From: Deltaproteobacteria bacterium
Lineage (GTDB): Bacteria > Desulfobacterota > Syntrophobacteria > Syntrophobacterales > Syntrophobacteraceae
Direction: 5' to 3'
NCBI GenBank assembly: GCA_012517315.1
Contig: JAAYVE010000024.1
Location: 1-64,000 of the forward strand
Length of the DNA stretch: 64,000 nucleotides
Made by a program: the position numbers and the translations under genes. A model generated the notes under the pieces. It saw nothing but the letters and a program-made list of their open reading frames with translations. It was not told the DNA's origin and made no database searches. This document shows positions 1 to 64,000 of the stretch, in pieces; position 1 is the stretch's first letter; each line of letters opens with the position of its first letter.

Positions 1-497
1 ACGAGCTCTCCCACCCGCAAACCCGTCGAATACAGGAACTCGAACATGGCCCAGTTGCGCCACCTTCTCCAGCTTGCGCTAGGCTCGTGACAGCCTTTTT
101 CCAGGGATTTCAAGAAGAAGAAGATTTCGTCGATGCCCAGAAAGGAAGGGAGCTTCACTCTCGTCTTGGGGTTTGGTATGGCCTCCGTGGGATCCGTTCG
201 CGTCAGGCCCTGTTCCCTGAGGTAACGGAACAAGGCGCGCAGGGCCGATAGCTTCCTCGACTGACTCGTCTTTTGCAGCCTCTTGTGGAGCCGGGCCAAG
301 TAGGCGCGAATCATGGCCGGGGAAATGTGTTCCACGAAGACCTGGTTCCCGTCCCCTATCTGAGTCGAGGCAAACCGGTGAAACTGGGCGAGGTCGCCCG
401 CATACGCTCGAACCGTCTCTCCACTGAGCCCCCGCTCGTGACGGAGATGACCTGCGAAACGGTCCATCGCCTTCTGAAGGCTCAAGGGATTGTCCAT
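1..497 (-). CDS. xerC: XerC/XerD-type tyrosine recombinase (C-terminal part outside window)
   Basis: Reading the minus strand from ATG at 497 gives about 165 residues without a stop to the window edge. The N-terminal part has the SAM-like core-binding domain of Xer recombinases (LSLQKAMDRFAGHLRHERGL, then GETVRAYAGDLAQF), and near the edge comes FEFLYSTGLRVGEL, the start of the catalytic domain around the first catalytic Arg. Known role of the family: resolving chromosome dimers at dif. The remaining catalytic His/Arg/Tyr residues lie beyond the window. Start chosen for fit to the family N-terminus; a purine-rich GAGGGGG lies about 12 bases upstream. XerC and XerD cannot be separated from this fragment. 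Confidence 0.88.
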   Translation of the reverse strand, partial: MDNPLSLQKAMDRFAGHLRHERGLSGETVRAYAGDLAQFHRFASTQIGDGNQVFVEHISPAMIRAYLARLHKRLQKTSQSRKLSALRALFRYLREQGLTRTDPTEAIPNPKTRVKLPSFLGIDEIFFFLKSLEKGCHEPSASWRRWRNWAMFEFLYSTGLRVGEL

Positions 498-972
498 CGC
501 TTGCTGCAGCCCCCTCTTTCCACAAAAATGGTTCTCCCGCCCGGCAACAAAAACGTGGCGGAAAAATTAGCTAACTAACACACAAGGGGAAAAAATCAAT
601 GGAAAATTCCCCTCGACGGGTATTCCGGGAGAAAATGACCAGGAAATCGCTTGACTTTCCCTGGGCATATGCCCTATTTTCAACGTTCGTGTTTTTCCCA
701 GGATTTCAAAAGTTTGAGTTCTCAGGTCGTGTGCGGTTGCCCCATATCCCCGTGCTCACCCTGGAATTCGGCAGGACTCGCCTGCAATCCGCTCACGCTT
801 TTCCTAAATCTGGATCGAGTCCTGATGCAAAGCCTCTGCAGGGGAGGCTCATGCCTTGCTCTGCCAGTCGGAGCTTCCCGGGCCTCTAATATCTCACTTG
901 GTGGGTTGTACCGTTCATGACGGCTAGACCGGTCTCTTGTGGGGACAATGCTCTTGGAGAAAGGATTTGCAT
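498..972. other. intergenic region between xerC and the EF-G-like gene
   Basis: About 475 bases between divergently transcribed genes. Short frames here look non-coding. The only candidate signal I see is a sigma70-like promoter at 651-680, listed separately. No structured RNA or tRNA recognised. Confidence 0.5.
651..680 (+). promoter_or_regulatory. possible sigma70 promoter for the EF-G-like gene
   Basis: TTGACT at 651-656 and TATTTT at 675-680 are separated by 18 bases. It faces the EF-G-like gene but lies about 290 bases before its start, so the assignment is weak. Confidence 0.3.
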
Positions 973-3051
973 ATGAAAGAGGATGTTGGAACCATTCGGA
1001 CTCTCGCCATCATTTCCCATGGCGGCGCAGGTAAGACCTCGCTCGCGGAAGCCATGCTGTTCTGCGCAGGTGTGACAACCCGTCTTGGAAAGGTGGATGA
1101 GGGAACCTCCGTCATGGACTACGAACCAGAAGAGGTGAAGCGGAAAGCCACCATCAGCAGTGCATTCAACACCCTCAACTGGAAAAAACACCAGGTCAAC
1201 ATCATCGACACCCCTGGCGACTTCAATTTCATCGCGGAAACGAAGACATCCATGCAGGGCGCTGATGGGGTGATCATCTTGGCGGATGCGGTGGACGGAA
1301 TTCGCGTGCAGACGGAAAAGGTCTGGGAGTTTGCCAGTGAGTTTGGCCAGCCGCGGATGGTCTTCGTGAGCAAGATGGACCGTGAACGTGCGGATTTTGA
1401 AAAGACCGTGGAAACGGTCCAGAACAACTTCGGCAAGCAATGCGTCCCCCTCCTGATCCCCATCGGCTCAGCCGAGAATTTCAGGGGAGTGGCCGACATC
1501 CTGGCGGGGAAGGCCTATGTCTACGAAAAAGGGGACAGCGGTGAATTCGAAGTCCGGGAGTTGCCTGCCGATCTTACTGAACGGGCGGCCCGCTACCGGG
1601 AAGAGATCGTGGAGCGCGTGGCGGAGTCCGACGACGAGCTCCTGGAAAAATACCTGGAGTCGGGTGAACTGGAGCCTGCCGAAGTGAAGGCCGGCCTGCG
1701 CACTGCCGTGAGGACCGGGAAGCTGGTTCCCGTCGCCTGTGGCTCGGGGGTTCTGAACGTGGGGATCCAGCTGCTCCTGGATCTCGTGGTGGAGTGCATG
1801 CCTTCCCCCCTGGACCGGGGGCCCTTGAAAGGGGTACTCCCCGGGAGCGGACAGGAAGTCCTCAGGGAACCCAATCCCTCCGGACCGTTCAGCGGTTTGG
1901 TCATCAAGACCATCAGCGATCCCTATGCTGGCCGTCTTTCCGTGCTTCGCATCTTTTCCGGCGGCCTGAGTTCCGATTCCACTGTCTACAACAGCAGCAA
2001 GGAGGCCAGGGAGCGATTCGGACAGCTGCTCCGACTGAAGGGGAAGAACCAGGAGCCCCTGGAGAGCGCCGGTCCCGGGGAAATCGTTGCAGTGGCCAAG
2101 CTCAAGGAAACGACCACGCTGGATACCCTGTGCACTGAAAAGGAACCCGTTCTCTTCCCGCCCATCGAACTTCCCCCCGCCATCTACTCTCTCTCCGTTG
2201 AGCCAAAGAGCAAGGGGGACGAAGAGAAGATCTTCTCATCCCTGTCGCGCCTCATGGAGGAAGACCTTACCCTCAAGCTGGAACGCAACGAGGAAACCAA
2301 GGAGATGATCCTCTCGGGAATGGGTGAAATCCACATCGAGGCGACGGTCGACAAGTTGAAACGGAAATTCGGCGTCGAGGTGAATCTGAAGCTTCCCAAG
2401 GTGTCTTACAAGGAGACCATCAAGGGAAAGGCCCGGGTACAGGGGAAGTACAAGAAACAGTCCGGCGGTCGGGGCCAGTACGGGGACTGTTGGATCGAGA
2501 TGGAGCCGCTGCCGAGGGGGGAGGGTTTCGTCTTCCAGGACAAGATCGTGGGCGGTGTTATCCCGAAACAGTACATCCCCGCTGTGGAGAAGGGGATCGT
2601 CGAGGCGTCCCTGGAAGGCGCTCTGGCCGGATATCCAGTCGTGGATTTCAAGGTGGATCTCGTGGACGGCTCTTTCCACCCGGTGGATTCCTCGGAGATG
2701 GCTTTCAAAATTGCAGGTTCCATGGCCTTCAAGAAGGCGGTGCTTGAGGCGAAGCCCACTTTGCTGGAGCCCATCATGACCATGGAAATCATTGTACCCG
2801 ACGACTGTATGGGAGACATCATCGGAGATCTCAACTCCCGCCGTGGGAGGGTTCTCGGCATGGAAACAAAGGGCAAGAAGCAGATTGTCAAGGCCAACGT
2901 GCCCCTGGCGGAGGTACTCAAATACGCCCCCGACCTCCGGTCCATGACTGCGGGAAGAGGGATGTTCACCATGAAGTTTTCCCATTATGAAGAGGTGCCC
3001 GCCCAGGGTCAGGAGAAGATCATCGAGGCCTCCAAAGAAGAGGAAAAATAG
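973..3051 (+). CDS. elongation factor G-like GTPase (EF-G paralogue)
   Basis: 692 residues. The P-loop reads SHGGAGKTSL in place of the AHIDAGKTT form of canonical EF-G, which is typical of the EF-G-2/EF-G-like branch. Switch II is DTPGDFNF and the base-recognition motif is VSKMD. Domains II to V follow, including the domain IV/V segment around GGRGQYGDC. The ATG at 973 is preferred over one at 937 because GGAGAAAGG stands just before it and translation from it begins directly with the GTPase domain. No ribosomal-protein operon surrounds it, supporting a paralogue rather than the main translocase. What this branch does in this organism is not shown by the sequence. Confidence 0.9.
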   Translation: MKEDVGTIRTLAIISHGGAGKTSLAEAMLFCAGVTTRLGKVDEGTSVMDYEPEEVKRKATISSAFNTLNWKKHQVNIIDTPGDFNFIAETKTSMQGADGVIILADAVDGIRVQTEKVWEFASEFGQPRMVFVSKMDRERADFEKTVETVQNNFGKQCVPLLIPIGSAENFRGVADILAGKAYVYEKGDSGEFEVRELPADLTERAARYREEIVERVAESDDELLEKYLESGELEPAEVKAGLRTAVRTGKLVPVACGSGVLNVGIQLLLDLVVECMPSPLDRGPLKGVLPGSGQEVLREPNPSGPFSGLVIKTISDPYAGRLSVLRIFSGGLSSDSTVYNSSKEARERFGQLLRLKGKNQEPLESAGPGEIVAVAKLKETTTLDTLCTEKEPVLFPPIELPPAIYSLSVEPKSKGDEEKIFSSLSRLMEEDLTLKLERNEETKEMILSGMGEIHIEATVDKLKRKFGVEVNLKLPKVSYKETIKGKARVQGKYKKQSGGRGQYGDCWIEMEPLPRGEGFVFQDKIVGGVIPKQYIPAVEKGIVEASLEGALAGYPVVDFKVDLVDGSFHPVDSSEMAFKIAGSMAFKKAVLEAKPTLLEPIMTMEIIVPDDCMGDIIGDLNSRRGRVLGMETKGKKQIVKANVPLAEVLKYAPDLRSMTAGRGMFTMKFSHYEEVPAQGQEKIIEASKEEEK

Positions 3052-3150
3052 CGACTTTCTGTTTCCTCTGACGAAGACAAGACCTCATGCTGTGCTGTGA
3101 TGTGTTTCCATATCGTCTTCTTCGGCTGGGGACGAGCAACGATTTCAGAG

Positions 3151-3174
3151 AAAGGGGGGGCTTGCCCCCCCTTT
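3151..3174. terminator. perfect G/C hairpin downstream of the EF-G-like gene
   Basis: AAAGGGGGGG, loop CTTG, CCCCCCCTTT: a perfect 10-bp stem with a 4-base loop, 100 bases after the stop codon at 3051. There is no long T run after it, so termination is plausible but not certain. Confidence 0.45.
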
Positions 3175-3319
3175 CCATTGGTGCTTGTTTTAGAGATGGG
3201 TGGGTGGGGCCGATTTAATTGTCTACAGGAGAAGGTGGAGACAGGGGCAGCCTCTTTGAGTCTGGCAGTTTCTTCTCCTGAACGTGACCACCAGAAAGGT
3301 TTCCCTGACCGAAACGAAG

Positions 3320-4471
3320 ATGGAACAAGCCCAAAGTTCAAGACTCGGCTACACAGGAGTGATCGATCAGGTGCGCCTGCTCGATCTCGTACAACTGTCC
3401 TGCCTCTCGAGGATGAGTCTCAACGTTGTGGTGGAGTCCAGCCACGGGGAGGGTTTGATCACCGTAGATTCAGGTGCGGTGGTGCACGCCCAAACCAGGG
3501 AACTGGAGGGAGAGGGGGCCTTCTGTGAACTGCTCACCTGGGATTCCGGCCGTTTCCAGACGGGACCTCTCCCGCCTGAAAGACCGGCGTCCATCAGCCG
3601 GTCCTGGGAGTATCTCCTCATTGAGGCGATCCGCTACGGGAACGAAAAAGGGAACTCCGGGAGCGCGTTGGAGAGGAGGACCTCCGGCAATGCCTCAGGA
3701 GGCTTCTCCGGGCTTATCGCATCGATTCCCCTGACGGACCTGGTGCAGCTCGCCTGCATGACCCGTATGGACCGCGTCTTCCGTTTGGAATCGCCCACCA
3801 CTACAGGCATGGTCTACGTCCGATCCGGTCAGATCTTCCACGCTGTGGCGGAAGACCTGGCAGGGGAGGAAGCCTTCTGCCACTTGCTGAAGGCTCCCGG
3901 TGGGCGTTTCGAGTCGTCGCCTCTCAGAGAGGAAGTGGAAACCACCATTGTAAAGCCTTGGGAATACCTGCTCATTGATGCCATGCGCTTCCTGGATGAG
4001 CAGTCGGGGATTCCCGATGAGGAAGAGGAAACGGGAGAAGGGCAAGAGCAGGAGGAGGGGAAACAGGAAAACTTTATCCAGAAGCTTCAGAGGCTGAAAG
4101 TCTCCGAGAAGATCCGGCTGGCCATGACGGGAGACAAGGAGGCGAGGGTCCTGCTCATCCGAGACAGCAACCGGATGGTTCAAATCGCCATCATCAACAA
4201 TCCCCGCATCACCGAGGGTGAGGTCACTTCCATCGCCTACTCCCGCAACGTGGACGAGGAGGTGCTGAGGAGGATCGCCAACAACCGGGAATGGATCAAG
4301 CTTTACCAGGTCCGCTCGGCTTTGGCGAAGAATCCCAAGACGCCTCTTGCTATTTCTATTAAGATGGTACAAACACTGCCGCCCAACGATCTGAAAGAAC
4401 TGTCCAGGAGCAAGTCCGTTCCGGCGGCAGTGGCCAATGCGGCCAGGCGGCTCATGGCTCAGAAGAGGTGA
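3320..4471 (+). CDS. DUF4388 (PATAN-like) protein with two copies of the domain and a C-terminal helical repeat region
   Basis: 383 residues from ATG 3320; an in-frame GTG at 3284 would add 12. Two DUF4388 repeats are visible, roughly residues 10-110 and 135-240. Each has a DLVQLSCLSRM or DLVQLACMTRM motif, a GLITVDSGAVVHA or GMVYVRSGQIFHA strand, then EGAFCELL or EEAFCHLL and a GRFQ/GRFE turn. An acidic linker (EEEETGEGQEQEEG) leads to a C-terminal segment rich in short helices (MTGDKEARVLLIRDSNRMV, ISIKMVQTLPPNDLKELSRS), of a kind common in Desulfobacterota. The family is linked to signalling and gliding or motility control; the partner is unknown. It ends two bases before mogA. Confidence 0.8.
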   Translation: MEQAQSSRLGYTGVIDQVRLLDLVQLSCLSRMSLNVVVESSHGEGLITVDSGAVVHAQTRELEGEGAFCELLTWDSGRFQTGPLPPERPASISRSWEYLLIEAIRYGNEKGNSGSALERRTSGNASGGFSGLIASIPLTDLVQLACMTRMDRVFRLESPTTTGMVYVRSGQIFHAVAEDLAGEEAFCHLLKAPGGRFESSPLREEVETTIVKPWEYLLIDAMRFLDEQSGIPDEEEETGEGQEQEEGKQENFIQKLQRLKVSEKIRLAMTGDKEARVLLIRDSNRMVQIAIINNPRITEGEVTSIAYSRNVDEEVLRRIANNREWIKLYQVRSALAKNPKTPLAISIKMVQTLPPNDLKELSRSKSVPAAVANAARRLMAQKR

Positions 4472-4473
4472 GA

Positions 4474-5013
4474 ATGAAGGAGGCCGAAGGCTCGAGGGAT
4501 ACAGGGGCTGTCAACTGTCTCAGCAGGACCGCCGCCGTGATCACCGTGAGCGACCGCGGCGCGAGGGGGGACAGGGAGGACGTTTCAGGAAAGCTGCTTT
4601 GCGAATGTCTCACCGCAGAAGGTTACAGCGTGGAACATTACGGCGTGGTTCCCGATGAGGGGGAAGCAATCGCCCGGATCCTTCGCCATCTCGCCGACGA
4701 TAGGAAGACAGCCCTCATCCTCACAACCGGCGGAACCGGGGTTGCTCCACGGGACGTGACGCCGGAGGCTACCCTCTCGGTGGTGGAACGGGTCGTGCCC
4801 GGAATGGCTGAGGCTATGCGGCAGGCAAGCTTGGCCAAGACACCCCATGCCATGATTTCCCGCGGAGTGGCTGGGATTCGAGGCCGATCCCTCATCGTAA
4901 ACCTGCCTGGAAGTCCCCGGGGAGCGGTTGAGAATCTCCAAGTGATCCTTCCCGCACTGCTCCATGCCCTGAAGAAAATACAGGGGGACCCCTCCGACTG
5001 TGCGGAGGTCTGA
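4474..5013 (+). CDS. mogA: MogA/MoaB molybdopterin adenylyltransferase
   Basis: 179 residues. Characteristic motifs: VITVSDRGARGDREDVSG near the N-terminus, LTTGGTGVAPRDVTPEAT for the molybdopterin-binding loop, and VNLPGSPRGAVENL near the C-terminus. Known reaction: MgATP-dependent adenylylation of molybdopterin before metal insertion. ATG 4474 follows GAGGTG; a GTG at 4468 overlapping the upstream stop is the alternative. It probably serves the Mo/W enzymes of the cell, such as the formate dehydrogenase at 17 kb. Confidence 0.9.
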   Translation: MKEAEGSRDTGAVNCLSRTAAVITVSDRGARGDREDVSGKLLCECLTAEGYSVEHYGVVPDEGEAIARILRHLADDRKTALILTTGGTGVAPRDVTPEATLSVVERVVPGMAEAMRQASLAKTPHAMISRGVAGIRGRSLIVNLPGSPRGAVENLQVILPALLHALKKIQGDPSDCAEV

Positions 5014-5043
5014 TCCCCCTTGCCCCGCCACCCGCGTGCCGGC

Positions 5044-5433
5044 TCATTCCTCCGTCGCAACGATTTGTGCCCGCTTTTCCGAGTATTTTTCCCTGATCTG
5101 CTCTTTTTTCTGGGAATATTCCAGGGTGATGGCCTCCTTCGACTCGTCAAAGCGCATCACCTTCTCCTCGGCTTCTTTCGCTTCCTTCAGTTGCCGCTGT
5201 ACGGCGGGGGCATTCTGCCAGTCGCCCTCATCCCGGGCATAGAGCGAGTAGACGCTGGTTCCCAGTTCCTTCAGTGCCTTTTCCAGGGCCTTCTGTGCTC
5301 CGCATTTCCTCCAGCTGTGAAGGCGTATCTTGAAAAACCGCAGAAACCAATGGTAAGTAGTCATGCCATACTGGAGGAGGAAATAAACGGTCTTCAAGAG
5401 CAACCCCCGGGCCATGTTGAGAATCCCTGTCAT
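5044..5433 (-). CDS. hypothetical protein with hydrophobic N-terminus and coiled coil
   Basis: 129 residues from ATG 5433, which follows GGAGTGGAGAAG. Residues 1-30 are hydrophobic or amphipathic (GLLLKTVYFLLQYG) with a basic patch after them. Residues 70-129 are highly charged and predicted helical (QLKEAKEAEEKVMRFDESKE). No enzyme motif recognised. It is the last gene of the four-gene minus-strand operon with the Mut7-C protein, lipoprotein and TPR gene, 28 bases after the Mut7-C stop. Function unknown; membrane association is inferred. Confidence 0.65.
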   Translation of the reverse strand: MTGILNMARGLLLKTVYFLLQYGMTTYHWFLRFFKIRLHSWRKCGAQKALEKALKELGTSVYSLYARDEGDWQNAPAVQRQLKEAKEAEEKVMRFDESKEAITLEYSQKKEQIREKYSEKRAQIVATEE

Positions 5434-5461
5434 CTTCTCCACTCCCCTTTTTTGCGTGATC

Positions 5462-5932
5462 TCAAAACGTCCATCCCAGCTCTCGTCGGATTCGCTCCTT
5501 GATGCGCCCGGGATGACTCCCCAACCAATAAATTTTGCCACAGCCGGGACATTGGTGAAAGAGGGCGTGTGTCTGGTAGATGAAATCCGGGACTGCCCCT
5601 CGAGCCTCTTCCTTGGGTATCTGTCGCAGTTCCCCGTTGCATTGGATGCAACGTTCCAGGGGTGCGGCTTCCTCCCGGCCGATTCCACAAAAGCGGACGA
5701 GTTCCCGCAATTGTTCCATGGGATCGTTGGGCGTCAGCTGAACCAATGGCCATTGTGATCCCCACCGCCGGTTGCGTGTGACGACGATGAAACCCTCCCG
5801 CCCCCACTCTGCAATCTGAACGATGCTGAATATGCGATTGCAGCGTGCGTCGAATCCCAGGATGCGGAGCCACTTGGCGAGTTTCCCAAGCATGCTGTCC
5901 ACGATGAAACGCCTGGCCATGCTCCCCTTCAT
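5462..5932 (-). CDS. Mut7-C RNAse domain protein (former DUF82)
   Basis: 156 residues. The N-terminal half has the PIN-like Mut7-C signature: FIVDSMLGKLAKWLRILGFD, where the Asp is the first acidic residue, then FIVVTRNRRW. The C-terminal half carries a zinc ribbon, CIQCNGEL with HQCPGCGKIYW (two CxxC pairs). Family members are proposed nucleases; substrate unknown. The start codon overlaps the stop of the upstream lipoprotein gene by four bases (ATGA), indicating translational coupling. Confidence 0.85.
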   Translation of the reverse strand: MKGSMARRFIVDSMLGKLAKWLRILGFDARCNRIFSIVQIAEWGREGFIVVTRNRRWGSQWPLVQLTPNDPMEQLRELVRFCGIGREEAAPLERCIQCNGELRQIPKEEARGAVPDFIYQTHALFHQCPGCGKIYWLGSHPGRIKERIRRELGWTF

Positions 5933-6711
5933 AGAGATCCGTCGAGGTTCACGAGACGGGTTCCCTCGGGTATGGACAGCTGAAAAGCCGAGTCGGGGGT
6001 GACTTCCGCGGGAACAAGCTGGTCGATCTTCACCTGTAGTCGCCAGTCTCCGGAGAGAAAGGTGATCCTCCCAGGAAGACTGGCCGGGTCCAGGCTCACG
6101 GGGGGGTCATAAACCACCGAGTAGAAGTGGTCTCCCTGCCGCACCGTCACCTTTTCCATAGAAACGAAGCCTGGTGTGAATGTCCACGCATAAACCGTGT
6201 CTTCCCCCGGCCTTCCGGATACAAGGACCCAGTCCGATTCCATGGGAAGGGGCTGCAGACCTTGCAGTTGATCCGAGGACAAGACCGCAATGAGGCTTCG
6301 TGTGAAAGCCTCGGGGGGAATCGCGGCCCCAAGAAAATAATCGATCAGTTCCTGCCCCGTAGGCGCTCTGTAGACCACCTGTTCACTTGGAATCCAGAGG
6401 CTCGAGTCGACCGGGCTCAAGGCGAGCACCCCGACACTTTGGCCCAACTTATAGGCTTCGAATCGCAAACGGTCGGGGAGGGCTGCGACGATCACGGCCT
6501 GTATGCTGAAATTCTTCTTGGGACTCTCTCCCCTCACTGTCATCCGGGCCTGATAACCCTGCCAAGATTCGCTTCGTGTTCGAAGTTTTTCCAGCGCCTC
6601 CTGCAGGGGGGTCGTCTCCGGAAACCCGGCGACCGGCGGCTTGGGGCCGCATCCTGCACCAAAGAGGATCAGGACGAAAAACATACTGAGATGAACGGCC
6701 AACCGTTTCAT
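5929..6711 (-). CDS. LolB/LolA-like outer-membrane lipoprotein
   Basis: 260 residues with a lipoprotein signal peptide; the lipobox is FGAGC, so Cys21 should be lipidated. The mature part resembles LolA/LolB-like or DUF4292 folds: SWQGYQARMTVRGE followed by LPDRLRFEAYKLGQSVGVL. It overlaps the Mut7-C start downstream and the TPR stop upstream by four bases each. This suggests a coupled operon, possibly in envelope lipoprotein handling. True LolB function is not established by sequence alone. Confidence 0.7.
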   Translation of the reverse strand: MKRLAVHLSMFFVLILFGAGCGPKPPVAGFPETTPLQEALEKLRTRSESWQGYQARMTVRGESPKKNFSIQAVIVAALPDRLRFEAYKLGQSVGVLALSPVDSSLWIPSEQVVYRAPTGQELIDYFLGAAIPPEAFTRSLIAVLSSDQLQGLQPLPMESDWVLVSGRPGEDTVYAWTFTPGFVSMEKVTVRQGDHFYSVVYDPPVSLDPASLPGRITFLSGDWRLQVKIDQLVPAEVTPDSAFQLSIPEGTRLVNLDGSL

Positions 6712-8420
6712 GGGGTGGGTTTGAGCTTCTCCCTGATTTTTTCGGGTTCCGGATGCTGCAGATCCAAAGCCCTCTGATAAGCCTCCAGCGCCTTTTCTCT
6801 CTTGCCGAGGCTCATGTAGATGTCCCCTAGATGTTCCTGGATCACAGGATCCTGGGGGACCATCCGGATAGCCTCCTGGATGATCTCCAGTGCTTTGCGG
6901 GGCTGGCCCATCTTGAAGTAGACCCAGGCCAGGCTGTCCATGATGTATCCGTCTTCGGGTTCCAGCTCCAATGCCCTCTTGATGAGTTGCCTCGCTTTTT
7001 GAAGCTGGGTTCCCATTTCCGCGTAGGTGTATCCGATGTAATTGAGGGCGTTGGCGTTCTTGGGGGAGATTTCCAACACCTTCTCCATGATGTCGATGGC
7101 TTCATCTTTCCGGTTCATCTTGTCCAGAAGGACCCCTTTTCGAAACAACAGGTCCGGGTCGGCGGGAGCCTTCTCCAGCCCTTTCTCAACGGCCGCCGTC
7201 GCCTCCGGGTAGCGCTTTTCCTCCTCGAGGATCACCCCCAGATAAAGGTACAGCTCCGGTGCATCAGGCAAATTGGTGATAGCCCCCTGAATCACCTCGA
7301 TGGCACTGCGGGTGTCTTTCAACTTCACATAAGCCATGGCTAGGCGGATCTGAGCGGTGATCCACAAAGGGCTGTTGCGGGAGATCTGCCGGTAGGTGGA
7401 CACAGCCTGTTCCAAAGTTCCCTTCTCCTCGTGGGTGGTGCCCAGGTAGAAGAGAGCCTGGTCGAACTGGGGGTCGTCCTTGAGCAATTGGGTGAAATCC
7501 TGAATGGCCGCATCGTACTTTTTCTGCTGAAGGTGGATGATGCCGATCTTGAGGCGACTTTCGGGATCTTTTTGATTGATTGCCACCAATTCACCGAACT
7601 GAGTCAGTGCATTGTCGGCCTTCCCCTCCCTCATGTAAAGATTTCCCAGGCGCGTGTGCGCTTGGACGCTTCCTGGATTGAAGGATAGAATCCGAAGATA
7701 AACCTTTTCGGCGTCCCGCATCCTGTTCGTCACCTCGTAGATGTAAGCGAGATCCAGGAGAGCGTTTTCGAAGAGCGGGTCCACTGCGAGGACTTCCCGA
7801 TACATGGATTCCGCCTGGTGGTAGAATTTCATGTCCAGGAAAATGCGGGCCTTGTAATAGGGTACCATGGGGTTGTCGGGGAGCAGTCGCTTCAGCTTCT
7901 CGAAAGTCTCCATAGCCTCGGAAAACCGCCCCTGTTGGGCGTAAAGCGCCCCCAGGAGGAGGTAGGCGTCTTCCCCTTCGGGCCTCATGGCGATGACTTT
8001 CCGGTACGATTCGATGGCCTTTCCCATCTGTCCCGTTGCCGCGTACAACTGGCCGAGAAGCATGTGGGCGGGCAAATAGGCCGGGTCCAGCGCCACCGCT
8101 TCCTCACATAGCTTCAGGGCCGAGTCCACCTTGCTCTGCCTTATATGAACGGCGGCCAGTTCCGTAAGAAGCATGGGGGAGTAAGGGTCTTTCTTGATGG
8201 CCCGTTGATAGGATTCGGCCGCTTTTTCCAGTTGATTTTCCCTCAACTGGGTCTGGGCGGAGAGATATTCGAAATAAACGTCCGCCTGTGGAAGGGAATG
8301 AACGGTGGGTGCGGTGAAGAGTGCCGAGGTGTAGGTCTTTTGCTGAAAGCCCTTCTGGCTGCAACCCATGAGTACCATACAGGTACCAAAGAAGGAGAAC
8401 AAAACCCGGATGAAAGACAT
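6708..8420 (-). CDS. TPR-repeat lipoprotein
   Basis: 570 residues beginning with a signal peptide and lipobox (VLMGCSQ), then TPR repeats from about residue 45 to the end (for example AYLLLGALYAQQGRFSEAME, NALNYIGYTYAEMG, IQEHLGDIYMSLGKREKALE). There is no catalytic motif, so a scaffold role at the outer membrane or periplasm is inferred. It is the first gene of the operon that continues with the LolB-like lipoprotein, with a four-base overlap at its stop. Confidence 0.85.
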   Translation of the reverse strand: MSFIRVLFSFFGTCMVLMGCSQKGFQQKTYTSALFTAPTVHSLPQADVYFEYLSAQTQLRENQLEKAAESYQRAIKKDPYSPMLLTELAAVHIRQSKVDSALKLCEEAVALDPAYLPAHMLLGQLYAATGQMGKAIESYRKVIAMRPEGEDAYLLLGALYAQQGRFSEAMETFEKLKRLLPDNPMVPYYKARIFLDMKFYHQAESMYREVLAVDPLFENALLDLAYIYEVTNRMRDAEKVYLRILSFNPGSVQAHTRLGNLYMREGKADNALTQFGELVAINQKDPESRLKIGIIHLQQKKYDAAIQDFTQLLKDDPQFDQALFYLGTTHEEKGTLEQAVSTYRQISRNSPLWITAQIRLAMAYVKLKDTRSAIEVIQGAITNLPDAPELYLYLGVILEEEKRYPEATAAVEKGLEKAPADPDLLFRKGVLLDKMNRKDEAIDIMEKVLEISPKNANALNYIGYTYAEMGTQLQKARQLIKRALELEPEDGYIMDSLAWVYFKMGQPRKALEIIQEAIRMVPQDPVIQEHLGDIYMSLGKREKALEAYQRALDLQHPEPEKIREKLKPTP

Positions 8421-8744
8421 ACAGATTCCTGTATTGGTCAGAAAAATCTAATAAAAAACAATGGAATATGACTCGCCTTGACTAACACATTTGATATGGT
8501 GAGTCAACGACTTCACTCCAAAAGAGTCGGTTGCGACCAAATGGATCCCCCTTGACCTTCGGTGGGGGGCGTGACATTTAGACGTTGGGGTGACTCCGGG
8601 GGAAGGTGCTTTGTTATGAAGCACTCCGACAGTGCGCGGAGATAAGCCCCTGCGGACAGATCCTTGCCTTTCCGGAGGTGGATTCTGCCGGGCGCACTTT
8701 GAAGGAGCAACGTTCAAAAACGTCTGAGAATTGAGGACAGACTC
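8421..8744. other. divergent intergenic region with several strong stem-loops
   Basis: 324 bases between the TPR gene (minus) and the Memo gene (plus). It holds nested hairpins: CCCCC/GGGGG near 8550-8566, GGTGCTTtgttatGAAGCACT near 8607-8627, and a long stem AGTGCGC/GCGCACT near 8631-8702 enclosing CAGATCC/GGATTCTG. Short frames across it look non-coding. It may be a structured leader of the Memo gene or an independent small RNA; I recognise no known riboswitch class. Confidence 0.4.
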
Positions 8745-9998
8745 ATGAGTGCAGATTTTCCAAAGGTTCGTTACGGCCTTGAAGCTCTGCCGGTAGACTA
8801 CCAAGGGAAGCCCATGGTCCTGCTGAGGGACCGGCTTGGGTACTCCACCGATTCCCTGATCATCTCCAGGCCGTTGGCCCATCTCCTGGGACAAATGAAC
8901 GGCAGCAATTCCTTGAGGGACCTTCAGGCCCACTACATGAGAGCGACGGGAGAGCTCCTCTATTCGGATCAGCTGAACGCCATCGTGGAGAAGCTGGACG
9001 AACATCTTTTCCTCGAAAATCAGCGGTTCCTCGATGCCGTGTCTCAGGCGCAGATTCGGTTCCGGCAAGACCCGGTCAAAAGGATGCAGTTTGCAGGGAA
9101 GAGCTACCCTGAAGATCCCGAGGCACTGCGGAACCAGTTGAGCAGCTTCTTTCAGGCTGTTCCTCAAGGCCCTGCGGAAAAGCCCCAGGCAGCATCGGCG
9201 GGTCCAAAACAGAGAAGGCTGGTTGGGCTTGTGGCGCCCCACATCGACATACAGGCAGGGGGAGTCTCCTTCGCCTGTGCCTATCGCGCTGCCGCCGACG
9301 CGGAATCTCCGCAAACGTGGGTCGTCCTCGGTACGGGCCATGAACCGCTGGAAAACTACTTTGCATTGACCTGCAAGGACTTTGAAACTCCCCTTGGCGT
9401 GGTGCGTCACGACAGGCAGTGCTGCGAGATAGTGAAACAGTTCGCGCCCGTGGATATCCTGGCTGATGAGTACAGCCACCAGCGGGAACACACCATCGAA
9501 TTCCAGGCGGTGTTTCTCGCCTACGCCCAGCCAAGCGCAAAGATCGTTCCGGTGCTCTGTTCCTTTTCCCCCGAAGAGTGGGAGTCCCGGAGGGATTACA
9601 TCGACCGGATGGCGGAGGGCATCGGCAACCTCTCGCAGCGGCTGGGGCGCCCCGTTGGGATCATCGCCAGTGTCGACTTTGCTCACATCGGGCCGCGTTA
9701 CGGAGATGCTTTCAAGCCCCATCGCGGAACGATCGCCGAACACCTTGCGGCGGATCGCCTTCTCCTGGAATCCCTGTGTCGTTGCGACGCAGGGGGCTTC
9801 ATGGAGAAGGTGAGGCGCGAGGGCAACCGGAGAAGGGTCTGCGGCGTCGCCCCCCTCTATGTTCTGGCCAGGGCGATGGAGGGGAAAGCCCACGGAGAGA
9901 CCCTTCACCATGATCACGCGACCGTCGACCCCATGAATTCCTTTGTCACTTTTGCCAGTATGGCCTTCTACGCAAGGACTGAAGAGGAAGAAAGATAA
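8745..9998 (+). CDS. amrB: AmmeMemoRadiSam system protein B (Memo family) with N-terminal extension
   Basis: 417 residues. Residues 1-150 form an extra N-terminal domain of unknown role (RLGYSTDSLIISRPLAHLL). From about residue 160 comes the Memo fold: LVGLVAPHIDIQAGGVSFA, LGTGHEPLENYF, HQREHTIEFQAVFLAY and VDFAHIGPRYGD, with the conserved His of metal-binding Memo proteins. Family members act with a radical SAM enzyme and an AMMECR1 partner; the chemistry is not settled. A second Memo gene, fused to AMMECR1, lies at 36906-38324. The radical SAM partner is not in the window. Confidence 0.85.
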   Translation: MSADFPKVRYGLEALPVDYQGKPMVLLRDRLGYSTDSLIISRPLAHLLGQMNGSNSLRDLQAHYMRATGELLYSDQLNAIVEKLDEHLFLENQRFLDAVSQAQIRFRQDPVKRMQFAGKSYPEDPEALRNQLSSFFQAVPQGPAEKPQAASAGPKQRRLVGLVAPHIDIQAGGVSFACAYRAAADAESPQTWVVLGTGHEPLENYFALTCKDFETPLGVVRHDRQCCEIVKQFAPVDILADEYSHQREHTIEFQAVFLAYAQPSAKIVPVLCSFSPEEWESRRDYIDRMAEGIGNLSQRLGRPVGIIASVDFAHIGPRYGDAFKPHRGTIAEHLAADRLLLESLCRCDAGGFMEKVRREGNRRRVCGVAPLYVLARAMEGKAHGETLHHDHATVDPMNSFVTFASMAFYARTEEEER

Positions 9999-10115
9999 GA
10001 TTTCCGCCGCCGGGGGCGGGGTGGATTCCCTTCAAGTGTGTCGGCGGCCGTGTTCATAGTGGGGAGCGGGCTTGAAAGTCCCGGCCGGAAACCGGGGCCT
10101 TTCCCCTGGAGGTTT

Positions 10116-11042
10116 TTAGGGGCAGGCTGGCGGGAAAGCCACCACCGCGTCCAGGTCAGGAGCGCCCGTGAGAACCATCACCAGGCGATCTACCCCCATG
10201 GCAATGCCTGCGCAAGGGGGCAGCTCCGTGAGGGTTTCCAGGAACTCCTCGGGCATGGGGTAAGGCAAAAGGCCGTTTCTTACCCTTAGCGCATTGGCAG
10301 CTTCGAAACGTTCTCTCTGTTCCCTGGGGTCCGTGAGCTCGCTGAAACCGTTGGCCAGTTCGATGCCTTTCCAGTAGAGTTCGAAACGTTCGGCCACCGA
10401 TGGGTCTTGGGGTTTGAGTCTTGCCAGGGCTGCCTGATTGGCGGGATAGTCCTTGAGGATACAGGGGCTGGGAAACCCGAGCCTGGGCTCCACCTTTTCC
10501 ACCAAGGCCACCTCAAAGGCCTCCTGGTCCGTATCGGGACCCGGGGTCCAACCAGCGAATCGGCTGAACGCGTCACGAACCGTGTAGACGTCCCACGGTT
10601 CCTTGAGGGCGGAACGGTCCTCAGCCCACTGCCCCTGTGAGTCGTTCAGCATTGCATCATGAACGCTTTCCAGAAGCCTTCTGCAATCGCCTTGCAGATC
10701 CCCGTAGTCCGCGTGGAGGCGGTACCATTCCAGCATCGTGAATTCCGGGTGATGAATCCGGCCACGCTCCCCTTTGCGAAAAACGGGGGCGATCTGGAAG
10801 ATCTTGTCGAATCCGGAGGCGAGGAGGCGCTTCATGAAAAGTTCGGGGCTCGTGGCGAGATACTTGCCGCTTTCCACAGTGACTGCGTCGATATGAGGCT
10901 CCGGCGCGGGAGATCGGGTGACCAGTGGTGTTTGGACCTCCAGGAATCCCTCCCCGTGGAAGAAGTCCCGAACGGCACGGATGATGGAGGCTCGGGCTGC
11001 CAGGAGGGTGTGCCTGCTTGGGGAATGATGCTTCCAGTCCAT
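10116..11042 (-). CDS. epmA: EF-P lysine ligase EpmA (PoxA/GenX)
   Basis: 308 residues, class II lysyl-tRNA synthetase-like catalytic core without the anticodon-binding domain. Motifs: FLEVQTPLVTRSPAPEPHID (motif 1 region), FRKGERGRIHHPEFTMLEWY (motif 2) and CAGIAMGVDRLVMVLTG (motif 3). Known role: attaching (R)-beta-lysine to a lysine of EF-P. Immediately preceded by efp on the same strand with two bases between stop and start, which strongly supports the pairing. EpmB, which makes beta-lysine, is not in this window. Confidence 0.92.
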   Translation of the reverse strand: MDWKHHSPSRHTLLAARASIIRAVRDFFHGEGFLEVQTPLVTRSPAPEPHIDAVTVESGKYLATSPELFMKRLLASGFDKIFQIAPVFRKGERGRIHHPEFTMLEWYRLHADYGDLQGDCRRLLESVHDAMLNDSQGQWAEDRSALKEPWDVYTVRDAFSRFAGWTPGPDTDQEAFEVALVEKVEPRLGFPSPCILKDYPANQAALARLKPQDPSVAERFELYWKGIELANGFSELTDPREQRERFEAANALRVRNGLLPYPMPEEFLETLTELPPCAGIAMGVDRLVMVLTGAPDLDAVVAFPPACP

Positions 11043-11044
11043 CC

Positions 11045-11620
11045 TTAGGCCGACTTGACCTTTTCCACGTAACTGCCCGTGCGGGTGTCCAATTTGATGA
11101 CCTGGCCCTCCTCGATGAAGAGCGGCACTTGGACGACGAACCCCGTTTCCAGGGTTACGGGTTTTGTCGCCCCGGAAGCCGTGTCGCCCTTGATCCAGGG
11201 GTCCGCCTGCAGCACCTTCAGCTCCACGAAGTTGGGAAGATTGATCCCGATGGGACGCCCCTGAAACAGCAGCATTCCGACCATGAGATTCTCCGTGAGG
11301 TAGTTCCTGGCGTCCCCCACCTGGTCTCCCGTCAGTTCCAATTGCTCGTATGTGGAAGTGCTCATGAAGTGGTATTTGTCACCCTGTTCGTAAAGAAACT
11401 GCATGTCCTGCTCCTCCAGGTCGGCCCCGTTGAACTTGTCGCCCGACCGGTAGGTGCGGTCGAATTGAGCACCGGTGATCATGTTTTTCAGGCGGCAACG
11501 GTATAAAGCCTGTCCTTTGCCCGGCTTGGAGAATTCAAAGTCCACCACGAGGTAGGGCTCCCCGTCGATTTCCAGCTTGAGCCCCTTGCGCAGATCCGCT
11601 GCTGACAGTACGGTTCCCAT
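11045..11620 (-). CDS. efp: translation elongation factor P
   Basis: 191 residues from ATG 11620 (MGTVLSAADLRKGLKLEIDG). The modified lysine sits in FSKPGKGQALYR; by my count it is Lys35. The OB-domain signatures (TYRSGDKFNGADL, TLETGFVVQVPLFIEEGQVI) are present. An upstream in-frame ATG at 11704 would add 28 residues not found in the family, so it is rejected. EF-P relieves stalling at polyproline; the adjacent epmA predicts beta-lysylation of the tip lysine. Confidence 0.95.
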   Translation of the reverse strand: MGTVLSAADLRKGLKLEIDGEPYLVVDFEFSKPGKGQALYRCRLKNMITGAQFDRTYRSGDKFNGADLEEQDMQFLYEQGDKYHFMSTSTYEQLELTGDQVGDARNYLTENLMVGMLLFQGRPIGINLPNFVELKVLQADPWIKGDTASGATKPVTLETGFVVQVPLFIEEGQVIKLDTRTGSYVEKVKSA

Positions 11621-11977
11621 TGGGTCATCCTTTCCCAGAAAACATGGTTTCATGTGAGCGATTGTCGCCCGCAGGCCGCCTTGCATGCCGCGATGGATAT
11701 CCACTCTCCACCCTGGTGGCTTTCCATACGCCGCCGGAGTGAACAGATGGGAAATGGTCAGGGAGGGGGCATCACTCCGTCGTGTTCAGACACGTTGAAG
11801 TGAAAGATTTTAGTGGACGTGAGGCAATGGGGTCAAGGTTCTTCGAAAGTTTCCGGATGACAGTGGTGACGGACGCTGAGCTTTGCTGTGGCATGCACAA
11901 GGCTTCCCTGTGTCTGGTTTTCCCTTCTCCTTCCCCCTGACCCTCATTCCCCTGCAGCGTCATCCTCCAACTTCTCC
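11621..11977. other. intergenic region upstream of efp
   Basis: About 350 bases between efp (minus) and the tRNA-Cys promoter. I see no coding potential, conserved RNA or strong hairpin in it; the efp promoter must lie here but no convincing -35/-10 pair stood out. Confidence 0.4.
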
Positions 11978-12006
11978 TTGACACCCCGCGGTATTTCCAT
12001 TAGACA
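11978..12006 (+). promoter_or_regulatory. sigma70 promoter of tRNA-Cys
   Basis: TTGACA at 11978-11983 and TAGACA at 12001-12006 with exactly 17 bases between. The tRNA begins 14 bases after the -10 box, which fits a short leader. Confidence 0.75.
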
Positions 12007-12019
12007 AAAAACCAATAGC

Positions 12020-12094
12020 GGCGGCATACCCAAGTGGTAAGGGAGCGGTCTGCAAAACCGTTATTCACCAGTTCGAATCTGGTTGCCGCCTCCA
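12020..12094 (+). tRNA. tRNA-Cys (GCA)
   Basis: 75 bases including an encoded CCA at 12092-12094. The acceptor stem GGCGGCA/TGCCGCC pairs fully, the T arm contains GTTCGAATC, and the anticodon GCA is at 12052-12054 in the loop CTGCAAA. Confidence 0.97.
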
Positions 12095-12104
12095 GGAAAT
12101 TCAA

Positions 12105-12137
12105 AGAGCCGGCCCAAACGGGTCGGCTCTTTTTTTT
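12105..12137 (+). terminator. intrinsic terminator after tRNA-Cys
   Basis: AGAGCCGGCCC, loop AAAC, GGGTCGGCTCT, then seven T. The stem has a single G/T mismatch or wobble. Placed 10 bases after the tRNA. Confidence 0.9.
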
Positions 12138-12376
12138 GTTGCTCCCCGTCTACTCGCCTCTCGTTGCCATGCATTCCCCCTCGGAACGCGGTTTCTCCCC
12201 GATTCACCCCTTGGATATGCATTCTCTCCGAATCGACCGCAATCATGAGGCATGCGAACCTCCTTGCGCCCGGGCCAGGACCTTGGCCATGAAGATTCGG
12301 TGATGGGCTCTGGCTGTGCTGTGCTATGGTATTGGTGAAAGATGGAGGAGCATGATCAAATGACGAGGAGGAAAAC

Positions 12377-12994
12377 ATGAAGGCCGTTGCCGTCAATGGA
12401 AGTCCACGAAAGGGGGGGAACACCCAACTCCTTCTTCAGAAAGTCCTGGAACCCCTTCAGGCAGAAGGGTGGGACACGGAACTGCTTCAGGTGGGCGGGA
12501 GGAACATCCGAGGGTGTACCGCCTGCTACAAGTGCTTCAAGAACAAAGACCTTCGATGTGCCGTGAAAAGGGATATCTTCAATGAATGCATGGAAAAGCT
12601 CATTTCAGCCGATGCCCTCATCCTCGGTTCCCCAACTTATTTTACCGACGTAAGCGCCGAACTGAAGGCGCTGGTCGACCGAGCCGGGCTGGTTTCCCTG
12701 GCCAATGGAGGACTCTTTGCCGGAAAGATCGGGGCTGCGGTCGTCGCGGTTCGTCGAGGTGGCGCCACTCACGTGTTCGACACCATCAACCACATGTTCC
12801 TCATGTCCAGAATGATCGTTCCGGGGTCCGTATACTGGAACATAGGCGTTGGCATGGACAAGGGAGAAGTCCTCGGAGACCAGGAGGCGATGAGAAACAT
12901 GCAGCATCTGGGTGAAGCCATCGCATGGCTTGGAAAGGCCATCCAGCCTCACCTTGCCACCTACCCTCAGCCGGCATCCCCTGAGGTTTCCTGA
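12377..12994 (+). CDS. NAD(P)H-dependent FMN reductase-like iron-sulfur flavoprotein
   Basis: 205 residues. N-terminal flavodoxin-like FMN loop VNGSPRKGGNTQLLL, then GCTACYKCFKNKDLRCAV, a Cys cluster (CxxCxxC...C) typical of archaeal and anaerobe iron-sulfur flavoproteins, and LGSPTYFTDVSAELKALVDR. It probably carries FMN and possibly a [4Fe-4S] cluster and moves electrons in the cytoplasm; the partner is unknown. ATG 12377 follows GAGGAGGAAAAC. It stands alone between the tRNA-Cys terminator and a long non-coding region. Confidence 0.85.
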   Translation: MKAVAVNGSPRKGGNTQLLLQKVLEPLQAEGWDTELLQVGGRNIRGCTACYKCFKNKDLRCAVKRDIFNECMEKLISADALILGSPTYFTDVSAELKALVDRAGLVSLANGGLFAGKIGAAVVAVRRGGATHVFDTINHMFLMSRMIVPGSVYWNIGVGMDKGEVLGDQEAMRNMQHLGEAIAWLGKAIQPHLATYPQPASPEVS

Positions 12995-13851
12995 TACAGT
13001 CGGCAGTGTGGGGGCTTTCCCGTCGAGGGTTCGGGAGGGTCCCCTTGTTGTCTCCCCGCCCCGCCCCGAGCATCTCATTCTTGTTTGGCCACTCTCCAGG
13101 ATGTCCACCTCCCTTTGTTACATGGGAAACGCGGTTTTTTCTCAACCGCCGACGAAAGACGTGAAACCGTAAGGTCCCCGGCAGCAACCATATCGGACTC
13201 TCCAAATCTGCAGCACTGCTTCCCCGTCCTTTAGCGGGCCGGACAGTCCCCTCAATTTCTTGGGGTTCGTCCAGGCGATGCCTGTTTTGTCCTTCTTTTG
13301 ACGCATTGGGGGATCGCGGGGTTTTGAGTCTCCATGTAAGGAGAATTTGTGAAGAATAGATACAAATAAAACTCGATTGAGGAATCAATCGTCAAAATTA
13401 GAATGGTATTGTGGCGATTATTTCGTGAAACTTTTCTTAAAATTTCCTTTTCACCTGTGGATACCTGTGCTATGTAAAAAAACAGGCGATCCGCGGCACG
13501 GCTTGGTGGGATCTTCGGGGACTCCGAGGCTTTTGGCCCATGTTGCGGAAGGGCGGCGGTTCAGGATCCCCGGATGCGTGGAGCAACACCCGAAGGTGGC
13601 CGATTTTGTACCGCGAGGTGAGAAAGGGGGTGGTTGCAGCGAAGACCGAAGACTGATCAAAACCGTTTTTTGCAGCCAGGTGCCGCCCACACGGGCAGGG
13701 TTTGCGGGAATGCCCAACCGGATCGTCGGAATACCTTCCTGGAAGCCCCTCCTTTGTCGGCGCACGCGGAACGCTCATGTGCAAGCTGCTGTTGGTTGAA
13801 TTCCCATGCTGCTCGTTGTTCTGGTGAGGATTGGCTGGCTCGATGGTGCGG
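12995..13851. other. long non-coding stretch before focA
   Basis: About 860 bases with no convincing gene on either strand: the open frames have unnatural composition and no family resemblance. The middle (13370-13460) is AT-rich and holds a promoter-like element with a palindrome. The part from there to 13900 ends in a strong terminator. This could be a non-coding RNA or a long attenuated leader for focA; see the findings. Confidence 0.45.
13374..13404 (+). promoter_or_regulatory. promoter-like element overlapping a palindrome
   Basis: TTGAGG at 13377-13382 and TAGAAT at 13399-13404 are 16 bases apart. The -35 box lies within the perfect inverted repeat CGATTG-AGGAAT-CAATCG (13374-13391), which looks like an operator. 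Located in an AT-rich patch about 550 bases before focA. Confidence 0.4.
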
Positions 13852-13900
13852 GCTTACCGCAGGGAGTGAGATGCGCTCCTGGGGGTAAGCTTTTTTTTTT
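13852..13900 (+). terminator. strong intrinsic terminator 47 bases before focA
   Basis: GCTTACC at 13852 pairs with GGTAAGC ending at 13890; inside it CAGGGAG pairs with CTCCTG, and ten T follow at 13891-13900. It closes whatever is transcribed from the region upstream, or acts as an attenuator for focA. Confidence 0.75.
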
Positions 13901-13947
13901 GGGGGGAGAAACCCGTTCACAAAGCTTCAACTCAAGGAGGAATGCTC

Positions 13948-14910
13948 ATGAGCAACGGACTGTCTTTTGACGCACTGATGCCCAAGGACATGGCCGTCAA
14001 GGCCGAAAATGTGGGAATTGCCAAGGCGGCGCTGGGCCCTTACAGGATGTTCGCCCTGGCCATCCTGGCGGGCGCCTTCATTGCCATGGGAGCCAACTAT
14101 GCCACGACTGTCTGGGCTGGACTGGGCAAAATTGCCGTGAATGCGGGAGGTGAGACGGCGTTCACCACTTCCATCCCTTATGGCATTCAGCGGCTCCTAG
14201 GAGGGCTCGTGTTTGCCACAGGCCTCATCATGGTTGTGGTAGGGGGCTCTGAGCTTTTTACGGGCAACTGCCTCATCCCCATGGCCTGGGCCTCGAAGAA
14301 GGTCTCCACGGGGGCCATGTTGAAGAACTGGATCATCGTTTACCTTGGAAACTTCGTCGGTTCCGTCGTCACCGCTTACTTCGTTTTCCTTGGAAAGCAG
14401 CACACCTTCGGGGGGGGAGCGGTGGGGATCACGGCCCTCAACATAGGCATTGTCAAAACCAGCCTGGAATTTGTCCAATGCATCTTCCTCGCCATTTTCT
14501 GTAACGCCTTGGTGTGCATGGCCGTTTGGCTCTGTTTCAGTGCAAGGAGTACCACGGACAAAATCTTGTCCATCCTTCCGCCCATCTCAGCATTCGTGGC
14601 GTGCGGATTCGAGCACTGCGTGGCCAACATGTATTTCATTCCCTCGGCCTTGATCATCAAGGACTTCGACCCGGCCTATTTTGCCTCCGTGGCGGCGGGT
14701 CTGAAAGACGGGGGGGCCATTCTAACCTGGGGCAATTTCCTGTGGCGCAACCTGCTGCCGGCGACCATCGGAAACATCATCGGCGGAGCCCTCATGGTGG
14801 GAGGCATGTACTGGTTCATTTACCTGCGGCCCAGTTGGACGGGAAGGGGAGCCCTGGGTGGGATGCCTGAAAAGGAAGCTCAGGTTGAGACTGTCCCCAA
14901 CGTACGCTGA
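13948..14910 (+). CDS. focA: formate/nitrite transporter (FocA family)
   Basis: 320 residues, with the usual six membrane helices and FNT signatures: ALAILAGAFIAMGANYATTV, GGSELFTGNCLIPMAW and FVACGFEHCVANMYFIPSAL; the last contains the conserved pore His. ATG 13948 is seven bases after AAGGAGG, whereas ATG 13942 is only one base after it, so 13948 is chosen. Formate rather than nitrite is inferred from the formate dehydrogenase genes that follow. The channel would import or export formate across the inner membrane. Confidence 0.9.
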   Translation: MSNGLSFDALMPKDMAVKAENVGIAKAALGPYRMFALAILAGAFIAMGANYATTVWAGLGKIAVNAGGETAFTTSIPYGIQRLLGGLVFATGLIMVVVGGSELFTGNCLIPMAWASKKVSTGAMLKNWIIVYLGNFVGSVVTAYFVFLGKQHTFGGGAVGITALNIGIVKTSLEFVQCIFLAIFCNALVCMAVWLCFSARSTTDKILSILPPISAFVACGFEHCVANMYFIPSALIIKDFDPAYFASVAAGLKDGGAILTWGNFLWRNLLPATIGNIIGGALMVGGMYWFIYLRPSWTGRGALGGMPEKEAQVETVPNVR

Positions 14911-15068
14911 CTCACGCCAGGAGCCAGAAGCATGGGGCGCATTTTCTAAAGGGATTTTTCACGTTGAAGGAGTGATTCCACGGCGAGGTCCGGGCTGATT
15001 TCTTCTGCGTCTGGATGAGTTTCCGGCGGAAGTATTCGCTCCACAATTCAAGCACAGGGTGGTGAAAA

Positions 15069-15530
15069 ATGAACGCGAAGGAACGCCTCGACAAAGTCTT
15101 TGCGAAGCATCATCGTAGCAGGGATGCACTGATCCCGCTCCTGCAGGATATCCAGGAGATCTATGGGTTCCTGCCTCCTGAACCCATGGCTGCGGCGGCC
15201 AGGTTCTGCCGGATTGATCCCGTTGAGGTTTACGGGGTGGCGACTTTTTACGCCCAGTTCAAGTTCAGCCAGCTGGGAAAGAACACGGTGATGGTCTGCC
15301 AGGGGACAGCCTGCCATGTCATGGGCGGTGCGCGGATTCTGGAGGAGGTCATGAACCAGTTGGGGGTAGAACCCGGCCAGACAAGCAAGGACGGGATGTT
15401 CACCCTGGAGAGGGTGGCCTGCATCGGCGCCTGTGCGCTGGCTCCGGCCATGGTGGTGAACAAGGATACCCACGGCCGCATGAAAGCTGAAAAGGTGACG
15501 GAGATCCTGAATGCATACAGAAACCATTAG
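15069..15530 (+). CDS. hndA: NuoE/HndA-type [2Fe-2S] subunit of formate dehydrogenase
   Basis: 153 residues. Thioredoxin-like [2Fe-2S] fold with CQGTACHVMGG and CIGACALAP giving the four cluster Cys in the usual C-x4-C and C-x3-C pattern; the N-terminal helical part has GFLPPEPM and GVATFYAQF. Its stop overlaps the hndC start by 20 bases. With hndC and fdhA it should form the soluble diaphorase arm that passes electrons between NAD(H) and the formate site. Similar genes occur in NADP-reducing hydrogenases (hndA), but the neighbour here is fdhA. Confidence 0.92.
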   Translation: MNAKERLDKVFAKHHRSRDALIPLLQDIQEIYGFLPPEPMAAAARFCRIDPVEVYGVATFYAQFKFSQLGKNTVMVCQGTACHVMGGARILEEVMNQLGVEPGQTSKDGMFTLERVACIGACALAPAMVVNKDTHGRMKAEKVTEILNAYRNH

Positions 15531-17319
15531 TCCGCTGCCGGCAAAAGGGCGTCAGCTGCTTGTGTGCCGGGGAACCGGCTGCGAGTCTCAGAAGGCCAAT
15601 CTCATCTTCGGTGCCCTCAAGGATGAAATCTTCAAGGCCGGCCTCGCTGACGACTATAAAGTCAAATTCACAGGGTGCCATGGACTCTGCCAGATGGGAC
15701 CCACGGTGATTGTGCAACCTCCTGGGACCTTCTACTGCAATGTGGCTCCGGAGGATGTGGCCGAAATTGTAAAAGTCGACCTGGTGGAAGGGGGAAAGGT
15801 GGACCGTCTCCTTTTCATTGACCCCCAGAGCAAGGAGAGGGTGCTCACCTATCATGAAATGGCGTACTTCAATCCCCAGCGGCGGATCGTGCTCCGCAAT
15901 TGCGGCTTCATCAATCCTGAGGACATCGATGACTACATTGAAGTGGGCGGGTATGAAGGAATCCGTAGGGCTCTATCCCTGACTCCCTTGGAAGTCATCG
16001 AAGAGGTGAAGTCATCGGGGTTGAGGGGAAGGGGAGGCGGAGGGTTCCCCACAGGCACCAAGTGGGAATTCTGCAACAAGTCTCCGGGCGATCAGAAGTA
16101 CCTCATCTGCAACGCAGACGAGGGAGACCCGGGGGCCTTCATGGATCGGGCCGTGCTCGAGGGGGATCCCCACAGCGTGTTGGAGGGGATGATGATCGCG
16201 GGATACGCCATTGGTGCCACCAAGGCCTACATCTACTGCCGGGCGGAATACCCCCTTGCCCACGAACGCTCCCTCATCGCCATCGATCAGGCGACCCAGA
16301 GAGGTTATCTGGGCAAAGGCATCTTCGGGTCCGACTTCGATTTTGAAATCAAGGTGAAACTCGGTGCGGGGGCGTTCGTCTGCGGTGAGGAGACGGCCCT
16401 CATGGCCTCCATCGAGGGTAAGCGGGGCATGCCCATGCCCAGGCCTCCGTTTCCTGCGGTGAAGGGACTTTTTGGCAAGCCCACAAACATCAACAACGTG
16501 GAAACCTTTGCCAACATCCCCGTAATCCTGACCAAAGGGGGGGACTGGTTCGCCCGAGTGGGGACGGAAAAAAGCAAGGGCACTAAGGTTTTTGCACTGG
16601 CCGGCAAGATCAATTACAGCGGCCTGGTGGAGATTCCCATGGGGACTTCCCTCAGGCAAATCGTGGATGAGATCGGAGGAGGCATCCCCAACAAACGCAA
16701 GTTCAAAGCGGCCCAAACGGGAGGGCCTTCAGGAGGGTGCATCCCCGCGGAGCATTTCGACATTCCCATGGATTACGAAAACCTGACCCAGGTGGGGTCC
16801 ATCATGGGTTCCGGGGGTCTCATCGTCACTGATGAAACCACCTGCATGGTGGACATGGCCAAGTTCTTCCTCAGTTTCACACAGAAGGAATCATGCGGAA
16901 AGTGTGTCCAGTGCAGGCTGGGAACCAAGAACATGCTGGAGACGCTCACGGCCATCTCCGAGGGCAAAGCCACCATGGAGGACCTGGATCTCCTCCTGGA
17001 ACTCGCCCAGGACGTGAAAGCCGGTTCCCTTTGCGGACTGGGGCAGACAGCCCCTAACCCGGTCCTTTCCACCATCCGGTATTTCCGGGATGAATACGAG
17101 GCCCATATCCTGAGAAAGGAGTGTCCAGCCAGGGTCTGCCGCAGTCTGATCAAATTCCAGGTCAACGAGGCTGCCTGCACCATGTGCGGTTCCTGCTTCA
17201 AGGCCTGCCCGGTGGGTGCCATCACGTGGCAGAAGAAACAGCCCGCGCACATTGACAAGGAGAAATGCATTAAGTGCCGCTCCTGCATCCTGGCATGCAA
17301 ATTCCATGCGATTGATTGA
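15511..17319 (+). CDS. hndC: NuoF/HndC-type NADH- and FMN-binding subunit with extra ferredoxin domains
   Basis: 602 residues. Residues 1-100: a thioredoxin-like [2Fe-2S] domain (Cys19, Cys24, then CHGLCQMGPTV). Middle: the NuoF core with GRGGGGFPTGTKW for NADH/FMN binding and CNADEGDPGAFMDR. Then ESCGKCVQCRLGTKNM for the [4Fe-4S] N3-type cluster. The C-terminus adds two [4Fe-4S] ferredoxin motifs, CTMCGSCFKACPVG and CIKCRSCILACKFH. This fusion layout is that of HndC-type subunits in soluble NAD-linked formate dehydrogenases and hydrogenases, some of which bifurcate electrons. Its gene lies between hndA and fdhA. Confidence 0.93.
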   Translation: MHTETISPLPAKGRQLLVCRGTGCESQKANLIFGALKDEIFKAGLADDYKVKFTGCHGLCQMGPTVIVQPPGTFYCNVAPEDVAEIVKVDLVEGGKVDRLLFIDPQSKERVLTYHEMAYFNPQRRIVLRNCGFINPEDIDDYIEVGGYEGIRRALSLTPLEVIEEVKSSGLRGRGGGGFPTGTKWEFCNKSPGDQKYLICNADEGDPGAFMDRAVLEGDPHSVLEGMMIAGYAIGATKAYIYCRAEYPLAHERSLIAIDQATQRGYLGKGIFGSDFDFEIKVKLGAGAFVCGEETALMASIEGKRGMPMPRPPFPAVKGLFGKPTNINNVETFANIPVILTKGGDWFARVGTEKSKGTKVFALAGKINYSGLVEIPMGTSLRQIVDEIGGGIPNKRKFKAAQTGGPSGGCIPAEHFDIPMDYENLTQVGSIMGSGGLIVTDETTCMVDMAKFFLSFTQKESCGKCVQCRLGTKNMLETLTAISEGKATMEDLDLLLELAQDVKAGSLCGLGQTAPNPVLSTIRYFRDEYEAHILRKECPARVCRSLIKFQVNEAACTMCGSCFKACPVGAITWQKKQPAHIDKEKCIKCRSCILACKFHAID

Positions 17320-17387
17320 TTGCAGGCTGGAAAAAAACTTGGCCAACTTTTCCGGGTTTGAAACCGGCGAGAGATCAGAGAGGAAAA

Positions 17388-20108
17388 ATGGACAAGGACA
17401 TCATCACCCTGACGGTACATGGCAAGGATTTCCTGGGAAAGGTGCAGGGGAGAAAGGGTCAGACGGTGCTCGAGGTCTTGAGGGACAACCACATCCACGT
17501 TCCAACCCTTTGCTACCATCCCAAGATGCCTCCGTACGGCGGTTGCCGATTGTGCATCGTGGAGATCGAAAACATGCGCGGACTGCCTCCCAGTTGCACG
17601 ACCCCGGCGGTGGACGGCATGGTTGTGCACACCCATACGGATCGTGTTTTTCAGGTGCGCAAATCTGTCCTGGAGCTGCTCTTGGCCTACGGGGACCACA
17701 ACTGCCTCCTTTGCGAGCAAACGGGAAACTGCGAACTGCAGGACCTGGTTTACGAACACGGCATTGAAAAGATCCGTTTCAAGTCCGATTACAAGTCCAA
17801 ACCCCTGGATGATTCCAACTCCATGATCGTCCGGGACCCCAACAAGTGCGTCCTGTGTGGCCGCTGCGTGAGGGCCTGCCTGGAGGTGCAGGTGAACGGC
17901 GTCATCGATGTGGCGTTGCGGGGATCGGATTCCTGTATCTCCACATTCAACGGCATGTCCCTCAAGGATTCCAATTGCGTTTTCTGCGGAGAATGCGTGA
18001 GCGTCTGCCCCACGGGAGCCCTCACCTTTAAGCAGGCCCGCTTTAAGGGAAGACCGTGGGAGCTCAAGAAAGTGCAGACCACCTGCACTTATTGCGGTGT
18101 GGGGTGCCAAATGGAGCTCAACATCAAGGACAATGAAATCGTCAAGGTGACATCGAGCCACGAGATCCGGGGGCCCAACGTGGGGAATCTTTGCATCAAG
18201 GGGCGCTTCGGCTACGACTGGGTCAAACACCCGGACCGTCTCAAGACCCCACTCATCCGGGAGGAAGGGATCTTTCGTGAGGCTTCCTGGGAGGAGGCCC
18301 TCAGTCTCATTGCCCAGCGCTTCGAGAACATCAGGGTCAAGTCCGGCCCCGATTCCATCGCCTTTTTCACTTCCGCCCGTTGCACTAACGAAGAAAACTA
18401 CATCATGAGCAAGTTTGCCCGAGCGGTGATCGGGACCAACAACATCGATCATTGTGCCCGCCTTTGACACGCCTCCACTGTGGCCGGTCTGGCCGCAGCC
18501 TTCGGAAGCGGTGCCATGACGAACTCCATCGAGGAACTGGAAAAGGCGGACGTTATACTGGTAGCAGGATCGAACACCACCGGCATGCACCCCGTGATCG
18601 CCTCCACCATCAAACGGGCTGTCAGGAGTGGAAAAACCAAGGTCGTCGTTGTGGATCCCCGCAAAATCGAACTGGTGAATCACGCCGAACTGTGGCTCCG
18701 CCCCAAGCCAGGGACCGATGTGGCCTGGCTCAACGGCTTGATGCACGTGATCATCAATGAGGACCTCCACGCCAAGGGTTACATCGCGGAGCGAACTGAA
18801 GGCTTTGAGGATCTGAAACAAGCTGTCTCGACCTATTCGCCTGAAAGGGTGGAGGAAATCAGCGGGATACCGAAGGCGGATCTCATCGAGGCCGCCAGGT
18901 TGTATGCCAAGGCTCCCGCGGCTTCCATCATCTATGCCATGGGGATCACGCAGCACATCAACGGGACGGATGGAGTCAAAAGTGTCGCCAACCTGGCCAT
19001 GCTCTGCGGCAACGTGGGCATCGAAGGAGGCGGGGTGAACCCCCTCCGTGGACAGAACAATGTGCAGGGGGCCTGCGACATGGGAGGTCTTCCCAACGTC
19101 TTTTCTGGTTATCAGCCGGTGACCTCCAAGGAAGTACGGGAGAAGATGGGCAGGGCATGGGGTGTGGAAAGCCTCCCTGAGAAACCCGGCCTAACCATCG
19201 TCGAGATCGTGGATGGAGCGGTAAAAGGGGACATCAAGGCCATGTACATCATGGGGGAGAATCCGGTGGTGAGCGACCCGGATTCTCATCATGTGCGCAG
19301 GGGACTCAACTCCCTTGATTTTCTGGTGGTTCAGGATATTTTCCTCAACCGCACGGCCCGCTTGGCGGATGTGGTGCTGCCGGCCTGTTGCTTTGCAGAA
19401 AAGGACGGCACCTTCACCAACACGGAGCGGCGCGTCCAACTGGTGCGCAAAGCAGTAGAGCCTCCCGGGGACGCGCGTCCAGACTGGGAGATCCTCTGCG
19501 ACCTGGCTCGCCACATGGGCTATCCCATGAGCTATCCCAACGCGTCGGCCATCTTCGATGAAATTGCGTCTTTGACGCCGTCTTACGCAGGAATGGACTA
19601 CGCGCGACTTGCGGACGGCGGTCTCCAGTGGCCCTGTCCCAGCAAGGACCACCCGGGAACCAAGTATCTCCACAAGGATGGCTTTGCAAGGGGCAAGGGG
19701 CTGTTCCACGGCATCGAATGGATCTCCCCTGCCGAAGGAACCGACGAGAAGTACCCATTCCTTCTCACCACCGGACGTGTCCTTTATCAGTACCACACGG
19801 GGACCATGAGTCGCCGGTCCGTGGCACTGAATGAACGCTATCCGGAATGCCTGGTGGAGATCAATGAGGAGGATGCGGAACGGTTGGGGATCAAGAGTGG
19901 AGACAAGATACGTGTCTCGTCAAGAAGGGGTAGAATCGAGGCTACTGCCTCCGTGGGGGACTCCGTCGATCTCGGCACCATTTTCATCCCCTTTCACTTT
20001 GCCGAGGTCCCGGTGAACGAATTGACCATCGCGGCTCTCGATCCTATCGCCAAGATCCCCGAATTCAAGGTCTGCGCCGTTCGGGTTGAGATGGTTGGAG
20101 AGGAATAA
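17388..20108 (+). CDS. fdhA: selenocysteine-containing formate dehydrogenase catalytic subunit (UGA read through)
   Basis: One gene of 907 codons with an in-frame TGA at 18465-18467 (codon 360) read as selenocysteine: [15 protein letters not shown] matches the active site of Sec formate dehydrogenases (E. coli FdhF has CARV-U-HGPSVAGL). A SECIS hairpin follows. N-terminal NuoG-like part: [2Fe-2S] Cys42/53/56/70, [12 protein letters not shown] (His-ligated [4Fe-4S] type), then [11 protein letters not shown] and [11 protein letters not shown]. From about residue 228 comes the Mo/W-bisMGD domain with TCTYCGVGC for its own [4Fe-4S]. The C-terminal molybdopterin-binding part is complete ([17 protein letters not shown]). 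ATG 17388 follows GAGAGGAAAA. Reaction: reversible formate oxidation to CO2, cytoplasmic, with HndA/HndC giving NAD linkage. Confidence 0.95.
18478..18498 (+). promoter_or_regulatory. bacterial SECIS element of fdhA
   Basis: CTGTGGCC, loop GGTCT, GGCCGCAG: an 8-bp stem (one T-G wobble) whose GGTCT loop begins 18 bases after the TGA. The loop sequence and distance match the E. coli fdhF SECIS as I recall it. It should bind SelB and recruit Sec-tRNA. Confidence 0.88.
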
Positions 20109-20122
20109 AACCTCAGGTGTGG

Positions 20123-20155
20123 CGAGGGTGCAGCTCGATACGGCTGTCCCTCGCT
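20123..20155 (+). terminator. hairpin after fdhA
   Basis: GCGAGGG...CCCTCGC with an inner CAGC/GCTG helix, 15 bases after the fdhA stop. No T run follows, so it may protect the mRNA 3' end or terminate weakly. Confidence 0.4.
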
Positions 20156-20398
20156 CGTACAGGAAAGGATCAGCAGTCAGGAGGGGGTATAGAGATATCG
20201 TCAGTAATTTCCGGCTGCATTTGCCATAACTTTTTAAGAGATCCCAAGACCGGGCTGGATTCAGCTTTCTCCAATTTCTTGTAGTATGGGGTCCTCGCAA
20301 GCCTTTTTCGTCCGGGGCCTGAGATGATCGGCTCTCCTGGACGGTTGCCCGCATAGATCCGGAGCATGCTTGACGTTTGCTTGGAGAAGGGAATCAAC

Positions 20399-21547
20399 AT
20401 GCTCAAACGTCGAATCCCCCTCAATCTCAGCGACGTACAGATTCAGAAGCTCAAAGCCGTTCAGTCATCTCCCCTGGAGTCCCGCACCAGTGTTGTCCGC
20501 GCAAGGATTCTGCTGCGGTACCACGGTGGTGAGAGGGTGGGGACCATAGCGCGCCAGGAAGGAGTCAGTCGGCCGACGGTTTACCTTTGCATTCAGAAAG
20601 CCGTCGCCCTTGGGGTTGAGGGAGCGATTCGTGACCTTTCCCGCTCTGGCCGTCCTGCCAGGAACTCTCGGGAGGACCGGAGCCGGGTGAAGGAGTGGGC
20701 GGGTTCAAAGCCGCTGTCCCGTGGGGGCGATTCAGAAAAAGGGATCATGCGGGTCCTTGGACGGCGCGTCAAAACCCATGCTTCGGAAACCGGCCATCAT
20801 GCCCTGGAGCAGGTCTGCGCAAACACCTTGCGGAGGGTCCTCGGGGAATCGGCTCCCAAAAATCTCGCCAGGGAACCGAACTTCCGTGAGAAAGAGCTTG
20901 GGGAACTTCAAAGGAGCCCCATTCAGGTTCTGGCTCTTCGCAGAGGCATCCAAATCCTTTTGAACAGGGGCGAGGGGAAGGACCGGGAGCAGGCTGGATC
21001 CTTGCCCCGTCGTCATTCCAGGGGGACGGCGCAAACGCCGGGGAGCGTCATCGCCGATCTCTCCGTCCAGCCGTCGCGACACAATGCCCCTTGCCCCGTG
21101 GGCGATTTCCGACATGTGGGCACAGTCTTTCTGATGGCTGCAATCGACCTTTCAGACGGACATGTGCTCGCACGCGTAAGAGACGGAAACACCAGCGAAG
21201 ACTTTCTGGAGTTTCTCAAGGCGATCCATGAGCACTATCCCTTGAATTTCCGAATCCAACTCACACTTTCCAGGCACTCCATCCCCATCTCCCGTTACAC
21301 CATGAAATGGCTCCAGGAGCATCCTTTTCGCTTCGAATTCGTCTTCACACCTCAGAACGGAGCCTTGATCAGGGTCGTGGAAACGCTTTTCACAAGGATG
21401 ATCGGTCTCCGGTTGCGTTCCTTCCGTGCTCGCTCCACAGGGGAAATCATCCGTGGGCTTTATGAATACCTGGAAACACTCAATCTTGTCCCTGCTGTAC
21501 CGTCGACCTGGGAGCCTTGCACGGAGCATTTCCCCGGCACGACTTGA
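20399..21547 (+). pseudogene. decayed IS630-family transposase
   Basis: A continuous frame from ATG 20399, but the protein is damaged. Residues 1-100 are the IS630 helix-turn-helix region (SSPLESRTSVVRARILLRYH, GVSRPTVYLCIQKA). The middle (about residues 100-220) is unlike the family. The C-terminal half is IS630 DDE domain: VGTVFLMAAIDLSDG, FRFEFVFTPQNG, VVETLF. The second catalytic Asp is missing: LTLSRHS stands where LDNHS is usual, and NGALIRVVE replaces HGSWLNLVE. No terminal inverted repeats were identified. Its insertion separates fdhA from the NifS-SelD gene. Confidence 0.75.
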
Positions 21548-21800
21548 GGGGGGCATGTAAACCCTTTGTTCAGAGCATCCCGAATCGCTTTCCATTTCTC
21601 CTCTGGCCTCGGCGGCAGAATTCACCTCTTCACAATATTTCGGGAGGGGAGCACCTCCCCGGAGATGTTCAGGCGATGCAGCCAGGTGCCGGCATGATGC
21701 ATGATGGCTTATCGAAATGAGGGGATCTTCCGACATATCTAGGGAAAGGGCATGTCGGATGTGTGGCATCAAGAGCAAGAATAATGGACTGGAGAAGAGA

Positions 21801-21983
21801 ATGTGTTCACAGTTGAGAGAAAATATTGTGGTGAAGGATTTCGGGGACATTGGGAAAGTTGTTGAGGCGACAGGGATCTGCCTCGCTTGTGCACACAAGG
21901 TTGCCTGCATGAGCCAGGTTGCCGTGGCGGTTCGCATGGATCAGTTCGCTGAGGCTCTGGGCTTCAATGATGCGAACAACTGA
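21801..21983 (+). CDS. small Cys-containing protein of unknown function
   Basis: 60 residues from ATG 21801, which follows GGAGAAGAG; an ATG at 21759 would add 14 residues with two more Cys. The sequence has TGICLACAHKVACMSQ, a C-x2-C-x5-C pattern that could bind metal or take part in thiol chemistry. I do not recognise the family. It lies between the IS630 remnant and the NifS-SelD gene on the same strand, so a link with selenium handling is possible but speculative. Confidence 0.45.
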   Translation: MCSQLRENIVVKDFGDIGKVVEATGICLACAHKVACMSQVAVAVRMDQFAEALGFNDANN

Positions 21984-22481
21984 GTGTTGAACGTGAGTCG
22001 AGGGTCTGGATCATTTTCCGGCTCTCCTCCGGGGGGGCTCCGCATTGAAGGGAAATAGCGATCAAGAGTCCCTGGTCCATTTCATGAAGAGGACGTGGCC
22101 TTAATGGTTGGAGACGCGGCCTTTCAAAGAACAGGGGGTTGGATTTCCTTGGGGGGCGATGGCACCTCAAGGTGCTTCCCCTTTTCCGGGGTGGATCGCG
22201 ATCGTTATTGGCCGGCTGGGCCCCTTTACCGAAATGCATTGTTTTTCCCCACATGCAAAGGCCCCGCAGCCTGCCGTGGGACTTCCTTCCTTTGACCTTT
22301 CCACAGGGGGGCTTCGCCTGGAGCCCGTTACACTTACTTGCCGCCTGCTGGCATGCGGTACGGGCTCGGAGTCTCTCCCTCGCATCCTTTGAGAGTCGAG
22401 CAAAAATCCTCCTTTCTACTTGCCCAACTTGAGGGAACGAGCTAAAAAACGCGGGTTGAGCAGCTTCAGAGGAGACCCACC
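21984..22481. other. intergenic region before the NifS-SelD gene
   Basis: About 500 GC-rich bases with no supported gene, tRNA or known riboswitch. I looked for tRNA-Sec (selC) here and did not see it. Confidence 0.4.
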
Positions 22482-24686
22482 ATGCAACCCGTGTACCTGG
22501 ATTATAACGCCACGACACCTATCGACCCCCGGGTGGCAGAGGCGATGCTGCCTTTTGTCCATGAGCACTTCGGTAATCCATCCAGCAGCCACCCTTTTGG
22601 GATAACCGCCAAGCAGGCCGTGGAGAGGGCCCGCCGGCAAGTAGCGCAGATGCTCCGTTGCGGCGCCGACGAGGTCATATTCACCAGCGGCGGAACCGAA
22701 TCAAACAATTACGCGGTGAAAGGGGTCGCGTTCGCTCATGGAAAAAGAGGCAATCACATCATCACGTCATCGATAGAACATCCTGCCATCGTGGAGGTAT
22801 GCCGTCACCTCGAGAGGAAAGGTTTCCGGGTTACTTTCCTGCCTGTGGACGCCCATGGACTCGTCAGTCCCGAAGAGGTGGAAAGGGCGATCAATCCCGG
22901 GACGATCCTCATCACCGTCATGCACGCCAACAATGAAGTGGGAACCGTCCAGCCCATCAAGGCAATCGCCGAGGTGGCGCACCGGCACGGAATCCTTTTC
23001 CACACGGATGCCGCACAGTCGGTGGGAAAGATCCCTGTCCACGTGGACGACCTGGGAGTCGACCTGCTCACCATCGCGGGTCACAAACTTTATGCTCCCA
23101 AAGGTGTGGGAGTCCTTTATGTCCGTTCCGGTGTGGAATTGGAAAAGCTCATTCACGGAGCGGATCATGAGAGGAACTGGCGGGCAGGCACCGAAAACGT
23201 CATCGAGATCGTGGGGCTGGGCGAGGCCTGTGCAATGGTTCATGAGAACCTCCCCGCCTATCACGCTCACCTGAAGGAGATGCGGGACCGACTTGAGGCC
23301 GCGCTCAGGGAAAGATTCCCCCATGTCCGATTCAACGGCCATCCGGAAAGGAGATTGCCCAACACTTGCAGTGTCGGCTTCAGGGGGCTCGAGGCCAACA
23401 CGATCCTCTCGGAACTCTCCGATGTGGCAGCTTCCGCCGGTGCAGCCTGTCACAGCGACCGCGTGGATGTTTCGGCGGTGCTCACTGCAATGGGGGTCCC
23501 CATGGAATACGCCATGGGCACGATCCGTTTTTCAACGGGACGCTTCACTTCGGCGGCGGAAATCGATCGAGCGGTGAAACGGATCACAGAGGTAGTGGAG
23601 AGACTCCAACCCAGAGAAGCGATGGTCCCCGTCATTTCCGAAAGAGAGCCAATCCGTCTTACCCAGTACACCCACGGCCTGGGGTGTGCGTGCAAGCTTC
23701 GCCCTCAACTCTTGGAAGAAGTCCTCAGGAGGGTTCCTCCTCCAGCGGATCCGGACGTGCTGGTGGGAGTGGACACCTCTGACGACGCAGCCGTCTACCG
23801 CATCGATCACTCTACCGCCATTGTCCAGACGGTCGATTTCTTCACCCCCGTTGTGGACAATCCTTTCCAGTTCGGAGTGGTCGCCGCCGTGAACTCTCTG
23901 AGTGACATCTACGCCATGGGTGCAAAGCCCCTGTTCGCCCTCAGCATCGTCGGTTTTCCCAGCAACAGACTGCCCATGTGGGTGCTGGAGGAAATCCTGA
24001 AGGGTGCCCAAAGCGTTGCCGCCGATGCGGGGATTTCCGTCATTGGCGGTCACACGGTGGATGATACGGAGCCCAAGTTCGGACTGGCGGTGACGGGAAC
24101 CGTCCATCCCGGAAGAATTCTCAAAAATGTGGGAGCGCGACCAGGCGACGCCCTTGTTCTTACCAAGCCCATCGGGACCGGCATTCTCTCCACGGCACTG
24201 AAACAGGGAATGCTCGATGAATCCGGCTCTGAGGCTCTCTTCCGGGTGATGGCCACTCTAAACAAAGGAGCGGCCGAGGTGATGGAATCATTTGAAGTCC
24301 ATGCATGCACGGATGTGACCGGGTTCGGTCTCTTGGGCCATCTCCTGGAAATGATGAAGGGATCCGGTGTTTCGGGCCAGGTTCGCGCTTCCGCGGTTCC
24401 GCTTCTTCCCGGCGTCTTGGACTTGGCCACTGGAGGGGTCATCCCCGGGGGGACTCAGAACAATCATGATTACACGGCGCCTTACGTGGCGTACGAAGAG
24501 AAGATTTCGGCCGTGCAGCGGCTGTTCCTCAACGATGCCCAGACCTCCGGAGGACTCCTCGTATCGTTGGAGGAAGAAAAGGCGGACGTGTTCCTCAAGG
24601 CTCTGGAGGCGAAAGGGGTGGCATCCGCCTCGAAAATCGGCGTCGTGATTCCGGAGGGAAGTCACAAGATAGAGGTTCGAGAATAG
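22482..24686 (+). CDS. selD: cysteine desulfurase (NifS-like) fused to selenide water dikinase (SelD)
   Basis: 734 residues, two enzymes in one chain. Residues 1 to about 385 are a class V aminotransferase: VYLDYNATTPIDPRV, TSGGTESNNYAVKG, HTDAAQSVGKI, the PLP Lys in AGHKLYAPKGVGVLY, and SAGAACHSD with the catalytic Cys. From about residue 390 comes SelD: RLTQYTHGLGCACKL, with Cys where many SelD have Sec or Cys, DDAAVYRID for metal binding, GGHTVDDTEPKFGL, and CTDVTGFGLLGH. The NifS part would release selenium from selenocysteine (or sulfur from Cys) and hand it to SelD, which makes selenophosphate from selenide and ATP. ATG follows AGAGGAGACC. Close to the Sec-dependent fdhA, which needs the product. 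Confidence 0.95.
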   Translation: MQPVYLDYNATTPIDPRVAEAMLPFVHEHFGNPSSSHPFGITAKQAVERARRQVAQMLRCGADEVIFTSGGTESNNYAVKGVAFAHGKRGNHIITSSIEHPAIVEVCRHLERKGFRVTFLPVDAHGLVSPEEVERAINPGTILITVMHANNEVGTVQPIKAIAEVAHRHGILFHTDAAQSVGKIPVHVDDLGVDLLTIAGHKLYAPKGVGVLYVRSGVELEKLIHGADHERNWRAGTENVIEIVGLGEACAMVHENLPAYHAHLKEMRDRLEAALRERFPHVRFNGHPERRLPNTCSVGFRGLEANTILSELSDVAASAGAACHSDRVDVSAVLTAMGVPMEYAMGTIRFSTGRFTSAAEIDRAVKRITEVVERLQPREAMVPVISEREPIRLTQYTHGLGCACKLRPQLLEEVLRRVPPPADPDVLVGVDTSDDAAVYRIDHSTAIVQTVDFFTPVVDNPFQFGVVAAVNSLSDIYAMGAKPLFALSIVGFPSNRLPMWVLEEILKGAQSVAADAGISVIGGHTVDDTEPKFGLAVTGTVHPGRILKNVGARPGDALVLTKPIGTGILSTALKQGMLDESGSEALFRVMATLNKGAAEVMESFEVHACTDVTGFGLLGHLLEMMKGSGVSGQVRASAVPLLPGVLDLATGGVIPGGTQNNHDYTAPYVAYEEKISAVQRLFLNDAQTSGGLLVSLEEEKADVFLKALEAKGVASASKIGVVIPEGSHKIEVRE

Positions 24687-24848
24687 AAAAGGGATGAATC
24701 CGCCGCTGCCCCTTGATATTCTTATTTTTTGTCTGAGGAGGAGAAAGATTCCCATTGATTTACATGAAAGCTTGCGAGGGCGAAGCCGGTTTAACCTGAG
24801 TCGCTTGTGGCGTTTGAATTTCCAGTTGAAAGTTGAAGGATGACAGTG

Positions 24849-25508
24849 ATGGTTGCGATTGTTGTGGACGGAAAAACGATTGAAGCGGAGGAGGGGGCGA
24901 ACCTCCTGCAGGTGTGCCTGGAAAACGGGATCTATATTCCCAACCTTTGTTTTCTCAAAGAGATGGAGCATCCCACCGGGTCGTGCAGGATGTGCCTTGT
25001 GGAAATCGATGGGGAGGACAAGCCGGTCACTTCCTGCATGAGAAGAGTTCAGGATGGCATGGTGGTTCGGACGGACACGGAGCAGGTGAGACACCTTCAG
25101 CGCATCGATTTTCAGTTGCTCATGTCCGCCCACCACATGGACTGCAAGAACTGCCTGTCCAATAAGCACTGTGAACTGAAGAAGATCGCGAAGCATCTGG
25201 GTGTCCGCCTCAAGGCGACGAAATTCGAGGAACTGGGACGGGACCTTGCAGTTCTGAAGCATCCTCTCTTTGATCTTCTCCCGGCCCGCTGTATTCTTTG
25301 CAGGAAATGCCTCTTCATCTGTCAGCAGGCCAACGGTGAGCCTCTGCTGCGGTTGGTGCGGAAGGGGTACGAGAGCGTTATTGAGGCAGCCTGCGAGGGA
25401 CAGGACCCCGAGGAATTGCCCTGCAAGTTCTGTATGGCATGCGTCAAGGGTTGCCCGGTGAGTGCCATCGTGCCTTATTCCACTTACGAACTGGAAAAAA
25501 GCGCCTGA
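24849..25508 (+). CDS. NuoG-like iron-sulfur electron-transfer protein
   Basis: 219 residues with the same cluster order as the N-terminus of FdhA but no catalytic domain. A [2Fe-2S] domain (LCFLKEMEHPTGSCRMC with a fourth Cys in TSCMRR), then HHMDCKNCLSNKHCELKK (His/Cys [4Fe-4S]), then CILCRKCLFIC and CKFCMACVKGCPVSAI. ATG 24849 is eight bases after GAAGGA; ATG 24840 is too close to it. Such proteins join flavin subunits to hydrogenases or formate dehydrogenases; here the partner could be HndA/HndC or a complex elsewhere. It is unlikely to be a fragment, since start and stop are clean. Confidence 0.8.
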   Translation: MVAIVVDGKTIEAEEGANLLQVCLENGIYIPNLCFLKEMEHPTGSCRMCLVEIDGEDKPVTSCMRRVQDGMVVRTDTEQVRHLQRIDFQLLMSAHHMDCKNCLSNKHCELKKIAKHLGVRLKATKFEELGRDLAVLKHPLFDLLPARCILCRKCLFICQQANGEPLLRLVRKGYESVIEAACEGQDPEELPCKFCMACVKGCPVSAIVPYSTYELEKSA

Positions 25509-25623
25509 CGGGAACGGCAGGGGAAAAGACGCTCCGATGGAGTGGGGGGATGCGGGTTGCCTGCCGCCGGGAGCTCGTTTTGCCATGGGAGAACCGGCGG
25601 TGTTGTGTGCAATGAGTTGAACG

Positions 25624-25653
25624 AAAAAGGGGGAATGCACAAAGCATTCCCCC
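25624..25653 (-). terminator. intrinsic terminator of the chemotaxis gene
   Basis: On the minus strand GGGGGAATGC, loop TTTGT, GCATTCCCCC, then TTTTT: a perfect 10-bp stem with U tract, about 40 bases after the stop of the methyl-accepting protein. Confidence 0.9.
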
Positions 25654-25693
25654 TCTACTTGCCGATAGTGGGAAATGATCCAATAAGAATCCC

Positions 25694-28042
25694 TCAGAAA
25701 TCGGCGAACTCGTCCTTGTCAAAAGGAATGATCTTTTCCGGGGGGACCTCCTCCAGTTCTTTTAATGCCGCTCCGTTTCCGTTGGCTTTTTTGGAAGGGG
25801 AAAGCCGGCCCTGCAATTTCTGCATCGGTCGGGAAGGAAGAAGCGCTCTCTTGGGCCCCGGGGCCTGGGTCTTGGGTGTCTCGCAGGCGATCTTGCCTAC
25901 GTTAGACCCCCCAATGAATGTAGCCAACTCTGAGACATAACTTTTCATCTGCTCCGCCTGAGCGCTCATCTCCTCTGATGCCGAGGCGGACTCTTCCGCG
26001 CTCGCTGCGTTCTGCTGCACCACCTTATCCATCTGGCCCACGGCGGAATTGACCTCCATGATGCCGTGGGACTGCTCCTGAGATGCAGCGGCGATCTCCG
26101 CCACCAGTTCCCCCGATTTCGTCACGCAGTCTGCAACTGCCTGGAAATCCTGATTGGTTCTTTCCACAAGGCCTGATCCCTCTTTGACCTTTTTCACCGT
26201 GCTCTCGATGAGATCTGCAGTGTTCTTGGCGGCTTCGGCGGCACGCATGGCCAGGTTTCTCACTTCGTCGGAGACGACGGCAAAACCGGCACCGGCTTCC
26301 CCGGCACGTGCCGCCTCAACCGCTGCGTTCAGCGCCAGGAGGTTTGTCTGAAAGGCGATCTCGTCGATGGTTTTGATGATCTTCTGGGTCTCTTCACTGG
26401 CTCGGGTGATTTCCTTCATGGACGACGTGAGTTGGACCATGGTCGCGTTCGCCTGCTCCACGATCTTTGTGGAATCGGCCATGAGGCGGTTTGCCTGATT
26501 GGCGTTGTCCGCGTTCTGGCGGGTCATGGAAGTGATTTCCTCCAGGGCTGATGAAGTCTCTTCCAGGGACGCTGCCTGTTCCGAGGCCCCTTCGGCCAGT
26601 TGCTGGCTGGATGCCGCCACCTGGCGTGAGGCTGCCGCTACCTGGTCGGATGCCTCTTCAAGTCCTGTGATCGCCCTCTTGATGGGTTTGATGATCATGC
26701 GGGCGAGGAGAGCGGCCAGCGCAAGACCCAAGAGTGTTCCCACGGCAATGAAACCGATGATGAAGATCTTGCCCCTCGAGTTCGTGGTGGAATGGACCAT
26801 TTGTGCACCCTCGTTGATCTCGTTTGCGATCTTCATGGTCTTTCCGGCAGCCGAGTCGATGGCGGAGATGTTCTGCTGCCTTGCAGAATGGTTCCTCACC
26901 GTCCTGGCGAATTGCTGATCGTAGAGAGCCGCTTCGTTCTTGATTTCAGCTGTGGCCACAGGTACTCCCTTCAGTCGCGAGAGGGTGTCGGAGACTTTTT
27001 CCCCTCCCTTTCCCCACGCGAGGAAATTGGCGGCGTGTGTGCCCGCCTGCAGGGTCAGTTCGCTGATGCTGCCCGCCAGTTGGATCTTGTCGATTCCCTG
27101 CTGGATGATGTCACCCGTCTTGGCGATCTCCCTCTCCACGTCTTCGACGTAGACGCCTGCACAGACAATGAGGCCCCACGGCTTAAAATACTTGGAATAG
27201 GTCACCTTGGGGAATACGGCTTCGCCCATCCCCGGTTTTGTCCAGAAATACTCCGTGTGTGCCTCACCGTTCTTGATGGCGTTTTCCACCACTTCCTTCA
27301 TGAAAGTCTTGCCGGTCTTCTTGTCCTGGATCTTCCCGAAATCCTTTCCCTCCAGGCTCCGATCACTGCCGTGGGCAACGAGGGTGAGATCCTCCTGCAC
27401 AACGAAAAAGTAATTGTTGCCGTCGAAGTGCAGGTTGCGGATAGTTGAGAGGGCCGCGTCCCTGGCGATGTTGGCATTGTGGTAATACTGAAGGACGTCG
27501 TGGGCGACTGAGACGATGCCCTTGATCTTGTCGATGGAGTATTCCTTCAAGGTCTTGGCGTTGGCCTGAAGCACCGCTTCCTTCGCGTCATCGGCGATCT
27601 TTTTGGACTCGCGCTCCGATAGATTGGAAATCCTTGACGTGGTCTCCTGTAGTTCTTTCAATGCCTTGACATCATCGGCTTCCAATTGTTTGAGTTCCTC
27701 CGCCGATTTCCTATAGACCTTCAACGCTTCTTCGATCTCTGCAATGCGGTTGTCCCCGGTATGGGTCGATTTCATTCCGGCTGCGAGAGCGGCAAGTCCG
27801 TCCAGGCTTTGAATGAGTTTGCTGTATCGGTTTTCATCCTTGCTGAGGATGTAGTCTTTTTCCAGAGCTCTCGCCTCCAGCATGCTCTCCTTGATATGGC
27901 CGGCTGATTCGATGATCTTTCCTGAGCCGATCACGCGGTTCAGCGTGATGAATCCCGCCGCTCCGATGGCGAGCGCCACCAGGATAAGGATGATGAATCC
28001 CCCGTAAATCTTGCTTCCAATCCCCAGACGCGAAATCTTCAT
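25694..28042 (-). CDS. methyl-accepting chemotaxis protein with sCache-type sensor
   Basis: 782 residues. Membrane helix at residues 12-32 ([20 protein letters not shown]), periplasmic sensor of sCache_2 type ([50 protein letters not shown]), second membrane helix near residue 430 ([20 protein letters not shown]), a HAMP-like linker, then the MCP signalling domain with the hairpin tip [20 protein letters not shown]. The C-terminal tail (DKDEFADF) is not a clear CheR-binding pentapeptide. ATG 28042 follows AGGAGGTG at good spacing. No che genes are nearby; the ligand is unknown. Confidence 0.95.
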
Positions 28043-28489
28043 CGAAGTGCACCTCCTGTTTGAGCACGACGGAAAAATGGGTGGCGGTCGACTTGGCCAA
28101 ATGTTGTTGTGGCGATGGATTGAAAACGTCCGAAAGTCCGAAAGATTCTTGCCAACTGCTCAATTTCATGAAATGCGGCACGAGTTGCAGAGTCACCCCA
28201 TGAATCGGACCATGGGCTTATAAATTTTAAAGGAATTTTCCAAGGGTTGTGAATTGCCCCATCGCTGTGGAAGAAATTGAGGCCGGGGTCCGGCCGGTGA
28301 AGAGAAAGGCGCCGGCACCCCGGGGACGACTGATTTTGCTTGGAGCTTTACGCGGGGCCAGGATGAGCATATGATGCTGCCACACGTTTCGGAGCGGCCA
28401 CGAGAGAGGGGAGGTGGCCAAAGGCGAGGAGGCGACCTTGCCGAACGTTGCCCGTCCCCCTGGAAGTCCGAGAAAAGGAAAGGACAGGC
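28043..28489. other. divergent intergenic region
   Basis: About 450 bases between the chemotaxis gene (minus) and the FAH-family gene (plus). No gene or recognised RNA. A short AT-rich patch (28219-28243) may belong to a promoter. Confidence 0.4.
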
Positions 28490-29197
28490 ATGGTTGTTCT
28501 GCCCGTACGAAACCGTTCAGAACCTTACCTCGTGAACCCCACAAAAATCATTGCGCTGGGCCTCAACTACCGGGATCACATCGCCGAGAGCCACAGTGTC
28601 AAAGTCCAGGGCTTCACCGACGAGGTCCCCAGTGAGCCGGTCCTCTTTCCCAAGACTCCCAATGTCTTGATCGGGCCGGAAGAACCCATTGTCATTCCCT
28701 CTTTTTTGAAGGCTTACGGGTTCGAGGTCCTGCGCACGGACTATGAGGCGGAGCTTGCCTTCATCATCGGAAAACGCTGCAAGAACGTCCAGGAGGCAGA
28801 TGCGTCAGGCTGCATCCTCGGGTTCACGTGCATGAACGACGTGAGCCAAAGAAACCTCCAGACGGGGGATCGTTCGGGGTGGTTCAGGGGGAAGTCGCTG
28901 GACACCTTTGGACCCATAGGTCCCTGCTTGCTGAGGATGGAAGATATCGGGGACCCGCAGAACCTAAACATCGAGTGCAGGCTGAATGGCAGGAGAGTGC
29001 AATATTCCAATACGAAGCACATGATTTTCAAAATTCCTGAAATCATTGCATTTATTTCGCGAAATTTCACCCTCATGCCGGGGGACGTCATCGCCACCGG
29101 GACTCCCAGCGGGGTGGGACCCATTAGGCATGGGGATGTCGTGGAAGTGGAAATCGAAGGAATCGGGGTGCTCAGAAACCCTGTCGTGGAGGAATGA
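28490..29197 (+). CDS. fumarylacetoacetate hydrolase-family protein
   Basis: 235 residues from ATG 28490, which follows AAAGGAAAGG; a GTG at 28448 would add 14. Family motifs: IIALGLNYRDHIAES, the acidic metal site DYEAELAFIIGK, MNDVSQRNLQ, GKSLDTFGPIGPCLL and GDVIATGTPSGVGPI. Family members cleave or decarboxylate 2-oxo acids (acylpyruvases, oxaloacetate decarboxylases, catechol-pathway hydrolases), so the substrate cannot be named. It is monocistronic; the next gene is convergent. Confidence 0.9.
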   Translation: MVVLPVRNRSEPYLVNPTKIIALGLNYRDHIAESHSVKVQGFTDEVPSEPVLFPKTPNVLIGPEEPIVIPSFLKAYGFEVLRTDYEAELAFIIGKRCKNVQEADASGCILGFTCMNDVSQRNLQTGDRSGWFRGKSLDTFGPIGPCLLRMEDIGDPQNLNIECRLNGRRVQYSNTKHMIFKIPEIIAFISRNFTLMPGDVIATGTPSGVGPIRHGDVVEVEIEGIGVLRNPVVEE

Positions 29198-29229
29198 AGC
29201 GCATCCTTCCTTCACGAGGACTCATGTGA

Positions 29230-29751
29230 TTATCTGGGAAAGAGGCGGTATTCAGGTTTCACCCGGAGGATTTCCTCCACCTGCCCCTCCATTCCCCGTT
29301 TCACAATCCATCCTGTAAACCGGTCTCCATCATACAGGACATCGTTTTCCCAGCTGTCCACTTCCTCCATGAATGGTGAAATCTTGTTCCAGGTTTCCCT
29401 GTCCATCCTGGCGCTCAAGGTGTACCCGTCGATATTCACACGTTCGCCCCTGGAAAAAACGTGGACAAGGTGGATGTCTTTCAGGTTGTCTCTTCCACGG
29501 AAGTCTTCCCTGGCGTGAAAAAGCTTCAGCCATTCGGCCCGGGTCACCTGCAAGACCTGTCCCCCAGCGAGGATTCCTTCTCTGAGACCCTCGGGATGCC
29601 TGCGACGTCCCCAGCAGCTGCAGAGCAATCGCCTCTCAACGGTTTCTCCGTGCAGTGTGAGGTAGGCATAAACCTGGTGGACCGAGTTCCTGTCCCGTTC
29701 TATGGCGAACCTCACTTCCGCGCCATCTGCCGTTCGAGTGACAAGTTCCAT
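29230..29751 (-). CDS. hypothetical protein
   Basis: 173 residues with normal codon use and composition, mostly predicted beta with short helices; no signal peptide or membrane segment. Features include VERRLLCSCWGRRRHPEG, with two close Cys, and EDFRGRDNLKDIHLVHVFSR. I recognise no family. It converges on the FAH-family gene and stands alone. ATG 29751 seems natural, although no strong ribosome site is seen. Confidence 0.6.
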   Translation of the reverse strand: MELVTRTADGAEVRFAIERDRNSVHQVYAYLTLHGETVERRLLCSCWGRRRHPEGLREGILAGGQVLQVTRAEWLKLFHAREDFRGRDNLKDIHLVHVFSRGERVNIDGYTLSARMDRETWNKISPFMEEVDSWENDVLYDGDRFTGWIVKRGMEGQVEEILRVKPEYRLFPR

Positions 29752-30210
29752 AGTGGGCGATCTGCCTGAAAGGGTGTTGACTGCCTCGTTATAATGAATA
29801 TGGAAAGTAAAACTTTCCGCCTCAAAGAGAGCTGGGTTTCCCCCTCCTTCCCAGCTCTCTTATATATCACAATCCCTTTTTGTTTCATCCTTATCCCCCG
29901 GGCTTTCTAGCGACCATGATTCGACAATCGCCCCAGTCGCCTGCGAGTGTCCCTTGCAGGTTTCTTCCCCCCTCGAAATGGGAAGCCCCCCCCGTAGGGC
30001 GGGGCAAAAGAACGGCTTCGGGGCCTCAATCCGTTCAAGACCCACATGTCGCATGACAGGAGCGCCTCATCACCACGCTTTTCTTTTCCGTCGTAATCAA
30101 TTCAGTACAGAAGGTCGATTGTATGGTGAAGAAACCAATGTGATCAGGGCGGGACGATTTTTTGCTTCTCACGCATTTTCAAGCACTTCGTCAGTGGGAC
30201 TTGGAGAGGG
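29752..30210. other. intergenic region before the PilZ gene
   Basis: About 460 bases. It contains the 12-bp hairpin at 29825-29861 and a GC-rich inverted repeat near 29985-30004; no supported gene. Confidence 0.4.
29825..29861. repeat. perfect 12-bp inverted repeat
   Basis: AAGAGAGCTGGG at 29825-29836 and CCCAGCTCTCTT at 29850-29861 with a 13-base loop. On the plus strand TATATAT follows. On the minus strand the loop holds AAGGAGG, a ribosome-site-like sequence. It may be a terminator or a regulatory stem. Confidence 0.6.
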
Positions 30211-30558
30211 ATGGACAGGATTCCGATCTCTTTCGAAAGAAGGCGCTACCAAAGGACCGAAAAAGCGCTCAGAGTCACTTGGAAAGACCAGGAAATCCAT
30301 TGCACTGGATTCACAAAAGACATTTGTATCGGCGGTCTTTTCATTGTGACCAATTTCCCGGTCCACCCCAAGGACAGCATCCAGCTGGAGCTCACCCTGA
30401 ACGGTTCTAATGTCGTTGTCCGCTGCAAGGGACAGGTGATCTGGGTGAACCAGGGTCAGGTGGAGAGCTTCCCCGCCGGTTTTGGAGTGGAGATCCTGGA
30501 CATGGACTCTTCATCGGTGGAAAGTTTTCTCGCCTGTTGTGACGAAAGAGAAGGATGA
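30211..30558 (+). CDS. PilZ domain protein (c-di-GMP effector)
   Basis: 115 residues, a single PilZ domain. The c-di-GMP-binding residues are visible: ERRRYQR (RxxxR type) near the N-terminus and TKDICIGGLFI (D/N-x-S-x-x-G type, with Cys in place of Ser). The beta-barrel continues through VVVRCKGQVIWVN and FGVEIL. Target unknown. ATG 30211 follows GGAGAGGG closely. Confidence 0.88.
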   Translation: MDRIPISFERRRYQRTEKALRVTWKDQEIHCTGFTKDICIGGLFIVTNFPVHPKDSIQLELTLNGSNVVVRCKGQVIWVNQGQVESFPAGFGVEILDMDSSSVESFLACCDEREG

Positions 30559-31152
30559 TCACACCGCACCTGCCGCACGTTTCCAATGGCTCAGCAGGTG
30601 TGCAACCGGCAGAGAGAGACTTTACCCCTCTCCACGGACGCTAAAGCCACAAGGATAGAAACCGTTCCAACGATGTATTTTGCTCCCCTTTCATGGGTTC
30701 CTCTGACCCTATATCCCCCGCCCTGCCCATTCGCACGCTGAGACGCTAAAGTGCCCCTTTACAGTCAACCCGGTTGGGTTCTAGAATACCTCGCTTACGG
30801 ACTCCTTCTTTAAGGAAACCGACGGATCATGCGCTCTGCGGACAAGAGCACTAGTCCATCACTTTTCTCGGCCTGTGTCTTCCCGACGAGGTTCCGGAAA
30901 GACGTGGTTGCACCTGAACTCCTCCGGCCTCCGATGAAAGGCGCTGGTACGAGGCGCAGACAGGTGAGTAAAAGCCCACGTAAGAGGTGTTCCTATTTGC
31001 GGACATCATCGGACGCCATCCCCACATGTTCTTGGCGGGGATCCATTTTTTTCACAGGCAACTGGGCTCACGCCTTCGCTGGAATGACGGTCTTCCACCA
31101 TGGGCACTTGTGTCGTGCAACTGCACCGAGTGGCGAAGAAAAAGGAATAGGC
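30559..31152. other. intergenic region before the DD-carboxypeptidase gene
   Basis: About 590 bases, no supported gene. The stretch 31018-31100 contains CCCCACATG...GGCGGGG and CTTCGCTGGAATGACGG, resembling dispersed intergenic repeats seen in many proteobacteria. Upstream frames running into the downstream gene lack family similarity and were not used for its start. Confidence 0.4.
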
Positions 31153-32541
31153 ATGCATCGATTTGTGGTTCCATTCATTTTCATCTTCTTGCTGATCCTC
31201 CCGGTTGGTTCTTACGCTCCGGTCCTCAACGGAGCGGAAAAAGGGCCGCCTCGAAAAACGGGGGTCAAGGTGATGCCGGGCACAAAGCCCTCAAAGGAGC
31301 GTCCCGCCGCAAAGGCGACACCCGTCGAGACCTCTCCCCCTCCCAAAGGGGTCGGCATTGAAGCGTCCCCTGGCCATATCGACGCCCGATCGGCAATGAT
31401 CGTTGAGACCCACACGGGTTCCACACTCCTGGAATACAATGCCGATGAAACCATAGAGCCCGCATCCTTCACCAAGGTACTGACCCTTTACCTGGTTTTC
31501 GAGGCGCTCCGCGAAGGGAGAGTCCGTCTTTCCGATGAACTGTGGATTAGCGAGGCGGCCTGGCGCACAGGCGGGTCGAAAATGTTTGTGGGAATGGGGA
31601 CAAAAGTGCCGTTGGAGGAACTCATCAAGGGCATCACGGTGGTGTCGGGCAACGATGCCTGTGTGGCCGTCGCGGAACACTTGAACGGCAGCGTGGAGTC
31701 CTTTGTCAACGCAATGAATGTCAAGGCGAAGGAATTGGGAATGACCCGGAGTCATTTCATGAACCCCCACGGGTTGCCCGCCGAGGGGCAGGTGACGACG
31801 GCCAGAGACATGGCCAAGCTAGGCTCCTCCTATCTGCGCAGTTTTCCGGAGGCGATCCGGTACCACTCCATAAGGGAGTACACCTACAACAACATCACGC
31901 AGTACAACCGAAATCATCTGCTCCTCAAGGATCCAAGCGTTGACGGTCTCAAGACGGGTTTCGTGGGTGCCGCCGGCTATCATCTGTCGGCGACGGCCCA
32001 GAGAGAAGGGATGAGGCTGCTAGCCGTGGTGATGGGCGCTGCGACGCCGGGCGCCCGGGAACGGGAGGCCTTGAAGCTTCTTAATTTCGGCTTTCGAAAC
32101 TATGCTTTTGTCCAGCCTTTTCCAGAAGGACAGCCCGTCGGGGCCATTCGGGTGTGGAAGGGAGAAAAGGACGCGGTGAACCTTTATCCCCAGGAACTCC
32201 CCGGCTTTCCCATTGCCCAGACCCAGCGCAACACCCTAAAGTGGGAAGTTCGAACTCTGGGGGAAATCACTGCACCCGTCAGCCAGAATCAACCGCTGGG
32301 AGAACTTGTCTTTCTCGTGTCCGATGTCTCCCAGAAGAGCATTCCCCTGGTGAGCAGGGAGGAGATCCCTTTGGGGGGGGTGTTCAAAAGGATGTGGCAC
32401 TCCGTGCGTCAGATCCACAAACTGGATTGGCGATGGGTTGCAGCGTTGCTGGGCTTCCTGGGGACGATCGCCCTCGTCGGCCTACTCGTTTCAAACCGCC
32501 AGTCCCTCTTCAAACGATCCCGCAGTCCCTACGGCAGGTGA
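31153..32541 (+). CDS. dacA: D-alanyl-D-alanine carboxypeptidase (PBP5/DacA family)
   Basis: 462 residues from ATG 31153 after AAAAGGAAT. Signal peptide at residues 1-27 (FVVPFIFIFLLILPVGS), then a Pro/Lys-rich linker. Peptidase S11 motifs: PASFTKVLT (SxxK), VVSGNDACVAVAEHL (SxN) and DGLKTGFVGAAG (KTG). A C-terminal PBP5-type beta domain follows, then a membrane anchor near the end (WVAALLGFLGTIALVGLLV); E. coli PBP5 uses an amphipathic helix instead. It trims the terminal D-Ala of peptidoglycan pentapeptides in the periplasm. Confidence 0.92.
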   Translation: MHRFVVPFIFIFLLILPVGSYAPVLNGAEKGPPRKTGVKVMPGTKPSKERPAAKATPVETSPPPKGVGIEASPGHIDARSAMIVETHTGSTLLEYNADETIEPASFTKVLTLYLVFEALREGRVRLSDELWISEAAWRTGGSKMFVGMGTKVPLEELIKGITVVSGNDACVAVAEHLNGSVESFVNAMNVKAKELGMTRSHFMNPHGLPAEGQVTTARDMAKLGSSYLRSFPEAIRYHSIREYTYNNITQYNRNHLLLKDPSVDGLKTGFVGAAGYHLSATAQREGMRLLAVVMGAATPGAREREALKLLNFGFRNYAFVQPFPEGQPVGAIRVWKGEKDAVNLYPQELPGFPIAQTQRNTLKWEVRTLGEITAPVSQNQPLGELVFLVSDVSQKSIPLVSREEIPLGGVFKRMWHSVRQIHKLDWRWVAALLGFLGTIALVGLLVSNRQSLFKRSRSPYGR

Positions 32542-32923
32542 CGGAGCGGTGCAAGGATCCAACGGGACCGGGGGTTCGAGACCGTTCCTTGGCCTAGTCG
32601 GTGAGCCGACCCGACTGTTCCTGCCATGAATTGGAGTACACCGGTCGCGAAGGGGAGGTGAAAAGGTAAACGCCTCTCTAATCTCCGCCTGATGTCGATT
32701 TCTTTTTGATCTTGGCGCGATCACCGATCTCGCAACTGGGGGACATTCAGGTGGAGATTCCCATTTTGGGGAGGATCCATCGGTTGAGAACGATCCAACC
32801 CGCTACGACCACCACGACGGCTAAAATTTCCCAGGACACGATGATTCCCTCAGAGGATCTGATCTTGGAACAACAGAGTGTGTACCAGCGCCCGGCAGGC
32901 AACCTGCCCACCGTGAACTAACC
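32542..32923. other. intergenic region after the DD-carboxypeptidase gene
   Basis: About 380 bases between convergent genes. A 71-codon open frame at 32706-32921 is low-complexity (runs of Thr) and is not called. No clear terminator. Confidence 0.35.
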
Positions 32924-33130
32924 TCACTTGAAGCCCCCCGCCGAAGATCTGGGACCGCAAGCGGAGGCAGAAGAGCCCGTTGCCGGGGCGGTGGAAAAAC
33001 AGGACATCATGCGCATCACCTCCCCGCTGTGGCAGTGAGGGCACTGGACGCTCTTTTCTTCATCCCTGTTGCGCACCAAGGCTTCGAATTCACATTTGCA
33101 TTTGCTGCAGTAGTATTCATAAATCGGCAT
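32924..33130 (-). CDS. FmdB-type zinc-ribbon regulatory protein
   Basis: 68 residues. MPIYEYYCSKCKCEFEALV and VQCPHCHSGEVMRM give two CxxC pairs of the FmdB/CxxC_CXXC_SSSS family; the tail is Ser/Ala/Gly-rich (STAPATGSSASACGP), as in the family. Known members are putative regulators, FmdB being near formamidase/amidase genes. ATG 33130 chosen because the family starts MPxYEY. Divergent from the Mrp gene. Confidence 0.9.
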   Translation of the reverse strand: MPIYEYYCSKCKCEFEALVRNRDEEKSVQCPHCHSGEVMRMMSCFSTAPATGSSASACGPRSSAGGFK

Positions 33131-33317
33131 GGACAAAACCTCCCCTGGCTCATTTGAACCGCAATGCACAGAAAATAAGTCGTCGTCCCGCAAAATCAAC
33201 CGGCGGCGAGGCCATCGCCGGTTTCTACTTGTCTGTAACGGAAAGAGGACGGTGATTATTATTTTTCTGTTGACTCTGCCAGTCCCTGCCGCAACCATCG
33301 GCACCGACTGCTCCAAG

Positions 33318-33346
33318 TTGACAAGAACACGGATACTCTCTAATTT
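33318..33346 (+). promoter_or_regulatory. sigma70 promoter of the Mrp gene
   Basis: TTGACA at 33318-33323 and TAATTT at 33341-33346 with exactly 17 bases between, 64 bases before the start codon at 33410. Confidence 0.75.
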
Positions 33347-33409
33347 GACCACATTTTGTCAATGGCCGCCTCGTGGAGTCGGCAACTGGATCTGAAAGAA
33401 GGAGCGGAG

Positions 33410-34297
33410 ATGAAAACATGTGATTCCAAGTCATGTGACAGTTGTTCGAGCAAGGAAAAAATGAGCAGAGAGGAGTTGGTCCGCTGCAAGATGTCCCGGA
33501 TCAGGGAAAAGCTGATCGTCATGAGCGGCAAGGGAGGTGTGGGGAAGAGCAGTGTCGCTGTCTATCTGGCGTTGGCCCTGGCATTGAAGGGGCACCGTGT
33601 GGGCCTTTTGGACATCGATCTTCACGGACCGAGTATCCCCAAGATGCTGGGAATCCAAGGAATCCTGGACATCACCCCCGACAAAGAGATCATTCCTCAT
33701 CAGTACCGCCCGAATTTGCGGGTCGTCTCCATCGAGTCCATGCTCGAGGACACGGATTCTGCGGTCATATGGCGCGGTCCACTCAAGCATGGAGTCATCC
33801 AGCAGTTTCTTGCAGAGTGCAAATGGGATGACCTGGATTTCCTCGTTGTGGATTGTCCCCCCGGAACTGGGGACGAACCCCTGAGCATTGCGAAGCTCAT
33901 TCCCGACGCCCGAGCCGTCATTGTGACAACCCCCCAGGAAGTGGCCCTCGCCGACGTGCGCAAGTCCATCAATTTCTGCCGCAAGGTCGGCCTGGAGATC
34001 CTCGGAATGGTGGAAAACATGTCCGGCCTGTTCTGTCCCCATTGCCAGGAGTTCATTCCCATATTCAGGACGGGCGGAGGCCGGAAGACGGCCACCGATA
34101 TGAACGTCCCGTTCCTGGGTGCCCTTCCTTTCGATCCTGCCGTGGTGGAAGGTGGCGACCTCGGCAAACCGGTTCTTGAGGCCGGCACGGACAGCGCCTT
34201 CAAGGGGGCGGTCATGGATTTCGCGGGGGAGGTTCTCAAAAGGCTTGGGTCTCTGGGGGAGTCGGCCGGAGGGATTCGGGAGAGCACGATTCATTGA
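33410..34297 (+). CDS. mrp: Mrp/NBP35-type iron-sulfur carrier P-loop ATPase
   Basis: 295 residues from ATG 33410 after GGAGCGGAG. An N-terminal Cys cluster (CDSKSCDSC) is followed by the deviant Walker A SGKGGVGKSSVAVYLA, LDIDLHGPSIPKMLG, and VDCPPGTGDEPLS. NMSGLFCPHCQE holds the CxxC that bridges a [4Fe-4S] cluster in the dimer. Carries and delivers iron-sulfur clusters in the cytoplasm. The stop overlaps the transketolase start (TGATG), so the two are co-translated. Confidence 0.93.
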   Translation: MKTCDSKSCDSCSSKEKMSREELVRCKMSRIREKLIVMSGKGGVGKSSVAVYLALALALKGHRVGLLDIDLHGPSIPKMLGIQGILDITPDKEIIPHQYRPNLRVVSIESMLEDTDSAVIWRGPLKHGVIQQFLAECKWDDLDFLVVDCPPGTGDEPLSIAKLIPDARAVIVTTPQEVALADVRKSINFCRKVGLEILGMVENMSGLFCPHCQEFIPIFRTGGGRKTATDMNVPFLGALPFDPAVVEGGDLGKPVLEAGTDSAFKGAVMDFAGEVLKRLGSLGESAGGIRESTIH

Positions 34298-36294
34298 TGG
34301 AATACGGAGGGAATAAGCCGTCCATGTTCATGATTTCAAGAGATCAGAGTTGCTTGACGGAGAGCCAGAAGAAGACGCTTCACGCCATGTGGCTTCGCTG
34401 TGTGCGGCGGATCATCGTGGCCACGACCCTTGCGGGCAGTGGCCACCCAGGGGGATCCATGTCCTCCCTGCACCTCCTCCTGATCCTCTACAGCACCCTG
34501 CGCCATGACCCGACCAATCCGTGCTGGGACGAGAGGGACCGTCTCTTGGTGAGTGCAGGCCATATCAGCCCCGGCGTCTACAGCGTCCTGTGCGAATTCG
34601 GGTTCGTCAAGGAAGAGGACATGCTCCTGGAATACAGGCGGTGCGGTTCCTCCTTTGCGGGACATGTGGAGTGCTGCGTTCCCGGGGTGGAGTGGAATAC
34701 GGGCAATCTGGGCCAGGGGCTTTCAGCAGGTGCGGGCATGGCACTGGCACTGAAGCTCAAGAGGCTGCACGGCCGTGTCGGTGTGCTCATGGGCGACGGG
34801 GAGCAGCAGAAGGGGCAAATTGCCGAGGCGCGGCGCTTTGCCGTCAAGTACGGTTTGAACAATCTCTTCGGGGTCATCGATCGAAACCATCTTCAGATCG
34901 GAGGTTCCACCAGCGCGGTGATGCCCCAGATGATCCGGGCCGATTACGTGGCTGCCCAGTGGAATGTGCTCTACCTTGAGGACGGCCACGACTTCGAAGG
35001 GATTTTTCAGGCACTGAAAAGGATTTACAGTCATGATGTGGAGGATCCCATAAACCCCACCGTCCTTGTGGCACGCACTGTGATGGGAAAGGGAATCTCC
35101 TTCATGGAAAACCGCCACAAATTCCACGGTTCCGCCCTGACCGAAATCGAAGCGGCGCAGGCGTTGGAAGAACTGGGGCTCCACAATCCCATCCCCGAGT
35201 TGAAAGGAGCGAGGCTGCACCGCAAATTCTTTGTCGGTCCCTTCTGCCGTCCCACCCTCGGACCGGAAATCCGTGTCGGAATGCCCAGGACTTATGCGCC
35301 GGGAGTTCTCACCGACAATCGATCCGCCTACGGAGCCGCCCTTGAGGATCTCGGTCAACTGAACAACAAAGAAGACGTTCCTTGCGTGTTGGGTTTTAGC
35401 TGCGACCTGGAGGGGTCGGTCAAAATGGGCGGTTTTCGCAAGGTCTCTGAGCACGCGTTTTTCGAGTCGGGTATTCAGGAACATCACACGGCCACCCTTG
35501 CCGGTGTCCTGAGCAGGGAAGGTTTTGTCTCCTTTTTCAGCACGTTTGGTGTCTTCGGACTTTGCGAAACTTACAACCAGCACCGGTTAAACGACATCAA
35601 CGAGACCCATCTCAAGCTCGTATGCACGCATCTGGGGTTGGATGTGGGGGAGGACGGACAGACACACCAGTGCCTGGATTACTTGGGATTGCTTCAGAAT
35701 CTATTCGGTTTTTCCGTATTCATTCCTGCAGACCCCAACCAGACGGACCGCATCATCCGCTACGTGGCAGCCCATCCCGGCAATTTCTTTGTGGGCATGG
35801 GGCGGTCAAAGGTGCCGGTGATCTGTGACGCACAAGGCAACCCGGCCTTTGCGGGGGATTACGTGTTTCAGCCTGGAAAAGCCGATTGGCTGCGGCGAGG
35901 TCGGCAAGGGGCGATCCTCAGCTACGGGCCTCTCATTCACCATGCTGTTCAAGCGGGAGAGGAACTGGAACAACAACACAATCTCCATTTTTCCGTCGTC
36001 AACATGGCTTCCATCAAGCCGTTGGATGAGGAAGCCGTTTTGGAGGCCGCCGGAACGGGTCTGCTCGTGACCGTGGAAGATCACCATGTGGACACGGGAT
36101 TGGGATCCCGCGTCGCAAATCTGCTGGCCGACTCGGGAGTCCCCTGCCGCCTGCTGCGATTAGGGGTCAAGCGTTATGGTTCGTCGGGCAAGCCTGCCGA
36201 CCTTTATCGGGAAGAAGGGATCGATCGCGCAGGCATCACGAAGGCCGCTCTGGGAGCCGTATCGGGTAAAACGTCCGCTGGGCGTCGCCTTTGA
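34297..36294 (+). CDS. tkt: transketolase
   Basis: 665 residues, single-chain transketolase. Motifs: GSGHPGGSMSSL at the N-terminus, the thiamine diphosphate site GDGEQQKGQIAEARRFA...DRNHLQ, and a Pyr domain with HHTATLAGVLSREGFVSFF. The C-terminal domain ends near LLRLGVKRYGSSGKPADLY. Known reaction: two-carbon transfer between sugar phosphates. The start is uncertain: ATG 34297 overlaps the Mrp stop, while ATG 34324 has a GGAGG 13 bases upstream. It could also be a transketolase-like enzyme, since some residues differ from the E. coli form. Confidence 0.88.
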   Translation: MEYGGNKPSMFMISRDQSCLTESQKKTLHAMWLRCVRRIIVATTLAGSGHPGGSMSSLHLLLILYSTLRHDPTNPCWDERDRLLVSAGHISPGVYSVLCEFGFVKEEDMLLEYRRCGSSFAGHVECCVPGVEWNTGNLGQGLSAGAGMALALKLKRLHGRVGVLMGDGEQQKGQIAEARRFAVKYGLNNLFGVIDRNHLQIGGSTSAVMPQMIRADYVAAQWNVLYLEDGHDFEGIFQALKRIYSHDVEDPINPTVLVARTVMGKGISFMENRHKFHGSALTEIEAAQALEELGLHNPIPELKGARLHRKFFVGPFCRPTLGPEIRVGMPRTYAPGVLTDNRSAYGAALEDLGQLNNKEDVPCVLGFSCDLEGSVKMGGFRKVSEHAFFESGIQEHHTATLAGVLSREGFVSFFSTFGVFGLCETYNQHRLNDINETHLKLVCTHLGLDVGEDGQTHQCLDYLGLLQNLFGFSVFIPADPNQTDRIIRYVAAHPGNFFVGMGRSKVPVICDAQGNPAFAGDYVFQPGKADWLRRGRQGAILSYGPLIHHAVQAGEELEQQHNLHFSVVNMASIKPLDEEAVLEAAGTGLLVTVEDHHVDTGLGSRVANLLADSGVPCRLLRLGVKRYGSSGKPADLYREEGIDRAGITKAALGAVSGKTSAGRRL

Positions 36295-36318
36295 CCTGGG
36301 TAGGGCGGATCCTCCCCT

Positions 36319-36906
36319 TCAAGGGGTTCCGAACTGTTCCTGAAATGCCCTCACGGCATCGGGGATGAGTCTTCGCACAAACGATGGTCGGTCTCCCTGA
36401 AAGATCCTCTGATATTCGGGGAAGAGAGGATGCGTAGCCGAGAGGTCGGGAGTAGCGTGCTTTGCGCTGGAAAATCGGCCGGCGTAGTCCAACACCAGGT
36501 CCAGCAAAGGGATATGGAGCGTGGGCCAGTCCTCGACCCAGTCCATTCTTCTCATGGCTTCGAAGCGGAGCTGGTCCAGGAGAAAAAGGCTGATATCCGT
36601 AACCAGAAGGATCTCTGCGGTCTCGAGGGAATAGAACCGGGGGCCCTTGCCGAGGCCGAGGGCGCCCATGATGAACTCATATAGGGGCATGGACGCCTCT
36701 TCGGTACCTTCGATGAGAATGGACAGGGCGGCCTCCGTGAGATCTTCGGGGCGCGTTTCGATGTCGAAGGATTCGTGGAATCGCTTCCTCCAACTTTCGA
36801 AGGCTTTCTTCCCCGCCAGGTAGCGTTTCTGTTCCCTGATTTCCAAGACCTGGGCCACAATCGCTCCAGTATCAGCAAGGAGAAGACTCTTGAGGGGGGT
36901 CACCAC
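36319..36906 (-). CDS. hypothetical helical protein coupled to the Memo-AMMECR1 gene
   Basis: 195 residues, mostly alpha-helical by composition, no signal or membrane segment, no Cys cluster. Motifs such as EEASMPLYEFIMGALGLG and WVEDWPTLHIPLLDLVLDYA are visible, but I recognise no family. The GTG start at 36906 overlaps the stop of the Memo-AMMECR1 gene by one base (TAGTG), so it is translated in the same operon; a role alongside that protein is inferred only from position. Confidence 0.7.
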   Translation of the reverse strand: MVTPLKSLLLADTGAIVAQVLEIREQKRYLAGKKAFESWRKRFHESFDIETRPEDLTEAALSILIEGTEEASMPLYEFIMGALGLGKGPRFYSLETAEILLVTDISLFLLDQLRFEAMRRMDWVEDWPTLHIPLLDLVLDYAGRFSSAKHATPDLSATHPLFPEYQRIFQGDRPSFVRRLIPDAVRAFQEQFGTP

Positions 36907-38324
36907 TAGAAGATGTCAGCTGAGAACACAAAGATTTCAGCATCGGGATCCTTCCACGCGTCCACGGAGAGGCCGGCTTTTCTGCAAGTCCATTGGAGGA
37001 ACTGCTCCACATCCCATCCGTGCTCGAGTGCTACCTGAGGGAGCAGCAAACCGGACTTGGATCCCTTACGAAGGAGCAGGCCGTGTTTGCCGATCTGAAT
37101 TTCCGATATGTTCCGAAGGGGCTCGATGGGGGTGAGAACCGAAATTTCGAGTTCGATCCTGCCCATCTCCTCCGGGCGCAAGGGGCAGAAGCGGGGATCG
37201 GCAAACGCCGCCTGAACCGCCATTTCCTGGACGGTTTGGTGTAGGGGCTTTCTCGGTTCCACCATGCCGATACATCCTTTGAGTTCGCCGTCCAGGTGCA
37301 GTGAGACAAAGGCGCCTCTCGGTTCCGACAATTTGGGTGAGTCCACTTTGATCTCGGGCATGGGTCTTTTCAGACATCGGCAACGAATCGCCTCCAGCGC
37401 AATCTCCCGCAAGGTTTTTTTCTCCGCCTCCGAAAGACCGAGATCGACTCCCATCCTCTCACTCCCCCTGACGGAGGTGCTGGCGACCTCTTGGGAGACG
37501 CCAAAGAAAGCGGCGGCAATATACCCCACGACATTTCGCCGGTCACCCGTGATGTCTCCCGAATTGGCGTAGCGTAGGACTTGAGAACGCCTCGCTCCCA
37601 GCTTCCTGGATGCCAGCATGACGGTCACCATTGGGCCGCCCCCGCAAGCCTCGCACCTCCCGCTTTCCAGGTCCACTGCGAGTCCTTCCGGGTCAAAAGC
37701 GCTGATTCGATCCAAAACAACCTGGTCGAGTTTTCGGGCCTCACCGTCAGGGTGATAGTGGGAGAGGTCGCTGCTGGCAAGAAGGAGTACGCTTTTGCCG
37801 CGGCATTCCTGCGAGATGGCTTCCGCTATTTTCTGACAGGTCTCCCGCGATTGGTTGCCCATCACGACGGGAACCAGATGGAATTCCCTGAGGACACATT
37901 GGAGGAAAGGGAGCTGAATCTCCAGGGAGTGTTCCTGGTCATGGGCCTGGGAAAGATACCCTTTGAAGATAGAGTGGTGGAGGAGCGCATCCACCAGTTT
38001 TCGGTCTAGAGGAACGACGCCCAGCGGTGTGGAGAAACCTCCCAGGTCGTAAATGCTGGCGCCCTGGAAATAGGCCCGGTGGCTTGGGGCAAGGATCAGC
38101 ACCGTGTGAAAGGAGCCACCCTCAAGGAGCTTGTAGGCGTGCGCGGCCACCCCCCCCGAATACATGTAACCCGCATGAGGCACAATAAGGGAGAACAGGG
38201 GATCGCGTGAAGGGGAAATGGTTACCCCGTCCAGGTACCGCTTGATTTCATGTTTCAACTTGGAAGGTTGACCAGGGTACCAGCTCCCCGCAATCACCGA
38301 TTCCCGGATGATTTCTGCCGTCAT
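36906..38324 (-). CDS. amrBA: AmmeMemoRadiSam protein: Memo domain fused to AMMECR1 domain
   Basis: 472 residues from ATG 38324, which follows GAGAGGTG. Residues 1-285 are a Memo domain (AGSWYPGQPSKLKHEI, LIVPHAGYMYSGGVAAHAY, LILAPSHRAYFQG, EHSLEIQLPFLQ, LLASSDLSHYH). Residues about 300-472 are AMMECR1 (GAFVSLHLDGELKGCIG, FADPRFCPLRPEE, LLLPQVALEHGWDVEQFL). Systems A and B of AmmeMemoRadiSam are thus joined; the radical SAM component is not nearby. A separate Memo gene with another N-terminus is at 8745-9998. Biochemical role unknown. Confidence 0.93.
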   Translation of the reverse strand: MTAEIIRESVIAGSWYPGQPSKLKHEIKRYLDGVTISPSRDPLFSLIVPHAGYMYSGGVAAHAYKLLEGGSFHTVLILAPSHRAYFQGASIYDLGGFSTPLGVVPLDRKLVDALLHHSIFKGYLSQAHDQEHSLEIQLPFLQCVLREFHLVPVVMGNQSRETCQKIAEAISQECRGKSVLLLASSDLSHYHPDGEARKLDQVVLDRISAFDPEGLAVDLESGRCEACGGGPMVTVMLASRKLGARRSQVLRYANSGDITGDRRNVVGYIAAAFFGVSQEVASTSVRGSERMGVDLGLSEAEKKTLREIALEAIRCRCLKRPMPEIKVDSPKLSEPRGAFVSLHLDGELKGCIGMVEPRKPLHQTVQEMAVQAAFADPRFCPLRPEEMGRIELEISVLTPIEPLRNISEIQIGKHGLLLRKGSKSGLLLPQVALEHGWDVEQFLQWTCRKAGLSVDAWKDPDAEIFVFSADIF

Positions 38325-38651
38325 AAGCACCTCTCTGACCCGATCCATCATCTGGCAGGATGCATTCCGGCTGGAGCTCAGCCCGCTCCCCCGGGGCCTT
38401 GGTCCCACAATGGCGGCAAGATCTGCCGAACAGGCGAAGCATTATATTTTATTGTATTTAAGCACCAGTCCCGTCGCTCTGTCAACGTGCAATAGGGATG
38501 TACACGGCGGGTCCAACGTTGTAGAAGCTGTGAAAACGGCCGTCACCACGACGGTGGTGCCCGTTCTGAGAATTGAACCATCCGGATGTTCCTGGATTAC
38601 GGAGGCAGCCGGTTTCCTTCTTGGGGATAAGAGGGCCCGAACGAGGGAGGT

Positions 38652-39458
38652 ATGATGAAGGCGAGGATGGAGAACATCGCCATCGTGTTGAAGAAACCGA
38701 GTGCTCCCGAAAACATCGGAGCAGCGGCGCGCGCGGCGAAGAACATGGGGATTGAGGAACTGGTGCTGGTCGATCCCTACAATTGCGATCTCACCAGGAT
38801 CTACCGGATGGCGACCCATTGGGCGGAGGACGTGGTCCTGAACATGGAAGTCCACGGCACTTTGGAGGAGGCGCTGGCCCCCTTCCAATACGTGGTGGGC
38901 ACGACCGCCCGAAGAGGTTCTCACCGCCAGACGATGATCGATCCCCGGCAACTGGCGGAACAACTGGTTCCCATCAGCCAGAAGAACCGGGTCGCTCTCC
39001 TATTCGGTCCGGAGGACCGGGGCCTCACCAACAAGGACCTGAAATACTGCCATGCCCTGGTGACGATTCCCACCGCCCGTTTCTCCTCCCTCAATCTGGC
39101 CCAGGCGGTCATGGTCATGGCCTATGAGGTGCACGTGGCCTCCTCCGCACCCCCGGAGGCCTTTGTTCCCCGCCTTGCCACGAGTGCGGAACTGGAGCCG
39201 ATGTACCGGGATCTCACCAGAGCTCTCACTCTGATCAATTTCGTGAATCCCGAAAACCCGGACTACTGGATGACCGGCGTCCGCCGCTTCCTCAATCGAA
39301 TCGGCCTCCGTGCGAGGGAAGTGAAGATGATCCGGGGCATCTGCAGGCAGATCGTCTGGTCCTGTACACGGAGGACCGAATCACCGAACGCAGGGGAAAC
39401 GGGGGGCGGCCCCGTTAAGAAGGAACGGACAGGAAGAGGGGTCACTCTTCCAGAATGA
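38652..39458 (+). CDS. trmJ: SPOUT RNA 2'-O-methyltransferase (TrmJ-like)
   Basis: 268 residues with the TrmH/SpoU knot: motif 1 APENIGAAARAAKNMGI, motif 2 VALLFGPEDRGLTNKDL, motif 3 IPTARFSSLNLAQAVMVMAY. A C-terminal helical extension matches TrmJ length. Known reaction: methylation of the ribose at position 32 of tRNA; an rRNA target cannot be excluded. The 3' end overlaps the convergent cooT gene by 17 bases. Confidence 0.88.
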   Translation: MMKARMENIAIVLKKPSAPENIGAAARAAKNMGIEELVLVDPYNCDLTRIYRMATHWAEDVVLNMEVHGTLEEALAPFQYVVGTTARRGSHRQTMIDPRQLAEQLVPISQKNRVALLFGPEDRGLTNKDLKYCHALVTIPTARFSSLNLAQAVMVMAYEVHVASSAPPEAFVPRLATSAELEPMYRDLTRALTLINFVNPENPDYWMTGVRRFLNRIGLRAREVKMIRGICRQIVWSCTRRTESPNAGETGGGPVKKERTGRGVTLPE

Positions 39459-39627
39459 TTTTGTGATCCACAAGGGACATACTCCGGATTCGGGCACGGA
39501 CGGTTTTTTGCTCCCCGAAGATGCTCGTCACCCGGAGGCTGCCCCCCTCATCCTCAACGACGTCCACCGATTCCATGAAAAGCTCTTCTTTTCCTTCCCT
39601 AAGCATGTACGCATTGGCCTCACACAT
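39442..39627 (-). CDS. cooT: CooT family nickel-binding protein
   Basis: 61 residues. MCEANAYMLREGKEELFME, FGEQKTVRARI and SLVDHKIILEE match the small CooT family; Cys2 is the residue reported to bind Ni in the Rhodospirillum rubrum protein. In that organism CooT takes part in Ni supply to CO dehydrogenase. No CODH gene is in the window, but Ni-enzyme maturation genes (hyp) are at its right end. It overlaps the convergent trmJ 3' end. Confidence 0.85.
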   Translation of the reverse strand: MCEANAYMLREGKEELFMESVDVVEDEGGSLRVTSIFGEQKTVRARIRSMSLVDHKIILEE

Positions 39628-39949
39628 TCCTTCACTCCCGTCGTCATTGTGCCCGTTTCAAACGGTTCTCTGAAAAAAATCCTTGGCCAAGATCCAGGCA
39701 GGATGCCACAAGTCAGCCACGCCTTGAAGTGCGCGTGACCGACAAGCGGGGCACTCATGACTAGTATGTTAGCACCGGCAGTGACACCAGGCCAATCAAT
39801 TCTTCCTGGGACTGACGTCATGGCGTTGGGCACCGGAAAAACTCCTGGGGCCTGGAGGGATCCTGGCATCCTGGAAAGCCGCTGTAATCCGTGCTAAGCT
39901 GATTACTCTCTTGGACCCCTTGAAGGGTCGGCTTGGATTTGGAGGGAAA

Positions 39950-41119
39950 ATGCGATTCGTGGATCTCTCATCCCAGCAGCGACGGATCGGGAAAGACCTG
40001 AAAAGTCGCCTGCGCGCGGTCCTGGATCACGGGCAGTACATCATGGGACCTGAGGTGGCACAACTGGAGGAGCGCCTCGCCGAATATACGGGAGCCCCTC
40101 ACGCCATTGCCTGCGCCTCGGGAACCGACGCCCTTCTGATGGCACTCATGGCCCTCGGGGTGGGCCCGGGTGATGCCGTTTTCACCACTCCCTTCACCTT
40201 CGTGGCCACAGCGGAAGTGATCGCACTGCTCAGGGCGGTGCCTGTTTTCGTCGACATCGAGCCGAAGACATTCAACATGGATCCGGGTCGACTGCGGCAC
40301 GCGGTGACGACGTTGCAGGAACGACGGGATTCCATCCATCCCATGCCGAGGAGAATCGACTGGGAAACCCTCACCCCCCGGGGAATTGTGGCCGTCGACT
40401 TGTTCGGGATCCCCGCTGAGTACGAAAAGATCGCCGCCATTGCCCGGGAAAACAATCTGTTCCTGGTGGAGGATGCAGCCCAGTCATTCGGGGCATCAAG
40501 GGAGGGGAGGAAGGCCTGCGCTCTGGCGCCCATCGCCTGCACCTCCTTTTTCCCTTCCAAACCCCTCGGCTGCTATGGTGACGGTGGGATGTGCTTCACC
40601 ACGGACAAGGCCATGGCGGATCTGCTGGTTTCCATCAGGGTTCATGGGCAGGGGGCGGATAAGTATCAGAACGTCCGCATCGGGATCAACGGGCGGCTGG
40701 ATACGCTCCAGGCCGCGGTCCTTCTTTCGAAGCTTCGGATTTTCCCCGATGAACTGGAGATGCGAGGAAAAGTGGCGAGTCGCTACCATGACCTCATCCA
40801 GCACTTCCATGCCCCGGTGGACCCGCCCTCGGTGCCGGAAGGCTGCACTTCCGCATGGGCACAGTATTCAGTCCTCGCCCGGAGCGATAAGGAAAGGTCC
40901 GTTCTCAGGGCAAGACTCCATGAGGCCGGCGTGCCTACGGCCGTCTACTATCCTACCCCCCTTCATCTGCAGGCCGCTTTTGCCTATCTCGGGTACCAAA
41001 AAGGAGATTTTCCCGTGAGTGAGGACTGCGCTGCAAAGATTTTCAGTCTTCCCATGCACCCGTATCTCACGGAAGCCGAACAGATCCATGTAATTCGAAA
41101 TCTTGCGGAAGGCTCGTGA
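39950..41119 (+). CDS. DegT/DnrJ/EryC1/StrS-family aminotransferase
   Basis: 389 residues from ATG 39950 after GGAGGGAAA. Motifs of sugar aminotransferases: GPEVAQLEERLAEYTG, CASGTDALLMALMALGVG, FTFVATAEVIALL, VEDAAQSFGASREG, and SFFPSKPLGCYGDGGM, whose Lys binds PLP. Such enzymes transaminate keto-nucleotide-sugars for surface polysaccharides. No other sugar genes surround it, so the substrate is unknown. It is convergent with the autotransporter gene. Confidence 0.9.
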   Translation: MRFVDLSSQQRRIGKDLKSRLRAVLDHGQYIMGPEVAQLEERLAEYTGAPHAIACASGTDALLMALMALGVGPGDAVFTTPFTFVATAEVIALLRAVPVFVDIEPKTFNMDPGRLRHAVTTLQERRDSIHPMPRRIDWETLTPRGIVAVDLFGIPAEYEKIAAIARENNLFLVEDAAQSFGASREGRKACALAPIACTSFFPSKPLGCYGDGGMCFTTDKAMADLLVSIRVHGQGADKYQNVRIGINGRLDTLQAAVLLSKLRIFPDELEMRGKVASRYHDLIQHFHAPVDPPSVPEGCTSAWAQYSVLARSDKERSVLRARLHEAGVPTAVYYPTPLHLQAAFAYLGYQKGDFPVSEDCAAKIFSLPMHPYLTEAEQIHVIRNLAEGS

Positions 41120-41221
41120 AAAAAGAGAAGGCAGGGATGCCCCCATTCAGGGAGACCCCTCATGCCCTCAAGGCCCTGTGATGGGGGGGAAAGAAACGGG
41201 CGCTGCCGTCAGCCGGTCCCG

Positions 41222-44200
41222 TCAGAAGGCAAATCTTAGGCCGCCGCGGATTTCCTGCCAGTCGTAGCCGGATACCAGCACCGCATCATAAGCCACGTAG
41301 GCGGTCAGGTTCTTCCCCAAGCTGAATTTGATGCCGGCTCCCAGTTTGGCTGCGTCGGTCTCAGCGTCCGCAGCGGTGGTTACAAAAGGAGAACCGGGAA
41401 TACCGTTGAGCGTTGAAGCATAATCCAGGTTGTCATCCAGCATCTCGTGGACCCAGAAGGCCCTGATCATGGGCGTCACGACCCAGTTGCCAAGCTCCAT
41501 CCGATAGTCCAGCGTCGCACCCAAAGAGCTCTGCAAGGATTCGTCGGTGTGTGCCTTCACCGCCAGGTTCAGCCCGCCGGCACCATTTTCCACGAATCCG
41601 TCCCTTTCAAGGTTTGCGTATTCCAACTTGACCGCCGGCGTCAGGCCGAAACCGCCCACCTTGAAACGGCGCCCCATGTGAAACTTGGTCAGGAACTCCC
41701 CACCGTCAAAAGACGAATCGGCGGTAGTGCGGAACACCGTCGAGAGCATCCGTCTGTGCATCTCGTAACTGTTGAAAACATAACCCAGCGACAAGTCGGC
41801 AAACCATTGCATGTGTTCGAAACCTGCATACCCCCCCACATAAACGGACCCGACATCGGCCTCCGAACCGCCGTGATCGTCAAAATCAAGAGCCGATTTG
41901 GCATACCCGGCAACGACACCCCCGGTCAGCCATGGCGACAAGGCGGAATCGATGCCTCCCACAAAACCACCGCCGGAAAGACTGTAACCCACCCTTTCGA
42001 AAGTGCCGGAGCGGTCATAAAATTCACCACCGCCCTGAAAAAAGAGATTAGCCTGCTTGAAAGGCTCGCGGTTCCACTCAGGACTCACGGCGTGAGGGCT
42101 GGGATTGGGTTCAGCTTGCGCTTTGCCGAAGGAAGCCTCCCCCCGAAGTGTATCCAGTCGTGCCAGCGAGGCGTCGGCAAAGAAGCGCCCCTGGATGAAG
42201 CTGGCTTCCTTGAGGCTATCGTAGATGGCCGGGTTCATCTCCCCCAGGGCCAGGTTGATGTCGGAAACCGAACTCATATCCAGTCGTGACTGAATCGATT
42301 GGAGATCTGCGGATACCGATGCTAGACTGGTTATGCCATCGATCACTTGGGCCACCGTCCTTCGCTGCCTCCCTTTGGCCACACCGCTGTAGTTGCGGTT
42401 AAAAACCAAATCCACGCTGTAGCCGTTGTAGACGGGCACGATGCTCAGCACCGATGAACCGGAAACCAGCACTGCCTCGTCGAAAAGGCCCGAAACTCCA
42501 TCGCTTGCGGTCAGGATACCGCCGAACGTGCTCCGGCCTGGGATAAATCCCAGGGGATAGATATCCAGTCGTCCCGCGAGGGAAGCCGTCCCGGTCACAG
42601 CCAACACATCATGGGCACCAGTCCCGTCGACCTCAATTGCCAAAGCACCCGTCGCCCCCTGCACGTAATTGCCGATGATGTTCATGCTCCCAATGGAGTT
42701 GCCCGGCGCAACTGTCCCCATGTTGCTGGAACGGCCGCTGAGGATCCCGGTCCCTTGCAAAGTCGCACCTGAAAGCACTGACAGCTGCCAGGCCGTCAGA
42801 TTGCCGTTGACCGAGAGGGTGCCCTCCTCGATGTTGACCGTCCCGGAGGATGCGCCCAGATTGACATCATCGGTCAGGCTCCAGAGCCCCGCTCCGGTCT
42901 TGGTCAGGCTGTCAAAACCCGTCACGCGGGAAATCAGGGCACCGCCCCCATCCAGGGTGAGTGAGTCAGTCAGCGCTCCACCGGCCAGGTCACCACTGAG
43001 GGTGGATCCGCTGTGAAGGACCACGTCATGCGGAAAGGCACCGGGAAGAACCACATCCCCTCGAATGGTGCCCCAGTTTTCAAGGGTTGCGGTACCAACA
43101 TGATAAACGGCTTCTGCGGGTGTCCCCCCGGCGACTATGCTCCCGTAATTGTAAAATGTCGCGCTGCCCCCTGCACTGGATTCAATTCCACGAAACCCGG
43201 TGATGGTGCCGGAGTTATGAAGCCACAGATCTCCCACGGAATCGGCGTGGATACCGGCGCCGGCGGCAGTATCATGGGCCGCGATGTTGCCGGCGTTCTG
43301 AAGTTGGATACTCCCGGATGAAGCAGTGGCGTGCACCCCGTAATGATGTCCCTCAATAGTCAAAGATTCACGGGGGATTCCCAGACTTTCGCCATTTGTC
43401 ACAATTATATTGCCATTTCCGCTTACGGCACGAATACCGTAAAGAGAGGTTCCTGCGATGCGATTGAGGATTCCCAGATGGAAAATGTTTGTAATATCTA
43501 TATTTCCGTCAGCTGTAACAGCATCGACTCCAGTCTCGCCACCGATGATCCTTCCTTGATTCTCGATGACTATATTGCCGTTGGATGCCGTGGCCTCAAT
43601 TCCGGAACCACCGATGCCCGTGATTGTCCCCCTGCTGTTATTCCAAATGCTGATATTTCCAGAAGTTGTATTCGCCTCGACTCCAGATGCACCACCGGTA
43701 ATGCCCGCCATCAGGTTAGCGATTTCTATATTGCCATTCAGTGCTGTTGCCTCAATTCCAGAGCCGCTGTTGCCCGTGATCGCGTAGATATTGTCAATGT
43801 CGATTCCATCGGCTGCAACGGCACGAATCCCAGACACCCCACCCGTGACCTCCGACAGAAAAGAAGTGACAATGCTCACATGGCCACCCAATGATATCGC
43901 CTCAAGACCGAAGGTGCCTCCACTCGCCCCTGCGGTCAAAATACGAACATCTCGATCTCCAATGGCCAAAGCACCGGTATCACCACCGATGAACCTTCCA
44001 TAACCAGTGATATCCACATTGCCGTTCAATGATATTGCCTCGAGCCCAAAACTGCTGTCGCCCGTGAAGCTTGCCGAATTAATGCGGACATCTTGATCTG
44101 CAATGACCTGGGCTCCGATTTGACCACCGGTGAATGTTCCATAATTGATTTCCACACTGCCGTTCGGTGCCATGGCCTCTAACCCAACGCCGCCGGTCCC

Positions 44201-44662
44201 CTTTATCTTGCCCAGATTCTCAACTGTTATGTTTCCATCCGGTGCAGTAGCCTGAACTCCGTAAACGCTGCCGCTGATGTCTCCCAAATTCAAAAGGTCA
44301 AAGCTCCCGCTAGAAGATAGAACGCCGCCGATACCGGTAGATATTGTTCCAAAGTTCTTGAGGGTTCCGCCTTGCTGGTAGAAGACGCCGTTTTGGCTGC
44401 TTCCAATCGACCCCCTGTTGGTCACCGTGTACCCTGCCGTCATCAGATCGATGCCGTCAACCCCCCCATCGACGGAATGGCCTGACAATACATCGACCGT
44501 GCTTCCTCCCGTCGCAATGAGTTGCGGGTTTACAACCGGGGGCGCTTCAGAGACAAAATTGCCCGGCGACGGTTCCTGCCACGCAAACATAGGTGATGCG
44601 GTCAAGAGGAGAAGCCCAAAAAGAGGTGAGCCGGCCCTAAAATTCATTCCGATGCGTTTCAT
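41222..44662 (-). CDS. autotransporter adhesin-like protein with tandem beta-helix repeats
   Basis: 1146 residues from ATG 44662. Signal peptide about residues 1-27 (LFGLLLLTASPMFA). Passenger rich in Gly/Asn/Ile/Ser: from about residue 115 to 420 the pattern GxEAxAxNGNIxI recurs every 30-35 residues (for example GIEATALNGNIEIANL, GIEATASNGNIVIENQ), typical of a right-handed beta-helix. An autotransporter-associated region follows (TKTGAGLWSLTDD, NIEEGTLSVNG, TVAPGNSIG). The C-terminal ~270 residues are an autotransporter beta-barrel ending in Phe (GGLRFAF), the outer-membrane assembly signal. No cell-binding motif seen. Preceded by its own promoter. Such proteins are less usual in this lineage than in gamma- or betaproteobacteria. 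Confidence 0.9.
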   Translation of the reverse strand: MKRIGMNFRAGSPLFGLLLLTASPMFAWQEPSPGNFVSEAPPVVNPQLIATGGSTVDVLSGHSVDGGVDGIDLMTAGYTVTNRGSIGSSQNGVFYQQGGTLKNFGTISTGIGGVLSSSGSFDLLNLGDISGSVYGVQATAPDGNITVENLGKIKGTGGVGLEAMAPNGSVEINYGTFTGGQIGAQVIADQDVRINSASFTGDSSFGLEAISLNGNVDITGYGRFIGGDTGALAIGDRDVRILTAGASGGTFGLEAISLGGHVSIVTSFLSEVTGGVSGIRAVAADGIDIDNIYAITGNSGSGIEATALNGNIEIANLMAGITGGASGVEANTTSGNISIWNNSRGTITGIGGSGIEATASNGNIVIENQGRIIGGETGVDAVTADGNIDITNIFHLGILNRIAGTSLYGIRAVSGNGNIIVTNGESLGIPRESLTIEGHHYGVHATASSGSIQLQNAGNIAAHDTAAGAGIHADSVGDLWLHNSGTITGFRGIESSAGGSATFYNYGSIVAGGTPAEAVYHVGTATLENWGTIRGDVVLPGAFPHDVVLHSGSTLSGDLAGGALTDSLTLDGGGALISRVTGFDSLTKTGAGLWSLTDDVNLGASSGTVNIEEGTLSVNGNLTAWQLSVLSGATLQGTGILSGRSSNMGTVAPGNSIGSMNIIGNYVQGATGALAIEVDGTGAHDVLAVTGTASLAGRLDIYPLGFIPGRSTFGGILTASDGVSGLFDEAVLVSGSSVLSIVPVYNGYSVDLVFNRNYSGVAKGRQRRTVAQVIDGITSLASVSADLQSIQSRLDMSSVSDINLALGEMNPAIYDSLKEASFIQGRFFADASLARLDTLRGEASFGKAQAEPNPSPHAVSPEWNREPFKQANLFFQGGGEFYDRSGTFERVGYSLSGGGFVGGIDSALSPWLTGGVVAGYAKSALDFDDHGGSEADVGSVYVGGYAGFEHMQWFADLSLGYVFNSYEMHRRMLSTVFRTTADSSFDGGEFLTKFHMGRRFKVGGFGLTPAVKLEYANLERDGFVENGAGGLNLAVKAHTDESLQSSLGATLDYRMELGNWVVTPMIRAFWVHEMLDDNLDYASTLNGIPGSPFVTTAADAETDAAKLGAGIKFSLGKNLTAYVAYDAVLVSGYDWQEIRGGLRFAF

Positions 44663-44736
44663 GGGGGCTCCGCGCTGATGCGTCTGCGGTTTTTGATGAA
44701 AAGAGACATGGGACATCCTGGAATCCCTTGTGCTGG

Positions 44737-44764
44737 TTTTTAAGAATGCGATGATGTGTGTCAA
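44737..44764 (-). promoter_or_regulatory. sigma70 promoter of the autotransporter gene
   Basis: On the minus strand TTGACA (44764-44759) and TAAAAA (44742-44737) are 16 bases apart, about 75 bases before the ATG at 44662. This gives the autotransporter its own transcript, separate from the redox operon upstream. Confidence 0.65.
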
Positions 44765-44896
44765 GACCTTTTACAAGGTGCTGTTGAAAGCGAAGCCTGC
44801 TTCGAAGACAAATATATGGTCAAGAGGGGACGCACGCTGCCGGACTCCTCGCAACACGAAAACTGGGGCCTGGCTGGCCTCATGCGACCTAGAAGC

Positions 44897-45241
44897 CTAA
44901 TGAATCTTCTTGAAAGTGATGGCGGCGGTCCCGTCAAGGCTGATATGAATGGTATCGTTTCGAATGGTACCCGCGACGACACCTCCATCCTTCGTGTTGA
45001 CTCTGAGTTCTTTGCCTTTCACGTACCACGAGAAGGAGGCTTCTTCGTCGCCCACTCTCCAGATGCCGTTCCCGTCGGCTCTGAGCTCTATCACTGACTC
45101 CGCGGCCCTGGGGGGATCCTGCACCATGGCCTTGTAGGTGCCGAGATAGTCCTCCCTCGGTCCGCATGCAATCATGAGGATCAACCCCGTGTAGAGGATC
45201 CATGTCTTTGAAATGGCCGATAATCTCGATGTTGAAAACAT
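44897..45241 (-). CDS. small lipoprotein
   Basis: 114 residues with a lipoprotein signal (TGLILMIACGPRED, lipid-bearing Cys about residue 26). The mature part is beta-rich with a pattern of short strands (NGIWRVGDEEASFSWYVKGK, DTIHISLDGTAAITFKK), resembling small periplasmic beta-sandwich or META-like lipoproteins; no precise family. It is the last gene of the four-gene operon, 11 bases after the DoxX gene, so a role in the same envelope redox system is inferred. Confidence 0.7.
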   Translation of the reverse strand: MFSTSRLSAISKTWILYTGLILMIACGPREDYLGTYKAMVQDPPRAAESVIELRADGNGIWRVGDEEASFSWYVKGKELRVNTKDGGVVAGTIRNDTIHISLDGTAAITFKKIH

Positions 45242-45252
45242 GTGGTGACCCG

Positions 45253-45753
45253 TCAGGAGACGACCGAGGGGTCATGACCGGCTCCCGAGATGCCTGTCAG
45301 GCCTCCTTGGTGGAAACCAAGAAATCGGTCAAAAAAATAGATCTGGACGACTGCAGCGAGCATGATGGCATTTTCTGCGATCTTTTTCCATCCGATGGGA
45401 TCGCCGATCGTGTCGTAGCAGCCGCAGTTGATTGGTACGCCCCAGGCCATGTTGATCAGGATCATGATGTTGAACAGGACAAGCATGACACCAATGAGGA
45501 CGGCACAAGCCCTTGAAAAGAGGCCGATAAAAAGGAACAAACCACAAACGAATTCCATCCACGGCAGGACCACCGCTCCAAAATTGAGCAGCCAGTATGG
45601 CACCAACCGGTAATTTGCGGTCGCTTCCGCAAATTGCGCCGGGTATGTGATCTTGGTCATGCTTGCGTACACAAAAAAAGACCCTACCATGAGTCTGAGC
45701 ACCAGGGCCAGGTACCTGCTTGATACCAGTCGCCCCAACCATCCCGCCGTCAC
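45253..45753 (-). CDS. DoxX/MauE-like membrane protein
   Basis: 166 residues with four membrane helices (LALVLRLMVGSFFVYA, LLNFGAVVLPWMEFVCGLFL, VLIGVMLVLFNIMILINMAW, IAENAIMLAAVVQIYFF). The motif VPINCGCYD provides two close Cys after helix 3, as in MauE-like DoxX proteins thought to pass thiol electrons. The start overlaps the cNMP/rhodanese stop by four bases. Paired with the redoxin gene two places upstream, it resembles the MauE/MauD pair. Confidence 0.85.
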   Translation of the reverse strand: MTAGWLGRLVSSRYLALVLRLMVGSFFVYASMTKITYPAQFAEATANYRLVPYWLLNFGAVVLPWMEFVCGLFLFIGLFSRACAVLIGVMLVLFNIMILINMAWGVPINCGCYDTIGDPIGWKKIAENAIMLAAVVQIYFFDRFLGFHQGGLTGISGAGHDPSVVS

Positions 45754-46676
45754 TGTTTCCTTTCCCCTTCCAGTGGAAATCCCATTTTTCCCCAGGCCGC
45801 CATTCCACCTTCCAGGAGCAGGACGTTTTCATGGCCGCGCAGGATCAGCTTGCCGGCTAGTTCCAGATGATAGGGTCTGCTGATGGTTCCGCCGTAGACG
45901 ATGATCTTCTTATCCTTGTCCTCTTCCGCAAGCGTCATCATGTAGACGATATCGAACAACGCAAAGGGGATATTGGTGGCTCCCTTGATGTGTCGATGCT
46001 TGTATAGGGAAGCAGGCATCGCGTCCACAATGATTGCTGCGCCGCGATTGACCGACTCCATGGCAGTGGCTGGTGTGATGGTGCCGATGGACGTCTCATC
46101 GGGAAACCGGGGGAAAAGCGCTATTCCATTGGGATTGACTGAGTTGAAGATCAAGCCGAGGGCAACACTGAGGCCCATGAGGAAGAGAATATGAAAAGGG
46201 GAGAGGAGGGACGCCCGGACCGCTTTGTCGGCTGTGATGGACATGCGCTCTTCGTCGCGTAGAACGCGGCTCCGTATATGCCTGATCAGGGCTCTGGAAA
46301 GCTCTGGGCAGGTCATGGAAATGCATTCATAATCCCGCTTGGGGAGAAACATCAGGTGAGCGGGTTCCAAAGCTTGGGCGCTGTTTGACCGCGTTTCACC
46401 GGACAAAAGGGACATTTCACCGAAGATTTCCCCGGGTCCCAGAATGCAGAGATCGATCGTGGCTTCATGTTCGCCTCCGCGAAAGGTCTTCACCTTCCCC
46501 GAGACAATCACGTACAGACCATCTCCTGGATCCCCTTCCCGTGTGATGACGGCGCCTTGCGGCACATCGACCTGTTCGACCGCCTGCGCCAGTGCATCCA
46601 GTGCACTTTTGGGCAGTCCCCGAAAAACAGGACTCTTTATCAAGATGTTCAGTCCGTCGCTTCTGGCTGCCATCAT
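45750..46676 (-). CDS. cyclic nucleotide-binding domain and rhodanese-like domain joined by a membrane helix
   Basis: 308 residues. Residues 10-130: a Crp-type cNMP-binding fold (VITREGDPGDGLYVIVSGKV, LGPGEIFGEMSLLSGETRSN). There is no DNA-binding helix-turn-helix. A membrane helix follows near residue 155-175 (FHILFLMGLSVALGLIF). The last ~120 residues are rhodanese-like (VDAMPASLYKHRHIKGATNI, VLLLEGGMAAW). The catalytic loop reads VYGGTISRPYH, with Gly where active rhodaneses have Cys, so sulfurtransferase activity is unlikely. The membrane topology could put the two domains on opposite sides. Middle gene of the redox operon. Confidence 0.85.
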   Translation of the reverse strand: MMAARSDGLNILIKSPVFRGLPKSALDALAQAVEQVDVPQGAVITREGDPGDGLYVIVSGKVKTFRGGEHEATIDLCILGPGEIFGEMSLLSGETRSNSAQALEPAHLMFLPKRDYECISMTCPELSRALIRHIRSRVLRDEERMSITADKAVRASLLSPFHILFLMGLSVALGLIFNSVNPNGIALFPRFPDETSIGTITPATAMESVNRGAAIIVDAMPASLYKHRHIKGATNIPFALFDIVYMMTLAEEDKDKKIIVYGGTISRPYHLELAGKLILRGHENVLLLEGGMAAWGKMGFPLEGERKQ

Positions 46677-47252
46677 CTAGCGCTTTTTGCAGATGTCTCT
46701 CAGCTCCCTCAGGAATCCATCGAAATCACGGATCGATCCTTCGTGGCTGGTGAGGATGTCGCCGCGGGTCGTGGTCAGAACCATGACAGGCGTCTGCATG
46801 AGCCCCACGGCGACGGCTATGGCGCATTCTTCGTCGGGGAATACGGGGAACCGGGTCTTGTGCTTGTTCTTGAAGGCCAAAATCTCCCTGTCACTGTTTC
46901 CGAAGGCGACGCCGATCATCTTAACGCTTTTCGCCAGTAAAGGATCTTTCAGGATGACATTGTAAAGCCTGTTAGTGACGGGCGCGTTGAGGTTGCAGGC
47001 GACGCAGGTGACGCTCATGAACTCGATCAGGACCAGCTTTGAATCGATGTCGGAGAGGGTGAACGGTCCCATTGCGCCGAGGCCGAGGTACTCCCTTGTC
47101 TCTTCGGAATCCGGTGAAGGGAGCATGAAAGGGGGAAGTTTCATGCCGGCTGAGAGCCCTCCCACTTGAGAGCCTTCTGAGGAAACGCACTGCAACGCGA
47201 TGAAGAGAAAAGTGATGCGTTGCAGGAGCAGGAGAACACGACGTTTCATCAT
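46677..47252 (-). CDS. exported thioredoxin-like redoxin (TlpA/MauD type)
   Basis: 191 residues. Hydrophobic N-terminus (LLLQRITFLFIALQCVSS) acts as signal or anchor. AhpC/TSA-redoxin fold: LGAMGPFTLSDIDSKLVLIEF, then the active site SVTCVACN (CxxC), IGVAFGNSDREI and the cis-Pro loop MQTPVMVL. Start after AGGAGGGG. First gene of the four-gene operon; it abuts the cNMP/rhodanese start. Likely a periplasmic thiol-disulfide protein working with the DoxX partner. Confidence 0.85.
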   Translation of the reverse strand: MMKRRVLLLLQRITFLFIALQCVSSEGSQVGGLSAGMKLPPFMLPSPDSEETREYLGLGAMGPFTLSDIDSKLVLIEFMSVTCVACNLNAPVTNRLYNVILKDPLLAKSVKMIGVAFGNSDREILAFKNKHKTRFPVFPDEECAIAVAVGLMQTPVMVLTTTRGDILTSHEGSIRDFDGFLRELRDICKKR

Positions 47253-47556
47253 GGGATGCCCCTCCTGGAAATCAAGCGGCCTCTAAAGCGGCAGAGATTG
47301 AGAACTGACGGGCATGGTTCAGCCTTTAAGAACGCACCAAGAAATACGCCCGCCGCACTCCCTCGCTCCCGGCCACATGGGGCAGGTGTAGCACTATCCA
47401 GTCAGCTTGCCATAATAGGACATTGTGTTGAATTTGCAAAATTCTTTCTCTCTCGCGACATTGGTTCCGCAAATCCGCCGCGTGATCCCTGCACCTTGTG
47501 GGAAGGAGACAAGGGGGCCCAAAAAAAGGTGATGCGCACAGTGCCCAGGCCGGCGT
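47253..47556. other. intergenic region between the CDF gene and the redox operon
   Basis: About 300 bases. AT-rich around 47400-47460, which may hold the promoter of the minus-strand redox operon. No gene or clear hairpin. Confidence 0.35.
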
Positions 47557-48828
47557 TCACAGGTCCACCGGGTTCGTCGCCTCCGATTCGCGTTCAACCG
47601 GGGGGGGCGCCCATTCCCTCCGAACCTCCCCGAGTTCGGTTTTCTCCGTGACGCGCATCATAACTCCGGCATCGGAGAGAACATAACCCGGTCCTCTTCC
47701 CTCAAGGCTTGCGGTGGTGAAAAGGAGATCCACCCCATGACCCAGCAGCCACTGGCTCACCTTGATCCCCTTGGCCTTTTCCTCTTCGAGAAAAGGATTG
47801 GCGAGAAACCGTTCCTCCAGAAGGCGCCCGTCTTCCGTCCTCAAGATGCCGATGTAAAAGACAGGGGCTTCACCGAAATGGGTGGACAACGTTTTCCTGT
47901 CGGACTCCAGGGGAACGGCGACTGCGGTCTTATCCCTTCGGGGTGGTTCGTAGTGGATCAACACACGGTCTACGTTTCGAACTTCCTTCAAAACCGCAGA
48001 TTCGATCCGCTTGCTGATGGCGTGAGCTTTCTCGAGGTTGTGCGTCCGCAGGACCAGCTCCGTTTCGAGGAACCGAAAGCGTCCTGCATTTCGACCCACC
48101 AGTGTCCGGATTTCCACCACGGCGGGTTCGGCTTCAATGATTCTTCTGACGCGATCCAGGAGGGCGGCATCCAGAGAAGCATCCAAAAGGACCCGCATTC
48201 CTGTGACGAGGAGTTCTAGGCCTGTGTAACCGATGAACACCAATACCAAACCCGCTGCGATGTGGTCGAGGGTTACGCCGTGGAATGAAAAACGAAGGCC
48301 GGCGTAGTCGGTCACTATGGCGGCCAGAACCACCACTGAAGATAGAACGTCGGCCTGCCGGTGGCGACCGTCGGCAACGAGGGCGGGCGAAGCGGTTCGC
48401 CTCCCGATCGCGATGGTGTACCTTCCAAAGATGAGTGGAAGCACCACACCGATGGTCATGCCCCCGATGATTCCGGGCGTGATCCACGGGACTTCCCCGG
48501 GTGCCTGAAAGGTTTCCCTGGCGATTTCGTAGCCGACCAGTATGATCAACAGGGCCATGCCCACCTGAATGACGTTCTCTATCTTATAGAGGCCGTAAGG
48601 AAACGCACGGCTTTTTCTGGACGCCAGCTTCAGTCCTCCCCAAACCGCGAGGGATGCGATGCTGTCCGTTGCGGAATCGACCGTGCCTGCCACGATAGCC
48701 AGGCTGCCCGACACTTGGGCAAGGTAGGCTTTCAGGCAGGTGAGGCTCAGATTGAGGAGAAAGGAATAAAACCCGATCCGTTGAATCAGATGGGTTTCCT
48801 TCTGTGTCGAATCGTCGATTTTTACCAC
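47557..48828 (-). CDS. cation diffusion facilitator with C-terminal NifX-like domain
   Basis: 423 residues. Residues 10-220: CDF membrane part with paired metal sites DSATD (helix 2) and HRQAD (helix 5). Residues 220-300: cytoplasmic CDF domain (VVEIRTLVGRNAGRFRFLET). Residues about 315-395: a dinitrogenase-FeMo-cofactor/NifX-like domain (APVFYIGILRTEDGRLLEE, LEGRGPGYVLSDAGVMMRV). CDF proteins export divalent metals by proton exchange; the NifX-like tail may sense a metal or cluster. Length is well above the usual ~300 residues because of this tail. The ribosome site before ATG 48828 is weak. Confidence 0.88.
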   Translation of the reverse strand: MVKIDDSTQKETHLIQRIGFYSFLLNLSLTCLKAYLAQVSGSLAIVAGTVDSATDSIASLAVWGGLKLASRKSRAFPYGLYKIENVIQVGMALLIILVGYEIARETFQAPGEVPWITPGIIGGMTIGVVLPLIFGRYTIAIGRRTASPALVADGRHRQADVLSSVVVLAAIVTDYAGLRFSFHGVTLDHIAAGLVLVFIGYTGLELLVTGMRVLLDASLDAALLDRVRRIIEAEPAVVEIRTLVGRNAGRFRFLETELVLRTHNLEKAHAISKRIESAVLKEVRNVDRVLIHYEPPRRDKTAVAVPLESDRKTLSTHFGEAPVFYIGILRTEDGRLLEERFLANPFLEEEKAKGIKVSQWLLGHGVDLLFTTASLEGRGPGYVLSDAGVMMRVTEKTELGEVRREWAPPPVERESEATNPVDL

Positions 48829-48917
48829 GGGTATGGCACCGTTTGACCGAATGGGAGGAGCAAAGAGTCAGCCCTATTGTCTGCCCTGCAAACCGGCATG
48901 CGGGTCTTCCCCGACCG

Positions 48918-50801
48918 TCATTCCCCTTGAAGTTCGCTCACCAAATCATGGAGCCGTTCAGCAGAGACTTCATGGGGGGGGACGGGTTTCCCGATCGCTA
49001 CCGCGATCCTGGACCAGAATCGCCGAAACGGCTTGGACATGGGCCTGCCGTACTTTCTGCTGAAGAAACTTCCCCAAAGACCGTTCAGAGCAATGGGGAT
49101 CACCGGAGCTGGAAATTTTCGCACGATCCACTCTACACCGGGCCTGAATTTCCGCTTGGTGCCGTCTCTCGTGATCCTTCCTTCGGGAAAAAGGCACACG
49201 ATCTGGCCCCTGCGCAGCTCCTCCGTGATTTGCAGAAATGCCTCGCGCAGGATCTGCGGGTTCTCCTGGATGCCAGCAATGGGAATGACCTTGCCATCCC
49301 TGAAGAAACGCCGCATCAGACGGATTTCGAAAAACTTGTAGTGCATGACGAAACGCACGGGACGGGGACAAGCGCTCGCAATGAGCAGCCAATCCACGAA
49401 GCTCACGTGGTTCGAAACCAAAACCGCCGGCCCCTCCGAGGGGATGTTTTCAGTGCCGGTCACCTGCAGGCGGTACATGAAATTGGCGATGAGCCAGCAG
49501 AGGAAACGAAGAAAGAAATCAGGAAAGGCTCTGTATGCCGGAATCACCGCCCCGAGGTTGATCACCGCAAGAAACAGGAAGATGGAGGAAATGGAGCAGC
49601 CAACCTCAAAAAGACCCACAAGAAGGATTGCGGCGGCCACCATGAAGATTGAGTTCACGATGTTGTTGCCTGCGACGATGCGTGAACGCTCGGCCGGGTC
49701 AGGCTTCCGCTGGAGAAATGTGTAAAGCGGGACGATGACGATTCCGCCGCAAATTGAGAAAAGGAAGAGATCCCAGGCGATTCGAAGCCCTTCAAAGGTA
49801 GATAGAAAAACAGCGACGGAAATGCCTCCCGATCCGGCGGCACTCATCTCGGGACGCCCAGCCAGGAACAAGTCAAAGGCAAAGAAGCTCATTCCCATAC
49901 CGCCCGTTGGAACCAAGCCCAATTCAACCCTGTCCCGGCTCAGGCGGCCGCATAGGAGGGAACCCAGTCCGATTCCGATGGAAAACAGGGCCAGGAAAAG
50001 GGTGATGACCGACTCGTCCGCCTGCAGGAATTCCTTGCAGAAAGGCGGGAGGAGAGAGAGAAATGCCGACCCGAGGAACCAAAACCAGGATATGACCAGG
50101 ATCGCAAGAAAGATGCTCTCTTCTCGGTACGTGAGCTTCATGATCTCCATCGTGGGCGGAATCGGATTCCACTGGATCCTGAGCTGCGGGGCAACGGGGG
50201 GGATGGGACGGATGACGGAACTTGCCAAACAGCCAAGAACAGAACATCCGATGATGACCAGACCGACAAGCCAGGGACCCTCACGCGGAATTCCCATCAA
50301 TAAGCCTCCCACAACGGTCCCAAGCAGGATGGAAAAAAATGTCCCCATCTCCACCTGGGCCGTCGCCGAAAGCAATTCATCGTCCTGGAGCAGTTGAGGG
50401 AGGACGCTGTACTTCACGGGGCCGAAAAAGGTGGATTGGAGACCCGTCATGAAGAGGGCGATGAGCAGGATGGGCAGGGATTCCCAAAGGAATCCGCAGG
50501 AGGCGAGAATCATGAGGGCGACTTCCCACACCTTTACCCAGAAGATGAGCCTGGACTTGGATACCTTGTCGGCAAGCTGGCCGGCGGTTGCGGAAAAGAG
50601 GAAAAAAGGGAGAATGAAAATGCCCCCGCACAGGGCTACCATCTGGCTGCTGGAAAGGCCCCCGACGGTGAGGGATTTCATGATGATGAGAATGGCCAGG
50701 GCGTTTCTGAGCAAGTTGTCGTTGAACGCCCCGAAAAACTGCGTCCAGAAAACGGGTCCGAAGCGGCGGTCGGCAATAAGGTGTTTGCTTGAGTAAGACA
50801 C
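48918..50801 (-). CDS. MFS transporter fused to 1-acylglycerol-phosphate acyltransferase (LplT-Aas-like, lacking the acyl-ACP synthetase)
   Basis: 627 residues. Residues 1-410: twelve-helix MFS of LplT type (FWTQFFGAFNDNLLRNALAI, FFGPVKYSVLPQLL). Residues 430-627: PlsC acyltransferase with VSNHVSFVDWLL (HX4D) and LFPEGRITRDG (EGR). In gamma-proteobacteria LplT flips lysophospholipid and Aas re-acylates it; here flippase and acyltransferase are joined, but the AMP-binding domain of the three-domain version is missing. Suggests phospholipid repair from the inner membrane. GTG start at 50801; the ribosome site GGAG is about 10 bases away. Confidence 0.9.
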   Translation of the reverse strand: MSYSSKHLIADRRFGPVFWTQFFGAFNDNLLRNALAILIIMKSLTVGGLSSSQMVALCGGIFILPFFLFSATAGQLADKVSKSRLIFWVKVWEVALMILASCGFLWESLPILLIALFMTGLQSTFFGPVKYSVLPQLLQDDELLSATAQVEMGTFFSILLGTVVGGLLMGIPREGPWLVGLVIIGCSVLGCLASSVIRPIPPVAPQLRIQWNPIPPTMEIMKLTYREESIFLAILVISWFWFLGSAFLSLLPPFCKEFLQADESVITLFLALFSIGIGLGSLLCGRLSRDRVELGLVPTGGMGMSFFAFDLFLAGRPEMSAAGSGGISVAVFLSTFEGLRIAWDLFLFSICGGIVIVPLYTFLQRKPDPAERSRIVAGNNIVNSIFMVAAAILLVGLFEVGCSISSIFLFLAVINLGAVIPAYRAFPDFFLRFLCWLIANFMYRLQVTGTENIPSEGPAVLVSNHVSFVDWLLIASACPRPVRFVMHYKFFEIRLMRRFFRDGKVIPIAGIQENPQILREAFLQITEELRRGQIVCLFPEGRITRDGTKRKFRPGVEWIVRKFPAPVIPIALNGLWGSFFSRKYGRPMSKPFRRFWSRIAVAIGKPVPPHEVSAERLHDLVSELQGE

Positions 50802-51229
50802 TGCAGTTGAGTTCTCCGGTCCCGCTGACTGATGATTGTATCCTCCATGACATTGCAGTGATTAACAGAGACCCTCGGCAAATTCAACTCCGGAACTTGA
50901 ACACTACTCGTTGCGGGGTGAAAAGTGGAAAGGCGGAGGCGGGTGATCGTGACTTGTCACGGGGAGTCTGGAAGGCTGCCACGGTTTTGGAGGGGTGAGG
51001 CGCAGACCTCGGGTGCTGCGTGTGGCAGGGCGCCGAATGGATCAACAGAAGCGACGGAGGGCGGGTTTGGGCGGCGGACATTCACGAAAAGACGAATCCG
51101 CTGCGCCCTGAGGCGAAGTGACCGAAATCCTCAATCCATGTCTTTCCGCTTCATGTCGTTCCCGGACGTGACTGCTGTACGTCGTCAAGGATTCCAAATC
51201 AGCCGCCCGGCGGTGCAGGTTCGCCTGGG
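50802..51229. other. intergenic region with no supported gene
   Basis: About 430 bases. Open frames have no family resemblance. It marks the left edge of the remnant-rich region that reaches to tRNA-fMet. Confidence 0.35.
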
Positions 51230-51478
51230 TCACTCCATCAGCGACGCGAGATACTCCGCTGAAGCAAGCAGGGACGCTCTTTCTTCTCGAATCCCCTCCT
51301 CCCCGTATTTGAGCAAACGTTGAAGTGTGCATTGCAGGAAAAATTCCCTCAAAAACGGATCTTCCTCCCCCGGGATTTTGCTGACACCATACAGTCTGAG
51401 AACGTCCTGCCAGGTCAGGGGAACGTTGGATTGCGGTGCATCGACAGGATGCTGCCGATGGTTTGATGGACAGTTCAT
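51230..51478 (-). CDS. small hypothetical protein
   Basis: 82 residues from ATG 51478 just after AAAAGGAGAAC. A helical C-terminal half (FLQCTLQRLLKYGEEGIREE) follows a Pro-rich start. I do not recognise a family. It is 62 bases after the stop of another small gene on the same strand, so the two probably form one transcript. Confidence 0.5.
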   Translation of the reverse strand: MNCPSNHRQHPVDAPQSNVPLTWQDVLRLYGVSKIPGEEDPFLREFFLQCTLQRLLKYGEEGIREERASLLASAEYLASLME

Positions 51479-51540
51479 GTTCTCCTTTTCTCCAGGGGGA
51501 GGAGGCGGTCTATTCATCCCTCATGCCTTGTTCCGAGTTC

Positions 51541-51729
51541 TCATTGATTGGAGTAGTTCTCCCTGGGGTGTGCGTATCCGTGTTCCAGGGCATACTTCAA
51601 GAACTTTCTCTCGGCGATGCGATAGTCTTCTCTCGAGTAATGATTAAGATTCTCAGGAGTCCTGAAAATGGCCAAGTATTTCTCCAAAAGGAGTTGCGAA
51701 CCGTCACTGCCTTGAGCTCGCTTTTTCAT
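51541..51729 (-). CDS. small hypothetical protein
   Basis: 62 residues from ATG 51729, seven bases after GGGGGAG. Charged and helical (LLLEKYLAIFRTPENLNHYS, IAERKFLKYALEHGY). Family not recognised. With the next gene it forms a two-gene unit in the remnant-rich region; a toxin-antitoxin or regulatory pair would fit the size, but nothing in the sequence proves it. Confidence 0.5.
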   Translation of the reverse strand: MKKRAQGSDGSQLLLEKYLAIFRTPENLNHYSREDYRIAERKFLKYALEHGYAHPRENYSNQ

Positions 51730-52186
51730 CGGTATCTCCCCCAGTCGGAAAAGGAGCACCCATCAAAACCTGTTCGCCATCTGTTCTCCATCCTCAGGCA
51801 AGTTGCGTACCATCTACAGGAATGACCAGGGAAAGAAGAGCGAGTTCTCATTAATTTTTTGAAATCACTAATAAACAAGGAACCAATCAAATCGCTGTCG
51901 ATTCCTTTAGCCCGTGTTGGGGGGGTGCAATTCTACTCCGAGGCGACAAGGTCGGTCGGGGGCGTGGCCAACGGCTGAGTGGCGGCGCGTTGGCGGGCGG
52001 AAGTTCATCTGGAGAACCCCGTCTCTTTCTACCCACAGTAGGCAGAACGCTGTGTGCTGTCGGCAAAAGTGCGTCAATCGGCGGGAGAGGGGTGTGTGGA
52101 ATCGGCTGTCACAGCAGGAAGGGGAGGACAGCCGATGGCCCATCATGCACCCACCCATTCAGTCGCCACTCTGAAAACAGTGCAGG
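51730..52186. other. intergenic region, no supported gene
   Basis: About 450 bases. The AT-rich part (51838-51900) may hold the promoter of the two small genes. The rest is probably decayed mobile DNA, given the ISAzo13 remnant just after it. Confidence 0.35.
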
Positions 52187-52372
52187 CGGGGTCGTCCCCT
52201 GGAAAGCCGAGATGTGGTTGTGAATCTCATTGCCACAGCATGAACAGAGAAGGGTTTGGCAATCGAGGCCGAGATTGACGAGGCGTTCTACCCCACGGGC
52301 ATCAAGGTGCCAGGTGTGAACATGGTATCACTCGCAATCAGTCGCGATGAGCTTCACGGCGAACGGAACTAA
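52187..52372 (+). pseudogene. C-terminal remnant of an ISAzo13-family transposase
   Basis: In one frame: GRPLESRDVVVNLIATA, a TGA stop, TEKGLAIEAEIDEAFYPTG, IKVPGVNMVSLAISRDELHG, then TAA at 52370-52372. ISAzo13 transposases end with a VVVNLI segment, a TGLxVxAxLD segment, YPTGIKV and a FHGxWN tail. The internal stop and missing N-terminal part show that the copy is dead. Confidence 0.7.
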
Positions 52373-52764
52373 TGGATCGTCTCGAAGTTGAATCGCTCGT
52401 GTTCAGTTTGTTATTTCGGGACTCGTAAATTTCATGCCATTGCCCTGCACCGCTTCATTTCCGGAGTTCCATGCGGGTAGGTCGTTCCGGTCCCGACGCT
52501 GAGAGCCATTCGGTTTCAACCGATCGATCCTGTCCGACGATCCCACATGGATCGTGCCTTGACGGGCAAGCGTCGAGACTTTCCCATGGGCTGGGCCCGA
52601 AAGCCTTTCCAAACAGGAGAGACGAGAGGCTCCAGCCTGAAGCCACGAGGCGTTGGAAGCGTCGCCGCTCAGACGGCAGGAGGCGAGCACCCATGTTGAC
52701 GTCGCAGCAAACGAGGCCGAAGGTCGATTCGACACCTCTCTCAAGGGAATATCTCTCTTTGGCC
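52373..52764. other. intergenic region, no supported gene
   Basis: About 390 bases between the ISAzo13 remnant and the broken RDD gene; nothing recognised on either strand. Confidence 0.35.
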
Positions 52765-54259
52765 TTATAGTCCTTTATGGGAGATGACCGACCAATGCCC
52801 GGGCGTCAGTTCCACTCCCAATTCGAAGCCGCCGTCCCGTAGCCGAATGGATGCCTTGCCGGAAGCGGCCAGGAGGATCAATTCCTGGTGATTGTCCGCG
52901 GAAGAACCGAACAGGGCGATCAACTCGTAGATGTCGTCGGTATAGCGGGTGTGCCATTGATGGTATTGCCTCTCATAAGTGGCCAGTTGAACAGCCATGT
53001 GCTGCCGCAGTGCCGGCATCCGAACCGAGTGCGCGGCAAGAGGGCGTCTGGGGGGTTGCGGTTTGGCAGCCGGCGCCTCGGGTTGGTTCTCCGCCGAGGG
53101 ATCATCCGTAGTGCCTCCAGAACGGGGCCTTATTCTGAAGCGGGCTCCAGGCGGGCTCGCCTGCTCGACGTTCCCTCGGGATGTCTTTATAGCCTGCACG
53201 TGATCCTCTAAGCTTTCGGCATGCCACATCTTGAGCGGCAGGATCTGAATCACCGCAAGCACGATCAGAGGGAGAGGTCTGAAAGCTTCGACGACCGGAT
53301 GTTTGGGAAGGGATGAAAGAGCCACCTGCGTGGTGCGGGAGAGTTTGTCGCCCAGGCTGATCCATGGATGGCCGCCCAGTTTGTGAAAGAACAGGAACGG
53401 AGAGGCGAGAAGCGTCCCGAGATGTCCGACCATGCGCAGGAAGTACTGCATGAGTGTTGGTTGATCTCCGTACTCGTCGATGACAACGATGCCCAGCTTA
53501 TCCTGGCCGTAGGTCGCACCGCGTCTTAGAGGCCAGATCAGGAAGATGGCGGCAAACCGGAGCACGCGCGCCGGCACTTCGAGGGTCTCCGCCGAGCTTC
53601 TCATCCTCATGGCGTCCTGGATCGAATGGATGGACGCAGGCGGGTGGAACAGCCAGAAAAAGACGATGGTAATGAATTCCTTGACAGCCTCATTGATCAG
53701 CACCAGGGTGAGGAAGGTACAGATTCCCGCGTAAACGCGCTGTTTGAGAGGTGCGACCGGATTTCTTCTTCTCCCTTGGAAAGCGGCACGGCGCCCAGGA
53801 TCACATCCGGACCGGCCGTTTTCAGCAGTGCCGGGAGCTCGGTCTTTTCTCTCGTGATCTCCAGATACTTGGCAACGACTATCCCGCAGGTCGGGCACTC
53901 TTCCATCTGCTCGGGGGTAGTCCCAGGGGGGCCGAGTGGATTCGAACATTTGGGGCAAAGACGCCGGGGGGGCTCCGGAAGGGACGACTCCAGCTCAACA
54001 GGCTCTGCAGTTCTGAATCGACATCCGGCACCATCGCCTCCAGTCGTGACAAGGCCCCGGAGAGATCCAAGACATTCACGACTCGCTCGGCTGATTCCCG
54101 ACTCAGATCCTTCTTCACGACGTAGGGGCATGTCGCGAGCAGTCTGTCCAATTTGGCCGTTTCTATTTTGAACAAGCTGATCAAATTGGCCTTGGCGTGC
54201 TCGCCGTCGAATCCGGGTTTGAGTCCCTCAAGGATTACCTGGTATCTCTCCTCATGCAT
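52765..54259 (-). pseudogene. RDD-type membrane protein with zinc ribbon, broken by two frameshifts
   Basis: Three consecutive minus-strand frames make one protein. From ATG 54259 (after AAGGAGGGGG): EERYQVILEGLKPGFDGEHA and YVVKKDLSRESAERVV, a ribosomal-L7/L12-like regulatory fold. Near 54000 the frame shifts by one base to a zinc ribbon (CPKCSNPLG, ECPTCGIVVAKY). Near 53770, in the run GAAGAAGAAA, it shifts again to a membrane part (AGICTFLTLVLINEAVKEFI, then GATYGQDKLGIVVIDEYGDQ and LMQYFLRMVGHL, typical of RDD). The C-terminus ends in HWSVISHKGL. Sequencing error at the short repeat is possible, but the setting among dead insertion sequences favours real decay. Confidence 0.75.
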
Positions 54260-54408
54260 CTCGAACTCCCCCTCCTTTTGATTAGCTCTCATTGATTAGC
54301 TCTCACCGCCGCACCGGAATGATCGAGACAACCCTTCAATCTTGTCGATACCTATTTCGGATGATCAAGAAAGTTCCCTGGAACCATTTGTCAATAGGAG
54401 TCAATTCA

Positions 54409-54425
54409 CTCCGGCAAAGCCGGAG
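54409..54425. repeat. IS200/IS605-type end hairpin
   Basis: CTCCGGC-AAA-GCCGGAG, a perfect 7-bp stem with a 3-base loop, 64 bases past the 3' end of the decayed transposase. Such foldbacks at the right end are recognised by Y1 transposases. Confidence 0.6.
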
Positions 54426-54488
54426 GCTTGTAAAAACGTGGACCGCTCAAAACGGTTGTAAACTATTGACCACTTCGGAAGGTGGCGA

Positions 54489-54862
54489 CTATTCGAACAT
54501 ATTCAGTTGATCGAGTCGACGATCCTCCGTTTCCTGCCTTTTGATGTACTCGCGGATCATCTGCTCGTCCCTGCCGACCGTGGATACAAAGTTGCCCCTG
54601 ACCCAGAAGCTCTGGACAGGGAAGTCTTTCTTTCTTCCGAGGAAGGTCTGGCTATGTGGATGGCGCTTTTTCCTCTGATGTCGCCCACCACCTGTACAAC
54701 CCCACACTTGGGTGGAATCGAGATGAGCATGTGAAGGTAGTCCGGCATGAGGTGACCTTCTTCGATCATGCTCACTTTTGGCCCGGCCGATTCTCTGAAG
54801 ACTTGGCCCAAGTGCTTGCATAGTTGTTCATAGAGATTCTTCCTACGGTACTCTGCCCTCTG
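54489..54862 (-). pseudogene. decayed IS200/IS605-family Y1 transposase
   Basis: Minus strand. First frame: QRAEYRRKNLYEQLCKHLGQ, VFRESAGPKVSMIEEGHLMP, DYLHMLISIPPKCGVVQVVG and DIRGKSAIHIARPSSEERK. A frameshift near 54630 moves to FPVQSFWVRGNFVSTVGRDE, QMIREYIKRQETEDRRLDQL, NMFE. The HUH motif is weakened: HLMPDYLHMLI where DHVHMLI is usual, so Tyr replaces the first His. The Y1 Tyr region (EYIKRQE) survives. The N-terminus is truncated. Confidence 0.85.
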
Positions 54863-54894
54863 TGCCGATCTGACTGAGACACCTCCCCTGTGCT

Positions 54895-55185
54895 AACCTC
54901 GATAAGTGGCGCAAGGAAAATGAGCACTTCCAGAAGGGCCTGAAACAGGCCGAACTCATCATCGAAATCCAAAAAAAGTCTCTCAAATCCTGGGAGTGGA
55001 TCTGCCCGAAGAACCCCGGGAGAGTTGAGGGAACTCATTGACAGCTTCGGGGAGGACATAGGCGTCAAGCCCTCCTGTGAAGCCCTTGGCCTGAGCCGAT
55101 CCACCAACTATCGCACCAAGGCGTCCGGGGTGTGGAGAAGGAGTCCGGTCCTCGCCGTCAGAACCCGCCGTCAAGGGCTCTGAGC
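54895..55185 (+). pseudogene. remnant of an IS3-like transposase
   Basis: Plus-strand fragments: DKWRKENEHFQKGLKQAELI and IEIQKKSLKS, like the orfA/leucine-zipper end of IS3-type elements, then a frameshift to ELRELIDSFGEDIGVKPSCE and ALGLSRSTNYRTK, like the start of orfB. No catalytic domain follows and the frame ends soon after. It sits head to head with the IS200 remnant. Family assignment is moderate. Confidence 0.55.
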
Positions 55186-55433
55186 CGCGAGTTTCTTCAA
55201 CCGGGTGTCTGAAAATCATTGATACATTCTGGATAGGCGTCCCCCGCGTCCCGGCAATGAATGAACGCTGTCTCTGTTTCCGGGGTGGAGTCTGCGGGGT
55301 GACCGGCGTTCTATGCGCTAACCTCTCAATGGATTCGGTCTAGTGGGAGGATGGCTCACAGGAGGGAAGGTGACGGACTTATCTATTGGAGACTCCTTTT
55401 TCCGCCAGTGTGTGGGGGATAGTGTGGGGGACG

Positions 55434-55470
55434 AAAAAGCGAAGGGCTCAGGATGATATCCTAAGCCCTT
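55434..55470 (-). terminator. intrinsic terminator of tRNA-fMet
   Basis: On the minus strand AAGGGCTTAGGAT, loop ATC, ATCCTGAGCCCTT, then CGCTTTTT. A 13-bp stem with one mismatch, starting 10 bases after the tRNA 3' end. Confidence 0.85.
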
Positions 55471-55479
55471 GATTCACTT

Positions 55480-55556
<77 letters not shown>

Positions 55557-55571
55557 TCAATCGAGTATTTA

Positions 55572-55600
55572 AACTTATGCCATGACAGATTGCTTGTCAA
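55572..55600 (-). promoter_or_regulatory. sigma70 promoter of tRNA-fMet
   Basis: On the minus strand TTGACA (55600-55595), 17 bases, TAAGTT (55577-55572); the tRNA starts 15 bases after the -10 box. Confidence 0.75.
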
Positions 55601-55997
55601 TATGGAATCGAAAAATCACGGGGATTCATCATGGGGATCTCATCCTTAAGCCCTCTAAAGTGTGACTTAAGAACGGACTGCGGCGAACTGCCATGGTTGC
55701 AATTTTCCGTGAAGTTGCATAGAGTGCGCCCCTCAGGAGACACAAGGTTGGCTCACGGCGATCTTCGTCTCCCCACATGGAATCAGTCCGACTGCGTTGA
55801 CTCCCCGTCGAAGGGGGGTGCTGGATGCTTCCCCAGCGCTGAACGAGAGCGGGCATGGCGAGTCCTTGGAACATCACGAAGAGGCGCGCTCGTTACTCAA
55901 GGCACCATTGAGGCGGGGATGGACATCCAGGAGGCGTATTTCCGGCAGTTTTTCCGTATGAACATGTGAGCCCTTCAAGGGAGGAGGTTCCTATAAA
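55601..55997. other. intergenic region between tRNA-fMet and mscS
   Basis: About 400 bases with no supported gene. The mscS ribosome site (GGGAGGAGG) lies at its right end; its promoter was not identified. Confidence 0.35.
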
Positions 55998-57401
55998 GTG
56001 GGCAAAACCAGTCTCATTCTACTTCTGACACTGAGTGTTTTCGTTCTTACTGCACCTTATTCACTGGGTTTTTGTGCCGAGGTGCAGAACAGTGCAAATG
56101 AGAAAGCCGATAACGGGGAGGAAAAGAAATCCCTTTCCCCCGCCGACTTCATCCCTTCCCCCGATACGACCCCGTCCCCCGTGAGCACTGAGGCCTTGGA
56201 CCAGGCGGGGAAGAAGCTGGGAAAGAAGATCGACGAAGTGGGTAGGGGCGCGTCCCGCACATTTGGCCGATGGATCAACGCCAAGGCGTTCCTGGACATC
56301 ACATGGCTCAAACTCATCGTCTGCTTGTTGCTCCTGCTGCTGGTCCTGGTGGTGGAGCGGATCGTCAGCCATGTGATCCGCATGCGCATTCAGTACCCCC
56401 CTGAGGCGATCGCCCCTTACGAGGGCAACTGGATCCAGTTGTCCTTGGACGCCCTCTCCAGACCGCTTTCTCTCTTTATCCGCGTCTACGGGATTTACTG
56501 GGCCGTTTCCCCGCTGCTCAGCCACCTTGAGTGGTCTGCGGGAAGGAACTACGTACATGTGGTGGCGAGCGGCGCAGCCAACCTCGGGGGCACCATCGCT
56601 CTCTTCTGGTTCATCTATCGCCTCATGAACGTGGTGGATATCCGCATTCGTCGCTGGTCGACGGCGACGCGAAGCAGCATCAACGACATGTTGGTCCCTC
56701 TGGTAGGGAGGTCCTTGCGCATCTTCATCATCGTCATCGGGGCCATCATGATCATCCAGAACATGACCGGCATAGATTTCGGCCCCATCATCGCATCCCT
56801 GGGGATCGGCGGACTTGCCTTCGCCCTGGCGGGAAAGGATTCCGTGGCCAATTTCCTGGGAAGCCTCACCATATTGATGGACAAGCCATTCCAGATCGGC
56901 GACCGTGTGCTCATTGCCGATTCCGACGGGGTAGTGGAACAGGTGGGTTTCCGGAGCACGCGACTTCGGACCCTTGCGGGCAACGTGGTTTACATTCCAA
57001 ATGAAAAGATCATCAACTCCACGCTGGAAAATATCGGTCAGAGGCCACACATCAGGTGGCATACCAACCTCACCCTGGTGTACGGAACGTCGCCGGAGAA
57101 GATGGAGCGGGCGGTCGAGATTCTCCACGAAATCCTGGACAATCACGAGGGGATGCGGCCGGATTTTCCCCCAAGGATTCATTTCAACGGGTTCAACGAC
57201 TGGAGTCTTAACGTCAGCGTCTACGCATGGTATCATCCGCCCAACTTCTGGGCCTACCAGGACTGGTTGCAGGGGGTCTGTCTTCAGATCATGCGGCGAT
57301 TCGAGGAGGAAGGAATCGAGTTTGCGTTCCCCACACAGACCCTCTATCACAGGGACCTGGCAAGCGATCCCTCAACCGGCGGGGGCGGTGCACCCCCGTG
57401 A
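55998..57401 (+). CDS. mscS: small-conductance mechanosensitive channel (MscS family)
   Basis: 467 residues with GTG start after GGGAGGAGG. N-terminal signal peptide (LILLLTLSVFVLTAPYS), then a ~70-residue charged periplasmic part, four or five membrane helices, and the MscS pore helix and beta domain: ASLGIGGLAFALAGKDSVAN, FLGSLTILMDKPFQIGDRV and TLAGNVVYIPNEKIINSTL. The C-terminal domain ends in a Gly/Pro tail. Longer than E. coli MscS (286 residues) because of the signal and extra helices. Releases solutes upon hypo-osmotic shock. Convergent with hisB. Confidence 0.92.
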   Translation: MGKTSLILLLTLSVFVLTAPYSLGFCAEVQNSANEKADNGEEKKSLSPADFIPSPDTTPSPVSTEALDQAGKKLGKKIDEVGRGASRTFGRWINAKAFLDITWLKLIVCLLLLLLVLVVERIVSHVIRMRIQYPPEAIAPYEGNWIQLSLDALSRPLSLFIRVYGIYWAVSPLLSHLEWSAGRNYVHVVASGAANLGGTIALFWFIYRLMNVVDIRIRRWSTATRSSINDMLVPLVGRSLRIFIIVIGAIMIIQNMTGIDFGPIIASLGIGGLAFALAGKDSVANFLGSLTILMDKPFQIGDRVLIADSDGVVEQVGFRSTRLRTLAGNVVYIPNEKIINSTLENIGQRPHIRWHTNLTLVYGTSPEKMERAVEILHEILDNHEGMRPDFPPRIHFNGFNDWSLNVSVYAWYHPPNFWAYQDWLQGVCLQIMRRFEEEGIEFAFPTQTLYHRDLASDPSTGGGGAPP

Positions 57402-57425
57402 GAGAGACTAAGGGGGCGACCGCGG

Positions 57426-58022
57426 TCACAGAGACCCCTTGGAGGAGGGGACGCCCCGCCGCCTCTCTTCCAGGCGGGTGGCGGCGTCCAGCGCACGGCC
57501 CCAGGCTTTGAAAACAGCCTCCAAGATGTGATGGGTATTGCTTCCATAAATGGCGTGGATGTGCAGGGTGACCCCCCCATGGTGGCAAAAAGCTCTGAAA
57601 AATTCTGAAATCAGTTCCGTTTCAAACGTCCCCACTCGGCTCTGCAGGGGCGGGGTCTGATAAACCAGGAAGGGCCGGTTGGAGAGGTCCAGGGCCACCC
57701 ACGCACACGCCTCATCCATGGGAACCACCGCATACCCGTAGCGGGCGATTCCCTCCCGGTGCCCCAAGGCCGCATGCAAAGCCTTTCCAAGGCAGATCCC
57801 CAAGTCCTCAACCGTGTGGTGGCCGTCCACCTCCAGGTCTCCAGTGGCTTGGATTTTCACGTCGAAAAATCCATGGACCGTAAAGAGAGTCAGCATGTGA
57901 TCCAGGAACGGAAGGCCTGTGCGGACTTCTGCGGTCCCCTGCCCGTCCAGGGAGAACTCCAACTTGATCTCCGTCTCCTTTGTCTCCCTCTTTACCGTTC
58001 CACATCGCGCTTCCGTTATCAT
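57426..58022 (-). CDS. hisB: imidazoleglycerol-phosphate dehydratase
   Basis: 198 residues, monofunctional HisB. Motifs: RTGLPFLDHMLTLFTVHGFF, GDLEVDGHHTVEDLGICLG with the metal-binding His residues, and YGSNTHHILEAVFKAWGRAL. It catalyses the sixth step of histidine synthesis, in the cytoplasm. No other his gene is adjacent; upstream on the same strand are the interrupted membrane gene and the formyltransferase. Confidence 0.97.
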   Translation of the reverse strand: MITEARCGTVKRETKETEIKLEFSLDGQGTAEVRTGLPFLDHMLTLFTVHGFFDVKIQATGDLEVDGHHTVEDLGICLGKALHAALGHREGIARYGYAVVPMDEACAWVALDLSNRPFLVYQTPPLQSRVGTFETELISEFFRAFCHHGGVTLHIHAIYGSNTHHILEAVFKAWGRALDAATRLEERRRGVPSSKGSL

Positions 58023-58094
58023 CGACTTTTCCCCATGGGGTTCAGAGTTTTTCAGGCACTGGGCGGATTTTGACCGGTCAAGTGGACAGGCCCG

Positions 58095-58349
58095 TCAAAG
58101 CAGTAGCTTCAAACGATTGGGTCGCCTCAGGGCATGTCTGATGAGCACATACAACAGGTCCATGGCAAACAACCCACCAAAAACGAGGGCCATAAGCAGT
58201 CCAAACCCGTGGCAAATCCAGGCCATGGCGGCATAGCCGGACTGTCTTCCGAATATGACGGCAAGGGCTGTAAGAACAACCTAGAGCAGAGGGGCAACCC
58301 AAATGCGCAGTTTGAACTGCTCCGTTGCGTCACGTTTCCATTGGCCCAT
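58095..58349 (-). pseudogene. small membrane protein interrupted by an in-frame TAG
   Basis: From ATG 58349 one frame runs to TGA at 58095 except for a TAG at 58283-58281 (codon 23). Before it: MGQWKRDATEQFKLRIWVAP LL. After it: VVLTALAVIFGRQSGYAAMA, WICHGFGLLMALVFGGLFAM, DLLYVLIRHALRRPNRLKLL. The protein would have two membrane helices and a basic tail, and reads smoothly across the stop, so a single nonsense change (for instance CAG to TAG) is the simplest explanation. GGGAGGG lies 13 bases before the ATG. It sits between the formyltransferase and hisB on the same strand. Confidence 0.6.
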
Positions 58350-58474
58350 GTGTGCTCTTTTCCCTCCCAAGAGTCCACGGTGGTGATGGATCTCCGTCGG
58401 TGCGGAGGAACCGAGAATGGGCGGTGTGGTCAGCAATGCCGCTGCCGTCAGCAAGGCGGCAGGTCACTCAGCGA

Positions 58475-59398
58475 TTAGGAGCTCCCAAGACGTGCACCGA
58501 CTCCGAGCCCTTCTTCCCCAGCCCACTGAGAGGCCTGAAGCTTTCCCATCTTTCCGAAACGAACGCTGGCGACGGTCATTCGGCCGCCGGAGAGGGCCAC
58601 ATGAATTCCTCCCTCGTCCACTCCCAGGATGCTGCCCGGCGCCTGGGGGACCTCTTCCCTCATGAGCCTTGCGCCGTATAGCCTGAGCTTCTCTCCTTTC
58701 CAAAGGGTGAACGCCCCCGGCTGGGGATCGCACCCGCGAACGAGATTGAACACTTCATGAGCGGACCTGTTCCACTCGATTTCGGCCACGCGGTCGTCGC
58801 ACAGGGGTTCATAGGTCGCCCCCGCTTCGTCCTGGGGAATCCTGGGGGCGCGGTCCTCCCGAATGAGGTTCACTGCCTCCACGATGGCGTCGATTCCCAT
58901 GGGAAAAAGGGAATTGAAATAAAGGGAACCGGTTGTGTCCTCGGGACCGATGTCGATTTCCTTTTGGAGGAGGATGGGGCCGGTGTCAATGCCGCCGTCC
59001 GGCCAGAAGATGGTGAGGCCGGTGCGGGTGTCTCCCATGATGACCGCCCAGTTGATGGCGCTTCCCCCACGGTGTCGGGGCAGAATGGAGGGGTGGTAGC
59101 AGATGGCCCCACGGGAGGGGGCTTCGAAGAAGCGAGCGGGGATGATGTCCGTCACGTACGCGAGAATGGTGAGGTCTGGCCGCAGGGCGGTATATTCTTG
59201 AAAGACGACGTCCGCCTTGTACGAGGCAGGCTGAAAAACGGGTATTCCTGTATCGACGGCCGCCTGCTTCAAGGGGTCGGGCTTGCCCCCCGGCCTGTCC
59301 GGCGGGGTGTAAACCGCCACCACATTTTCGCCCTTCTGCTGCAAAGCGTTGAGGGTTTTGGCACCGAAAGCCGCCTGTCCGATGAGCACAATACGCAT
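58475..59398 (-). CDS. formyltetrahydrofolate-dependent formyltransferase/hydrolase (Fmt family)
   Basis: 307 residues. Formyltransferase core: MRIVLIGQAAFGAKTLNAL, then ICYHPSILPRHRGGSAINWA with the catalytic His, and GDTRTGLTIFWPDGGIDTG with the catalytic Asp. The C-terminal domain is the Fmt-type beta-barrel. Several segments (IGQ at the start, GGIDTGPILLQKE, DEAGATYEP) look closer to the formyl-THF hydrolase domain of ALDH1L than to canonical Fmt. It may therefore formylate Met-tRNA, release formate from 10-formyl-THF, or formylate another substrate. Initiator tRNA is 3 kb away, but there is no def gene beside it. Confidence 0.8.
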   Translation of the reverse strand: MRIVLIGQAAFGAKTLNALQQKGENVVAVYTPPDRPGGKPDPLKQAAVDTGIPVFQPASYKADVVFQEYTALRPDLTILAYVTDIIPARFFEAPSRGAICYHPSILPRHRGGSAINWAVIMGDTRTGLTIFWPDGGIDTGPILLQKEIDIGPEDTTGSLYFNSLFPMGIDAIVEAVNLIREDRAPRIPQDEAGATYEPLCDDRVAEIEWNRSAHEVFNLVRGCDPQPGAFTLWKGEKLRLYGARLMREEVPQAPGSILGVDEGGIHVALSGGRMTVASVRFGKMGKLQASQWAGEEGLGVGARLGSS

Positions 59399-59605
59399 GG
59401 CACACCTCCCCTTCGGGCCTCTGACGAAAACGCCCGGCGCCCTGTGGTACGGCCACGGGGCGATCCCGGCACCACGGATCTTGTATCCTTATAAGCCAAG
59501 AGGGCGGAGATCAACAAGACCGAATGTGTGCCGTCTCGTTGCCAACAAGGTTCATCGGTGTTATGGTTCTGGGCGATCGAATCACCGTTGTGGGAGGGGT
59601 GAGGT

Positions 59606-60007
59606 TTGCACGAACTTTCCATCGCTCAGAGTTTGCTTGATATTGTGCTGGAGGAGAGCGAACGCCACGGTCTGAAGAAGATCATCGCCATCAGGCTCCA
59701 GGTGGGCGAGATGGCGGCGGTGGTTCCTGATGCCCTGAACTTCTGCTTTGAATCCCTGAGCGAGAGGACAGTGGCCGCAGGCGCAACCCTCCAAATCGAG
59801 ACGCTTCCGGTTGTCGCCAGATGTTCCCAATGTCGGATTTCCTTCGAGGTCGAAAATCAGAATTTTGTCTGCCCCCAATGTGGGTATCCAGCCCTGGAAC
59901 TGGTGAGCGGGAGAGAACTCTCCGTTGTCGGCATCGAGGGGGAGACAGGAGATCGCCATGAGCCAAGTCAATGTTCCTGTAGTGCGCAACATTCTTCAGG
60001 CCAATGA
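59606..60007 (+). CDS. hypA: hydrogenase nickel insertion protein HypA
   Basis: 133 residues with TTG start at 59606 after GTGGGAGGGGTGAGG; TTG is required because the family begins MHELSIAQ, with His2 and Glu3 as Ni ligands. Zinc ribbon: RCSQCRISFEV...CPQCGYPAL. Works with HypB to deliver Ni to [NiFe] hydrogenase. Its 3' end overlaps the hypB start by 50 bases; the last ~20 residues look like read-through beyond the usual ~113-residue length. Confidence 0.93.
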   Translation: MHELSIAQSLLDIVLEESERHGLKKIIAIRLQVGEMAAVVPDALNFCFESLSERTVAAGATLQIETLPVVARCSQCRISFEVENQNFVCPQCGYPALELVSGRELSVVGIEGETGDRHEPSQCSCSAQHSSGQ

Positions 60008-60626
60008 ACGGATTGCGGCAGCTAACCGCAAGCGTTTTGAGGATGCGGGCATCTATGCGCTCAACCTCATGAGTTCACCGGGGGCTGGGAAGACTTCCCT
60101 CCTGGAGAGAACCATTGAAAAACTAGCGGGACATGTCCGGATGGCCGTCATCGAAGGGGACCTGCAGACCTCCCAGGACGCGGAGCGCATTCAACGCAAG
60201 GGGGTGCAGGCGGTCCAGATCAACACGGACGGAGGATGTCACCTGGATGGAAACATGGTCCAGATCGCCATGGATGCCTTGGATCTGGGCAACCTCGACC
60301 TGCTCATCATCGAAAACGTGGGCAACTTGGTTTGCCCGGCGGAATTCAATCTGGGAGAACACGACAAGATTGTCATTCTCAGCGTCACCGAGGGCGATGA
60401 CAAACCGTCCAAGTATCCGGCCATGTTCCAGCAGTCTTCCGTGCTGCTCATCAACAAGATCGATCTGCTGCCTTACATCGAGTGCGACGTGGAAAAAATC
60501 CGCAGGGATGCCAGGCGGTTGAATGCCCATCAGGAGGTTTTCGAAGTCTCCTGCCGGACGGGAGAGGGGCTGGACGCCTGGTATGCCTGGCTGGAAGAGC
60601 ACGTGCGGGATCACAGGAAACGATAA
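59958..60626 (+). CDS. hypB: hydrogenase nickel incorporation GTPase HypB
   Basis: 222 residues from ATG 59958. Walker A SSPGAGKTSLLERT, metal-binding region NTDGGCHLDGNMV with Cys and His, IENVGNLVCPAEFNLGE, and the guanine-specificity motif NKIDLL. No His-rich N-terminal tract, so it is not a nickel-storage form. Binds GTP as a dimer and hands Ni over with HypA. Inside an operon with hypA and hypF. Confidence 0.95.
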   Translation: MSQVNVPVVRNILQANERIAAANRKRFEDAGIYALNLMSSPGAGKTSLLERTIEKLAGHVRMAVIEGDLQTSQDAERIQRKGVQAVQINTDGGCHLDGNMVQIAMDALDLGNLDLLIIENVGNLVCPAEFNLGEHDKIVILSVTEGDDKPSKYPAMFQQSSVLLINKIDLLPYIECDVEKIRRDARRLNAHQEVFEVSCRTGEGLDAWYAWLEEHVRDHRKR

Positions 60627-60627
60627 A

Positions 60628-63012
60628 GTGGGCGTCGACCGTGAGCTTTTTTCGGAAGCGGCATCGCCTCCTGCGCTCGAGACCATGGCAGCGTCCCGTG
60701 AAAATCCCTCAGGCAAGCGGGTGTTGGTGCGGGTGAAAGGCATCGTGCAGGGGGTTGGTTTTCGTCCCTTCGTGTACCAGTTGGCAGTGCGTCACGCCTT
60801 GAACGGCTGGGTGCGCAACCAGTCGGATGGAGTGGAAATCGAGGTTGCAGGCCGGCCCGGAGAAGTGGAACAATTCCTGAGGGATATTCCCCGGGAGGCA
60901 CCCCCCCTTGCCCGCATTGTTCACCTGGATTTCATCGAGAAACCCTATACTCCCCTCACGCCCTTCGCCATAATGCAGAGCCTTGGGGGCGAGACGGCGC
61001 GTTCCACCCTGATCTCCCCCGATGTATGCACCTGTGAGGATTGCCTGCGGGAACTGTTTGATCCCCGGGACCGGCGCTATCGCTACCCGTTCATCAACTG
61101 CACCAACTGCGGGCCTCGGTACACCATCATCCGTGACATCCCGTACGACCGGGACAAGACGACCATGGCCGATTTTGCCATGTGTTCCCAGTGCAGGGAG
61201 GAGTACGAAAACCCTTTGAACCGCAGGTTCCACGCACAGCCAAACGCGTGCCACGTCTGCGGGCCCCGGGTCTGGTTGGTGGACCCCCGGGGAACGGTGC
61301 TTGCCGAAAGGGACGATGCGTTGCGTCTCGCGGTGTCCTTCCTAGAGGGCGGTTCCATCGTGGCCGTGAAAGGACTTGGGGGATTTCACCTAGCCGTGAA
61401 GGCGACGGACGAGGCAGCCGTGAGTCGCCTCAGGAGCCGCAAAATCCGTGAAGAAAAGCCGTTCGCCGTCATGTTCGCCCACCTGGACGCCCTGAAACGT
61501 CACTGCCTGGTGCGGTGGGAAGAAGAGGCTCTCCTGCTGGGACCCCAGCGTCCCATCGTGTTGTTGCAGCGGCGCCCGGCCATGTCATCTCCGTGCATCG
61601 CCCCGAGTGTCGCGCCCGGCAACCGCCTCCTGGGCGGTTTTCTCCCTTACACCCCTTTGCACCACCTGCTTTTCGAAGGGGATGTCCATGACGCTCTCGT
61701 CATGACCAGCGGAAACCAGAGCGATGAGCCTATCGTCATGAGCAACGCCGATGCCCTGGAACGCCTGAAGGAGATCGCAGACGTCTTTCTCCTCCACGAC
61801 CGGGAAATCCACATGCGCTGCGACGATTCCGTGACGCGGGTGGTCCGTGGTCTGCCAAAACCCGTTCGGAGAGCCAGGGGATATGTTCCCGTCCCTGTTT
61901 TTCTCGCCGAAGGGGGGGCGACCGTCCTCGGCGTCGGGGCGGAATTGAAGAGCGCGGTGTGCCTCACCCGCGGGAATGAAGCCTTTCTCAGCCAGCACAT
62001 CGGGGATCTGGAAAACCTGGAGACGCTTCACTCCTTCAATCACGCCATCGAACACCTGAAGCGCATCCTGGAGATCGAACCCGTTTGTGTTGCACACGAT
62101 CTGCACCCCGATTACCTGAGCAGTCGTTGGGCTGCGGAACAGGTCGGGGTGCCGCGCGTCGCCGTGCAGCATCATCATGCACATATCGCTTCCGTCATGG
62201 CCGAACACAGGCTTTCCGGGGGCATCCTGGGCATCGCCCTGGACGGCACCGGTTTCGGTCCGGACGGGACCGTATGGGGCGGAGAAATCCTGCACGTGGA
62301 GGGGTGCGGCTTCCGAAGGCTAGGGCATTTTCGCCGGCTGCCCCTGCCGGGCGGGGACCGGGCGGTACGGGAGCCATGGCGCATGGCCCTCAGCGTGCTC
62401 TGGATGCTTTGCCCGGAAGAGACGGAAAGGCGTTTTCCCGATTTCCTGGACCGATGGCCGAAAGAAAGGGTAAAGATCGTACTGCAGATGATCCAAAAAG
62501 GGGTGAACTCGCCCCGGACTTCCTCGTGTGGGCGCGTTTTCGACGCGGTGTCCGCTCTCATTGGCCTGAGGGAGACCATCACCTATGAGGGGCAGGCGGC
62601 CATCGAACTGGAGCAGATCCTGGAATCGGAGACCGGACTCTACGCCGGAGCTGTTTACCGTGAGCCGGCAGGCATGTGGATCGTGGATCCTGTAGCCATG
62701 TTTCGAGAGATCGTCGAGGATGTTCGCAAGGGGGTGCCTGCCGGGATCATTTCGGCCCGCTTCCACAACGGTCTCTCAGCAATGCTGGCGGAGGCGGTTG
62801 CTTCCGTTTCTGCTCAGGTCGGTCTGTACAGGGTGGCCCTCAGTGGGGGGGTGTTTCAGAACGCGTATCTCCTGGAGCGAGTGATCCCAGCGCTGGAAGA
62901 GAGGGGAGTGGAAGTGTTCACCCATGCGGAGGTGCCCGCCAACGATGCCTGCATCGCCCTCGGGCAAGCTCACGTGGCACGGGAATGGCTGAAAAGCGGA
63001 GACAGTTTATGA
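60628..63012 (+). CDS. hypF: carbamoyltransferase HypF
   Basis: 794 residues. Order: acylphosphatase domain (VKGIVQGVGFRPFVYQLAV), two zinc fingers (CTCEDCLREL with CTNCGPRY, and MCSQCREEY with CHVCGP), YrdC-like domain (VAVKGLGGFHLAVKA), and Kae1-like carbamoyltransferase with VQHHHAHIASVMAEH and ALDGTGFGPDGT. Makes the CN ligands of [NiFe] hydrogenase from carbamoyl phosphate with HypE. GTG 60628 follows AGGAAACG; ATG 60685 is an alternative that would bring the length closer to 775. It begins right after the hypB stop. Confidence 0.95.
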   Translation: MGVDRELFSEAASPPALETMAASRENPSGKRVLVRVKGIVQGVGFRPFVYQLAVRHALNGWVRNQSDGVEIEVAGRPGEVEQFLRDIPREAPPLARIVHLDFIEKPYTPLTPFAIMQSLGGETARSTLISPDVCTCEDCLRELFDPRDRRYRYPFINCTNCGPRYTIIRDIPYDRDKTTMADFAMCSQCREEYENPLNRRFHAQPNACHVCGPRVWLVDPRGTVLAERDDALRLAVSFLEGGSIVAVKGLGGFHLAVKATDEAAVSRLRSRKIREEKPFAVMFAHLDALKRHCLVRWEEEALLLGPQRPIVLLQRRPAMSSPCIAPSVAPGNRLLGGFLPYTPLHHLLFEGDVHDALVMTSGNQSDEPIVMSNADALERLKEIADVFLLHDREIHMRCDDSVTRVVRGLPKPVRRARGYVPVPVFLAEGGATVLGVGAELKSAVCLTRGNEAFLSQHIGDLENLETLHSFNHAIEHLKRILEIEPVCVAHDLHPDYLSSRWAAEQVGVPRVAVQHHHAHIASVMAEHRLSGGILGIALDGTGFGPDGTVWGGEILHVEGCGFRRLGHFRRLPLPGGDRAVREPWRMALSVLWMLCPEETERRFPDFLDRWPKERVKIVLQMIQKGVNSPRTSSCGRVFDAVSALIGLRETITYEGQAAIELEQILESETGLYAGAVYREPAGMWIVDPVAMFREIVEDVRKGVPAGIISARFHNGLSAMLAEAVASVSAQVGLYRVALSGGVFQNAYLLERVIPALEERGVEVFTHAEVPANDACIALGQAHVAREWLKSGDSL

Positions 63013-63084
63013 TCGTTACAACGACGCGAATCACGGGAAGAAGGAGCCGGAACGCAAAAGGCACATCCGGCGGGAGCGGCCCAT

Positions 63085-64000
63085 TTGAAATATCTGGATG
63101 AATACAGGGATCCGGAACTTGCGAGGCGTCTCCTTTCGAGAATCGAGGAAATCGCTCCCGGTGACAGGGTCATCCGGCTGATGGAAATCTGTGGCACCCA
63201 CACGGTGGCCATTTTCCGTTCAGGCCTGAGACATCTGCTCCCATCCACCATCCGTCTCATCAGCGGCCCGGGCTGCCCCGTGTGCGTCACGGCCAACGAA
63301 GACATCGATCGGGCCATTTGGCTGGCGAAGCAGCCAGGGGTGATTGTCACCACTTTCGGCGACTTGGTCCGGGTGCCGGGGTCCACCTCTTCCCTCAATG
63401 TGGAACGGAGCAACGGGGCAGACGTGCGCATCGTTTACGCCACTATCGACGCGCTGCAAATTGCCCGGGCGACGCCCGATCGACAGGTGGTGTTTGTGGG
63501 GATCGGGTTTGAGACGACGGCGCCCACCGTTGCGGCTGCGGTGAAGCAGGCGGCTGCGGAAGGCTTGGTGAATTTTTCCGTGCTCCCCGTGCACAAACTG
63601 CTGCCACCGGCCATGGGAGCCCTCCTGGAAGAGGGGAACCTCCAGTTGAACGGCTTTCTTTGCCCAGGTCACGTGAGCACGGTCATCGGAGCCTCGGCTT
63701 ACGAGGACGTGGTGAACCGTTACGGAATCTCTTGTGTGGTCGCGGGCTTCGAGCCGCTGGACCTGCTCCACGGGATTTATCTCCTGGTGGAGTGCGTCGT
63801 GAAGGGAACCCCGCAGGTGTTGAACCAGTATCGCCGGGCCGTTTCCAGGGATGGAAACGCTGCCGCGAGGCGTCTTATGGATGAGGTTTTCGAGCCGGCC
63901 GATTCCACGTGGCGTGGATTGGGGCCGATCCCTCTGAGCGGTCTGCGCTTCCGGAATTCCTGGCGCCGGTTCGATGCGGGGGAGCGGTTTTCCATGCCGG
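63085..64000 (+). CDS. hypD: hydrogenase formation protein HypD (cut by window edge)
   Basis: About 305 residues, open to the window edge. TTG start at 63085 (LKYLDEYRDPELARRLLSRI) after GGGAG; no ATG or GTG fits the family start. Conserved Cys segments MEICGTHTVAIFRSG, LISGPGCPVCVT and NGFLCPGHVSTVIG; also VVFVGIGFETTAPTVAAA. The C-terminal [4Fe-4S] motif lies beyond the window. Forms a complex with HypC to assemble Fe(CN)2CO. hypC is not between hypF and hypD, the 72-base gap being too short. Confidence 0.95.
   Translation, partial: MKYLDEYRDPELARRLLSRIEEIAPGDRVIRLMEICGTHTVAIFRSGLRHLLPSTIRLISGPGCPVCVTANEDIDRAIWLAKQPGVIVTTFGDLVRVPGSTSSLNVERSNGADVRIVYATIDALQIARATPDRQVVFVGIGFETTAPTVAAAVKQAAAEGLVNFSVLPVHKLLPPAMGALLEEGNLQLNGFLCPGHVSTVIGASAYEDVVNRYGISCVVAGFEPLDLLHGIYLLVECVVKGTPQVLNQYRRAVSRDGNAAARRLMDEVFEPADSTWRGLGPIPLSGLRFRNSWRRFDAGERFSMP

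Follow-up and report, generated by a model that had tools for sequence, protein, structure and literature searches.

A NifS-like lyase fused to SelD in a Syntrophobacteraceae genome that also encodes a selenocysteine-type SelD

Results

A single open reading frame encodes a NifS-like lyase joined to SelD

The window analyzed here is the whole stretch of 64,000 nucleotides at the start of contig JAAYVE010000024.1 (assembly GCA_012517315.1). The original prediction, made from the DNA letters alone, placed within it a 734-residue protein in which a NifS-like cysteine desulfurase and SelD are fused, with the active-site motifs of both halves intact. The relevant features are as follows.

17316..20108, + strand: fdhA, alpha subunit of a Sec-containing formate dehydrogenase (UGA at 18465-18467, SECIS at 18462-18520)
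22468..22474, + strand: Shine-Dalgarno-like AGAGGAG read in the sequence, 7 nt 5' of the fusion start codon
22482..24686, + strand: lyase/desulfurase-SelD fusion gene, 734 aa (open frame, six-frame ORF list, profile matches)
22482..23609, + strand: NifS-like PLP lyase half, residues 1-376 (Aminotran_5; best PDB matches are cysteine desulfurases)
22782..22784, + strand: Pro101, at the position of human SCLY Asp146, which bears on selenium specificity (located through the EHx motif; 81/81)
23076..23078, + strand: Ala199, equivalent to human SCLY Val256 (located through the GHK motif; invariant in 53 rows)
23085..23087, + strand: Lys202, the PLP lysine (81/81)
23448..23453, + strand: Cys323, chalcogen-accepting, and His324, equivalent to human SCLY His389 (each 81/81; loop pLDDT <50)
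23610..23654, + strand: linker of 15 residues, 377-391, variable in sequence (81-protein alignment)
23655..24683, + strand: SelD half, residues 392-734 (TIGR00476 above cut-off)
23685..23693, + strand: Cys402-Ala-Cys404, SelD catalytic loop, with Cys402 at the Sec position of free SelDs (alignment)
24840..25508, + strand: HoxU/NuoG-like 2Fe-2S protein, 153 nt downstream of the fusion (same place in the same-genus locus L080, 82% identity)

The six-frame list gave a single ORF for the fusion, without a stop over 734 residues. A domain search of the full chain with hmmscan placed Aminotran_5 at residues 4-363 (E 1e-81), followed in the same frame by AIRS/AIRS_C at 434-732. The SelD half scored 393.7 bits against TIGR00476 (cut-off 125) and 399.4 bits against NF002098 (cut-off 299). 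The top model for the lyase half was TIGR03402 NifS, at 486 bits and under the cut-off of 530.75, and the half also fell below the cut-offs of the other equivalog models (IscS, 420.9 against 643.2; DndA, 406.1 against 480; SclA, 119.9 against 525). It nonetheless has the features of group I cysteine desulfurases and selenocysteine lyases, namely the Aminotransferase V fold, the PLP lysine, and a mobile Cys loop. The motifs present are PLP Lys202, Cys323, the SelD motif Cys402-x-Cys404-Lys405, and the aspartates D434, D435, D452, D475, and D611. We take Cys402, Lys405, D435, D452, D475, and D611 to correspond to Cys/Sec17, Lys20, and the metal-binding aspartates of E. coli SelD. Positions 22482-24686 are thereby confirmed to hold a true fusion of a NifS-like enzyme and SelD with both active sites intact, at a level far beyond chance.

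An AlphaFold2 model built from 53 aligned fusions had a mean pLDDT of 89.4 and a pTM of 0.72. Exactly two segments of three or more residues fell below a pLDDT of 50, residues 321-328, the loop carrying Cys323, and residues 400-404, the loop carrying Cys402. A direct hand-over of selenium from Cys323 to Cys402 would be compatible with these two modeled loops. Each of the 50 best of 1918 PDB matches by Foldseek aligned over 375-403 columns, equal to one half, and the 60 sequence matches listed of 138 likewise each spanned one half; no solved structure covering both halves was found among these.

The fusion is conserved and widespread, and is rare in its own phylum

A scan of GTDB species genomes returned at least 570 relatives, of which we retained the 80 best. 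Every one of these is a full-length, in-frame fusion, which gives a minimum number rather than a rate since retaining the best matches favors full-length fusions. They cover about 12 phyla: by record title, 58 are from Bacteroidota, mostly MAGs, with three from Planctomycetota, two each from the Zixi-, Latesci-, Krumholzi-, Cloacimon-, and Eisenii- phyla and Chloroflexota, and one each from Thermodesulfobacteriota, Calditrichota, Acidobacteriota, and Thorarchaeota. One more, labeled Deltaproteobacteria, belongs to the genus of the window, though it is Myxococcota by its NCBI name (G412 and G446 are the same positions of this genome reported twice). One relative from the scan is labeled Syntrophobacteraceae. 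Nearly all 80 are MAGs (Maribellus luteus, L078, is not), so lone cases such as that in Thorarchaeota may be binning errors. The survey thus added at least 80 full-length in-frame cases, and the original prediction, which placed such fusions in a few related anaerobes, was too narrow.

In the phylum of the window itself the fusion is rare. Among the matches listed, with two candidates scored per genome, full-length fusions were found in 2 of 395 genomes, and within the family the fusion was present in 3 of 26 genomes. A match in G057 that ran past the lyase had the look of a broken fusion; there was no SelD there.

We aligned the window fusion with the 80 relatives. Lys202, Cys323, His324, Cys402, Lys405, D434, D435, D452, D475, and D611 were kept in 81 of 81 proteins, and Cys404 in 80 of 81. 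The linker varied in sequence and mostly differed by a few residues in length; three sequences exceeded the most frequent spacing from position 350 to Cys402 by approximately 20-60 residues. The window fusion and that of L080 shared 76% amino acid identity without gaps, and their nucleotide differences numbered 115, 86, and 398 at the first, second, and third codon positions, most lying at the third. By the NG86 method, with dS saturated, dN and dS were 0.113 and 2.35 for the lyase half and 0.168 and 1.64 for the SelD half. The dN/dS values well below 1 indicate purifying selection in both halves.

It is extremely improbable that the fused frame reflects an error of annotation or assembly, or that SelD is translated on its own from a start inside the gene. 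The linker does contain an ATG (23622), after a weak AGAGAAG, but a linker methionine occurs in only 26 of the 81 proteins and at no fixed position. The relatives, albeit retained in a way that favors long matches, were each found in a different assembly from that of the window and are all in-frame fusions, and neither the window copy nor any of the 80 has a stop or frameshift at the junction.

The neighboring fdhA is a selenoprotein gene and forms no conserved operon with the fusion

The original prediction also pointed to an fdhA gene 2.4 kb from the fusion. That gene does encode a selenoprotein, its UGA being covered by a match to SECIS_3 that scores 44 bits (E 4e-9), less than the Rfam gathering score of 63. 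A functional link was not supported: in L080 the downstream genes are kept, and there was no fdh match in its 5.2 kb of upstream sequence. A transposase-like ORF sits between fdhA and the fusion in the window. Among the 80 loci, only L047 has nuoF- and fdhA-N-like matches, approximately 5 kb upstream. An operon with fdhA was therefore rejected, the arrangement not being conserved within the same genus. A promoter scan found nothing.

The lyase half resembles selenocysteine lyase at its Cys loop

Overall, the lyase half was nearest to structures of IscS, NFS1, and NifS. When residues 253-380 were considered, the best PDB matches were human and rat selenocysteine lyase (E 1e-20 and 2e-19; next 2e-17). 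Asp146, Val256, and His389 of human SCLY are reported to have been tested for selenium specificity, with Asp146 being decisive (Collins et al., PMC3266270). The residues at these positions are Pro101, Ala199, and His324 in the fusion, and Pro, Ser, and Thr in the canonical NifS of the same genome. The equivalent of Asp146 is not Asp in any of the fusions (Pro101 in 81/81), that of Val256 is Ala199, and that of His389 is present (His324 in 81/81). The three marker residues do not support a strict selenocysteine lyase, since only His324 agrees. Pro101 is common to the fusion and the canonical NifS, and therefore this position does not discriminate here.

The His-type loop is also found in genomes lacking SelD above cut-off. 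Free-standing Cys-His enzymes occur across the phylum (19 enzymes were translated, of which L218 and L224 gave no usable frame and were left out of the count; a twentieth stretch, L226, lay at the wrong place and was not used), including three of six sampled genomes without SelD above cut-off (G064, which is 99% complete, G163, and G148). This weakens the Cys-His loop as a marker for selenium, and the lyase half could thus be a general desulfurase. SelD was above cut-off in 177 of 198 genomes of the phylum and the listed lyase scores graded without a gap, so that a test of association between lyase subfamily and SelD had no power. Specific Sec lyases are described as mainly animal enzymes in a review (PMC9312934). 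Judged from its sequence, the lyase half is an unusual NifS relative, apparently selenium-lyase-like at the loop and without the known specificity residue; the residue reported as decisive does not support selenocysteine specificity of the fusion.

A second, Sec-type SelD is encoded in the same genome

Two SelDs above cut-off are encoded in the source genome, the fusion and a free-standing protein on contig 42 whose gene has one in-frame UGA. The second was absent from the account of the genome in the original prediction. Its motif is AAGUAAK, compared to GLGCACK in the fusion, with U at the position of Cys402. The gene adjoins yedF, which lies directly upstream (TIGR03527, 203 bits; cut-off 110). 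After the UGA of the free selD, the predicted fold was no better than that of shuffled sequences, and there was no match to an Rfam SECIS; the Sec reading of this gene therefore rests on the position of its UGA, which is common to 38 SelDs. A search with a guessed DNA pattern for a SECIS found nothing. Given this second SelD, the fusion would not be the sole source of selenophosphate in the cell.

We surveyed 51 fusion genomes, comprising the source genome and those of 50 of the 80 loci, namely every one of the 22 outside Bacteroidota and 28 of the 58 within it. A Sec-type SelD accompanied the fusion in 16 of the 51, all of them among the 23 non-Bacteroidota genomes and none among the 28 Bacteroidota. 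In fourteen of these genomes the second SelD is complete and contains one UGA; another genome carries it split in two, and the last has a partial match at a contig end that scored below cut-off. A second SelD without UGA was found in two Bacteroidota genomes, and the fusion was the only SelD found in the remaining 33, with no second SelD over the cut-off and no Sec-type piece. Free SelDs with a readable N-terminus, taken from the fusion genomes and the family, were of Sec type in 38 of 40 cases and Cys type in two (duplicates L204 and L205 and the N-terminally cut L170 were left out). All 38 Sec-type free SelDs had U exactly at the position of Cys402, compared to Cys in all 81 fusions. In the family of the window, SelD was above cut-off in 24 of 26 genomes; all 24 have a UGA-type SelD, 10 have at least two, and 21 have no SelD above cut-off without UGA.

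YedF was above cut-off in 7 of the 51 fusion genomes, corresponding to 6 of the 16 that have a Sec-type SelD and 1 of the other 35. At a looser line of E<1e-26, set after viewing the list, the counts were 9 of 16 and 1 of 35 (Fisher 3e-5), and within non-Bacteroidota only, 9 of 16 and 1 of 7 (p 0.09); as the genomes are related, these tests overstate independence. In three more of the 16 (G397, G404, and G409) a weak TusA-like match lies within approximately 200 nt upstream of the Sec-type selD. UGA codons in TusA-like genes beside Sec-type SelD proved to be only their stop codons. In G433 a partial YedF match lies just upstream of a free Cys-type SelD, and YedF thus does not mark the Sec type alone.

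Selenophosphate-using partners differ between lineages

Features of Sec decoding present in the source organism are selA, two SelDs, tRNA-Sec, and the UGA-containing fdhA with its SECIS match. Across the 51 fusion genomes, selA was above cut-off in 19, comprising 17 of 23 non-Bacteroidota and 2 of 28 Bacteroidota. MnmH was above cut-off in 27, all of them among the 28 Bacteroidota (the 28th has MnmH in pieces) and none among the 23 others. An MnmH-type gene also lies upstream on the same strand, within 200 nt or overlapping by 16, in 16 of the 80 loci, all Bacteroidota; the identity of this cluster was confirmed on three members. In Maribellus luteus XSD2 (L078) the MnmH gene lies 10 nt upstream of the fusion, and no second SelD scored above cut-off. 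With MnmH as partner in Bacteroidota and mostly selA elsewhere, the fusion is not tied to one use of selenophosphate. Five of the 23 non-Bacteroidota genomes (G398, G399, G407, G410, and G414) have neither selA nor MnmH above cut-off or as large pieces; the use of selenophosphate there is unseen, which counts against the explanation we prefer below.

The source genome also encodes a separate NifS above cut-off (637 bits), presumably for Fe-S work, which would leave the fused lyase free for another task. An enzyme of the EF2568 family is encoded elsewhere in the genome, beside fdhD.

The two halves have different histories

In a tree of SelD halves (52 of the 81 fused rows and 38 free rows), two label changes separated fusions from free SelDs. 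The window SelD half paired with its L080 counterpart; the next to join this pair, at weaker support, were lineages from other phyla and not the Sec-type SelDs of the window's own family. This separation fits horizontal gain beside an older Sec-type gene, and the trees suggest that the fusion was most likely added horizontally to a Sec-type SelD system.

The lyase halves were intermixed with free lyases, and one fusion clade was rejected (p 1.6e-17; 21 fused and 14 free rows), indicating that gain, loss, or exchange of lyase halves occurred on more than one occasion. On the lyase side a single origin is thus not supported, although the SelD halves form nearly one group. Three free lyases (L007-L009) nest with the lyase half of the window (support 99/95), and no SelD remnant was found downstream of them. 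A grouping of seven fusions together was not rejected (p 0.089). The tree topologies would be explained either by relatives losing the SelD half or by fusions having formed repeatedly.

Discussion

Relation to known systems

The NifS-SelD fusion type is already known. The available text of Zhang 2008 (PMC2398784) describes it only in Geobacter sp. FRC-32, with a CxxU motif, and none in ocean metagenomes, and that of Mariotti 2015 (PMC4561486) describes two bacterial and two protist cases. The fusion is thus far more widespread than the literature has reported, and we did not find its breadth or its pairing with a Sec-type SelD described. In open-access full text, the scope searched here, subscription literature lying outside it, we found neither biochemical work on the fusion nor a survey of how often it accompanies a Sec-type SelD.

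As these two sources present it, the Geobacter protein resembles that of the window in having an N-terminal NifS-like and a C-terminal SelD domain and in coming from an anaerobic deltaproteobacterium. It differs in having Sec in CxxU where the window has Cys in C-A-C-K. None of the 81 aligned fusions shares the active-site Sec of that first published case; all have Cys402, and Sec is not a required feature of the type. The Acanthamoeba and Naegleria NifS-SPS fusions likewise join a NifS-like domain and SelD in one gene and are reported to derive from a bacterial fusion by horizontal transfer (Mariotti 2015, PMC4561486); their hosts are eukaryotic, and we liken them by description and not by sequence. 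Fusions of an NADH dehydrogenase-like protein to SelD, in the accounts of PMC2398784 and PMC4561486, also place an N-terminal partner on a Cys-type SelD, but the partner is an Ndh-type FAD protein and the motif CxxC; the window fusion has no such domain.

Mammalian SCLY (3gzc, 3a9x) shares with the lyase half its fold, a Cys loop (ASxGAACHSD in the human enzyme), and the His after the catalytic Cys. It differs at Asp146 (Pro in the fusion) and Val256 (Ala), and the window enzyme is fused to SelD. The EF2568/SclA family of Enterococcus likewise pairs a PLP lyase with selD, the two genes being neighbors according to the portion available of Haft and Self 2008 (PMC2276186), but it is another branch, as the SclA score given above shows. 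Cysteine desulfurase-like genes are further reported near orphan selD in several phyla (Peng 2016). The coexistence of Sec- and Cys-type SelDs has a precedent in Photobacterium profundum, described as then the only prokaryotic genome with two selDs (Romero 2005, PMC1273633); its Cys-type SelD lies beside ybbB, and the part of that paper available mentions no fusion. Two or more selDs have since been reported in 51 Asgard archaea.

A probable bifunctional selenium-activating enzyme

We consider it probable that the fusion is a bifunctional selenium-activating enzyme in which selenium passes from the lyase to Cys323, on to Cys402, and into selenophosphate, operating beside the Sec-type SelD. The PLP half would cleave L-selenocysteine, and probably L-cysteine as well, and retain the selenium as a selenosulfide on Cys323 in the mobile loop. 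This loop would then deliver it to Cys402, which sits on a mobile loop of its own in the SelD half, and the SelD half would form selenophosphate with ATP. In the source genome the product would supplement that of the free Sec-type SelD and feed selA, tRNA-Sec, and Sec-FdhA, and in Bacteroidota the same enzyme would feed selenouridine synthesis by MnmH. This account draws on the invariant catalytic residues, the purifying selection in both halves, the selenium-specific nature of the partners MnmH and selA, the 33 of 51 genomes where no SelD but the fusion was found, the separate NifS of the source genome, and the low-pLDDT loops at Cys323 and Cys402.

Individual steps have counterparts in the literature. 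NifS-like enzymes are reported to hold selenium as a sulfoselenide on the loop Cys, and the C17S variant of E. coli SelD to be dead with selenide and to regain some activity when given selenocysteine together with a NifS homolog; Collins et al. proposed a possible bypass of the SelD Cys by that of the lyase (PMC3266270). E. coli NifS-like proteins are likewise reported to support selenophosphate synthesis from selenocysteine, and SCLY and SelD of T. brucei to form a complex in which the PLP site is covered (PMC7595633). By analogy, the fusion would make a complex of the SCLY-SelD type permanent. A strict bypass would let Cys402 decay, and its retention in 81 of 81 fusions argues instead for a relay or for continued use of free selenide. 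We favor the relay from Cys323 to Cys402 on the sequence evidence, while continued use of free selenide would explain the same retention; the SelD half may still work on free selenide, with the tether only raising the local concentration.

Other readings bear on the same evidence. It is a serious if lesser possibility that the two SelDs divide the labor, with the Sec-type SelD and YedF/TusA-like carriers handling inorganic selenide and the Cys-type fusion handling selenium recycled from selenocysteine. If selenium were delivered on Cys323, the SelD loop of the fusion would need no more-reactive selenocysteine, in keeping with the strict difference between Sec-type free SelDs and fusions at the position of Cys402; the more common occurrence of YedF with the Sec-type SelD at either line, the placement of yedF in the source genome, and P. 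profundum, in which the Sec-type SelD is reported beside selAB and the Cys-type beside ybbB (PMC1273633), point the same way. Against such a division are the weak YedF contrast within non-Bacteroidota, the non-independence of the genomes, the partial YedF beside the Cys-type SelD of G433, and the Sec-containing fusion reported from Geobacter FRC-32. Free Cys-type SelDs also work without a fused lyase, as in E. coli. A still broader account would have selenium relayed without ever being free, delivery explaining the Cys loop, two parallel routes (organic, fused, and Cys-based versus inorganic, YedF-assisted, and Sec-based), and transfer across phyla into selenouridine or selenocysteine synthesis; taken as a whole, we regard it as rather doubtful.

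We think it unlikely that the protein is a general cysteine desulfurase tethered to SelD that mobilizes mainly sulfur, the fusion being a minor convenience. The overall closeness to IscS, NFS1, and NifS structures, the sharing of Pro101 with the genome's own NifS, and the occurrence of related Cys-His enzymes without SelD would all suit such an enzyme, but residues 253-380 are nearest to the human and rat selenocysteine lyases, canonical NifS has Thr and Ser in place of His324 and Ala199, and the gene is mostly confined to genomes with MnmH or selA. Quite improbable is a bootstrap role, in which the Cys-type fusion makes the first selenophosphate for translation of the Sec-type SelD after selenium starvation. 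The two types do occur together in 16 of 51 fusion genomes, but the 21 SelD-bearing family genomes with only UGA-type SelD above cut-off indicate that such a copy is not required.

It has long been asked whether cells ever contain free selenide or whether the lyase hands it to SelD, and the bifunctional enzyme that we favor would be a covalent version of the hand-over, testable with one polypeptide. The genomes that pair a Sec-type SelD with a fused Cys-type SelD, such as that of the organism studied here, would further provide a natural experiment on why SelD uses selenocysteine.

Genes around the fusion

Two features flank the gene encoding the fusion of a NifS-like lyase with SelD in the window:

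20366-21547, ORF that separates the fusion from the fdh operon and weakly matches HTH_29 and DDE_3
24840-25508, HoxU/NuoG-like 2Fe-2S protein, encoded downstream of the fusion at a distance of 153 nt

The ORF is presumably an IS630-like transposase. The 2Fe-2S protein gene is placed in the same way at a fusion locus of the same genus (L080), which also keeps the chemoreceptor-like and hydrolase-like genes that come next. Among the 80 best fusion relatives, 12 loci (L040, L045, L048, L053, L054, L058, L060, L061, L063, L070, L071, and L089) had near the fusion a gene for an SDR-family oxidoreductase, identified from one member, a recurrence that possibly reflects mere shared neighbourhood.

Further SelD and NifS-like proteins

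Two further genes were located elsewhere in the same genome:

Contig 42 (L002), 1387-2475 (-), unfused SelD of the Sec type, its catalytic position being encoded by UGA
Contig 24 (L177), EF2568-family PLP enzyme over the family cut-off, adjoining fdhD (TIGR00129, 182 bits versus a cut-off of 140.9)

The yedF gene immediately precedes the Sec-type selD, whose predicted product is a second selenophosphate synthetase of this cell, besides the fusion. Two or three UGA-type SelDs over the cut-off were found in 10 of the 24 SelD-bearing Syntrophobacteraceae genomes (G276, G255, G447, G448, G450, and G454-G458), the second in G255 being in pieces. In a Krumholzibacteriota MAG (G413, contig 25, 219031-226863), the fusion and a UGA-type SelD lie just ~6 kb apart. 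The EF2568-family protein is a third NifS-like enzyme of the genome carrying the window.
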